The notes beneath the pieces were generated by a model, which had not been told where the DNA came from, searched no databases, and saw nothing but the letters and a program-made list of their open reading frames with translations. A stretch of DNA of 38,254 nt. Origin: Alphaproteobacteria bacterium. GTDB taxonomy: Bacteria > Pseudomonadota > Alphaproteobacteria > JAJFIK01. The stretch is taken from NCBI GenBank assembly GCA_021774965.1, contig JAJFIL010000160.1:1-38254 (forward strand), read 5' to 3'. Positions within the stretch are counted from its first letter, which is position 1, and each line of letters starts with the position of its first letter. A program made the translations under genes and the position numbers. Shown here one piece after another: positions 1-38,254 of the stretch.

Positions 1-67
1 TCCCAATATTTTTTGTCGGTAAAGGCACTCTAGAGGGATTGGGGCAATCGTCCAATCCTCAGTTTAT

Positions 68-87
68 CCCCGTTTTCGGGGGTTTTT
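68..87 (+). terminator. Rho-independent terminator of a gene upstream of the window
   Basis: A 5-bp GC stem (CCCCG / CGGGG) closes a TTTT loop and is followed by G and five T residues at 83-87. This is the classical intrinsic terminator shape on the + strand. Bases 1-67 probably hold the end or 3' untranslated region of a + strand gene lying outside the window; no reading frame there can be assigned. Confidence 0.75.
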
Positions 88-221
88 GCTCTTGAGAAAT
101 TCAAGACAATTTAAATGCAAATTGAAGTAAAACTTTGTTCACAGAGTTTACCAATTCGTTTAACTCGGCGGAAAGATGTAGTCCCTAGGGTGTCACTCGT
201 AGATGGAAACCGAGAGGCATC

Positions 222-515
222 ATGTTTTTGTTTCGTGCAGCATTCTGGATTGGCGCAATCGTCATCGCCCTGCCCCTGGTAACAGGCGTGGACGAGGAAC
301 AGCGTCGCCAAATGGAGACCGATCCAGTGCAACTGGAAGAGGTCGCCATCATGCTGCAGGTCACCGTCACAGACCTTCTGGGCTTCTGTGATCGCCAGCC
401 CACTGCTTGTGAGACCGGAGACCGCATGCTCTGGACCACGCGCAGCGCCGCCACAAACCTGGCCGGCCGCGCCCATACCTGGCTGGATGACGGTCCCGTT
501 GGCGAAGACGACTAG
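222..515 (+). CDS. DUF5330-type small membrane-anchored protein
   Basis: A 97-residue protein of unknown function. Residues 2-21 form one hydrophobic N-terminal segment, a membrane anchor or uncleaved signal. The rest is soluble and carries a conserved-looking cysteine pair in FCDRQPTACETG, followed by a short acidic tail. This pattern (N-terminal segment starting MFL-RAAFW, then FCDRQP-AC) matches the alphaproteobacterial DUF5330 family as I recall it. The ATG is preceded by GAGAGG about 5 nt upstream, which fixes the start. It stands alone: the next gene starts 164 bp later, and that gap shows nothing further that I can assign. Confidence 0.7.
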   Translation: MFLFRAAFWIGAIVIALPLVTGVDEEQRRQMETDPVQLEEVAIMLQVTVTDLLGFCDRQPTACETGDRMLWTTRSAATNLAGRAHTWLDDGPVGEDD

Positions 516-679
516 TCGCCGCATCACTTCCCTTCAAAGCTGATCTCAATCTTGCGAGAGCTTTCCTATTAACTCTGGATTTTTCGGCTCAGACATGCTG
601 CAAATCGGCTCGCGCTTCCCATATAGGGTTCTCTCATCAATTGGGCTTTTGAGCGCATACCATTCAGGGGCATCAACAC

Positions 680-1186
680 ATGCTGAAGTCTGACCTCGGC
701 GCTTCGCCGGACGACGTAACAATTCGCGACGCCGAACCTGGTGACGCCGAGACCATGGCCAAATTCCTGCGCGCCTTGGCTGAATACCAGGAAACACTGG
801 ATTATTTCCATGCTACGGCAGAAGACCTGGCCCGCGACGGATTTGGGCCGGACCGCCAATTCGAGACCCTTATTGCCGAATCAGAAGGCGAGCCCGTCGG
901 CCTTGCCATCTTCCATCGGACCTATTCCACCTGGGAAGGCTGCGCCGGTTTCTTCATCCAGGATCTGTTCGTATCCGAAGCCGCCCGCGGCAAGATGGTG
1001 GGCTTTCATCTGGTCAAACGGATTGCCGCCATCGCCGAAGAGCGCGGTATCAATCACCTGCAGCTCAATGTGGTTCATGCCAATCCGGCGCGAGATTTCT
1101 ACAATCGCGTAGGCTTCCACCACATGGATGATCTTCTGACCTATCGCCTCAGCCAGGACAAAATGCAGGACCTGCTGAACGACTAG
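680..1186 (+). CDS. GNAT family N-acetyltransferase (spermidine/spermine acetyltransferase-like)
   Basis: A 168-residue protein of the usual single-domain GNAT size. The acetyl-CoA-binding segment is visible as RGKMVGFHLVKRIAAIAEERG (roughly residues 113-132), preceded by the beta strand FFIQDLFVSEAARG, and followed by the terminal FYNRVGFHHMDD segment typical of GNAT enzymes. The early VTIRDAEPGDAETMAKFL is the usual first strand and helix. Overall it resembles diamine/spermidine acetyltransferases more than ribosomal-protein acetyltransferases, but the substrate cannot be told. AGGGG lies about 9 nt before the ATG. SufE follows 45 bp downstream on the same strand, so the two may be cotranscribed. 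Confidence 0.85.
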   Translation: MLKSDLGASPDDVTIRDAEPGDAETMAKFLRALAEYQETLDYFHATAEDLARDGFGPDRQFETLIAESEGEPVGLAIFHRTYSTWEGCAGFFIQDLFVSEAARGKMVGFHLVKRIAAIAEERGINHLQLNVVHANPARDFYNRVGFHHMDDLLTYRLSQDKMQDLLND

Positions 1187-1231
1187 AGCCCTATCTTGCC
1201 AAAAAGTGCCATCCGGCATAAGGGACTGCCC

Positions 1232-1672
1232 ATGGCTGAGCAAACTTCTATTGAGCAACTGATTGATGATTTCTCCTATCTCGAAGATTGGGAGGATCGC
1301 TACGCCCATGTGCTGGATCTGGGGCGCGCGCTCGCGCCGCTCAGCGCCGAAGAACATAACAAGGAAACCCTTGTTGAAGGCTGCGTCAGCCAGGTCTGGC
1401 TGGTTCGTGAACCCATTGAAGAAACACCGGACCCCACCCTCAACTTCCGGGGCGACAGCGATAGCCTGATTGTCCGTGGGCTGATCGCCATCCTGCTTCT
1501 GGTCTTCTCCGGACGCAAGGCATCCGAGATCCTGGAGCTGGACGCCAGTGCAACCTTCGGCTCTCTTGGTCTGGATCAACACCTCACGCCCCAGCGCGCC
1601 AACGGACTGTCGGCTATGGTCCGGCGGGTGAAGGCAGAAGCTGCCGCTGCAAGGGCATCGAGAAACGGTTAA
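1232..1672 (+). CDS. sufE: SufE family cysteine desulfurase activator
   Basis: A 146-residue cytoplasmic protein. SufE takes persulfide sulfur from the cysteine desulfurase SufS and passes it to the Fe-S cluster scaffold. The diagnostic block VEGCVSQVWL is present with the acceptor cysteine at residue 51, the same position as in characterised SufE proteins. It is preceded by the usual WEDRYAHVLDLGR region and followed by DSDSLIVRGLIAILL. I chose the ATG at 1232 because AAGGGA precedes it and the product then begins like other SufE proteins; an in-frame TTG at 1196 would add 12 unusual residues. No other suf genes lie nearby. The gene converges on the DUF6456 gene with a 23-bp gap. Confidence 0.93.
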   Translation: MAEQTSIEQLIDDFSYLEDWEDRYAHVLDLGRALAPLSAEEHNKETLVEGCVSQVWLVREPIEETPDPTLNFRGDSDSLIVRGLIAILLLVFSGRKASEILELDASATFGSLGLDQHLTPQRANGLSAMVRRVKAEAAAARASRNG

Positions 1673-1695
1673 GCCTCGCTGATCTCTCTCATATC

Positions 1696-2535
1696 TCATG
1701 ATTTTCCGCTCCAGCTGCGGATGCGCCCATGCCGCCCCTCTCGCGGCACCAATCCATAGTGCAGCGCCAGCCTTCCAAGCGCGATCTTAAGAACCACCTT
1801 GGCCGCCCGCTTGGGCCAGCCCAGGCCGCGTTCGGTTTCTTCCAGCCCATGAAGATGACAGCACACCTCCACCAGCACATCGCTGAGCCCCGGCCCCACG
1901 GCTTCAAGGGCCTTGGCAAACCGCTGCCGCGCGGCCAACGCCATGTCTGTGATCTCAAGCTGACCTGCTCCGCCGCGTCCCTTGGGGGCCGTGCCGGGGG
2001 CAAGGGACCAATCTGCTGTGACTTTGGCTGTCAGCCCTGCCTTGGTGAAATCTTCCCGCAGCCTTTCGCCAGCTTCAAATTCCACTTCGGAAATAAGCGT
2101 CTGGCCGTCAGAGCCTTTCCGCGTTCGTAGCCACCCCAAGGGGGTCTCCGCCGCGTTGACCGTCAGCCTTTGCTTGATGTTACCTGTTCCTTTGACGGTG
2201 CGTGTTGCCATCAATCGGTGTTGCCCTGCAAAGGGGTCGGCCCCTGCCTGCTCGCGCCGCAAGAAGGCTGCCCCGATCTCACTCAAGTCATGACGCGGCG
2301 GCACGCCAGCGAGCGCACCTGGATGTTCTCCGGACAGTGCTTTGAGAAACTCCCGAGAGATAAAGGCTGAGACGTATTCATCCGCCGTCTGAACAACAGG
2401 CCGTCGCCACCCATTGCGAGACGAGAAAATACCCCATTTGTCTGAGCCCTCGATACGGGCGAGCGAGGTTTTTGGCTCCGCCAGACGCCGCAAAACCCGC
2501 GAAGCTTCGCGCTCAACTTGCCGGGGGCTCAGCAT
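1696..2535 (-). CDS. DUF6456 domain-containing protein
   Basis: A 279-residue soluble protein without recognisable catalytic motifs. The C-terminal two thirds (about residues 125-265) contain the region ETPLGWLRTRKG, then a helical stretch ending EVCCHLHGLEETERGLGWPKRAAKVVLKIALGRLALHYGL, which I recognise as the alphaproteobacterial DUF6456 family. The residues before it (ASRVLRRLAEP) look helical and basic, so nucleic-acid binding is possible but unproven. Its ATG lies inside the end of the upstream DnaA-domain-IV gene (7-bp overlap), so the two are translationally coupled and probably act together. Regulation is likely from the shared promoter between this pair and the divergent XRE gene. 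Confidence 0.8.
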   Translation of the reverse strand: MLSPRQVEREASRVLRRLAEPKTSLARIEGSDKWGIFSSRNGWRRPVVQTADEYVSAFISREFLKALSGEHPGALAGVPPRHDLSEIGAAFLRREQAGADPFAGQHRLMATRTVKGTGNIKQRLTVNAAETPLGWLRTRKGSDGQTLISEVEFEAGERLREDFTKAGLTAKVTADWSLAPGTAPKGRGGAGQLEITDMALAARQRFAKALEAVGPGLSDVLVEVCCHLHGLEETERGLGWPKRAAKVVLKIALGRLALHYGLVPREGRHGRIRSWSGKS

Positions 2536-2936
2536 GGGAACCTCACCCGGCCATCGCGACCAAAGTATCCCGAGCTGCGGCGAAGGCCCATGGCAGCGAC
2601 CGCCGTTTCAATCCGGCCAACCAATTCATCGAAAACCTGATCGTCGCGATGATCTTCCACCACCTTGCAGGCATGAGCGACGGTGGTGCGATCCCGCCCA
2701 AAATGCTGCCCGATCTCGCTAAAACTCAAGCGCAGCATGACGTGGCAGACATACATGGCCGACTGCCGGGCCAGAGCCACGTCTGGGTTCCGGCGGGTGG
2801 CAGCATCAAGCTCCTCAACCGGGATCTGGAACATATGAGCCGATAATTGACGCACCAGCGCCACTTGCCCAGGTGAATCCTTCACCGGGGAGAGAAACCC
2901 CAGTTTTCTACCATCTAACGAAATAGGCGAATGCAT
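2529..2936 (-). CDS. Stand-alone DnaA domain IV-like DNA-binding protein
   Basis: A 135-residue protein whose central part (SAMYVCHVMLRLSFSEIGQHF, then GRDRTTVAHACKVVE) matches DnaA domain IV, the helix-turn-helix that reads DnaA boxes. In DnaA the signature is GRDHTTVLHA; here it is GRDRTTVAHA. No AAA+ ATPase domain precedes it, so it cannot itself be the replication initiator. It may compete for, or assist at, DnaA boxes, or simply be a transcription factor. The start at 2936 is chosen because GGAGG lies 6 nt upstream; the longer frame to 2987 has no such support. It is cotranscribed with, and overlaps, the DUF6456 gene and diverges from the XRE gene. Confidence 0.85.
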   Translation of the reverse strand: MHSPISLDGRKLGFLSPVKDSPGQVALVRQLSAHMFQIPVEELDAATRRNPDVALARQSAMYVCHVMLRLSFSEIGQHFGRDRTTVAHACKVVEDHRDDQVFDELVGRIETAVAAMGLRRSSGYFGRDGRVRFPC

Positions 2937-3039
2937 GACCAACCTCCACGAAAAATTACGCATTACGTGAATAATCGATAAATACATCCCCGAGGATAAC
3001 TTTACTAGTGCATTTTCTTGAAAAATATTACTTAATGTG

Positions 3040-3055
3040 GAAACATCGCTGTTTC
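3040..3055. promoter_or_regulatory. Inverted repeat before the XRE gene, possible operator
   Basis: GAAAC and GTTTC are separated by 6 nt and end 13 nt before the ATG of the XRE regulator, in the 132-bp region shared with the divergent DnaA-domain-IV gene. Such a site would suit autorepression by the XRE protein. The arms are short, so chance is possible. Confidence 0.3.
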
Positions 3056-3068
3056 ATTGGAATTTATT

Positions 3069-3653
3069 ATGACCGAAGCGACCCCCACACCCGACCTCCG
3101 TACCCGGTTACGGGAATTACGAAAGGCGCGTGGCTGGAACCAGACCTATGTTGCCAAGGCTTTGGGCACCACAGCCCAAACCATCTCCCGGCTTGAGACC
3201 AATGTGATGACTGTTTCCACAGATTGGTTGGTCAAGTTTGCAGACCTGTTTGGCGTCTCGCCCTCTGAGCTCATCTCGGAACCTGGCAGCGACAGCGTTG
3301 ATGTCATTGGCCATGTGCGCAGTGACGGCGCGATCATCGCAACGGCGCCAAGCCCCCTGCCGGTAAACCTGCAAGTCAGTTCCGGCCTTGCGGTAAAACT
3401 GGATGATGCAATGGGGCCTTATCGCGAAGCCTCGTTTCTGATCGCTACGCGTCTCGAAGATCGCAATTTGGCTGCTGCCATTGGTCAGACCTGTGTGGTG
3501 GAAAACTCGCTTGGCGCTCTCTGGCTTGCCAAGGTCATTAAAGGGTTTGAGGATCGCGTCACCCTTATCCCCCTGACCGGGTCTGCCATTCAATATGATC
3601 AAAAGCTGAAATGGGCCGCCCGCATCGCATTTGAGCTCAATATGGCAAGCTAG
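3069..3653 (+). CDS. XRE family transcriptional regulator with LexA/CI-like C-terminal domain
   Basis: A 194-residue protein. The N-terminal helix-turn-helix is clear: LRTRLRELRKARGWNQTYVAKALGTTAQTISRLE (about residues 9-43). A linker follows (SPSELISEPGSDS), then a C-terminal domain of about 110 residues with the beta-rich layout of the LexA/CI S24 fold: GHVRSDGAI, then WLAKVIKG-----VTLIPLTG. The serine of the autoproteolysis dyad (usually GDSM) is not visible: the equivalent stretch is MGPYREASFLIAT. So the domain may serve oligomerisation or ligand sensing rather than cleavage. The ATG at 3069 is preferred over the TTG at 3057. The gene diverges from the DnaA-domain-IV gene. Confidence 0.82.
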   Translation: MTEATPTPDLRTRLRELRKARGWNQTYVAKALGTTAQTISRLETNVMTVSTDWLVKFADLFGVSPSELISEPGSDSVDVIGHVRSDGAIIATAPSPLPVNLQVSSGLAVKLDDAMGPYREASFLIATRLEDRNLAAAIGQTCVVENSLGALWLAKVIKGFEDRVTLIPLTGSAIQYDQKLKWAARIAFELNMAS

Positions 3654-3731
3654 CGCTGTTGCGGTCCTATCGGGGTTTATGCCCGCCCCTCAGGATCATG
3701 CGAGACTGTTGCCTTACAGATTGAGGCCACC

Positions 3732-3980
3732 ATGCAGGATGCTTACCCCTACAACCGCGCCAAGCACCTTGGAGAAATGCTCCGTGTAAAGAGCGAATTT
3801 TTATTGTCAAAAGATCCGCTGATTGCGCATCTGATCATCGGAAGGTTAGAGCTGGCCCTCAAAAGCACACGAGCCACCTGCCCTCTCAAATATTGCCGAC
3901 TGCGCTCTCTTGAGTGGGCCTTGGCGGGTGAACGCACCGCTCTGGATTATTCCGAGGCCACGCAGCTTCCATTCCACTGA
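3732..3980 (+). CDS. Possible small hypothetical protein
   Basis: An 82-residue frame beginning MQDAYPYNRAKHLGEML with GAGG 5 nt before the ATG. The middle is helical-looking and mildly hydrophobic (DPLIAHLIIGRLELAL); there is no signal peptide or known motif. Its last 34 bp overlap the 3' end of the convergent 609-residue gene, which weakens the call. It follows the XRE gene by 78 bp on the same strand and might be cotranscribed. I do not recognise it. Confidence 0.4.
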   Translation: MQDAYPYNRAKHLGEMLRVKSEFLLSKDPLIAHLIIGRLELALKSTRATCPLKYCRLRSLEWALAGERTALDYSEATQLPFH

Positions 3981-5776
3981 CCTGTTCCAGCATACTGGCC
4001 GGGCCTATGGCTCCAGGTGCCGCGAAAGCTTTGCCCATCAGCGGCAAGAACCAGGCGAGCACCGCCCCCGCCGATTTCAGAATTCCAGTTTCCCACAAGA
4101 ACCTGCCCGTCCCGCTCCCCGGAGAAAAAGCCCGGTGCAAGCCCTGCCGTGCGGCGGTAGGTGCCCCGAACATCATTGCCGCGTACGAACATGTGAAGCT
4201 CGCCAAAATCTGTGTCCCAGATACCGTCAAAGCCTTCACAGAAAGTCGGGCCGGGCCAGACGCTCAAGGGCGCGCGGGCCAGCTCGGCCCCGCCGCGGGC
4301 ATCTGGGGCAAAGGCGCGCACCTCATAGTTTCCCGCTTGGTCAGGAGCTTCGAGGAAGGCCCCGTCTTCGCTGGCTCGTCCATTGAGGGGTACGGATAGT
4401 ATTGCCTCGTGACCCACTTCGGTGCTGGAGCCTGATTGGACTGTGTCCGGGAAAAGCCCCAGCCACGCGCCTTCTTCTGCGATGCAACGGTTCTCGCCAC
4501 CTTCCACAGCGACGTTGATGGCCTCCCACACCCCATAAGCCTCAAGGTCCGGATGAAGCGACACGCGGTCGCTGGCCGCGATCCGAAGCGATTGAAGCTC
4601 TTCTGCCAATATTGTGTTGGCCGCAGCGAGGAAGTCCGCTGCTGTCGTCACGTTGTTGATTTCTCTTCCATCAAGGCGGCCAAGAATATTGATGGGTTCT
4701 GTGGCCGCGCATCCGCCGCGAGCGCCACAGACCGAAAGCGCTGCGGACGCCCGACGCAGGCTTGCGCGCAAAGAGGTTAGACGGTCAGCTCGAGGGTTCT
4801 GGCAGGCCATGATCTCATTGGCCGGTTGCCATTCCAGATGATGTATCTGGGCCAGAGCAAGCGAAGCGGTTTCCACCAGCGCCGGCCACCAGGGGCGATA
4901 GCCCAGGGATTGAGCATTGGAATTCTGCCCCGCAAACCCTTCCAATTGCTGAAGGTAGCGCTCCAAAAGCTGATGCCGCCAGCTTGGAACCAACTGTGCT
5001 TCATCGCCCCCGCGCTCAAAGACGCTCAGGGCGCCAAGCCCCTCCTGCCATTGGCGAAAGCCTTCCTCGGAAAGAACCGGCAAAACCAGGGGTAATTGTT
5101 CCAGATGGGCCCGCAGACCTCTGAGATAGTTTGTGTAGCTTTCGCTTTGCAGAGTGTCGGAGGCCACATCCACCTCGATCTCTGCCAGAGTGTCCATAAG
5201 TACGACAAGCGCGCCATCCAGGCGCGTGCGCACCGTACAATCAACGACTGGGCAGGAAAGCCCTCGGCATTGCGAGCCCATGGAAAATATCTGATCCGCC
5301 ACCCGGGTCAGAGAATTATGCAGCCGCGCATCGGGCCAGCCGCCACCGCAGGTCTGTTGCTGGAACGCGCTTGGCCCCATCCGGCAGGCCGCATCCGCCA
5401 CGCATTCATCTCTTTTGGCGATGAGAACCTCAAGAGCCTGATCGGCTGCCCCCATGAGCTCAGTATTGCGGGCAAGGTCCTCTTCCGCGATCAGACGCGA
5501 ATCCGGCAGCAAGTTGTTGCGCCCCAACCGCCGCTCCAGATCACGGATTTCGGGCGCTGCCGAAGCTTGCTGCAGCTCAAAAAGATCGATCAGATGCTCA
5601 AAGGGCGCGCAGCCCCAGCATTCTGCTGCCTCGGCCTCAGCAGTGCGCGAGCCTTGGGTTGAGACCTGCTGCCAGACCCAGAACGGCAACATCACAATCG
5701 CACCGACAACAAGCCCTGCGGCCAGAACCATAGCGGCGGGTCGAACAAGTTTATGGGCTGTCACCAGGTTAAACAA
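3947..5776 (-). CDS. Orphan envelope protein with N-terminal membrane anchor and beta-rich C-terminus
   Basis: About 609 residues, function unknown. A single hydrophobic segment near residues 14-35 (MVLAAGLVVGAIVMLPFWVW) anchors an otherwise soluble, probably periplasmic body. The body is rich in cysteines in close pairs (CWGC, CVADAAC, CRGLSCPVVDC, CGARGGC), suggesting disulfides. After a long helical region come an Ig-like beta segment (about 470-520, AGNYEVRAFAPDARG) and a final beta domain with two similar strands (GIWDTDFGELHMFVRGNDVRGTY and GNWNSEIGGGGARLVL) ending FRGTWSHRPG. This layout would fit binding rather than catalysis. The start is uncertain: position 5776 is a TTG without a clear ribosome site; GTG 5764 and ATG 5731 are alternatives. 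It lies 64 bp after mucR on the same strand. Confidence 0.75.
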   Translation of the reverse strand: MFNLVTAHKLVRPAAMVLAAGLVVGAIVMLPFWVWQQVSTQGSRTAEAEAAECWGCAPFEHLIDLFELQQASAAPEIRDLERRLGRNNLLPDSRLIAEEDLARNTELMGAADQALEVLIAKRDECVADAACRMGPSAFQQQTCGGGWPDARLHNSLTRVADQIFSMGSQCRGLSCPVVDCTVRTRLDGALVVLMDTLAEIEVDVASDTLQSESYTNYLRGLRAHLEQLPLVLPVLSEEGFRQWQEGLGALSVFERGGDEAQLVPSWRHQLLERYLQQLEGFAGQNSNAQSLGYRPWWPALVETASLALAQIHHLEWQPANEIMACQNPRADRLTSLRASLRRASAALSVCGARGGCAATEPINILGRLDGREINNVTTAADFLAAANTILAEELQSLRIAASDRVSLHPDLEAYGVWEAINVAVEGGENRCIAEEGAWLGLFPDTVQSGSSTEVGHEAILSVPLNGRASEDGAFLEAPDQAGNYEVRAFAPDARGGAELARAPLSVWPGPTFCEGFDGIWDTDFGELHMFVRGNDVRGTYRRTAGLAPGFFSGERDGQVLVGNWNSEIGGGGARLVLAADGQSFRGTWSHRPGQYAGTGQWNGSCVASE

Positions 5777-5795
5777 AGGGGGCTCGTTTTCGCTA

Positions 5796-5828
5796 CAGGT
5801 CAGACCAACAGGTCAGATCAACAGATCA
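5796..5828. repeat. Short tandem repeat (13-bp unit, about 2.5 copies)
   Basis: CAGGTCAGACCAA (5796-5808) is followed directly by CAGGTCAGATCAA (5809-5821) and the partial copy CAGATCA (5822-5828). It fills most of the gap between the mucR stop and the start of the 609-residue gene, so it would lie in the leader of that gene. It could be a multi-site operator or simple slippage. Confidence 0.6.
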
Positions 5829-5840
5829 TAGACGTCAAGA

Positions 5841-6260
5841 TTACGCCGATTTGGCGTCTGCATCATTAGCTGATTTTCGCCCCAGGCCCAATTTCTTGGC
5901 CAGCTCTGACCGGGCCTTGGCATAATTGGGTGCCACCATCGGATAATCTGACGGCAGTCCCCACCGGGCGCGATACTCCTCGGGGGTCATGTCATATTGG
6001 CTGGTGAGATGGCGTTTAAGCGACTTGAACTTCTTGCCATCTTCCAGGCAGACGATGTGATCCGGCAGTACTGATTGATCGATGGGCACGGCAGGAACCA
6101 GGTCCATCGCCGCCGCCTCGTCTGCTGATGCCGACCCCGCAAGGGCGTCATGAACATCCCGGATGAGCTTGGGCACTTCAGCAGGCGAAAGGGTGTTCTT
6201 GCCCACATAGGCAACAACGATATCCGCCGTCATGTCGATGAGATCGACGTTTTCACCCAT
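5841..6260 (-). CDS. mucR: MucR/Ros family transcriptional regulator
   Basis: A 139-residue protein. The family's conserved C-terminal half is unmistakable: KFKSLKRHLTSQYDMTPEEY, then RARWGLPSDYPMVAPNYAKA and a basic end. MucR proteins bind AT-rich DNA and silence or tune many genes (exopolysaccharide, motility, cell cycle) in alphaproteobacteria. The zinc-finger positions read Cys71, Asp74, His84 and Gln88, whereas Ros uses two Cys and two His. So this member probably binds zinc weakly or not at all, as in described zinc-free relatives. The N-terminal 60 residues (helical, DLIDMTADIVVAYVGKN) are the oligomerisation region. It lies between the mrp operon and the 609-residue gene. Confidence 0.92.
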   Translation of the reverse strand: MGENVDLIDMTADIVVAYVGKNTLSPAEVPKLIRDVHDALAGSASADEAAAMDLVPAVPIDQSVLPDHIVCLEDGKKFKSLKRHLTSQYDMTPEEYRARWGLPSDYPMVAPNYAKARSELAKKLGLGRKSANDADAKSA

Positions 6261-6280
6261 GATTGCCTCTGCCTACCCCA

Positions 6281-6310
6281 AACGCGATTTCGCCCGCACT
6301 TAACGCGATT
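6281..6310. promoter_or_regulatory. Direct repeat upstream of mucR, possible operator
   Basis: AACGCGATT occurs at 6281-6289 and again at 6302-6310, exactly 21 bp apart (two helical turns), 20-50 bp before the mucR start. MucR genes are commonly autoregulated, but MucR usually prefers AT-rich targets, so another protein may use these sites. Confidence 0.35.
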
Positions 6311-6355
6311 CTAGCCTCTGTGATCCAGTAGAGATAAAGCCCATGTCTTGACGGA

Positions 6356-6748
6356 CTATTGATCAGATTGCTTTGCGGGCGCTGAACTTGGGGGCTTTAC
6401 CCCTTCCAGGGTTCCCGCCGCAAAATCATAGCGATCTTTGAGGTCATCCACGGCACTACCGTCCCACATTTTCACGCCCGAGGCATAGGCGGCCCGGGCC
6501 AGAAGGTGCGCCCCAATGGGAGCCGTGAGGAAGATAAACAGCAAGGCTGCAATGGCCCGCAATATGGTTCCCAGATCTCCGGAGTTGACGACAATTGCCA
6601 TAAGCGCCAGCCCGACGCCCAAAGTGCCGGCCTTGGTCGCCGCGTGCATGCGCACGTAAAGATCAGGAAACCGCACCACGCCAATAGCTGCGATGAGGCA
6701 AAAGCCTCCGCCTCCCAGGATCAAGATGCCTGTGAGAAGATCAATCAT
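6356..6748 (-). CDS. mrpG: Mrp-type Na+/H+ antiporter subunit G
   Basis: A 130-residue inner-membrane protein with three transmembrane helices, the last gene of the seven-gene antiporter operon. The family signature VVRFPDLYVRMHAATKAGTLG sits between helix 1 and helix 2, followed by LRAIAALLFIFLTAPIGAHLLARAAY. A hydrophilic tail of about 45 residues is longer than in many MrpG proteins. MrpG is needed for assembly and activity of the Mrp complex. The start at 6748 overlaps the end of mrpF by 8 bp and has GGGAGA just upstream; the longer frame to 6853 would be out of keeping with the family. Confidence 0.93.
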   Translation of the reverse strand: MIDLLTGILILGGGGFCLIAAIGVVRFPDLYVRMHAATKAGTLGVGLALMAIVVNSGDLGTILRAIAALLFIFLTAPIGAHLLARAAYASGVKMWDGSAVDDLKDRYDFAAGTLEGVKPPSSAPAKQSDQ

Positions 6749-7070
6749 TGGCGGTCTCCCGAAGGCGCCAGCGCTGAAGTACGTAGCGGGCGTAGGCCAC
6801 CGTTGCGAGGAAGCCCACCAGCCCCAGAGCGATGGCGATATCCAGATAAACAAAACGCTGAGACGAGATCACGAAGATCGCAATAAATGTCATCCCAAGC
6901 GTAAAGAGGAAATCAAGGCTCAGCACACGATCCGCCAGGGAGGGTCCGCGCACCAGGCGATAGACCGTCAGGAAGAAGGACAGGATCAACATGCCAAAGG
7001 CCACGGTCAGCGAGAAGTCCAGAAAACTTGCGCCAAAGGATCCGATGTTTGCTTCAAGAGTTTCGATCAT
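6741..7070 (-). CDS. mrpF: Mrp-type Na+/H+ antiporter subunit F
   Basis: A 109-residue protein with three predicted transmembrane helices. The motif VYRLVRGPSLADRVLSLDFL is the hallmark of MrpF/PhaF subunits, followed by RFVYLDIAIALGLVGFLATVAYARY. It is a small structural subunit of the hetero-oligomeric antiporter. It starts 7 bp after the mrpE stop and overlaps mrpG, so it is clearly within one transcript. Confidence 0.94.
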   Translation of the reverse strand: MIETLEANIGSFGASFLDFSLTVAFGMLILSFFLTVYRLVRGPSLADRVLSLDFLFTLGMTFIAIFVISSQRFVYLDIAIALGLVGFLATVAYARYVLQRWRLRETAND

Positions 7071-7077
7071 CCCAATG

Positions 7078-7548
7078 TCATCCTAGCGTCTCCTTGATCT
7101 GCCGCTCAAAGCCCACGCGAAGATCGTGGATAAGCCCTTCGGGATCATCCCCATGCATGGCATGAACATAAAGCGTGGTCTTATCTGTTGAGACATCCAC
7201 GCTCATGGTGCCGGGGGTAAGGGTGATCAGATTAGCCAGCAAAGTGATCTGCACATCGTCTTTTACGGTCAAGGGCAGACCGATGATACCGGGACGAAAC
7301 CGCATTCTCGGGCTCAGCACATCTCGTGCCACGCGGAGCGCGGACAGCACCAGTTCATAAAGAAACAGCCACACCAGCTTGAGCAACAGCACGCCGCGGG
7401 AGAAATACTTCGTCTTGTATTGCAGACGCAGAATATAGAGCGCCAGGCTTCCGATCAAAAAGCCTGCCAAAAAATTCATAGGTGTGAACGTGCCGGTGAT
7501 GGTGGCCCAGACCAGTGCCAGCAAAAGATTGAGCGTAAAGAGATTCAT
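7078..7548 (-). CDS. mrpE: Mrp-type Na+/H+ antiporter subunit E
   Basis: A 156-residue membrane protein. Two or three N-terminal helices (residues 1-70, LNLLLALVWATITGTFTPMNFLAGFLIG) are followed by a cytosolic domain with VKDDVQITLLANLITLTPGTMSVDVS, the diagnostic MrpE segment. The start is the ATG at 7548, which overlaps the mrpD stop as TGATG; the TTG one codon earlier is less likely. MrpE stabilises the complex and is required for full transport in studied systems. Confidence 0.94.
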   Translation of the reverse strand: MNLFTLNLLLALVWATITGTFTPMNFLAGFLIGSLALYILRLQYKTKYFSRGVLLLKLVWLFLYELVLSALRVARDVLSPRMRFRPGIIGLPLTVKDDVQITLLANLITLTPGTMSVDVSTDKTTLYVHAMHGDDPEGLIHDLRVGFERQIKETLG

Positions 7549-9062
7549 CAACGCGCCCCCATAACAGCTTCAATATAGGCGCTTGGATCAAGCAGACTTG
7601 CCGCCGCCGCATTAGTCAACTGAACAATCGGCTCGGCAAAAAGACCCAAAACCACCGCAGCAAATATGATGATTACCGTTGGCGCAAGCAGCGCGAATGA
7701 TCTGCCGCCCAGCATGGCGTCAAGGCTCGTTGCGTTCTCGGCAACAGGCTCAGTATCGCGCCAGAACGCCAGAGTGAAAACCTTGGCAAAAGCCAGCAGG
7801 GTCAAAAACCCACCCAGCAGGATTGAGGCTGCCAGCCAGGGCTCTCCTGCGGCAAGGCTGGCCTGAACCAGTACCACCTTGGGCCAGAAGCCTGAGAAAG
7901 GCGGCACGCCTGAGACCACGAAGGCCGCAACCAAAAATACGCCTGCAAAAATCGGCGCCGCACGATAGACCCCGGCAAGGCTGGCAAGATCATAGCCGCC
8001 GCCAATACGTCCTGCGATGCCCACCGCCATGAAAAGGGCCGTTGAGATCAACATGGAATGAACCACGTAGAACAAGCTGCCGGAAATCGCCAGCGGCGAT
8101 GAGAGCGCAAGGCCCGCAAGAATATAGCCAATGCCGCCAACAACGGCGAAAGCCACCACCCGGCGCACATCCGTTTGCGCCAGGGCGCCAAAGCCGCCCG
8201 CCAGAATGGTGGCAGCGGCGATGATCACCAGCAGGGTTGAGAAGATACCGCCGTCCAGAGGGAAAATCAGCGTGAAGGTTCGGAACAAGGCGTAGACGCC
8301 AACTTTGGTGAGCAAGCCCCCGAAGATGGCAGAGACCCCAGGCTGCGGCGTGTGATAGGACGCAGGAAGCCAGAAGAACAGCGGAAAGGCTGCGGACTTC
8401 ATCCCGAACGCCAGCAAATACAAGGCCGCCACGGCTGTGACCAGTCCGCGATTTTCAACTGCTGCCACCTTGCCGGCCAGATCGGCCATGGTCAGCGATC
8501 CCACCAAGCCGTAGAGCAGCCCCGTGGCGATCAGGAAAAACGTGGTCGCCAACAGATTGAGGGTTGCGTATTTCAGCGCCCCATCAAGCTGTTCCTTGCG
8601 TCCGCCTAAAACCAAAAGGCCAAAGGAGCCGATCAGCAAAACCTCGAACCAGACATAGAGATTGAAAATATCGCCAGTGAGGAACGCGCCGGAAACACCG
8701 CCCAACATGGCCAATAAAAGCGGAGTGTAGCCTACCCGACGAAAGTCAGAGCTTTGATCGCCGAGGCTATAGACCAGAGTCGCAAAACCAATGAGCGCGG
8801 TCAGAAAAGCAAGGCTAGCGCCCAAAATATCGGCGACAAAGACAATGCCGTAAGGCGCTGGCCAGGTCCCCATAGCCATGACCTGCGGGCCATCGCTAAG
8901 GACGCGGAAGAACAAGGTGCCGGAGGTCGCCACCATGGCCAAAGTGGTGATGATCCCGATGATCGTTTGCGCAATGGGCCGCCACCAGAAGACAGCGCAC
9001 AGCCCCGCGCCTAAAAGCGCCAGGAAGACCGGCGCGGCAATGATCCATTCCCCCACCATCAT
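7548..9062 (-). CDS. mrpD: Mrp-type Na+/H+ antiporter subunit D
   Basis: A 504-residue protein with about 14 transmembrane helices, homologous to the antiporter-like subunits of respiratory complex I (NuoL/M/N). The essential glutamate is in LYVWFEVLLIGSFGLL (Glu140), and a conserved lysine in DGALKYATLNLL (Lys164). The later segment LPASYHTPQPGVSAIFGGLLTKVGVYAL is the canonical helix 7-8 region. It forms one of the two proton/cation channels of the complex with MrpA. Its ATG overlaps the mrpC stop as ATGA, with a GGGGAGAG ribosome site just before it. Confidence 0.96.
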   Translation of the reverse strand: MMVGEWIIAAPVFLALLGAGLCAVFWWRPIAQTIIGIITTLAMVATSGTLFFRVLSDGPQVMAMGTWPAPYGIVFVADILGASLAFLTALIGFATLVYSLGDQSSDFRRVGYTPLLLAMLGGVSGAFLTGDIFNLYVWFEVLLIGSFGLLVLGGRKEQLDGALKYATLNLLATTFFLIATGLLYGLVGSLTMADLAGKVAAVENRGLVTAVAALYLLAFGMKSAAFPLFFWLPASYHTPQPGVSAIFGGLLTKVGVYALFRTFTLIFPLDGGIFSTLLVIIAAATILAGGFGALAQTDVRRVVAFAVVGGIGYILAGLALSSPLAISGSLFYVVHSMLISTALFMAVGIAGRIGGGYDLASLAGVYRAAPIFAGVFLVAAFVVSGVPPFSGFWPKVVLVQASLAAGEPWLAASILLGGFLTLLAFAKVFTLAFWRDTEPVAENATSLDAMLGGRSFALLAPTVIIIFAAVVLGLFAEPIVQLTNAAAASLLDPSAYIEAVMGAR

Positions 9063-9448
9063 GATTTACTCTCCCCTGCAGTATCTGATGGAGAGGTCGC
9101 TGGAGGCTCGGAAGCCGTCATCTCATCAGTGTCCACCGTGCCAAGTTCCTGATAAGTGCGATAGGTCAGCACAAGGATGAATGCAAACAGGGCAAAGCTG
9201 ATCACAATGGCGGTCAAGATAAGCGCCTGAGGCAATGGATTCGCAATGGCTTCGACAGGGACATATTCGTGGTCCGGGATCAAGGGCGGCACCTCAAGGG
9301 TCAAGCGCCCAGCGGTAAAGATCAAAAGGTGCGTCGCGTTGGACAGCATGAAGATGCCCAGGATCACACGCACATAGGACCGGCTGAGAAACAAGAAGAC
9401 CGAGATCGAAAACAGGATCCCCACAACAATGGCGAAAAGCGGTTCCAT
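9059..9448 (-). CDS. mrpC: Mrp-type Na+/H+ antiporter subunit C
   Basis: A 129-residue protein homologous to the complex I subunit NuoK, with three transmembrane helices: FAIVVGILFSISVFLFLS, then ILGIFMLSNATHLLIFTAG, then LPQALILTAIVISFALFAFIL. The motif DPLPQALVLTAIVI of MrpC appears as ANPLPQALILTAIVI. The C-terminal 25 residues are acidic and Ser/Thr rich. I placed the start at the ATG at 9448, where the mrpB stop and this start overlap as TAATG behind a GGAG site; an in-frame GTG three codons upstream is possible. Confidence 0.95.
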   Translation of the reverse strand: MEPLFAIVVGILFSISVFLFLSRSYVRVILGIFMLSNATHLLIFTAGRLTLEVPPLIPDHEYVPVEAIANPLPQALILTAIVISFALFAFILVLTYRTYQELGTVDTDEMTASEPPATSPSDTAGESKS

Positions 9449-9858
9449 TAGCGCCACTCCTCCAGAGCCAGAGCAATGGCGGTGATGGTTCCCACCACCA
9501 CGAGATAGACGCCGATGTCGAACACCACCGGTGTTGCCACCATGTGGATGTCAATATCTTCCGGCAGCCACCAAAGGCCGGTCAAATAAGGTTTGCCCAC
9601 AAAGAACGAAGGGATACCGCTCAGCGCTGCTGCGACAACACCCAAGCCGGCAATAGAGATGGGATGGATGACCATGGCTTTGCGCACCAGAGCGGGGCCA
9701 TCAGAGATCAAATAAAGCGCCATGGCGGAGGCGGCGATCAAACCGCCAATAAAGCCGCCGCCGGGAAGGTTATGTCCGCGGAATAAAACGAAGATGGAAA
9801 AGACCAACATCAAGCTGACCAAAAGCGGAACCACCGTGCGCAGGATCAGAGAGCTCAT
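9448..9858 (-). CDS. mrpB: Mrp-type Na+/H+ antiporter subunit B
   Basis: A 136-residue protein with four transmembrane helices. The segment [27 protein letters not shown] is the MrpB family hallmark, and [20 protein letters not shown] follows near the C-terminus. It lies next to the C-terminal part of MrpA in the assembled antiporter. Its start overlaps the mrpA stop by four bases (ATGA), indicating coupled translation. Confidence 0.95.
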
Positions 9859-12185
9859 TTTGCGTCTCCCTGGTCTGCAGGCGGTTTGGGGGCCATCAGT
9901 TTACCGCGCCGAATTTTGATCAGCCCCAGAGCTGCCAAACCAGCCACCATGACAACGGTGATCTCGCCCAATGTATCGAGCGCCCGGAAGTCCACCAGGA
10001 TCACATTGACGATGTTGCGCCCGTGGGCTTGGGTGTAAGAGTTTTCCGCAAAATACGTGCTTAGTGAAAGATCCAGGGTACCGGATGTAATGGCGATCAG
10101 CAGCACCGTGAAAGAGGCTCCCACCGCGATGGCAATAATTGCATCTCGCATGGACGGCAGCGCATCTCTACTGTCATAGGTATCGACAGGCAGGCGCAAC
10201 AGCACCAATGCGATGATCACAACCGACAAGGTCTCCACCATGAACTGGGTAAAGGCGAGATCCGGCGCACCGAATAGCAAGAAGATAAGGGCAACGGAAA
10301 ACCCGGTTACCCCCATGGACAGGATGGCTTGTAATCGGGAGCGGGCAAACATCAGCGCAAACGCGCCGGTAACCGCCAGCGCCAAAACGCCATAAACCCG
10401 CCACGGCGCCTCAGGGAACTGGAAGCTTTCCGGCATCATGTCAAAGGCGAGAACCGGCGCACCGAGCGTGATTGCCAGAACTGACAGGGTCATCACCACA
10501 TAAGATCTCAGCTTCCCGCGCTGGATCAGGCCGGTGATCCATTGGGAAAAACGATCAAGACCGGCAAGGAATTGATCCGAACCTTTGTCGGGGCCCCACC
10601 AGTTGCCCATAAGAGAGTTTGCGGCTTTCCGGATCCGTTCGGAATACCAAAAGCAGATCATGCCAAATATGATCGTCACCCCGCTGAGAATAAGCGGCAG
10701 GCCGGGTACAAAAGCCAGGTGCAATTCTACATGCGCACTATGGCCCGTGATCGCGCCGGTCATGGGGCTGACGAAATAGGTCGCTGCCAGCTCAGGCCAG
10801 ACCCCAAACAAAAATCCGCAAGCGCCCAGCAGAACAGGGCCCAGCCAAATGCTTGGCGGGCCTTCACGCGGGGCCTTGGGGGTTGTCACGATGGGGCCAT
10901 AAAATGGCCGAATGGATACCACCGCGGCAATGGCCAGCATCAGCGCATTTCCCACTACCGCTACGGCTGTAATGATTGTCGCAAGATCCATATGGGTGGT
11001 GGCTTCATAGATCACTTCCTTGGCAATAAAGCCAAAGAACAGCGGCACGCCCATCATGGAGAGGGCTGCAAAAATAGCGGCAAAGGCAGTGATTGGCATG
11101 GCACCGCCAAGCCCCCCAAGGCCTAAGGTCTCGCGTGTGCCGGTCTGGTGATCCACAGAACCTGCCACTAGAAACAAAGCGCCCTTGAAGAAGGAATGCG
11201 CGATGAGATAGATCACGGCCGCTTCCACCGCCATCTCTGAGCCCAGCCCCAGTAACATGACCAAAAGCCCGAGGCTTGCCACTGTTGTGTAGGCCAGCAT
11301 CAGCTTCAGATCGACCTGGCGCAGGCCCAATATGGTGCCGATGATCAATGTAATGCCGCCAAAGATGGGCAGGACGGTTGTCCAAAGCTCGGTGCCTCCC
11401 AGCACCGGATGCATGCGTGCCAGCAGATAGACACCCGCCTTGACCATGGTGGCTGAATGAAGAAAGGCGCTCACCGGGGTGGGGGCTTCCATGGCATTGG
11501 GCAGCCAGAAGTGAAATGGGAACTGAGCTGATTTGGTAAAAGCGCCAGCCAGGATCAGAATGAAAATAGGCACATACAAGGCATCATCGGCGATGGACCC
11601 GTTACTAAGGATCTCGGACATCTCATAGGTGCCGGAGGCCATGCCCAGCAGTACCAGCCCGCCCAACATGGCCAAGCCGCCCCCCGCTGTCACATAGAGC
11701 GCTTGAATGGCGGACCGCCGCGCCTTGGCATTTGCGTGATTAAACCCAATCAGCAGGAACGACGTAATGGAGGTGAGTTCCCAGAACACAAACAGGGTGA
11801 TCAGGTTGTCTGCCAGCACCAGCCCCAGCATGGAGCCCATGAAGGCCAGGATAAATCCGTAGAACCGGCCCTGATGAGGGTGACCTTTAAGATAGCCCCC
11901 CGTATAGATCACGATGATGGTACCGATGCCGCTGATCAAAAGCGCAAAAACAAGGCTGAGCCCATCCAGATAAAACGAGAGCTGAACCCCAAAACTTGAG
12001 ACCCACGGGATCGCCTCGCGCACCACGCCGCCTGCGGCGATGCCGGGAATTTGCAAGAAAAAGAAGGCAAATATACTGGCAGGCAACAGAGCCAGCACCC
12101 AGCCACTGAGGGGCCGGGTCAGCCGATGCACGGTAGGAGCAAGGAACGCCAGCACAAAGCCGGACAGCACCGCATGCAATATCAT
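9855..12185 (-). CDS. mrpA: Mrp-type Na+/H+ antiporter subunit A
   Basis: A 776-residue polytopic protein, normal for MrpA, homologous to NuoL with a C-terminal extension carrying the NuoJ-like/DUF4040 part ([20 protein letters not shown], about residue 650). The essential glutamate is in [18 protein letters not shown] (about residue 136), and the broken-helix region reads [27 protein letters not shown]. MrpA with MrpD carries out cation/proton exchange for sodium resistance and pH homeostasis. It is the first gene of the mrpABCDEFG operon, with all junctions overlapping or under 10 bp. The ATG at 12185 is preferred over the preceding TTG. The 195-bp leader upstream holds no gene, and I see no recognisable riboswitch in it. 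Confidence 0.96.
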
Positions 12186-12380
12186 CAAGGAGCCTACCCC
12201 ATTTGCCCATGAATGAAGGGGACGGGGCTCGCTATTGCTCTAGCGTGCCCTGCCCCCAAGAAGAATCCATCGGACAATAGACGTCTCAGGGGCAAGGCTT
12301 CAACTGTTTCAGTGGCTCTTCCACAGGTATTTAGGTGCGATCTCTCGCCTCCCCCCTGCCAGAAGAGCGGCCAGAGCTGA

Positions 12381-13058
12381 TCAGTCCTTGTTCGCCATGG
12401 ACCGAGCCAGGCACGGACACTCTGCCGCCATGACCTCACAGGCATATTCCAGGTAGTGATCCAGGGCTGCCAGCATCACCTTTTGATTGGAGGTGCCCAT
12501 GCGGGCTGCGAGAATTTTAAGCTTCCGAACCCGTTCCGGATCCAACCGTGTGATCACCCTTGCTTTTGCCCCTTGCGGCAAGGTTTGGGTAACAGCGGTC
12601 GGCAAAGGCAGCTCACAGCAATCACCAGAACTCAGCGTTGCCTTGCGATGAGCTTTCTTGCGCAATTCTGGTGTTGAGAACGGCTTCTCATCTTCCTTCA
12701 GCTCGGGCTCCATCACCGGCTCAAGCGCTGGCTCAGGCGGCCCCTCCCGTGCCTCAACAGGCTCACGTTCGGGTTCCTCTACCTGAGCCACTGGCTCTAC
12801 CGGACCCACTGGGGCGAGCACAGGTTCAGGATCCGGCTCGTGATAAACCGGCGGCCGGGGCACATCTGGTTGGCGGGCAACGCCATGGGTATGCAGAGAA
12901 ACCCCATCCAGATGAGCAGGAGCCGGGCTCGCTTCACCCTTTCGGGCCATGATCCCGGCGGTGAGAGAGGCGAAGCCGCCTCCGTTCTGGCCGTTCTGGC
13001 CACCGCCCCCGTTTGGGCCTGAGGCATTGCCGTTTTTGAAAGCTGGTTGTTCATTCAT
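12381..13058 (-). CDS. Ribbon-helix-helix protein with long Pro/Glu linker, partner of ParA-like ATPase
   Basis: A 225-residue protein in three parts: a Gly/Asn-rich N-terminus (residues 10-30), a disordered Pro/Glu/Val-rich linker (about 60-125, repeated PEP/EPV steps), and a C-terminal ribbon-helix-helix unit. That unit reads ARVITRLDPERVRKLKILAARM then GTSNQKVMLAALDHYLEYA, i.e. one beta strand and two helices in the usual order. It ends with two cysteines (ECPCL). GGAGG lies 7 nt before its ATG. It starts 12 bp after the ParA-like gene on the same strand. In type Ib partition systems a small RHH protein serves as centromere-binding partner and repressor, so this may be the DNA-binding partner here; that is inference. 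Confidence 0.8.
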   Translation of the reverse strand: MNEQPAFKNGNASGPNGGGGQNGQNGGGFASLTAGIMARKGEASPAPAHLDGVSLHTHGVARQPDVPRPPVYHEPDPEPVLAPVGPVEPVAQVEEPEREPVEAREGPPEPALEPVMEPELKEDEKPFSTPELRKKAHRKATLSSGDCCELPLPTAVTQTLPQGAKARVITRLDPERVRKLKILAARMGTSNQKVMLAALDHYLEYACEVMAAECPCLARSMANKD

Positions 13059-13070
13059 GATCCTGCCTCC

Positions 13071-13808
13071 TTAAGCGCTTGCCGAGGCGCGGCGGCCAAA
13101 AGCCGGTGCGGACTTGCCAAGAGCATTGATGCGCGGGCCCACGGCACGGACGCCGCGTTCATGACCTTCCTCTTCCAACCGGGAAAGGCGGTCGGAGAGA
13201 TAATCCCAAAGGGCTGATATCTCCAACGAGGATTTGCACTTGGGATTGACCTCCATGACCGTCCGGCCATCGATCATGCTGGCGGCATAATCGGTGCGGT
13301 GATGCAAGGTCACCGGAGCCACAGTCCCGTGCTGGGAGAGGGCAACAGCGGCCTCCCCCGTGATGCGGGCCCTGGGGTTGGCAGCATTGAGAACAAACAC
13401 CATGGGTTTGTTCCTGCTTTCCACGATGTCCACCGTGGCCCCCACTGCACGCAGATCATGCGGGCTGGGCCGTGTTGGCAGGACCACCAGATCCGCCATG
13501 GCCACCACTTCGGCAATCGCGCGGGTGACCGCCGGAGGCGTATCAATGACCACAAGCCGATATCCTTCGGACCGAGCCCGTTCGATATCGTGCAGCAAAT
13601 TGGGGAACGTGCATTGCATGAATGCCGGCGCGGGGGTCTCCCGCACATTCCACCATTTTGCCAAAGAGCCTTGCGGGTCCGTATCAATCAACGCGACAGG
13701 CCCTGCGCCCTGCCGTTCTGCTTCAACGGCCACGTGGCCTGATAGTGTTGTTTTTCCTGAGCCGCCTTTTTGAGATGCAAAGACAAGCACATGCATCGGT
13801 ACTGACAT
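13071..13808 (-). CDS. ParA/MinD family ATPase
   Basis: A 245-residue cytoplasmic ATPase. The deviant Walker A motif is complete, ASQKGGSGKTTLS with the signature lysine at residue 14 and the P-loop lysine at 19. Switch I/A' is LIDTDPQGSLAKWW, Walker B is RLVVIDTPPA, and FVLNAANPRARI carries the usual base-binding region. No N-terminal helix-turn-helix domain is present, so this is a short (type Ib-like or orphan) ParA that does not repress itself. It is not the canonical chromosomal ParA, whose partner is ParB. The start at 13808 has GGGAAG upstream; the frame extends to 14030 but that extension is not ParA-like. It is cotranscribed with the ribbon-helix-helix gene. Confidence 0.92.
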   Translation of the reverse strand: MSVPMHVLVFASQKGGSGKTTLSGHVAVEAERQGAGPVALIDTDPQGSLAKWWNVRETPAPAFMQCTFPNLLHDIERARSEGYRLVVIDTPPAVTRAIAEVVAMADLVVLPTRPSPHDLRAVGATVDIVESRNKPMVFVLNAANPRARITGEAAVALSQHGTVAPVTLHHRTDYAASMIDGRTVMEVNPKCKSSLEISALWDYLSDRLSRLEEEGHERGVRAVGPRINALGKSAPAFGRRASASA

Positions 13809-13834
13809 GGCTTCCCATCCTCCGAGCCATAGTT

Positions 13835-14053
13835 TCATTGCACATACGGACCATCCGTATGCTGATAACCGATAGGGGCTTGAAAGAAATTCAGAGCAGT
13901 CCCTTCGGCAACCCCGCTGCCCTTCTTTCCACGTGAAAGTGACGGGCCGGTGGTTTTGCGTCCCGCCTTTCCAGACGGTTTGCCTTTTCGAGGAAGCGCA
14001 GAAGGGGCGGCGCATCCCTTCCTCTCGCACTTCGTACTTGTCAGGCTAGGCAT
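13835..14053 (-). CDS. Doubtful small basic protein upstream of the ParA-like gene
   Basis: A 72-residue frame, rich in Lys, Gly and Ser (KGKPSGKAGRKTTGPSLSRG), with no recognised motif and only weak ribosome-binding sequence. It fills most of the 301-bp divergent region between the ParA-like and acyltransferase genes and ends 26 bp before ParA. The palindrome at 13843-13861 lies in its last codons. It could be real, but this may also be only untranslated leader. I keep it as a possibility. Confidence 0.25.
   Translation of the reverse strand: MPSLTSTKCERKGCAAPSALPRKGKPSGKAGRKTTGPSLSRGKKGSGVAEGTALNFFQAPIGYQHTDGPYVQ
13843..13861. promoter_or_regulatory. Perfect 19-bp palindrome upstream of the ParA/RHH pair, possible operator
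   Basis: CATACGGA and TCCGTATG are perfect reverse complements with a CCA spacer, ending 34 bp before the ParA-like start codon. The 8-bp arms make chance unlikely. Ribbon-helix-helix proteins bind short palindromes as dimers, so the downstream RHH protein is the natural candidate. Confidence 0.55.
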
Positions 14054-14059
14054 AGCGCT

Positions 14060-14074
14060 TTAACGAGGTATTAA
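14060..14074. promoter_or_regulatory. Perfect CtrA-type box TTAA-N7-TTAA
   Basis: TTAA at 14060-14063 and 14071-14074 are separated by exactly 7 nt, the full consensus for the alphaproteobacterial cell-cycle regulator CtrA. It lies 35 bp before the acyltransferase start and in the region that diverges toward the ParA/RHH pair, so either or both may be controlled. Confidence 0.5.
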
Positions 14075-14109
14075 ATGGACAGTTTGATCCAAATGTCGGA
14101 TATACCCCT

Positions 14110-14832
14110 ATGCGCAGAGATCACCGCCCCCTTTGGCTTCGAAACATGATGGCGTCCTATGAGGCGTGGTATGCGGAGCATTTTCTTCACCCCCACTTTG
14201 ACGGAATTGGCCCAGGCAGCCACATCGCAAGGCCCTGGGGCATTCATGTACACGGCCAAGGTATCACGGTTGGCAATCATGTGCATATGAGTTCTGCTGT
14301 ATCTCAGGATGTCTGGATGACATCGTGGAATTGGGTGGACAGGCACGGCCAAATTGAGATTGGCGATTATGCTTTGATCACCCCTGGAGTGCGCATTTCT
14401 TCTTCTACCAAAATTTCCATTGGGCGCGGGACAATGTTGGCAGGCAATGTATACCTCACTGACAGTGACTGGCATGGCACTTACGACCGCACGCAAGAAA
14501 TGGGCAAGACCGCCCCCATCACCTTGGGTGAAAATGTCTGGATCGGCGACAGCTCAATTGTCTGTAAGGGCGTTACCATCGGGGATAACTCAATTATTGG
14601 AGCTGGCTCTGTTGTGGTCAAAGACGTGCCCGCCAATACCATCGCTGCGGGAAACCCCGCCAAGGTCGTGAAAGAGCTTGATCCCAATGAGCCGCGCCGC
14701 ACACGCATGGATTATTTCAGTGATCCAGCCAAGCTGAATGCAGACATGGCGTATCTGCATCGCCACATGCTCAAAGGCAATTCGGCCTGGGGATGGATAC
14801 GGTCTGTTCTTTTCCCAAGGAAAACGGACTAA
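14110..14832 (+). CDS. Left-handed beta-helix (hexapeptide repeat) acyltransferase
   Basis: A 240-residue protein of the LbH acetyltransferase family (as in WcaF, maltose and chloramphenicol acetyltransferases). Hexapeptide repeats run from about residue 45 to 190: HVHGQGITVGNHVHM, IEIGDYALITPGVRI, ISIGRGTMLAGNVYLTD, then ITLGENVWIGDSSIV and CKGVTIGDNSIIGAGSVVV. The closing AAGNPAKVVKEL is typical. A histidine in DSDWHGTYD is a candidate catalytic base. Such enzymes acetylate sugars for surface polysaccharides, but the substrate is unknown. No clear ribosome site precedes the ATG; MMASYEAWY at 14147 is an alternative start. Its stop overlaps the stop of the convergent DUF2336 gene. A CtrA box lies upstream. 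Confidence 0.88.
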   Translation: MRRDHRPLWLRNMMASYEAWYAEHFLHPHFDGIGPGSHIARPWGIHVHGQGITVGNHVHMSSAVSQDVWMTSWNWVDRHGQIEIGDYALITPGVRISSSTKISIGRGTMLAGNVYLTDSDWHGTYDRTQEMGKTAPITLGENVWIGDSSIVCKGVTIGDNSIIGAGSVVVKDVPANTIAAGNPAKVVKELDPNEPRRTRMDYFSDPAKLNADMAYLHRHMLKGNSAWGWIRSVLFPRKTD

Positions 14833-15968
14833 GCCGCGAGCTGATCCTGCATCACGTCCCACATCTTCACCGTGGCAAGGGCACCATCGGGGGCAATGCT
14901 GTCATAGATGCGAGCGACCTGTTCAATCTGCCCAGGGGGGCGCGGGGTTCCAAAACGGCGATAGTCGTTCTTCAGCAAAACCGAGGTAAATTGCGTCCGA
15001 TCAGCGTCAAGGGCACGGCATAAAACAGCCAGAGCCTCGCCGCCTTCGTCGATGAGTATCCGCTCCACGCTTTTCTTGCGGATCGACAGATATCTCGAAA
15101 CACCACTGGCAAAATCACCCAGACGCCCGGCCTTGATGTGACCGATAAGCTCGGACACCGGCACCCAACGATTGGCGGGCTTGCCGCCTATAGCTTGATC
15201 AATGGCGTCCCGCAGACCAACAATCTCAGGATCGGCCAGACCGTCACTCACCGCTTCCTTGAGCAAAATGTCCAATTGCCCGGGGCGGATCGAGAACCGC
15301 TCCAGGATTTGCTGGCGCAGACCACCTCTTGTGGACCAGAAAATCTGTTGGGCAATCATCTCCGGCAACTCGTTCCGATTGACCAATGCCTGCTGCATCT
15401 GATTGTTGCCGCTGGCCCAACCGGCGATCTTGCCAAAATCCGAGTTTTGGATCTCCGAGCCATCGTTCTCAAGAAGGGCCAAAATGGCGTCGGTTGCCCC
15501 AGTTTCAATGATAGCACTGCTCACCGATTTGCTGACGTTTGGCCGCCCGGCGATAGCCGTCGCGTGCTCGGGGCCTTTGTCTTCGATAACTTCAATCAGT
15601 AGATCATCGTCAAAGAGTACGCTTTGACTGAGCACCGGCTCTGCAACTTCAATCTCATCGTGGGCGAGAAACTCAAGCAACCCGCGTGGTGCATTCGGCA
15701 GGTTGGCGATCTGCTCTGCCAGTTTCCGGCGAACCGCAAGTTCTGCCTGTTCAGCCATTTGCCGGATTAGGGGAACAAACTGTTCTTCCTCCCGTTCCTG
15801 CAAGGCGCCATCACGGGTTTTGAGCATGGAGACCATTGTTCCAAGGAGCCCCTCCGCGGAGCCCCCCTGGCTGACTTCTTGGGCCTGATGCAGAGCATCG
15901 GCATGTACCAGCAATGTCTGACGATCCGCCTCACTGTGGACTGAAGTATTCTTGTCCGTCTGCGCCAT
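14829..15968 (-). CDS. DUF2336 domain-containing protein
   Basis: A 379-residue, mostly helical, soluble protein. The region from about residue 70 on (AELAVRRKLAEQIANLPNAP, LLEFLAHDEIEVAEPVLSQS, IEVIEDKGPEHATAIAGRPNVS) has the repeated helical pattern and the wording I associate with alphaproteobacterial DUF2336 proteins, which look like HEAT/ARM-type repeats. Function is not established; some relatives are linked with polarity or signalling. The ATG at 15968 is preferred over the TTG three codons upstream. Upstream lies a 250-bp divergent region with two GANTC sites, so cell-cycle-linked expression is possible. Confidence 0.82.
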   Translation of the reverse strand: MAQTDKNTSVHSEADRQTLLVHADALHQAQEVSQGGSAEGLLGTMVSMLKTRDGALQEREEEQFVPLIRQMAEQAELAVRRKLAEQIANLPNAPRGLLEFLAHDEIEVAEPVLSQSVLFDDDLLIEVIEDKGPEHATAIAGRPNVSKSVSSAIIETGATDAILALLENDGSEIQNSDFGKIAGWASGNNQMQQALVNRNELPEMIAQQIFWSTRGGLRQQILERFSIRPGQLDILLKEAVSDGLADPEIVGLRDAIDQAIGGKPANRWVPVSELIGHIKAGRLGDFASGVSRYLSIRKKSVERILIDEGGEALAVLCRALDADRTQFTSVLLKNDYRRFGTPRPPGQIEQVARIYDSIAPDGALATVKMWDVMQDQLAA

Positions 15969-16063
15969 GATGATCAACTATCCCAAAACACGTTGTTGCA
16001 TGATGTGCTCTATGTGAGGCTTCAGTTTAAGTTTGTAAGCTCTAAGAGCGGGTTGTTCGTATC

Positions 16064-16077
16064 GAATCAATTGAATC
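16064..16077. promoter_or_regulatory. Two GAATC (GANTC, CcrM) sites 9 bp apart in a divergent promoter
   Basis: GAATC at 16064-16068 and 16073-16077 lie in the intergenic region between the DUF2336 gene and the small lipoprotein gene. GANTC is the CcrM methylation sequence of alphaproteobacteria, and GcrA/CcrM-controlled promoters carry such sites near the promoter core. Confidence 0.4.
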
Positions 16078-16219
16078 GTTATTTTGTCACGGCAATAAAA
16101 TCACCAACGAGTAAAGCCAACGAAACGACGGGTTTCTCTGCTGGACTTGTTTGAACGCTTAAGGATAATGGGGCGTTAATTGTTCTTCGACGACTCAAGT
16201 ACAGATGCAGGTGAGCAAC

Positions 16220-16570
16220 ATGAGGCCCGGAATGTTTCGCAGCGCAGCAATGAATATCGCTCTTGCCCTCCTGGCGACAGGAACACTGGCGCTGGCCGGG
16301 TGTGAGACCGCTCGCGATCCACAAGTTCTGCAGAACCCAAACTATTCAGCAGGTTACGCCGACGGCTGCCAAACGGCCCACACCCGCGTTACGGGCTTTG
16401 ATGACACTATCATTCGCAATGAAGCGTTGGCGGAGATTGAGCCCATCTATGACATGGGCTGGCGCGATGGCTATAGTGCGTGCGGAGAAGGCGATTTCGA
16501 CACCAGCGATGGCGCGACCCGAGAGGTTTTCCGCCGCGGATCTGAACATTACACATCGGCACCTTATTGA
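16220..16570 (+). CDS. Small putative lipoprotein
   Basis: A 116-residue protein. The N-terminus (MRPGMFRSAAMNIALALLATGTLALAGCE) is a lipoprotein signal with lipobox LALAGC, so the mature protein would be lipidated at the cysteine. The mature part is about 85 residues, with paired motifs GYADGCQTAH and GWRDGYSACGEG that look like an internal duplication and carry two cysteines. The start at 16220 has AGGTGAG 5 nt upstream; an ATG at 16205 would only lengthen the signal. It is followed within 2 bp by another small envelope gene. Function unknown. Confidence 0.75.
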   Translation: MRPGMFRSAAMNIALALLATGTLALAGCETARDPQVLQNPNYSAGYADGCQTAHTRVTGFDDTIIRNEALAEIEPIYDMGWRDGYSACGEGDFDTSDGATREVFRRGSEHYTSAPY

Positions 16571-16572
16571 TC

Positions 16573-16800
16573 ATGATTAGATTACTTTTCACATTGGTCG
16601 TTCTTGTTGCTGCCGGATATGGCGGGTTGGCCTTCTATTACGGTGCAACAGAGCCATGTGACATGCTGGCTGAGGAGATCACCAATCAACAAGGTGAGAC
16701 CGTTGGGCGTTTGATGGGAGGCTTTAATCGCATGGGCACCAACCAGATGAGCCAACGAGAATGCGTTGACGAGCTGTGGCGCGCCTGGTTCGACGATTAA
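16573..16800 (+). CDS. Small single-pass membrane or exported protein
   Basis: A 75-residue protein with an N-terminal hydrophobic segment (residues 3-24, LLFTLVVLVAAGYGGLAFYY) and a soluble part of about 50 residues containing two cysteines (EPCDML and RECVDELWRAWF), which may pair outside the cytoplasm. It begins 2 bp after the lipoprotein gene and is surely cotranscribed with it. I do not recognise the family. It converges on the antiporter gene with a 20-bp gap. Confidence 0.65.
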   Translation: MIRLLFTLVVLVAAGYGGLAFYYGATEPCDMLAEEITNQQGETVGRLMGGFNRMGTNQMSQRECVDELWRAWFDD

Positions 16801-16820
16801 GCTAAAACTCCAAATCGAAC

Positions 16821-19295
16821 CTATGTGTCAGGCTTCGCGTTCTTGACCAGTCGTTCTTCGGCAATTTTTTCAATATGATCACGCAAAGACGGGATCGTGC
16901 GCGTCAGGTCGCGGAAATCTTTTCGCTTGAGCGACAGCAACGTCACATAGCCCTTGGCCGTAACATTGGCATTGCGGGGGTCATTGGTAACAAGCGCAAT
17001 CTCGCCGAACACGTCGCCCTGTTTGAGCTCGATAGTGTTATTCGGCAGTTGCACTTCGACCTCACCAGAGGCGATGAAATACATGCTATCGCCCTTATCC
17101 CCTTCAGAAATAATACGCTCGCCTGGCACCGCAAGTTCCGGTGTTAGCTCCCGCACCAGATCCCTCGTGCCTTTATCGTTCAGCTCACGGAAGAAATCCA
17201 CCTTCCGGATCATCCGTTGCAGACGCAAGCCCAGATCCAGTGGGGGGCGTTTGTCCAGCGCGTGTTGCCGTGTTCTCCGGTCCAGCTCCAGATCATCATA
17301 AATCTCGCTGGAGATCATGGATTGTTCGAACTGCGCCTTGTATTCGCTGTCCTCAAAGCCCAAAACAATCCGCTCCAGATAACGCGCCCGCAGGCTGTCC
17401 GCATAAGCTGGGTACTGAAGTTCCAGTGCTTCAAGAGCACTTTGGGTGGCGGCCAATCTGTCTTCCAGAACACGTTCCAGCGGCTCGGAGACGTCTTCTC
17501 CCAAAAGAGGCGCGACAAGATCCCGATTGACCTCGCGCAAATCTTTCAAGGCAAAGCCGATGACGAGAAGAACCTCAAACCTGTCCGCTACCGCAGATTC
17601 CAGTGGGCCTCGAATATGGAGTTTGCGATAAAACCACAATGCCCTGCGAAAACGCCGGGAGACAGCATAGGACCTGAGACTGGCAGAGATGTAGCCTTCC
17701 GGCCCCCGCGTTTTTGTTCGATCCAACAGCCTGCCGCTTTCCGCGCGCAACAGATCCGCAATGTGTCGGTCCAGCAGACCCCTCTGGAAATAATCGAGGT
17801 AAAGCTCGCCTTCTCGGTTGGCCAAGGTCAAGAGACCAACGCGGAGGCCTTCTTTCTTGCCCAACGCCTGAGGCTCGCTTGCCTCGTCCACTGCTTTTAC
17901 CTTGGAAACACTGACATTGGAGAGAACCGAGCCCAACCCCATGTCGCCTGCGATACGCCCGACGCGCTTGTGTATCCGCTCCCGCGACAAAGCCATCACC
18001 CGGTCCCGCACCATGCGTTCGCGGTCATTGAGCTGATCCAATTTGAGGAATTTGATGAGAGGGCGCAACGTTGGTGCCTGAAAGATCAGTGTAGAGAGCA
18101 CATAACCGGTTGCCATCACAAAGATAAAACGGCTTACTTCCAAAGGCACTGCTGGGTTCTCCCAGACAGAAAGCGCTAGTGCGACGGTCACCGCCCCACG
18201 CAAGCCCCCCCAGATTAAAACCGTGTTGTAATTATTGGAAATGGGGCGCGCCACACCCAGAAGCCCGAATATGGGCATGATCCCGTAAAGCACCACCATC
18301 CGCGCCAGAATAGTGCCGAAGAACAAAGCGGCAAGCAGGCTGAGGTCCGAGACCTGAAACGCCTTGAGCGCCTGAGGTGCCAGCATAGCTGCGAAGGTAA
18401 AAATCAGCGACGTGCCCCAGAAATCCAGCTGCTTCCAGGTCTGAAGCAGATTGCCCCAGGCCCCGGGAGATATCCGCGTTCGGCCTTCTGAATTCACTAC
18501 CATGGCGGCAGTCACCACCGCGATGACGCCTGAGACCCCGAAATATTCTTCGGACACAATGAAGACGAGATAGGCAAGAGCCAGGGTCAAGGTGATCTCT
18601 GCCACCACCACATCGCGCAAGGCCCCGATGATGAAAATGAATAAACGCGCCGCAAGGAACCCCACCAGCAAGCCCCCCATCAGGCCTTTGAGAAATGCCC
18701 AGATCGCTCCGACGGCCGTGGCTTCCTGCTGGGTCGTAATCACGCCCAGGATCACGGCGAATATGGCAATGGCGGCAGCATCGTTCAGCAGGCTTTCGCC
18801 TTCAACAATGATGGTCAGGCGCTTTGGCGCGCCGATGTCGCGAAAGATCGCTACCACGGCCGCACTGTCTGTTGTGGCCACGATAGAGCCCAGCAGAAGA
18901 CAGGCCAGAAGGCCAACATCCGAAATCTCATTAAGGCCAAAGCCTACAATCGCGGTACACACCCCCACTGCCACAATGGCCAACAAGAGCACCGGCCAGG
19001 CATCATCCATGAGCCGGCGCACATCCACCGTCAGGCCGGCATGAAACAGCAAGGCTGGCAAGAAGAGATAGATAAAGGCATCCGCTGAAAGGCGCATGCT
19101 GCGGATCGCATTTAGAAAATCACCGACCGGGCCACCAACCTCGACATCCAGTGAAACGACCAGCCCAATGCCTACCCCAACGGCAGCTAAAACCACCGTG
19201 AAGGGCACGCTTAGTTTATTGGCAAGTGGCAGCAGTAAGCTGACCAGCCCCAAAAGGGCAGTCACGCCAAATACCGCCAGAGCGACGTCTTGCAT
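16821..19295 (-). CDS. CPA1-type Na+/H+ antiporter with C-terminal cyclic-nucleotide-binding domain
   Basis: An 824-residue protein. Residues 1-410 are a 12-13 helix NhaP/NHE exchanger domain. The CPA1 ion site is seen in GESLLNDAAAI (Asn171-Asp172) with TTDSAAV (Asp143) before it, and a conserved GGLRGAVTVAL follows. Residues 410-700 are cytosolic and helical. Residues 701-820 form a CRP-like cyclic-nucleotide-binding domain: VPGERIISEGDKGDSMYFIASGEV, then the phosphate cassette FGEIALVTNDPRNANV with Glu765 and Arg774 retained. This exchanger-plus-helical-plus-CNBD layout resembles plant SOS1 and sperm NHE. Transport may thus be gated by a nucleotide or by the domain itself. The start at 19295 has GAGGAATGG upstream. 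Confidence 0.93.
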   Translation of the reverse strand: MQDVALAVFGVTALLGLVSLLLPLANKLSVPFTVVLAAVGVGIGLVVSLDVEVGGPVGDFLNAIRSMRLSADAFIYLFLPALLFHAGLTVDVRRLMDDAWPVLLLAIVAVGVCTAIVGFGLNEISDVGLLACLLLGSIVATTDSAAVVAIFRDIGAPKRLTIIVEGESLLNDAAAIAIFAVILGVITTQQEATAVGAIWAFLKGLMGGLLVGFLAARLFIFIIGALRDVVVAEITLTLALAYLVFIVSEEYFGVSGVIAVVTAAMVVNSEGRTRISPGAWGNLLQTWKQLDFWGTSLIFTFAAMLAPQALKAFQVSDLSLLAALFFGTILARMVVLYGIMPIFGLLGVARPISNNYNTVLIWGGLRGAVTVALALSVWENPAVPLEVSRFIFVMATGYVLSTLIFQAPTLRPLIKFLKLDQLNDRERMVRDRVMALSRERIHKRVGRIAGDMGLGSVLSNVSVSKVKAVDEASEPQALGKKEGLRVGLLTLANREGELYLDYFQRGLLDRHIADLLRAESGRLLDRTKTRGPEGYISASLRSYAVSRRFRRALWFYRKLHIRGPLESAVADRFEVLLVIGFALKDLREVNRDLVAPLLGEDVSEPLERVLEDRLAATQSALEALELQYPAYADSLRARYLERIVLGFEDSEYKAQFEQSMISSEIYDDLELDRRTRQHALDKRPPLDLGLRLQRMIRKVDFFRELNDKGTRDLVRELTPELAVPGERIISEGDKGDSMYFIASGEVEVQLPNNTIELKQGDVFGEIALVTNDPRNANVTAKGYVTLLSLKRKDFRDLTRTIPSLRDHIEKIAEERLVKNAKPDT

Positions 19296-19460
19296 CCATT
19301 CCTCGTTCGTCCGCAGAGGGTCTAGCCCCTGCTTCGCAATGGGCAATCCTTACCGATACGCGGGGCCGCGTCAAAAGCAATCCCCCATCTGCTCAAAAAC
19401 CGTGTAGGACTCTGGGCATCGTAGTTCCTCTGATTTGGCCGCGTATGGAAGGCATCGGTT

Positions 19461-20732
19461 TTGACAGTCACCCCCGACCCTCATGTGATTCGAAGATACA
19501 TGACCCTCCAGGCTGCCTGGTTCGCCAGTGCGGGCCTGCAGATGGTTTTATTTCCCTATCTCGTGGTGGATCAGCTGGGCCTTGAGCCTGAAATCGTGGG
19601 TTTCGCCCAGGCCATGATAGCCCTGCCTGCATTCCTGCTGATGCTGCCCGGCGGGGCGTTGGCGGACCGGTTTGATGGACGTTCGATCCTTTTTGTCATC
19701 TATCTCCTCGCCGCCCTCCCTCCTTTGCTTTTGGCCGGAGACCTTTTGCTGGGGGGGCTCAATTTCGGGGTCGTGCTGGCTTACGGCATTGCCATGGGCA
19801 CGTTCGGCGCGTTCTCAACGCCAGCCCGCGATTCGCTTCTCAACCGGGTGGTGATAGCCAGTGGTGGGCAGATGCCGCTCCAACGGGCGGTCATGTTGTC
19901 ATCTGTCTTTATGTTTTCCAGCCAGATCATCGGCATGATCATCGCCTCCCAGGCCGACAATGCCGGCCCTTGGGTCTTGTTGGTCGTGCAAGGGGTAACT
20001 TTGGCAAGCGCCGTCTGGTTCATCCGCAAACTCAGTTTGCCCCGACGCAAGAAAGTCGACCATGGGACCGGCCTGGAATATCACTTGGGACAGATGAAAG
20101 ACGGTCTTGCCGAAGCCTTCACGCACCCCAAAATCATGCCGGTGGTGATTATCGCTTTTTGTATCGGGATTTTCTACATCGGCGCTTTCAACGTCATCCT
20201 GCCAATTCGAATTCGCGATATTCACGGCGGTGAAGCCTGGCGCTTTGCCTTGATGAGTATCTGCTTTTTCGGTGGCACGATCATATCCTCCGTTACCTTG
20301 TTTCGCCGGGGTGGCATTGATCAAGCCGGGCGCGCGCTCACCATCGCGGTCCTTTGCGGTGCCATCGTCCTCGCCCTACTGACCCTCCAGACCTCCTATT
20401 ACGTCTTGCTGTTCATCATCTTCATCTGGGGGTTGGGCGCGGGCGTTACGATCACCATGAGCCGTTCCATTGTTCAGGAAGCAGCCCCTGAGAGCCACCG
20501 AGGAAGATTATTGTCCGTCTTCTCCATGGGGTTCATGGGCGGAGCGCCCATCGGGTCCTTGGGAATGGGATACTTGATCCAGCATCTGGGCCCGTTCGAT
20601 GCTGCGTGGGTGCCGTCATTGCTCATGCTTAGCGCTGTGGGGATCCTGGTATGGCGCACGGAATTGTGGCGCATCACCTTCCCTCGGCACCCTGCCGGGG
20701 GTGATATTGGTAGCCCCTCGCCATCTGAGTGA
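19461..20732 (+). CDS. MFS family transporter
   Basis: A 423-residue membrane protein with about 12 hydrophobic helices. The major facilitator loop 2-3 motif is present as GGALADRFDGRSIL (about residues 61-74), and the second half repeats it as AAPESHRGRLLSVFSMGF. The general shape is like the MFS_3/EntS exporter group, but the substrate cannot be told. It starts at a TTG with GGAAGG about 8 nt upstream; the next ATG at 19500 would remove the first helix lead. It lies just before the di-iron gene (42-bp gap), so it may carry the substrate or product of that region. Confidence 0.88.
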   Translation: MTVTPDPHVIRRYMTLQAAWFASAGLQMVLFPYLVVDQLGLEPEIVGFAQAMIALPAFLLMLPGGALADRFDGRSILFVIYLLAALPPLLLAGDLLLGGLNFGVVLAYGIAMGTFGAFSTPARDSLLNRVVIASGGQMPLQRAVMLSSVFMFSSQIIGMIIASQADNAGPWVLLVVQGVTLASAVWFIRKLSLPRRKKVDHGTGLEYHLGQMKDGLAEAFTHPKIMPVVIIAFCIGIFYIGAFNVILPIRIRDIHGGEAWRFALMSICFFGGTIISSVTLFRRGGIDQAGRALTIAVLCGAIVLALLTLQTSYYVLLFIIFIWGLGAGVTITMSRSIVQEAAPESHRGRLLSVFSMGFMGGAPIGSLGMGYLIQHLGPFDAAWVPSLLMLSAVGILVWRTELWRITFPRHPAGGDIGSPSPSE

Positions 20733-20737
20733 AACTT

Positions 20738-20760
20738 TGATAAATTGTCAGAAAATGACA
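20738..20760. promoter_or_regulatory. Palindromic operator candidate (TGATAAATTGTCA) before the di-iron gene
   Basis: TGATAAATTGTCA (20738-20750) differs at one base from the perfect palindrome at 22868-22880 before the GMC operon. A second overlapping inverted repeat, TGTCA-GAAAA-TGACA, occupies 20746-20760. The 13-mer ends 24 nt before the start codon, compared with 22 nt at the other site. Confidence 0.5.
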
Positions 20761-20774
20761 GTGAGGAAGAGTAG

Positions 20775-21893
20775 ATGAGCAAGCAGATCACCAAGAACGC
20801 AGCCTATGACGCCGTAGCTCCCGACGATTTTGCGGCCATGATTGAGATTGACCGTTATGGGGATCGCTCGCAGGCCTTCGATAAGATGATCTCTGCTACT
20901 CACGACCACTTCTGGGATCCGCTGGACACAAGATACATCGACTTCTCGCAGCCGTTCGATATGGAGAAGAACACGATCCTGCCGTTTGACATGATCATGG
21001 AATTACAAACCCCGCTCGCAGATAGCTGGGACGAGCAAACCAAGATCAAACTGACCAACGGCATTGGCCAGATGTTTCTTTCCAACATTCTGCATGGAGA
21101 GCAAGCGGCGCTTTCTCTCTCGGCGTCATTGGTCCATATCCTCAAAGATCAGGGCGCTGCAGAATATGCGTCGAACCAGGCCCGCGAAGAAGCGCGCCAT
21201 GTCACCGCCTTTGCCATGTACATCAAAGAACGCTGGGGCAAGCCTGCGCCGTGCACCAAGGTATTGGGCGATCTTCTAACGGAACTTGTGCAGTCTGATC
21301 TGGTCTACAAGAAAATCGTCGGTATGCAGATGTTAATCGAAGGCCTTGCCATGGGTGCCTTCGCTACGTTGTTTAAGTATTCCAACGACCCTGTCCTGCG
21401 CCGCCTGACCCAATTGGTCATGACCGACGAGGCCTTCCACCACAAGTTCGGAAAGATTTGGGCAGATCGCACCATCCCGCATCTGGATGCCGAAGAACAC
21501 AATGTGGTGGAGGACTGGTCTCAACAGGTTTTCCAGACCGTGCTGTTTAATATGTTCGGCCCTGACGAAAAAGCAGAACTTTACGCCAGCCTGGGCATTG
21601 ACGTCGAAGACGTGAAAGTGGCCATGGCCAGCGCCTTTACCGATGATAAGCGTCGGGAGCGCATGCGTTCGGCCACCAACATCATGCGCGTTTTGTGCAA
21701 GACCTTGCTGAACGCCAACATCATCACGGACCGTACCATTGGCTTTTACTCCACCTTCGTGGATATGGAAGAGCTGCGCGCTGAAGGCGGCGAGATGGTG
21801 GGAGATGCCATCGCCGAAGAAGGCATCCAGTTCCTGCAAATGATCAACGGTGGTGAGGGTCGTACTCCAAACATGACAGCAGCGGCGGAGTAG
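20775..21893 (+). CDS. Ferritin-like di-iron protein, R2-like oxygenase candidate
   Basis: A 372-residue soluble helical protein. It has a full set of di-iron carboxylate ligands in order: Glu109 (LHGEQAAL), Glu139-x-x-His142 (REEARHVTAF), Glu189 (MLIEGLAMG) and Glu219-x-x-His222 (TDEAFHHKFG). The spacing (30, 50 and 30 residues) fits the four-helix core of ribonucleotide reductase R2, acyl-ACP desaturases and bacterial multicomponent oxygenases. R2 itself is unlikely because there is no large subunit nearby and the wording of the motifs differs. A hydroxylase, desaturase or N-oxygenase is more plausible. GAGGAAGAG precedes the ATG. The gene shares an operator-like palindrome with the GMC-led operon downstream and converges on the crotonase gene with a 6-bp gap. 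Confidence 0.85.
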   Translation: MSKQITKNAAYDAVAPDDFAAMIEIDRYGDRSQAFDKMISATHDHFWDPLDTRYIDFSQPFDMEKNTILPFDMIMELQTPLADSWDEQTKIKLTNGIGQMFLSNILHGEQAALSLSASLVHILKDQGAAEYASNQAREEARHVTAFAMYIKERWGKPAPCTKVLGDLLTELVQSDLVYKKIVGMQMLIEGLAMGAFATLFKYSNDPVLRRLTQLVMTDEAFHHKFGKIWADRTIPHLDAEEHNVVEDWSQQVFQTVLFNMFGPDEKAELYASLGIDVEDVKVAMASAFTDDKRRERMRSATNIMRVLCKTLLNANIITDRTIGFYSTFVDMEELRAEGGEMVGDAIAEEGIQFLQMINGGEGRTPNMTAAAE

Positions 21894-21899
21894 GAAGCC

Positions 21900-22769
21900 T
21901 TACTCGTACTCACGCTCCTCCCACCAGGGAAAGAACTCGGGCATGTCTTTTGAGACCTTGCCAGGGAATTTCGCGGGGCGCTTTTCAAGGAACGACGTCA
22001 CCCCTTCTTTGGCATCGTCAGATCTGCCCCGGTAGAAGACACCACGACTGTCCACCTTGTGCGCCTCCATGGGGTGATCAGCAGTGAGCATCTGCCATTG
22101 CATCTGACGGATCAGGGCCACGGAGACGGGCGATGTATTCTCCACAATATCGCGGGCAAGTTCATTGGCCCGAGCAAGCAAATCATCGTGCGGTACGACC
22201 TCTTTGACAAGGCCACCTGCCAGCGCCTCATTCGCATCAAAGACACGGCCCGATAGCATCCAGTCCATGGACTGTTGCATGCCCACCAGGCGCGGCAGGA
22301 ACCAGCTGGAGGCGGCTTCCGGCACGATGCCTCGCCGTGCAAAGACGAACCCGAACTTTGCCCTGTCGGACGCCAACCGGATATCCATGGGCAATTGCAT
22401 GGTCGCTCCGATGCCCACGGCGGGGCCATTGATTGCGCCAATCACTGGCTTGAGGCTTTCAAAGATACGCAGAGTTACTCGGCCCCCGCCATCTCGAGCC
22501 GGAACGCCATTGCTGGCGCCTGCCCGATCATCTCGCTTTTCATAGTCGAATGTGGCTGCCCCTGCGGAAAGGTCAGCGCCGGCACAAAACCCGCGCCCCG
22601 CGCCAGTCGTGATGATGACCCGCACATCATCATCGGCATCCGCTGCGTCAAACGCTGCAATAAGTTCGTTCGCCATCTCTCCCGTAAACGCATTCAGCTT
22701 GTCCGGGCGGTTGAGGGTGAGGGTCAGGACCCCATTTTCCACTTCATACAGCAGGGTTTCAAAATTCAT
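21900..22769 (-). CDS. Enoyl-CoA hydratase/isomerase (crotonase) family protein
   Basis: A 289-residue crotonase. The CoA-binding and oxyanion-hole segments are clear: LNRPDKLNAFTGEMANEL near residue 18, GRGFCAGADLS near 58, and INGPAVGIGATMQLPMDIRLAS near 113. The catalytic glutamate of the second loop is present in RRGIVPEAASSWFLPRLVG. The first glutamate of classical hydratases (in GGGCELA) is replaced (ATMQL), so an isomerase or other crotonase reaction is possible rather than straight hydration. GGAG is seen before the start. The gene diverges from the GMC operon with the palindrome at 22868-22880 between them, about 100 bp upstream of this start. Confidence 0.92.
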   Translation of the reverse strand: MNFETLLYEVENGVLTLTLNRPDKLNAFTGEMANELIAAFDAADADDDVRVIITTGAGRGFCAGADLSAGAATFDYEKRDDRAGASNGVPARDGGGRVTLRIFESLKPVIGAINGPAVGIGATMQLPMDIRLASDRAKFGFVFARRGIVPEAASSWFLPRLVGMQQSMDWMLSGRVFDANEALAGGLVKEVVPHDDLLARANELARDIVENTSPVSVALIRQMQWQMLTADHPMEAHKVDSRGVFYRGRSDDAKEGVTSFLEKRPAKFPGKVSKDMPEFFPWWEEREYE

Positions 22770-22867
22770 GGCCTGTTTCTCCTCACGTGCTCAAATGTTC
22801 ACCGCAATAATCGTGCGGATTTCTCCCCAGAACTAGACGAGAAGCCTCGCCTCGCCTATTGATTAAA

Positions 22868-22880
22868 TGATAAATTATCA
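22868..22880. promoter_or_regulatory. Perfect palindrome TGATAAATTATCA, operator candidate for the GMC operon
   Basis: TGATAA and TTATCA are exact reverse complements around a single A. The site ends 22 nt before the GMC start and also lies in the divergent region of the crotonase gene. A one-base variant precedes the di-iron gene, so one regulator may control all three units. Confidence 0.55.
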
Positions 22881-22902
22881 GTGGGGAGGCCGAAAGAGCC
22901 AA

Positions 22903-24525
22903 ATGTACGATTACATCATCATAGGTGCCGGTTCCGCCGGCTGCGTGCTCGCCAATCGCCTGTCAGCTGATCCCAAGAACAAGGTGCTTGTACTGGAGGC
23001 AGGTCCCAAGGACAGCAATATGTGGATCCACGTGCCGGTGGGATACGCCCGCACCCTTGTGGACCCCAAGGTCAACTGGCTTTTCCCTACGGAACCTGAT
23101 CCAGGCTCCAATGACCGGGTCCACATCTGGCCTCGCGGCAAAGTCCTGGGCGGCTCCTCCTCCATCAATGGGCTTTTGTATATTCGCGGACAAGCATCCG
23201 ACTACGATGGCTGGCGTCAGATGGGCAATGAAGGCTGGAGCTGGGATGAGTGTCTGCCCTATTTCATTCGCTCCGAAGGCAATGAAGTCCATCACGGCGA
23301 CCTGCACGGCAAAGAAGGCCCACTGAATATTTCTGATCCGACCGAAGGCAACCCTGTCTCAGACGCCATGATCGAAGCGGGCGTGGAAGCGGGCATCCCG
23401 CGCAAACCTGACGTGAACGAAGGCGAACAAGAAGGCATCGGCTATTATCAGCTGACCATCAAGGACGGGCTACGCATGTCAGCGGCCAAGGCTTACCTCA
23501 AACCCGCCATGGACAGACCCAATCTTCACGTAGAAACCGAAGCGCTTGTTCATAAAGTTATCTTTGAAGGCAAGCGCGCCGTAGGCGTTGCCTATGAACG
23601 CAATGGCGAAGTCCTTGAAGCACGTGCGGGCAAAGAAGTTCTGCTTTCCGGCGGCGCAGTAAATTCACCACAGCTGCTGGAGCTTTCTGGTATCGGCAAG
23701 GCCGAACATCTGCAAGCCAAAGGCATTGAAGTTATATCTGACCTGCCAGGCGTCGGTGAGAACTTGCAAGACCACTACGTCATTTCGGTCCAACACAAGA
23801 TCACGCAACCGGTCACTGTGAATGATCAGGCGCAAGGCCTTGCGTTCCTGAAGGAAGTTGCGAAATACATCTTCCAGCGCAAGGGGCTGCTGACTCTTTC
23901 TGCTGCACACATTCAGGCCTTTGTGAAAACACGGCCCGAACTTTCCTCGCCGGATGTGCAGTATCACATTCTGCCCGCCACCATGGACCTGGAAAAGTTC
24001 AAGACCCAACAAGTAATGGAGCTGAACAAGTTTCCGGGCCTTACAACAGCGCCGTGTCAGTTGCGCCCTGAAAGCCGAGGCTCCATTCACATCAAGTCTT
24101 CGGATCCAAAGGAATATCCTGCGATCCGACCCAACTATCTTTCTGACCCTCTGGATCAGGAGACCGCCATTGCCGGCATCAAGTGGGCGCGCAAAATAGT
24201 GGAACAGCCCGCCATGGCACAATACATTGGCGAGGAGATCATGCCCGGACCGGACTTCAACTCTGATGATGAACTACTCGCCTTTGCGCGGGAAGCAGGC
24301 TCCACCATCTATCACCCGGTCGGCACCTGCAAAATGGGGAACGATCCTCAAGCTGTGGTCGATGCTCAGCTGCGCGTGAAGGGCGTTGAAGGTCTGCGTG
24401 TCATCGATGCGTCCATCATGCCAAAACTGATCAGCGGCAACACCAATGCACCCACAATCATGATTGCCGAAAAAACCGCAGATATGATCCTGGGTAAACC
24501 GGCCATGTCAGTCGCCGCTGAATAA
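22903..24525 (+). CDS. GMC family FAD-dependent alcohol dehydrogenase
   Basis: A 540-residue flavoprotein of the choline dehydrogenase/AlkJ type. The FAD-binding Rossmann motif is YIIIGAGSAGCVLANRL (residues 4-20), with the GMC signature RGKVLGGSSSINGLLYIRG near residue 90 and a second one, SGGAVNSPQLLELSGIG, near 255. The active-site histidine is in YHPVGTCKMG (His471) and the asparagine in GNTNAPTIMIAEKTA (Asn515). It oxidises a primary alcohol to an aldehyde, passing electrons to quinone or another acceptor; AlkJ-type enzymes act on medium-chain alcohols. The ATG at 22903 is chosen because the FAD motif follows at once. It leads a tight operon with acyl-CoA synthetase next. Confidence 0.95.
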   Translation: MYDYIIIGAGSAGCVLANRLSADPKNKVLVLEAGPKDSNMWIHVPVGYARTLVDPKVNWLFPTEPDPGSNDRVHIWPRGKVLGGSSSINGLLYIRGQASDYDGWRQMGNEGWSWDECLPYFIRSEGNEVHHGDLHGKEGPLNISDPTEGNPVSDAMIEAGVEAGIPRKPDVNEGEQEGIGYYQLTIKDGLRMSAAKAYLKPAMDRPNLHVETEALVHKVIFEGKRAVGVAYERNGEVLEARAGKEVLLSGGAVNSPQLLELSGIGKAEHLQAKGIEVISDLPGVGENLQDHYVISVQHKITQPVTVNDQAQGLAFLKEVAKYIFQRKGLLTLSAAHIQAFVKTRPELSSPDVQYHILPATMDLEKFKTQQVMELNKFPGLTTAPCQLRPESRGSIHIKSSDPKEYPAIRPNYLSDPLDQETAIAGIKWARKIVEQPAMAQYIGEEIMPGPDFNSDDELLAFAREAGSTIYHPVGTCKMGNDPQAVVDAQLRVKGVEGLRVIDASIMPKLISGNTNAPTIMIAEKTADMILGKPAMSVAAE

Positions 24526-24555
24526 ATCACTTTGAGTTTTTAGGAGTTCTATTAG

Positions 24556-26100
24556 ATGCACCCTTGTCACTTTGCTAAATCCGCGCCGGATCGCGCGGCC
24601 TACATCATGGCATCCACCGGCGAAGAGGTAAGCTACAAGCAGCTGGACGAACGCTCCAATCAAGTCGCTCACATGTTCCGCGAAATGGGCCTGAATGCAG
24701 GCGACGGTATTGCCATCTTCATGGAGAACAACGCGCGCTATCTGGAGATTTGCTGGGCGGCACAACGCTCAGGCCTTTACTTCACCTGCATCTCTTCTCG
24801 CCTGACAGCGCCGGAAGCATCCTACATCGTCAAGGACAGTGGTTCTCAGGTGCTCATCAGCTCGGGTGCCATGCCTGCAGACATTCTTTCCGAACTCGTC
24901 TCCCTCAACCCCGAAGTCAAAGAGCGCCTGATGATTGACGGCACGGTGGCGGGCTATAACTCGTTCGAGGAAGCCCGCGATCCAATGCCCATAACCCCCA
25001 TCGCGGATGAGAGCATGGGCACGGATATGCTTTATTCTTCCGGCACCACAGGACGGCCCAAAGGCATTCGCATTCCCCTGACCGGTGCGCCCATTGATGA
25101 GGAAAACCCGTTTCTGCTGCTGGTGCAGTTCCTCTATGGCTTCGGCGAGGAAATGAGATATCTCAGCCCGGCTCCGCTTTATCATGCCGCCCCCTTGCGC
25201 TTTTGCATGGGCGTGGGGCGACTTGGCGGTACCGTGGTCGTGATGGAACATTTCGATCCAGAGCAGGCACTGGCAGAGATCGAAAAACATAAAGCCACCC
25301 ACAGCCAGTGGGTACCGACCATGTTCGTCCGCATGCTGAAGTTACCGGAAGAGGCGCGGAAACAGTATGACGTCTCATCCTTGAAAGTCGCCATCCATGC
25401 TGCTGCCCCCTGCCCTATTCCGATCAAGAAGCAGATGATTGAATGGTGGGGACCGGTGATCTTTGAATATTACGCAGGCACCGAAGGCAATGGTTTCTGC
25501 GCTATTAATTCCGAAGAATGGTTGGCTCATGAAGGCTCCGTCGGCAAGGCCCTTATGGGCGAGTTGCACATATGCGGAGAAGATGGCGAGGATGTCGGCC
25601 CCGGCGAGATCGGCAATATCTTTTTTAAGTCGGAAAACGAATTCGAATATTACAACGACGAAGAAAAGACCAAAGAGAGCCGCAACGACAAAGGCTGGTC
25701 CACCCTTGGTGACATTGGTTATGTGGATGAAGAAGGCTTTCTCTATCTCACGGACCGCAAGGCGCACATGATCATTTCCGGCGGGGTGAATGTTTATCCG
25801 CAGGAAGCAGAAAACCTGCTCATCACCCACCCGAAGGTCACAGACGTCGCCGTCATTGGCGTGCCCAATGAGGATTTTGGCGAGGAAGTCAAAGCCGTTG
25901 TGCAGCCCGCTCATTGGGACGATGTAGGCGAAGATCTGGCCGAAGAACTCATGGCGTTTTGCCGGGAGCAGCTTTCCCATATCAAATGTCCGCGCTCGGT
26001 TGATTTCCAGGAAGAGCTGCCGCGCCACCCCACGGGCAAGCTTTACAAGCGCCTGATCCGGGACCGGTATTGGGGCGAGCATGACTCGAAAATCGTTTAA
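24556..26100 (+). CDS. AMP-dependent acyl-CoA synthetase
   Basis: A 514-residue cytoplasmic enzyme of the ANL superfamily. It activates a carboxylic acid as acyl-AMP and then forms the CoA thioester. The P-loop-like motif YSSGTTGRPKGI is at residues 160-171, the A5 motif is YYAGTEGNG, the hinge region reads GDIGYVDEEGFLYLTDRKAHMI, and the adenylation lysine is near the C-terminus in HPTGKLYKRLI. Wording is closest to the medium/long-chain FadD-like enzymes; the exact substrate is unknown. AGGAG lies before the ATG. It directly follows the GMC dehydrogenase, as alkJ precedes alkK in alkane oxidation clusters, which suggests an alcohol-to-acyl-CoA route. Confidence 0.94.
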   Translation: MHPCHFAKSAPDRAAYIMASTGEEVSYKQLDERSNQVAHMFREMGLNAGDGIAIFMENNARYLEICWAAQRSGLYFTCISSRLTAPEASYIVKDSGSQVLISSGAMPADILSELVSLNPEVKERLMIDGTVAGYNSFEEARDPMPITPIADESMGTDMLYSSGTTGRPKGIRIPLTGAPIDEENPFLLLVQFLYGFGEEMRYLSPAPLYHAAPLRFCMGVGRLGGTVVVMEHFDPEQALAEIEKHKATHSQWVPTMFVRMLKLPEEARKQYDVSSLKVAIHAAAPCPIPIKKQMIEWWGPVIFEYYAGTEGNGFCAINSEEWLAHEGSVGKALMGELHICGEDGEDVGPGEIGNIFFKSENEFEYYNDEEKTKESRNDKGWSTLGDIGYVDEEGFLYLTDRKAHMIISGGVNVYPQEAENLLITHPKVTDVAVIGVPNEDFGEEVKAVVQPAHWDDVGEDLAEELMAFCREQLSHIKCPRSVDFQEELPRHPTGKLYKRLIRDRYWGEHDSKIV

Positions 26101-26821
26101 GGCTGATCTTTCCAATCCGCCCTATTCTATTGCACCAGATGGCCTGTTAAGGCGAGAGGATTTCAGCCGGGACAAGATTGACTGGCTGCGCGATGCGGCA
26201 TTGCAAATGGGTCAGGACTGGGTCCTCACCCACGAGGAACGAGATGCCTCGCGTGCAGTAGCCACCAAACATCTTAAGCCCGGCAAACCTGTTTGGGTCT
26301 TTGGCTATGGCTCGCTTATGTGGAATCCGGCCATCCACGTCGCCAAGACCGTCCGGGCACGTATCTTTGGATATCACCGCGCCTTTTGCCTGAATCTGAC
26401 ATTGGGGCGCGGCTCGCCAGAGACACCGGGGCTGATGTTGGGACTCGATAACGGCGGCTCGTGCGTTGGCATTGCGCATAAAATTTCTGCCAAACATGTG
26501 GAAACGGAACTGGAAATCCTGTGGATGCGGGAAATGCTGGGCGGCACCTATGTGCCCAAATGGTTGAGGGCAGATTTCGATGGCGAGCAGCAAACCGTGC
26601 TGACGTTTGTCGCCAACAAGTTCCATGAACGCTATATCGGTGTTCAGCCGTTCAAGGCCGCAGCAAAGCGCATCGCAGGCTCATCGGGAATTTTGGGCGA
26701 TAATCGAACTTACCTGTATCGCACCATCGAGGGACTGGATGCGCTGGGGATTGGCGCCACGCCGCTTCACGCGTTGGAGAAAGAAGTGCGCCGCATTGCC
26801 GGGGACCCGCGCCCAAGCTAG
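26081..26821 (+). CDS. ChaC-like gamma-glutamylcyclotransferase
   Basis: A 246-residue protein. The ChaC signature VWVFGYGSLMWNPA is at about residue 71, followed by HRAFCLNLTLGRGSPETPGLMLGLDNGGSCVGIAH, the conserved core of the family, and the ILWMREML segment that carries the catalytic-type glutamate. ChaC enzymes cleave glutathione to 5-oxoproline and Cys-Gly. The N-terminal 65 residues are an extra lead (RREDFSRDKIDWLRDAA). It overlaps the end of the acyl-CoA synthetase gene by 20 bp, so it is translated from the same message. Its role in a lipid or alcohol operon is unclear; it may help with thiol or oxidative stress. Confidence 0.93.
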   Translation: MTRKSFKADLSNPPYSIAPDGLLRREDFSRDKIDWLRDAALQMGQDWVLTHEERDASRAVATKHLKPGKPVWVFGYGSLMWNPAIHVAKTVRARIFGYHRAFCLNLTLGRGSPETPGLMLGLDNGGSCVGIAHKISAKHVETELEILWMREMLGGTYVPKWLRADFDGEQQTVLTFVANKFHERYIGVQPFKAAAKRIAGSSGILGDNRTYLYRTIEGLDALGIGATPLHALEKEVRRIAGDPRPS

Positions 26822-26849
26822 ATTTAGTCAAACATCAAGGAGAAGACAC

Positions 26850-27302
26850 ATGCGCGTTGTAAATTTCGATGAAATCGAAGGTCTGGTGGGCGAGGAAATC
26901 GGCGTCTCGGACTGGTATGAGATTAGCCAGGACAAGGTCAATCTGTTTGCGGACGCCACTGGCGATCACCAGTGGATCCACGTGGATGTGGATAGGGCAA
27001 AGAAGGAAATGCCTACCGGCGGCACCATTGCTCATGGGTACATGACCCTCTCGCTGATCCCCATGCTCTCATCCCAGATCATGCGCATTGAAGGGGTCAC
27101 CCGCGGCATCAACTATGGCTGTAACAAAGTGCGCTTTACCAATATGGTGCCCGTGGGCTCTCGCGTGCGTGGGCGGCAAAAACTGCTGGAAGTGCAGAAA
27201 CGCGCAGGCGGGCTTCAGCTGATCAACGAGTTCACCATCGAGATTAATGGCGGTGATCGCCCGGCCTGTGTCGCGCAGACCATTTCCATCATCTATAATT
27301 GA
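26850..27302 (+). CDS. MaoC family (R)-specific enoyl-CoA hydratase
   Basis: A 150-residue hot-dog-fold protein. The hydratase motif is complete: FADATGDHQWIHVDVDRAK at about residues 31-49, with Asp and His of the catalytic pair, followed by GGTIAHGYMTLSLIPML. These enzymes hydrate trans-2-enoyl-CoA to (R)-3-hydroxyacyl-CoA. GGAGAAG precedes the ATG at 26850; the frame running back to 26607 is a shadow of the ChaC gene. It sits in the GMC operon and would act on the acyl-CoA made by the synthetase. Confidence 0.93.
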   Translation: MRVVNFDEIEGLVGEEIGVSDWYEISQDKVNLFADATGDHQWIHVDVDRAKKEMPTGGTIAHGYMTLSLIPMLSSQIMRIEGVTRGINYGCNKVRFTNMVPVGSRVRGRQKLLEVQKRAGGLQLINEFTIEINGGDRPACVAQTISIIYN

Positions 27303-27309
27303 GGGTCTG

Positions 27310-27732
27310 ATGGTCGATAAACTTCACAAAAGCGATGACGAGTGGCGGGAGCTATTGGCTCCCGACCCGTTCTCTGTGTTGCGGGGAGCGGGCACGGAAC
27401 GGGCCTTTAATGGGCCCTTCTGGGATAGCAAAGCCTCCGGCACTTATGTGTGCGGTGCCTGCCAACTGCCGCTTTATGCCTCAGACACAAAGTTCGACAG
27501 CGGTTCAGGCTGGCCTAGCTACTACGCGCCGATTGAGGACGCTCATATCACCGAGGTGCGCGACACTTCTCATGGGATGATCCGCGTTGAGGCAACCTGT
27601 GCCCGGTGCGATAGTCATTTGGGGCATATCTTCCCAGACGGCCCACCGCCTACGGGCAACCGCCATTGCATCAATGGTCACGCGTTGATTTTTGTGCCGG
27701 AAGGCGAACCTAACCCGCCTCTGGTCGAGTAA
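27310..27732 (+). CDS. msrB: Peptide-methionine (R)-S-oxide reductase MsrB
   Basis: A 140-residue cytoplasmic enzyme that reduces methionine-R-sulfoxide in proteins. The four zinc cysteines are present in the pairs CGAC (near residue 53) and CARC (near 98), the block FDSGSGWPSYYAP is typical, and the catalytic cysteine is in NRHCINGHALIF. The usual text is RYCINS; Gly and His follow here instead. The ATG at 27310 follows GAGGG and lies 7 bp after the maoC-like stop, so it is the last gene of the operon. Its end overlaps the convergent GH5 gene by 23 bp. Confidence 0.95.
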   Translation: MVDKLHKSDDEWRELLAPDPFSVLRGAGTERAFNGPFWDSKASGTYVCGACQLPLYASDTKFDSGSGWPSYYAPIEDAHITEVRDTSHGMIRVEATCARCDSHLGHIFPDGPPPTGNRHCINGHALIFVPEGEPNPPLVE

Positions 27733-29713
27733 TCACCAAATCAACGCGGCCTGCTGACGTTGCCGTAACAATCAGAACTTGCCGTGCAGGATCAAGCTCT
27801 GCATCTACGCCTTCTACCGGCAGCTCAAGCGCAAATCCGTCCGGGTACTGAAGGGATGGGATATAGATCTCGCTTGCGCCGTCTCCTGAGGTCTCGAACG
27901 AGATTTCACAAATCCCTTCATGGCGATCAAATTTCGAAGAGATCGGCGTTCCCGCGCAAACTCTCATATAGGGCCGCACAAACCCTTTCAGCGCCCGGCC
28001 CCCTGAATTGACGTCCTCTGGATCTGCCTGCTGGTCCTTGGAAAAAATAGAGAGATCTTCCTGGTTCCATCCGTCCCCAATGCGCAGATCATTGCTGTTG
28101 GACGCGGTATAGTTCCACTGGGTGGAATGGATCTGCAGCGTATCAAGCGCATTGTACATAAGGTCCAGCGCAATGGTGTGGTGCGTCCAAGGACCCTCGC
28201 TATGGTCTCCGCCAGCCCAGGCCTCGTACGCAGCGCCGCCTTCAAGATCATAGGGAATGCCGAACTCTCCCACCAACGTGGGGCCATCGCCTTCGGGTAG
28301 TGTATGGGATGCTTCTTTCAGGTTACCCAGCGCGGCTGCATAGGAGCCTTCGATTTCCTCGGCTCCCTCGTAGGTTTTGCCGGTGAGGGGGTTAAAGGCC
28401 GTTGGAAACTGGAACGTCTTGGTGGCAAGGGTGATGATGTCATACCAGTGACTGGCGTTGACGGTGCGCGCGGGCATGCCTTTGGGGAACCCTGCATCAT
28501 TCACACCGCGAAAAGGATCAAGCTCCGCAAAGATCATCCAATCATGTTTGATCCCACGAATGGCATCTGCAACAGCGTTAAAAAATGGCACCATGAAGTC
28601 CGCTTCAGGATTGAGTTTGCGGCCATCCTTGTGAGTAAAGAAGTTCTCATCCGATGGAACCGCACCTTCTTCCCGCGTCCAGTGATAGGCACCGGCCGCC
28701 TGGAACGGACATTTGTGCCCTTCCAGCCAGATATCAATGCTGCCCTCGTTCACCTCGAACTCCCCCTTGGGAACGATGGCCATGACGGAAGGATCGAACC
28801 CCAGTTGCGGAATGGAATGGGTCACACCTTGAGATACGGCGAGACCATCAATGGGCGACCAGGCAGGCCCCGGCGCAACGCGGGCCGGATGATCTTCGGA
28901 TGCCTCTAAATGCCGATAAGACATGGGCTTGCCGATGTATCCTGTGGAAGGCTCGTTTAACGTATCAAACCCCAGCACATGGGGAAGATCCTCCAGGCGC
29001 TCGGCCACCGCACACATGGCCCCGAGGTATTTGCCCTGTAGATAATCTTGCACATTTTGCCCTTCAATCTGAAAATTCGGCGTGAATGTATTGCCGCCAA
29101 AGAACAGTGTCCACATGATCGCATTGGCGGGCATGCGATAGTTTTGCGACCAGGTCATGGTGGGATAGTTCTTTTCCTGACGCGGGGTCGGATCGTCATA
29201 GTCATATTTGTATTGCATGACATGAGTGGTGGCCGAGATATCAAACAGGGTAAAATCCAGCCCGACCGCTGCAAAGGTCCAACCCGGCGCACCATCCCCC
29301 CCGCTCATGCGGCTCCAGGCATCTTGATGGAAATCCACAAAGACGTAGAGACCGTATTCCCCGGCCTTCTCACAGATGGACCGGAAATACTCCAGGTAAG
29401 CCTCGTCATATTCTCCGGGGCCTGCATGTTCCACCGCTTCCCAGGTGGTCAGAAGTCGTACGCAGTTAAAGCCCCAGGCCGCGAGCCTTCCAAAATGCTC
29501 ATCTGCCTCTTCCAGGGGGAAGGGCCGTCCGATGAAGGAAACCTCCGCATGATCGGCAAAATCGGTTGGGTGGTTGGTGCCGCCGTCTGGATAGGGAACC
29601 TTGCAATCGCCGCCCAGGTTCACCCCGCGCAAACGAACCCGCCGCCCTTGGTCATCAAGAAACCAGGCGCCGGAGATGGAAAGCGGAGATAGTGTGTTGG
29701 GCAATTGTGACAT
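27710..29713 (-). CDS. Glycoside hydrolase family 5 enzyme, endoglycoceramidase/sterylglucosidase-like
   Basis: A 667-residue protein. An N-terminal (beta/alpha)8 barrel of the GH5 type is clear: RRVRLRGVNLGGDCKVPYP at about 24-42, GFNCVRLLTTWEAVEHAG near 81, VFVDFHQDAWSRMSGGDGAPGW near 124, acid/base Glu254 in GFDTLNEPSTG, and nucleophile Glu483 in LVGEFGIPYD. The C-terminal 100 residues form a beta domain. The FHQDAWSR block and the long insertions resemble endoglycoceramidase-related proteins (subfamily 12), which cleave glucosylceramide or sterylglucoside. No signal peptide is visible, so it acts in the cytoplasm. The start at 29713 has AAGGA upstream. It lies beyond the TonB operon terminator and probably has its own promoter. 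Confidence 0.88.
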   Translation of the reverse strand: MSQLPNTLSPLSISGAWFLDDQGRRVRLRGVNLGGDCKVPYPDGGTNHPTDFADHAEVSFIGRPFPLEEADEHFGRLAAWGFNCVRLLTTWEAVEHAGPGEYDEAYLEYFRSICEKAGEYGLYVFVDFHQDAWSRMSGGDGAPGWTFAAVGLDFTLFDISATTHVMQYKYDYDDPTPRQEKNYPTMTWSQNYRMPANAIMWTLFFGGNTFTPNFQIEGQNVQDYLQGKYLGAMCAVAERLEDLPHVLGFDTLNEPSTGYIGKPMSYRHLEASEDHPARVAPGPAWSPIDGLAVSQGVTHSIPQLGFDPSVMAIVPKGEFEVNEGSIDIWLEGHKCPFQAAGAYHWTREEGAVPSDENFFTHKDGRKLNPEADFMVPFFNAVADAIRGIKHDWMIFAELDPFRGVNDAGFPKGMPARTVNASHWYDIITLATKTFQFPTAFNPLTGKTYEGAEEIEGSYAAALGNLKEASHTLPEGDGPTLVGEFGIPYDLEGGAAYEAWAGGDHSEGPWTHHTIALDLMYNALDTLQIHSTQWNYTASNSNDLRIGDGWNQEDLSIFSKDQQADPEDVNSGGRALKGFVRPYMRVCAGTPISSKFDRHEGICEISFETSGDGASEIYIPSLQYPDGFALELPVEGVDAELDPARQVLIVTATSAGRVDLVITRPEAG

Positions 29714-29799
29714 GGGGGAGCATCCTTGGAAGTGCGATGCCCCATGATCTGCTGATGCCACCTTACGCGCAAGCTCTGCAAAAAGAAAATCTCCATAAG

Positions 29800-29824
29800 A
29801 AAAAGGCCCGCCAAAGACGAGCCT
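29800..29824 (-). terminator. Rho-independent terminator of the TonB2-type operon
   Basis: On the - strand AGGCTCG pairs with CGGGCCT (7 bp, one G-U) around a 7-nt loop, followed by four to five T residues. It lies 28 nt after the stop of the TPR gene and separates the TonB operon from the GH5 gene. Confidence 0.75.
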
Positions 29825-29851
29825 CTTCCTAAATCAGATTATTGCAAGCCG

Positions 29852-31636
29852 TTACATTTGGCGAGCTTCGTGCAGCATATCGTCCGCTTCCCGGATAAGC
29901 TGATCACTGCTGGTCAACGCATTCGTGCGACGAAGCAGGAAGGTTTCACTGTCTGCCTCCAGCTCCTCAGCAAACTCATTAAAGCCATCCTCACGAGCCG
30001 CAACACCGATATCCCGCACTGCCGCGCGAATATTTGCCGCCGTCCCGAAGTCAGGATTTCTCGCTTCGTTATCGACTTCCCGTGCTTCTTCCAGAGTTGC
30101 TGACGCACTATCAATCAGGCTTTGCCGCTCAGCCGCTGTCACACGAGTTGCGAGACGGGCTGTCTCAAAGGCTTCCTGCGCCAAGCCATAAGCAGTTTCC
30201 GCCAAGACCACGGATTCTTGGCCGCGTGACCGAATTGACGTCGCATCTTCACGGTAGGCCACCTGTTGAGCCGCCTCAGCCGCAGCTGCAGCCCTGCGCG
30301 CTTCAATGTGCTGGATCCAGATAAGGGCGTCATCACGGAAAGAAGAATATCCCGATGCTGTCCGAAAGGCATCTTCTGCCTCATCCAGATTATCCAGTGC
30401 ATTCTGGGCGTGCCCCAGAAGTATCCATGCCTGGCCCGTATCGTCCAGGCCACCCCGATTAAGGGCGCGTTGCAGGAACCTTAAAGCCTGGGACCAATTT
30501 TCTTCCTGAATATAGGTACCGGCGATGCGATAATAAATCTGCCCATCTGGGGCAAGATTAGCTGCACGTGTCAGTGCCCCACGAGCATCGGAAAACTCAC
30601 GAGCCGTAAAATAGGCGTTGCCGAGTTTTTCCCAATTGGCCCCGGTGCGTTCAACTCGCTCACTGTCCAATGAAGCCTGGAGCAATTGCGCCGCTTTGAT
30701 TGGCACTTCATGGAACATATAGAGGTCAGCTAGAATGACCAGCTCTCGGCTGGTATCCAAAAAGCCCATCAGGTGACGAAATTGATAGACGGCAAAGGCT
30801 TCGCGGTCACGACCAACCTGAGCATAAACGCCAGCCAGTTGCACCCAGTATTCATCCTTCGAAGGAACCAACGTCACCAACTGCTGCAACAGCGGCAGGG
30901 CATTGTCCCACTCGTCCAACGTCAGGTGCAAACTCATCAGCAGGCGAACGAAATTTTCTCTTGGCTCGGCTCTTGTCATGGCAACAGCCGTGCTGGCTGG
31001 CGCAATTGCCTCGCGAATGCGCGATGCAACCGCATAGACCTGGGCCAGAATGTAGTAGGCTTGTGCTTCAGGTTCTTCAGCAACAGTAAAGTAAAGCTGG
31101 AGCGTTGTAATAGCCCGATCGTACTGCTCATCCACCATGTAGATCTGGCCCACGACCAAATACAGAGCGGCAAGATCATTACCTTCCAGCCCTCCAGAAT
31201 CGATGGCCTGTTGGAAGTATCCAGCCGCCCGATCAAATCTGTCGCGGTCAATCTCTGTCTGCCCCATGAAACGGAAGATGATAGACCTTTCAAAGGGGCT
31301 GGCATTGTCCAGCAGGGGACGAACAAGATTTAGCGCGGCATCATGTTGCTCGGCCTGCGTAAGCTCCAGTGCCTCATTGTAGGCATCCGCAACCCGTTGG
31401 CTAACAATGCCCTGCCCACTAGCTTGGCTTCGTTGGTCCCGACGGTTTGTACGCTGAGCATGTGCTTGATCAATACCAAACAACCCAGACACATCCAATG
31501 GTCCAAGATTTGTTGGCGCTGCAGTAAAGAAAACAAACGCCGCGATCAGAAGGCTCAGCCTTGACAGAATCTTAGACATGGGCCGCATTGAACTTGTTCC
31601 AGAGGAAGTTCCTATCGATGCTTGAAGAATGCTCAT
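29852..31636 (-). CDS. Periplasmic tetratricopeptide-repeat protein of the TonB2-type operon
   Basis: A 594-residue protein. A signal peptide ends near GIDQAHA-QR (the segment LLIAAFVFFTAAP is its core), so the mature protein is periplasmic. Residues 80-420 hold TPR units, for example FDRAAGYFQQAIDSG, YDRAITTLQLYF, FSDARGALTRAANLAP and WSQALRFLQRALNRGG. The C-terminal 150 residues are Ala/Glu-rich and probably coiled coil. The ATG at 31636 overlaps the tonB stop as ATGA with GAGGGG 5 nt upstream, but gives a 19-residue lead before the signal peptide; MRPMSK at 31588 is an alternative. TPR proteins of this place in TonB2 operons are thought to scaffold the complex. Confidence 0.9.
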   Translation of the reverse strand: MSILQASIGTSSGTSSMRPMSKILSRLSLLIAAFVFFTAAPTNLGPLDVSGLFGIDQAHAQRTNRRDQRSQASGQGIVSQRVADAYNEALELTQAEQHDAALNLVRPLLDNASPFERSIIFRFMGQTEIDRDRFDRAAGYFQQAIDSGGLEGNDLAALYLVVGQIYMVDEQYDRAITTLQLYFTVAEEPEAQAYYILAQVYAVASRIREAIAPASTAVAMTRAEPRENFVRLLMSLHLTLDEWDNALPLLQQLVTLVPSKDEYWVQLAGVYAQVGRDREAFAVYQFRHLMGFLDTSRELVILADLYMFHEVPIKAAQLLQASLDSERVERTGANWEKLGNAYFTAREFSDARGALTRAANLAPDGQIYYRIAGTYIQEENWSQALRFLQRALNRGGLDDTGQAWILLGHAQNALDNLDEAEDAFRTASGYSSFRDDALIWIQHIEARRAAAAAEAAQQVAYREDATSIRSRGQESVVLAETAYGLAQEAFETARLATRVTAAERQSLIDSASATLEEAREVDNEARNPDFGTAANIRAAVRDIGVAAREDGFNEFAEELEADSETFLLRRTNALTSSDQLIREADDMLHEARQM

Positions 31637-32235
31637 CGCCGCCCCTCGTCTGCCATATTAAATTCGAAGCAGTTCCTAGTTCCATATCGGGGAACAGGTT
31701 GGCCATTTTCAACTTTCGGCTGATACCGGAAGCGAGCAATAGCCCGAAGAGCAGATCTGTTGAACAAAGATGAGGTCGTCTGATATACTTCCGCATCAGT
31801 GACCGTCCCTTCAGGGGTCACTGTAAATTCAACACACACCCTGCCTTCCAGACCGCGTTCCTGCGCCCGAAGCGGATACTCCGGCGGCACACGAACCAGA
31901 GGCTGGATCTCACCGTCAATGGGCCCAACGGCTCCGGAATTGATGTTCAGATCAATATCAGGGATACCCACTGGAAGGCCGCCAAGGTCAGGGCGTTCGG
32001 TTCGCGTATCCATGGGTGGTGGTGGCGGTGGCTGATCCTCTTCATCGGGACGATCAAGCTGTCGATTATCGCGAGAATCCTCTTCCCGCTGCGCCCGTGT
32101 AATATCGATGGAAATTGTTTCAGCAACTTCCTCAATCAGATTTGTTTCCGGCGTCACCAGAAGGCGCATCAGCATGAACAGGCTGAGCGTTACCATTGCG
32201 GCCAGCGGAATTCCTACGAAGAGACGAATAATCAT
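31633..32235 (-). CDS. tonB: Energy transducer TonB (TonB2 type)
   Basis: A 200-residue inner-membrane protein with an N-terminal helix (residues 5-27), a short Pro-rich periplasmic stretch (DQPPPPPPMD), and the C-terminal TonB domain: PPEYPLRAQERGLEGRVCVEF, then TVTPEGTVTDAEV and ALRAIARFRYQPKVENG. It couples the proton-motive force to outer-membrane receptors. The helix lacks the usual Ser-His motif of TonB1, as in TonB2 proteins. Two cysteines near the C-terminus (RVCVEF and RNCFEF) could form a disulfide. It follows the ExbD genes by 12 bp. Confidence 0.93.
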   Translation of the reverse strand: MIIRLFVGIPLAAMVTLSLFMLMRLLVTPETNLIEEVAETISIDITRAQREEDSRDNRQLDRPDEEDQPPPPPPMDTRTERPDLGGLPVGIPDIDLNINSGAVGPIDGEIQPLVRVPPEYPLRAQERGLEGRVCVEFTVTPEGTVTDAEVYQTTSSLFNRSALRAIARFRYQPKVENGQPVPRYGTRNCFEFNMADEGRR

Positions 32236-32247
32236 TCCCGCGCGCCC

Positions 32248-32649
32248 CTATTCAACAGTTGCAATGGAAACAGCAGGCGCATGTGCAAGCCGTGCCTGAT
32301 CCATCACACCAATAACAATGCCGGTGTCCGCTTCGCGGTCAGCCTGGATGAGAACCGGGCTCTCTGCGTTCTCTGCGCGAAGGCGCTCCACATTGGCCCG
32401 CACTGCACGAAGGTCTACAACACGGCCTTCAACCCAGATATCGTTGCTTTCATCAACGGCGATGACGATTGCCACAACATTGGTTTGTGTCTCTTCTTCA
32501 CTTTCATCGGGGCGAAGAACTTCGATGCCCTTTTCCCGGATGAAGGTCGCTGTCACAATGAAGAAGATCAGCATGATGAACACAACGTCCAGCATAGGGG
32601 TCAGATCGACCTCGGTATCCTGAGCTTGTTGAGAGATACGTCTTTTCAT
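32248..32649 (-). CDS. exbD: ExbD/TolR family proton-channel subunit, second copy
   Basis: A 133-residue protein with one N-terminal transmembrane helix. The family motif VDLTPMLDVVFIMLIFFIVTATF carries the essential aspartate (Asp21), and a small periplasmic domain follows (EGRVVDLRAVRANVERLRAENAES, PVLIQADREADTG). It is about half identical by eye to the preceding exbD, so it arose by duplication. ExbD with ExbB forms the proton-driven motor that energises TonB. It lies 19 bp after the first copy. Confidence 0.94.
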   Translation of the reverse strand: MKRRISQQAQDTEVDLTPMLDVVFIMLIFFIVTATFIREKGIEVLRPDESEEETQTNVVAIVIAVDESNDIWVEGRVVDLRAVRANVERLRAENAESPVLIQADREADTGIVIGVMDQARLAHAPAVSIATVE

Positions 32650-32668
32650 GTTCTTGCGTATGCTCCCT

Positions 32669-33070
32669 TTAATCGTTCAATGTTGTAACGGCGATCGACG
32701 GTGCGCCTGCTGCGCGCGCCTGATCAATCACATCAACGACAACACCTGAGTCCGATGTTTCATCCGCCTGGATGACAACTGACCCTTGTGGGTTTTCATT
32801 CCGCATCCGTTCGACGACGGCGCGAACACCATTGGATTCGATTTCCCGATTATCGATCCAGATCTCATTATCCTCGGTCACTGCAATCAACACGGCAATG
32901 CGGTTTTGCGCAGCATCGGTTTCAGCATCCACCCGGATGATGTCAACGCCAGGTTCCTTGATGAACACTGCCGTCACGATGAAGAAGATCAGCATGATGA
33001 AAATGACATCCAACATGGGTGTCAGATCAACTGCGCCTTCATTCGTTTGATCGGAAATCCGTCGTTTCAT
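32669..33070 (-). CDS. exbD: ExbD/TolR family proton-channel subunit, first copy
   Basis: A 133-residue protein, same length and layout as its neighbour: MKRRIS start, VDLTPMLDVIFIMLIFFIVTAVF with Asp21 in the helix, then a periplasmic domain ending VVDVIDQARAAGAPSIAV. Both copies keep the channel aspartate, so both could be active, perhaps as a heterodimer. It starts 10 bp after the exbB stop. Confidence 0.94.
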   Translation of the reverse strand: MKRRISDQTNEGAVDLTPMLDVIFIMLIFFIVTAVFIKEPGVDIIRVDAETDAAQNRIAVLIAVTEDNEIWIDNREIESNGVRAVVERMRNENPQGSVVIQADETSDSGVVVDVIDQARAAGAPSIAVTTLND

Positions 33071-33080
33071 CTTCGCACCA

Positions 33081-33614
33081 TCAACTCAAAATTAGTTCGT
33101 CAGCGACCTTGTCGGTCTCACGACTGGACATACGCTCCAGCATCGAACTCAAATACAGACCCGAAATCGCGGCCACCATCCCGGCCATGGTCGGGATCGT
33201 TGCTTTGGAAACACCAGACGCCATGGCGCGAGCGTTGGACGCCCCCGTCAGAGCCATAACGTCAAAGACCTCGACCATCCCTGTCACCGTGCCCAGCAAG
33301 CCGAAAAGTGGTGCCAGGGCAATCAGGGTTTTGATCATGTTCAGGCCAAAGCTTGTTTCCAGACGTACTTCCGAAATCAAGGCCTCGCGGACTTTGCGAG
33401 CGTACCAGGAATTATGGTCCGTACGGCTTTCCCACTGTCTGCGAGCGCGCCTGCGAACGAACGGATGGGCAAAAAGAAAATACCAAAACCGTTCGATCAT
33501 CAGCACCCACATCAAGAAGGTAACACCCATGATCCACAACAACACTGGCCCGCCGGTTTCGAGAAACGTTCTCAGCCCGGTAACGAGAGTCAGTATGTAG
33601 AAACCGATATCCAT
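33081..33614 (-). CDS. exbB: MotA/TolQ/ExbB family proton channel
   Basis: A 177-residue inner-membrane protein with three helices. The channel helices are in LIALAPLFGLLGTVTGMVEVFDVM (about residues 96-119) and ATIPTMAGMVAAISGLYLSSML, the family's conserved pair. It is short, like the ExbB2 of TonB2 systems, and forms the pentameric motor with ExbD. It lies 24 bp after the larger ExbB-like gene in the same operon. Confidence 0.95.
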   Translation of the reverse strand: MDIGFYILTLVTGLRTFLETGGPVLLWIMGVTFLMWVLMIERFWYFLFAHPFVRRRARRQWESRTDHNSWYARKVREALISEVRLETSFGLNMIKTLIALAPLFGLLGTVTGMVEVFDVMALTGASNARAMASGVSKATIPTMAGMVAAISGLYLSSMLERMSSRETDKVADELILS

Positions 33615-33638
33615 TGGAACTTATGCTCCCGCCTGCGA

Positions 33639-35033
33639 CTAACGACCTTCAGCGTGACGAGCCACAATACCGGCTGCCTGCTCTTCAAGAACCTGAACCA
33701 CACTGCGTGACTGGCCAGAAGCCAGCGAGTGCAGCAGCAGCAATGGAATTGCCGCCACAAGACCCAACACCGTGGTCACAAGAGCCTGCGAAATACCGCC
33801 AGCCATCAGCTTCGGATCGCCGGTCCCGAACAGAGTGATCTGTTGGAACACAATGATCATGCCAGTCACGGTACCCAGAAGACCCAGCAGCGGAGACACC
33901 GCAGCCAAAACCTTGACCGTATTCAGGCCCCACTCCAGCCGTGGAAGCTCTTTCAGGATTGCGTCATCCAGCTTGAGACTCAATGTCTCAACATCCGCAC
34001 CCTGATTATCTTGATAGGCAAGAAGCACACGGCCCAGAGGATTGCCCTTCTTCGGAGCATCAGGCTTGCGCATTTGACTGCGAACGGCACCCGAAACACC
34101 AAACAATGCCAACAGACGTTGGACCGCGAGCAAGATACCCAAGGAGCCCACGACCACGATGATCATGCCGACTTGCTTACCTTGCTGGACCCGTTCAATC
34201 AGGTCCGGCGTTTCAACCAACAGGCCCAAAATGGCCCCTTGGCTGGGGTCAATCGCAGCATTGGTCAACGTGCCAGGGCGTGCGCCCCGCAAGTCACCCG
34301 CAGCGCTTCTGAAAGCAGAACCTGGCTGACGACCCAAAATTTGCAAGTTGCCGGTCTCAGGCTCGTACATCAGGAAGCGCCCATCATCAGCCAAAACAGC
34401 CGTAAAGGGCCCAACACGAACAACCTCGCGTACTTCTGACGTCCCATCCGGGTTCACAACATTTGCCTCAAAGCGTGAAACGGTTCCCTGTTGGGTCATC
34501 TCCTGCTGCAGCACATACCACATGTCTTCAATGTTGGAGACGGTGGGAAGCTGACGTGAATTGGTCAACCGGTCCATGATGCGTGCGCGGCCATCATATT
34601 CAGCAGAGATCATCGACTGATCTATCTGAGCCCGCGTGTCGCCAGCAACCTGACGCACAACACCAAAAAGCTCGCCAAAATCACCGAGACGTTCGGCCAA
34701 TTGCGTTGCCAGTACCGTAATGCGCTGCTCATTCTCCGTGAACTGAGCTTCAAGCTGATCAGCCCGGCGCTCTTCAGCCGCCAGATCACGTTCTGCCCGA
34801 GACAGGAGTGAGGACTGACGGTTTCGATCACTCAGGAACTGTTGCTCGCGAGCCTGATTGGCGGCGTTGTCCGTAACCCGGCCCTGACGCACTGCGCGAA
34901 GAAGCTGATCTAGAGTTTGGATTTCCTGGGCCTGCGCAGAGCTTGCCAAGGGTGAGATTTGCGGTGCTGCACTAAGCATCAAAGCTGCAACGGCAAGACC
35001 GGAAATCGTGAAAAAGCGTGTCATCGTATTCAT
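33639..35033 (-). CDS. Large MotA/TolQ/ExbB family protein with periplasmic coiled coil (TtpC-like)
   Basis: A 464-residue protein. A signal peptide (VAALMLSAAPQISPLASSAQA) is followed by a coiled-coil region (about 30-130, SLLSRAERDLAAEERRADQLEAQF) and a soluble domain. A transmembrane segment MIIVVVGSLGILLAVQRLLALFG and the channel pair VLAAVSPLLGLLGTVTGMIIVFQQI / ALVTTVLGLVAAIPLLLLHSLAS make up the C-terminal ExbB-like half. This layout and position match TtpC, the extra component needed by the Vibrio TonB2 system. The start is taken as ATG 35033; GTG 35048 would overlap the upstream stop. Confidence 0.9.
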   Translation of the reverse strand: MNTMTRFFTISGLAVAALMLSAAPQISPLASSAQAQEIQTLDQLLRAVRQGRVTDNAANQAREQQFLSDRNRQSSLLSRAERDLAAEERRADQLEAQFTENEQRITVLATQLAERLGDFGELFGVVRQVAGDTRAQIDQSMISAEYDGRARIMDRLTNSRQLPTVSNIEDMWYVLQQEMTQQGTVSRFEANVVNPDGTSEVREVVRVGPFTAVLADDGRFLMYEPETGNLQILGRQPGSAFRSAAGDLRGARPGTLTNAAIDPSQGAILGLLVETPDLIERVQQGKQVGMIIVVVGSLGILLAVQRLLALFGVSGAVRSQMRKPDAPKKGNPLGRVLLAYQDNQGADVETLSLKLDDAILKELPRLEWGLNTVKVLAAVSPLLGLLGTVTGMIIVFQQITLFGTGDPKLMAGGISQALVTTVLGLVAAIPLLLLHSLASGQSRSVVQVLEEQAAGIVARHAEGR

Positions 35034-35044
35034 TGTCGCTATCC

Positions 35045-35842
35045 TCACTCGCTTGCTTCGGCGGAAACGTTCACCGGCAGGATCAGAATTTCTGGCGGAA
35101 TGATTTCTCTTGCCATGTTAATCCCAATCCGAACGGGCGAGTTGAAGCGATCCGGGAGGGGTTCCCATGCGCCTGTGTCGCTGTTCCAGATTGCAGACCG
35201 AGCTTGGTCCTTGGTTTGATAGAAGAATGCCACGCGGCCGATTTTCAGGAAATCTAGCTCCAGCACTTCGCCGTCTTCCTCGATCGTGTCCACATAGGCT
35301 TCAATGGTGCGGCCATAGTCGTTTTCGATCTGATAGGCTTCCAGCACACGGCGGAATTTCTCAGCCACGGAAATGGCAGGATCTTCCATCAGTGCGGTAA
35401 GGCGTTCCACCCGTTCATGGCGCTCATCCGCAAGGAAGGGCACATCCAGATCAACAAAGACCCGCAAGCCATCAAGCATGCGCGTGATCAATGGAGAAAT
35501 ATCACGGCGCAAGCCAGTCACATTCTCAATCTGATTTTCGAGGGACGCAATCTCAGCGACCTGTGCATGAATAAGACGCTCTTGCTGAGCATTATATTCC
35601 CGCATGTCATCAAGACGGCCAACGACAACCCGATAGTCGCGCAGAATTTCTTCTGTCCGATCATCCAGCTGATTGATCCGGTCCTGCGATGCAGCACCCT
35701 CTCGCGTAGCCTGACCTGCCGTATCTTCGGCCTGTCCCAATTGCGCAAAACTAGGTGTTGCCACCGTTACTGCAAGTGCCAGGCATCCCGCTGATACCAG
35801 ACCCAAACCAAATGTCCGTAAACGGACCATTACCTCACTCAT
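35045..35842 (-). CDS. DUF3450 family periplasmic protein
   Basis: A 265-residue protein with a signal peptide (LGLVSAGCLALAVTVATPSFA-Q) and then a long coiled coil (about 45-115: RINQLDDRTEEILRDYRVVV, YNAQQERLIHAQVAEIASLENQ). The C-terminal half has conserved segments of DUF3450 such as LDFLKIGRVAFFYQTKDQARS. It is the first gene of the TonB2-type operon, a place it also takes in Vibrio and Shewanella. Function is unknown beyond this association; it probably interacts with the TtpC-like protein. GAGAGG lies 6 nt before the ATG at 35842. Confidence 0.92.
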   Translation of the reverse strand: MSEVMVRLRTFGLGLVSAGCLALAVTVATPSFAQLGQAEDTAGQATREGAASQDRINQLDDRTEEILRDYRVVVGRLDDMREYNAQQERLIHAQVAEIASLENQIENVTGLRRDISPLITRMLDGLRVFVDLDVPFLADERHERVERLTALMEDPAISVAEKFRRVLEAYQIENDYGRTIEAYVDTIEEDGEVLELDFLKIGRVAFFYQTKDQARSAIWNSDTGAWEPLPDRFNSPVRIGINMAREIIPPEILILPVNVSAEASE

Positions 35843-36433
35843 CGCCGGCCTCTCTCATAAGAAGACGATGGCCACGCAGCCCAATGCCGCAGTGACCCTT
35901 GTGGACCAAAGGAAATTACATCCTGAAAGAATAAAATGGCGCGCCTTCCGCATGTAGCGGTATGGCCGCGCTCAAAACCCATCACCAAACCTAAACTCCC
36001 CCAAAAGCCATTTGCGAACCGGGTCAATTGATTTGACCTCATTTACACAATGGACGAACTCGTCCGGCAGTTGTTGTTCATTGGCCGCCCGAACATCCCC
36101 TTGCGCGTAACATCAGCCACGCATATCCGTACCAGCGGCGAAATAACCGGCATCACATATCCTCTTCGTGCCACGGTGACAAGAGAAAACCACGTGAGTC
36201 CGACGCATCACGATCACATAGATGCGCTCAGCACACAAGAAGAAGGGTACCCCCAAGATACGCCCCAATAACAACATACAAAAATTACGGTAGAGTTCAC
36301 ACGTGCCACGAGCAAGCAGATTGAGCGAGCCAGCGTTGGAATGTTGCCAACTTGGTTAAGAAAATTGCGGGCTTCACGAATCCGTGTGGACTAAGATGGC
36401 CCTTTTCCGAGCCTTATGAATCTCAGAAAAATC
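35843..36433. other. Gene-poor regulatory region between the TonB operon and tRNA-Gln
   Basis: This stretch of about 590 bp holds no gene I would trust. A 73-residue frame at 36050-36271 has no ribosome site, no recognisable motif and unusual composition. The leader and promoter of the TonB operon must lie in the left part; I cannot place -35 and -10 boxes with confidence. Three GANTC sites occur toward the right part. Confidence 0.5.
36022..36065. promoter_or_regulatory. Two inverted repeats upstream of the TonB2-type operon
   Basis: GGTCAA-TTGAT-TTGACC occupies 36022-36038, and GGACGA-AC-TCGTCC occupies 36052-36065; both have perfect 6-bp arms. They lie 180-225 bp upstream of the DUF3450 start. 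They could be operators for an iron-responsive or other regulator, although neither resembles a Fur box. Confidence 0.35.
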
Positions 36434-36509
36434 TGGCTGGGGCGGCAGGGGTCGAACCTGCGACCTTCGCTACCAAAAAGCGATGCTCTACCAATTGAGC
36501 TACGCCCCA
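36434..36509 (-). tRNA. tRNA-Gln (anticodon TTG)
   Basis: A 76-nt cloverleaf with CCA encoded. Acceptor TGGGGCG pairs with CGCCCCA, discriminator G. D arm GCTC-AATTGGTA-GAGC, anticodon stem TCGCT/AGCGA around TTTTGGT with TTG at the anticodon position (reads CAA), T arm GCAGG-TTCGACC-CCTGC. The U at position 1 and G discriminator are typical of glutamine tRNA. Confidence 0.95.
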
Positions 36510-36520
36510 GCACTGCAAAT

Positions 36521-36545
36521 GTGCTCAAATTCTGAATTTGTGCAC
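36521..36545. repeat. 25-bp near-perfect palindrome in the tRNA-Gln leader
   Basis: GTGCTCAAATTC (36521-36532) and GAATTTGTGCAC (36534-36545) are reverse complements except for one T/T pair, around a single T. On the - strand this lies 12 nt before the tRNA and downstream of its predicted start of transcription, so it would be part of the precursor's 5' leader or an operator. Confidence 0.6.
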
Positions 36546-36559
36546 CTGCGAGGTCGCGG

Positions 36560-36588
36560 ACCATAATCGCTTCGCGATTTGGATTCAA
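36560..36588 (-). promoter_or_regulatory. Sigma-70-type promoter of tRNA-Gln
   Basis: On the - strand TTGAAT (36588-36583) and TATGGT (36565-36560) are 17 bp apart, followed by a GC-rich discriminator (CCGCGACC), as in stringently controlled tRNA genes. The spacer contains the inverted repeat AATCGC-GAA-GCGATT. The predicted start near 36553 gives a leader of about 44 nt. Confidence 0.6.
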
Positions 36589-36618
36589 CGCCTCATTTCA
36601 AGGTTTTTTCAGGCTTTC

Positions 36619-36647
36619 TTGCGGGGGCCATTTCTGGCCAGTATAAC
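36619..36647 (+). promoter_or_regulatory. Sigma-70-type promoter of tRNA-Pro
   Basis: TTGCGG (36619-36624) and TATAAC (36642-36647) are exactly 17 bp apart, and GGCCTC follows as GC-rich discriminator. The spacer includes GGCCA-TTTC-TGGCC. The box ends 18 nt before the tRNA 5' end. Confidence 0.65.
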
Positions 36648-36665
36648 GGCCTCTTCCCTTGGATA

Positions 36666-36742
36666 CGGAGTGTAGCTCAGCCTGGTAGAGCACTACGTTC
36701 GGGACGTAGGGGCCGGAGGTTCAATTCCTCTCACTCCGACCA
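36666..36742 (+). tRNA. tRNA-Pro (anticodon CGG)
   Basis: A 77-nt cloverleaf with CCA encoded. Acceptor CGGAGTG pairs with CACTCCG, discriminator A. D arm GCTC-AGCCTGGTA-GAGC, anticodon stem CTACG/CGTAG around TTCGGGA with CGG as anticodon (reads CCG), T arm GGAGG-TTCAATT-CCTCT. It is divergent from tRNA-Gln. Confidence 0.95.
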
Positions 36743-36820
36743 CTTTCCAAGGGTTTCTGCGATTTTCTACTGAAACAATACGTTCATCGATCCTGCCTTT
36801 TTGCGAGACCAGGCAGATAA

Positions 36821-37846
36821 CTATGCACTCTTGAACGAAATCAGCTTCCGGCCTTCCTCATCCCAGAGAGAAAGAGGCACTGATTTCAAACTCTGCCCCA
36901 AAGACATTCGAGGCAGGGATTTCAGGTCCTCACTGCTGTCAAAACATTCCTGAAGGCGATAATTGGGAATCAGGCTGCATAGGTGATGAATGTGGTGCAG
37001 TCCGATATTACCGGTAAACCACTGCAACACAGCGGGCAGTTCATAGTAAGAACTGCCCAGGACTGCTGCCTCCTGGAAATTCCACTCTTTGCCCTCTTCC
37101 CAATAAGTGTCTTCGTATTGGTGCTGAACATAGAACAGCCAACCGCCGGCCCAAGCTGCCATCACTACCGGAGGCAGAAAGACTAGCGCCACAGTGCCCG
37201 GGCCAAACAACATGGCCAATCCACCATAAAAAGCTACCAGTGCAATATTCAACGCGAGAACGCTTCGCCAAATATATCGTGTCTCCAGAGGAATGTAGGT
37301 TTCGGCGAATGGCAAAGCACCTGCCAGAGGCAAGCGCTGCATCAAGACAATATAGAGTGGCGGTCCGATCAGCAAGATCACCAGCGGATTTCGATAGACG
37401 CGATAGGCAAAACGCTTCCAGGGCGAAAGTCCCTTAAACTCTGCTACTGTCAAAGTATCGATCCCGCCCACGCCGCGACGACTTAGGTTGCCAGAGCTCG
37501 CATGATGCCGATTGTGAGCATCGCGCCAGGAGCCATACGGCGTAAATGTCAGCACACTGATGAGCTGCCCAAGACGGTTATTTGCCGCGCGGCTCTGAAA
37601 ATAGGAGCCGTGCCCGCAATCATGCTGCACAGTGAAGAGGCGTGTCAGAATTCCCGCCGCAGGAAGCGTCAGCAAGGCAAACAGCCAATAGGCCCCATAG
37701 CTCAAGCTGACAAACATGGCGGCAACCAGTCCGGCATATAGGCCCAGATTCAGGGCTGTCTGCCCCATGCTGCGAGAAGCGATGCCCCCCTTGTAGGTCT
37801 CACAATGGGTTGCGATTCGCTCCACCAAAGCACGTTGGTCTGTCAT
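36821..37846 (-). CDS. Membrane fatty acid desaturase (delta-12/omega-6-like)
   Basis: A 341-residue integral membrane protein with four to six helices. The three histidine boxes of the membrane desaturases are present: HDCGH (about residue 75), HNRHH (about 112) and HHIHH (about 282), with QHQYED before the third one. The order and spacing fit acyl-lipid desaturases of the delta-12/omega-6 group, which introduce a double bond using O2 and a di-iron centre. The C-terminal tail (SLWDEEGRKLISFKSA) is also typical. The start at 37846 has GGAAG 6 nt upstream; the frame back to 37903 is not supported. It is a single gene. An inverted repeat (CTGCCT/AGGCAG) lies just after the stop but lacks a T-run. 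Confidence 0.94.
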   Translation of the reverse strand: MTDQRALVERIATHCETYKGGIASRSMGQTALNLGLYAGLVAAMFVSLSYGAYWLFALLTLPAAGILTRLFTVQHDCGHGSYFQSRAANNRLGQLISVLTFTPYGSWRDAHNRHHASSGNLSRRGVGGIDTLTVAEFKGLSPWKRFAYRVYRNPLVILLIGPPLYIVLMQRLPLAGALPFAETYIPLETRYIWRSVLALNIALVAFYGGLAMLFGPGTVALVFLPPVVMAAWAGGWLFYVQHQYEDTYWEEGKEWNFQEAAVLGSSYYELPAVLQWFTGNIGLHHIHHLCSLIPNYRLQECFDSSEDLKSLPRMSLGQSLKSVPLSLWDEEGRKLISFKSA

Positions 37847-38018
37847 TCTGTCTTCCGGTCCAAGATTTGATTCGTTTGAATATACACCAAGCCCGTAGAG
37901 CAAAATGGTTTCAAACTCCCTGCGTGTTCACGTCACAGGGTATGATGCCGTGAGGGTGGCAGCGGGAACCTGCAACTCTCTGCGGTAATTATTGTTTTAT
38001 GTCTTTTGAGCGCACACG

Positions 38019-38052
38019 AAAACGCGCCCTGCCCTTTCATCAAAGAGCAGGG
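38019..38052 (-). terminator. Probable terminator of the gene at the window edge
   Basis: On the - strand CCCTGCTCTTT pairs with AAAGGGCAGGG (11 bp, one U-G) around a 4-nt loop, followed after a short GC stretch by TTTT at 38022-38019. It lies 28 nt after the stop of the repeat-containing gene, so it should end that transcript. Confidence 0.6.
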
Positions 38053-38080
38053 ATCGCGAATTCAATGTCCGTGATCCGAC

Positions 38081-38254
38081 TTAGTCGGTGCTGCCGTCTC
38101 CAGTAGCAGCATCCTCGGCGGCATCCATCATGTCACCAGCTGCATCTTCAGCATCGTCCATCATGTCACCCGCAGCATCGTCCATCATGTAACCCGCAGC
38201 ATCGTCCATCATGTCACCCGCAGCATCGTCCATCATGTCGCCTGCAGCATCGTC
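38081..38254 (-). CDS. C-terminal part of an acidic octapeptide-repeat protein (partial)
   Basis: Reading from the window edge in frame gives 57 residues before a TAA at 38083-38081. They contain four copies of DDAAGDMM (one with Tyr for Asp), then a degenerate DDAEDAAGDMM and the tail DAAEDAATGDGSTD. The 5' part lies outside the window. The frame is open throughout and the repeat unit is kept in phase, which supports coding. The protein is very acidic, with periodic Met-Met pairs, and has no family I recognise. It could be an envelope or lipoprotein tail, or a low-complexity linker. Confidence 0.7.
   Translation of the reverse strand, partial: DDAAGDMMDDAAGDMMDDAAGYMMDDAAGDMMDDAEDAAGDMMDAAEDAATGDGSTD
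38126..38254. repeat. 24-bp tandem repeat encoding DDAAGDMM
   Basis: Four units of 24 bp at 38159-38254, nearly identical at the DNA level (a few base changes), then a degenerate longer unit to 38126. It continues to the window edge, so the true copy number is not known. Such in-frame repeats often vary in number between strains. Confidence 0.8.

Follow-up and report, generated by a model that had tools for sequence, protein, structure and literature searches.

The type Ib partition system ParF/ParG of TP228 pairs a small ParA with a ribbon-helix-helix (RHH) centromere-binding protein, and the title of a 2007 paper by Barilla, as given in PMC9178275, describes the ParG tail as enhancing ATP hydrolysis by an arginine finger-like motif. 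The locus analysed here shares this basic composition, but its sequence relation to ParF/ParG is weak, and it is chromosomal, has a long linker in the partner protein and carries a riboswitch. Closer to it are ParA/RHH cassettes of small plasmids (for example Comamonas pZM22-2, Deefgea piscis unnamed2, Methylomonas AM2-LC unnamed2, and plasmid PLAsvaD), which belong to the same ParA subfamily and encode an adjacent small protein that matches an RHH profile and has a head of the type [ST][SA]GL[VI]A[RK]KGxA. PMC8987985 states that chromosomes can be served by ParA genes that came from plasmids. In Myxococcus xanthus, the RHH-family protein CdbA links c-di-GMP to nucleoid organisation and segregation (PMC7156744); the abstract of that paper names no ParA operon, and its full text contains 11 words beginning with "para". 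CdbA resembles the partner protein described below in fold only (Z 4.3 and 4.2) and binds c-di-GMP itself, whereas at the present locus the effect of c-di-GMP would fall on the mRNA; as an RHH protein tying c-di-GMP to nucleoid organisation, CdbA represents a separate instance. Among c-di-GMP-I (GEMM) riboswitches (RF01051 and RF03167), the aptamer found here scores above the gathering thresholds and differs in its target, a ParA operon; a literature search that lay mostly outside subscription journals returned no ParA operon under a c-di-GMP riboswitch, a result that holds for the sources covered and makes no claim about absence from print.

We consider it probable that the locus (Table 1) is a long-standing chromosomal relative of the type Ib ParA/RHH systems that partition plasmids, a fixed parA-partner operon with expression gated by c-di-GMP. 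It is the riboswitch that makes this ParA/RHH locus interesting.

Table 1. Features of the locus; positions refer to the whole 38,254-nt stretch of DNA analysed (the window).
Feature	Position	Strand	Description
Partner (adaptor)	12381-13058	minus	225 aa; N-terminal FASLTAGIMARKGEA motif, long low-confidence linker, C-terminal RHH, C-terminal ECPC
parA	13071-13808	minus	245-aa ParA-type ATPase of type Ib size, without HTH, with C-terminal AFGRR tail; ATG at 13808, end of stop codon at 13071; family alignment A4
Likely Shine-Dalgarno of parA	13818-13823	minus	GGAGGA, by eye
Palindrome	13843-13861		CATACGGA-CCA-TCCGTATG; exact 8-3-8; predicted leader-RNA hairpin between aptamer and ribosome-binding site, or protein operator
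c-di-GMP-I riboswitch aptamer	13903-13993	minus	parA leader; RF03167 67.7 bits (gathering 59), RF01051 70.2 bits (gathering 35)
DUF2336 protein	14829-15977	minus	Recurs beside the pair in related lineages; classed here as a neighbour

The parA-partner pair and its plasmid relatives

The first-pass annotation described a short ParA without an N-terminal HTH, and this description holds: the protein falls in the class of small ParAs (about 200-250 aa) with a deviant Walker A, residues 14-20 read KGGSGKT, no N-terminal HTH is present, and the Pfam AAA_31 match begins at residue 5. The closest family is NF041546 ParA_partition (170.5 bits, under the curated cut-off of 180); the protein also matches phrog_164 (144.1 bits), and the nearest solved structure in the PDB is ParF (5.9e-16). 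MipZ (PF09140, 40.1 bits) and VirC1 (PF07015, 36.2 bits) both score over their Pfam cut-offs; the NCBIfam VirC1 model reaches 33.9 against a cut-off of 313, compared with 170.5 for ParA_partition, and no VirC2 match was found for the partner among the Pfam matches listed.

The partner gene starts 12 bp past the end of parA and encodes a Gly-rich head followed by a Pro/Glu linker and a C-terminal RHH unit. This architecture, as initially annotated, stands for the source protein; the Gly-rich head, however, is absent from the partners of the two genus mates, and the conserved head element is FASLTAGLxARKGEA rather than the Gly-rich stretch. AlphaFold predicts residues 131-140 (pLDDT 72) and 161-220 (76-97) above a pLDDT of 70 and the rest with low confidence. 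The leading structure matches of residues 163-216 are RHH proteins, every one of them weak: the best Foldseek E value was 0.73 (probability 0.98), no match reached E 0.001, and Z did not exceed 5.2. These proteins include CopG, AtaR, PutA, NikR, and Arc, with ParG and omega lower. By sequence, the partner matches RHH families weakly and falls short of the cut-offs (Antitox_RHH 20.8 bits, cut-off 27.2; PF09274 ParG 13.5 bits, gathering 21.4), a point against the type Ib reading, as is the sub-threshold NF041546 score of ParA; by eye the strand pattern is what we take to be Arc-like. An RHH-type partner thus adjoins parA as in type Ib systems, on fold matches that are weak.

From 31 distinct partner ORFs, L039 (a false match by eye) and L045 (double RHH) were left out and the source partner was added, giving 30 aligned partners that share the head motif (F)ASLTAGLLARKGEA; the Arg of LLARKG (Arg39 in the source partner) is kept in 30/30. 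The order is head motif, variable-length linker, RHH and often a C-terminal CxC (present in 23 of 44 assigned partners), and both end motifs are kept among relatives while the linker drifts. The long linker had been called unusual for an RHH partner, but it is usual in the chromosomal form: by mechanical ORF starts, chromosomal partners measure 111-365 aa (median 186, 44 assigned) and plasmid partners 78-152 aa (median 93.5, 14 assigned). The partner also has paired Cys at residues 147-148, before the RHH, and CPC at 214-216, after it; CxxC and CxC occupy corresponding positions in several relatives, and these Cys pairs are a possible metal or redox site. The L045 partner (positions 1237-2055 of that locus; G008:C523) apparently has two RHH units per chain, as judged by eye and from two profile matches.

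Conservation of the pair was followed from the source genome (G000; incomplete, with an estimated 7.2% contamination) to its two genus mates (G001 and G002) and across a survey set of 386 genomes of the class. Both genus mates keep the pair, beside Mrp-type antiporter genes and a hexapeptide transferase-like gene, and ParA identity within the genus is 79-81%, Walker A being intact. A profile of the three genus partners matched in 22/386 class genomes, including at least one false match by eye (L039), and in 15 loci in contigs of alphaproteobacterial MAGs. A broader partner profile matched in 61/386 genomes, and ParA matches split into 65 places with at least 290 bits (52/386 genomes) and 45 places with at most 226 bits, counts that are partly circular because alignments A3 and A4 contain members from some of the genomes later searched with them. 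A partner lies within 1 kb downstream of 59/65 high-scoring ParA places, compared with 2/45 low-scoring ones; twelve partner-profile matches lie away from any listed ParA. In a set of 52 loci (L145 duplicates L052), the partner profile matched in 49, one of them weakly (L126, E 0.0086), with no match in L122, L154, and L155; under stricter geometry, a partner was assigned in 44/51. The RHH gene therefore does adjoin ParA in relatives; its absence there, which the first-pass annotation had named as grounds for rejecting its proposal, was not observed. Some places lie on contigs of >3 Mb (G013:C1, G029:C1, G126:C1), which bears out the chromosomal setting proposed earlier. A separate ParB scores above cut-off in the source genome and G001 and below it in G002, so that the ParA/RHH pair is not the sole chromosome segregation system.

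In the five best plasmid records, ParA identity is 58-63%, with the alignment covering about 84% of the protein. Several of these plasmid ParAs are directly followed by small RHH-like proteins whose heads resemble that of the source partner (heads SSGLVARKGAAVP, SAGLIAKKGQAVP, and TSGLVAKKGQAAP in L014-L016), and in four annotated cases a replication gene follows the small RHH-like gene. A tblastn search of plasmids with the source partner gave no match, and the relation of this protein to the plasmid partners therefore rests on motif and profile. In the plasmid partners of L015 and L016, Lys replaces the Arg of the head motif; L019 has Val there, and the partner of L045, outside the 30-row alignment, has LLAVKG; these replacements do not support a strict arginine finger, and, to judge from the sequences, the activating residue may be any basic one, or the motif may act otherwise. 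The C-terminal tail FG[RQ][RK] is present in 33/51 chromosomal ParAs and in 0/16 plasmid ParAs.

A first ParA tree with 67 rows was poorly resolved and contained three very long plasmid rows; it was rebuilt with 62 rows after L216, L217, L218, L135, and L132 were dropped. In the rebuilt tree, chromosomal and plasmid labels need 2 changes, against a mean of 12.0 after shuffling; a single chromosomal ParA clade was not rejected (p-AU 0.444), yet it appeared in only 14% of bootstrap trees. The tree fits few exchanges between plasmids and chromosomes, without giving their direction. The type Ib-like logic read from the locus at the outset is supported by the near plasmid ParA/RHH cassettes, several of them beside replication genes, and by the RHH gene adjoining ParA; the accompanying suggestion of a domesticated partition system is plausible and fits these data, although the tree does not give the direction of exchange that it implies. 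Iterated centromere-like repeats of the type Ib kind were not detected beside the operon (12200-14300 and 13800-14120), and some plasmid relatives likewise have no repeat array. A Defluviicoccus vanus plasmid carries CACGAAA-type repeats before its parA (L212 1143-1495), a possible centromere of the plasmid form; none were found in the source leader.

A c-di-GMP-I aptamer in the parA leader

An alignment of the leaders of the three genus members shows conserved blocks that Rfam assigns to a c-di-GMP-I aptamer, overlooked in the earlier reading of the sequence. The aptamer core appears standard by eye (GGCAAACC, GGGACGCAAA, and GCGGGGTTGCC), with the ligand-contact positions being those that we assume for this class; RF03167 presumably originates from a variant-riboswitch paper. 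Rfam scans of 43 loci (L054, L060, L061, L132, L145, L154-L158, and plasmid loci left out) placed a riboswitch in the parA leader of 16 loci and none in that of 27.

Across the 386 genomes, 55 places in 33 genomes scored over the cut-off for c-di-GMP-I riboswitches (two places under it were left out), under stricter filters, so that weak copies may be missed. Thirteen of these 55 places, in 13 genomes from five family groups, lie no more than 300 bp upstream of a high-scoring ParA, compared with none within 1200 bp upstream of any low-scoring ParA; 52/65 high-scoring ParA places are without a riboswitch. Because most members are without it, the module does not depend on control by c-di-GMP. 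In six genomes (G000, G001, G002, G090, G113, and G207), the riboswitch of the parA leader was the only one found at this stringency. GGDEF domains are encoded in the source genome and both genus mates. A tandem pair of c-di-GMP-I aptamers precedes parA in G154 (G154:C3) and G376 (G376:C5). Neighbours of riboswitch loci elsewhere include, by eye, PilZ-like and response-regulator-like genes.

The gap between aptamer and start codon, assigned by eye, is 10-15 nt in 9/16 loci and 89-124 nt in 6, with L150 left unassigned. In the nine loci of the first class, the Shine-Dalgarno directly follows the aptamer, suggesting translational control: a ligand-stabilised P1 stem could hide the ribosome-binding site, giving an OFF state at high c-di-GMP, and the module would then be active mainly in low c-di-GMP, motile-state cells. 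When these nine leaders were folded, part of the Shine-Dalgarno was paired with the 5' strand at a probability of at least 0.5 in four (L049, L055, L138, and L148); such modelling does not settle the sign of regulation or the expression platform. At the source locus, the aptamer lies 94 nt from the ATG, and the OFF model may therefore not apply there. Neither a sigma-70-type promoter match nor a terminator-like site on the operon strand was found within 12150-14200.

Proposed cycle and cargo

Gene order, conservation, plasmid ParA/RHH homology, the RHH fold prediction, and the c-di-GMP-I aptamer were computed here, and from them we infer the rest of the cycle. ParA-ATP would coat the nucleoid, and a partner dimer would bind a DNA site or other cargo through its RHH units and contact ParA through the long flexible arm, a region predicted with low confidence; Arg39-Lys40, the basic pair of LLARKG, would trigger ATP hydrolysis, and the cargo would be moved or kept spaced along the nucleoid. 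Through the riboswitch, cyclic di-GMP would set the dosage of both proteins. The least certain steps of this proposal are the sign of regulation and the cargo. If it is true, the second messenger behind the choice between swimming and settling also controls, by way of a single RNA switch (in the source genome the only one of its kind found), how much of a ParA positioning motor is made. This would connect c-di-GMP to subcellular positioning, and the chromosomal ParA/adaptor pairs would form a defined family that extends across many alphaproteobacterial families. A bolder reading, less likely than not, is that an ancestor of many alphaproteobacteria captured a plasmid-type partition pair, which then gained a long-armed adaptor and a new ParA tail and, within several families, came under a c-di-GMP riboswitch; ParABS would then be accompanied by a second system of DNA positioning, conditional on the motile-sessile signal, by which a chromosomal locus is moved or anchored.

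The surroundings of the pair were compared by an all-against-all ORF comparison over 52 loci, with ten proteins of the window run against Pfam and the other neighbours (MucR, SufE) named by eye. Genes at 14829-19346 in the window, encoding the DUF2336 protein, a small putative lipoprotein (DPxYxxGYxDGC), and a Na+/H+ exchanger with a cNMP-binding domain, are found close to the pair in 14, 15, and 12 loci, respectively, source included, as a sub-clade feature; MucR-like and SufE-like genes also recur. No flagellar, chemotaxis, carboxysome, or storage-granule neighbours were seen by eye in the 52 loci. The comparison was not decisive as a means of deducing the cargo.

It is conceivable, though somewhat unlikely, that ParA and its partner position a protein cargo, such as an envelope, transport, or signalling assembly, with the RHH unit only autoregulating the operon or tethering the complex to DNA. 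ParA relatives with such a function exist; the cargo of McdA and of PpfA is protein. Both are listed in PMC9178275. The exchanger, the small putative lipoprotein, and the DUF2336 protein in the sub-clade neighbourhood would suit an assembly of this kind, as would the lack of detected centromere repeats; against it, no neighbour resembles a known cargo by eye, and the neighbourhood shifts between lineages while the pair stays. The strands of the RHH unit, which by eye match what we take to be the Arc pattern, and the partition-type cassettes of the plasmid relatives also point away from protein, and the cargo is probably DNA.

The palindrome of the leader

The perfect 8-3-8 palindrome that had been noted 34 bp before the parA start is exact. 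With the aptamer upstream, it sits between the aptamer and the ribosome-binding site, and the predicted leader RNA folds it into a hairpin. The proposal attached to it, that the RHH protein uses it as an operator or as a single centromere, now appears unlikely. In favour of this proposal are the exactness of the repeat in the leader, the core CGGACCATCCG retained in the G001 copy, and degenerate copies in excess: at no more than 3 mismatches, the source genome has 18 places compared with 10 for a reversed control, and degenerate searches of the three genus genomes gave 71 vs 22, 40 vs 10, and 43 vs 15, an excess of 2.9 to 4 times the control for which codon usage is a possible cause. Four such copies are clustered before a MarR-like gene. 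However, the G002 site is altered, no counterpart was found in leaders of the other lineages examined, and the clustered copies precede the MarR gene, with mainly the promoter-proximal one recognisable in G001. By chance, a repeat of this kind would turn up in about 1-3% of such leaders, and more often with mismatches allowed: among 1000 dinucleotide shuffles of the 320-bp leader, 12 contained a perfect 8-bp inverted repeat with a loop of at most 3 and 33 one with a loop of at most 8, and, with mismatches allowed, 4/40 plain leader shuffles matched the quality of the palindrome. Its position after the aptamer suggests a role in the RNA. As the pair's own site, the palindrome thus fares poorly, being partly kept in one of two genus mates and in none of the other lineages examined; it is weak evidence for an operator and probably not the centre of the system.

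A conserved centromere was also considered, using exact and degenerate searches of the three genus genomes; with one exact copy in the whole window and genome, and a cluster poorly kept in G001 and G002, the palindrome was not read as one. That the operon is a vestigial plasmid partition cassette kept by chance, with no present function, would accommodate the plasmid homology, the unconserved palindrome, and the lack of a detected centromere, but it is highly improbable and largely refuted by the conservation of the pair, namely the ParA identity and intact Walker A within the genus, the partner end motifs retained despite linker drift, and the occurrence of ParA across the class with the partner mostly retained.

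The cluster of four degenerate copies of CATRCGGANNNTCCGYATG occupies an intergenic region of the source genome (G000:C235:27098-27284; L005 7098-7284), and these copies are possibly MarR operators. Its counterpart in G001 comprises mainly the promoter-proximal copy (3 mismatches) and another place with 4, and G002 has one place with 4 mismatches. The gene that follows (L005 7367-8959) encodes a protein that is MarR-like by eye, with a very long, histone H1-like tail rich in Lys and Ala; relatives of this Lys-rich-tailed protein are present in G001, G002, G090, G113, G207, and G189.
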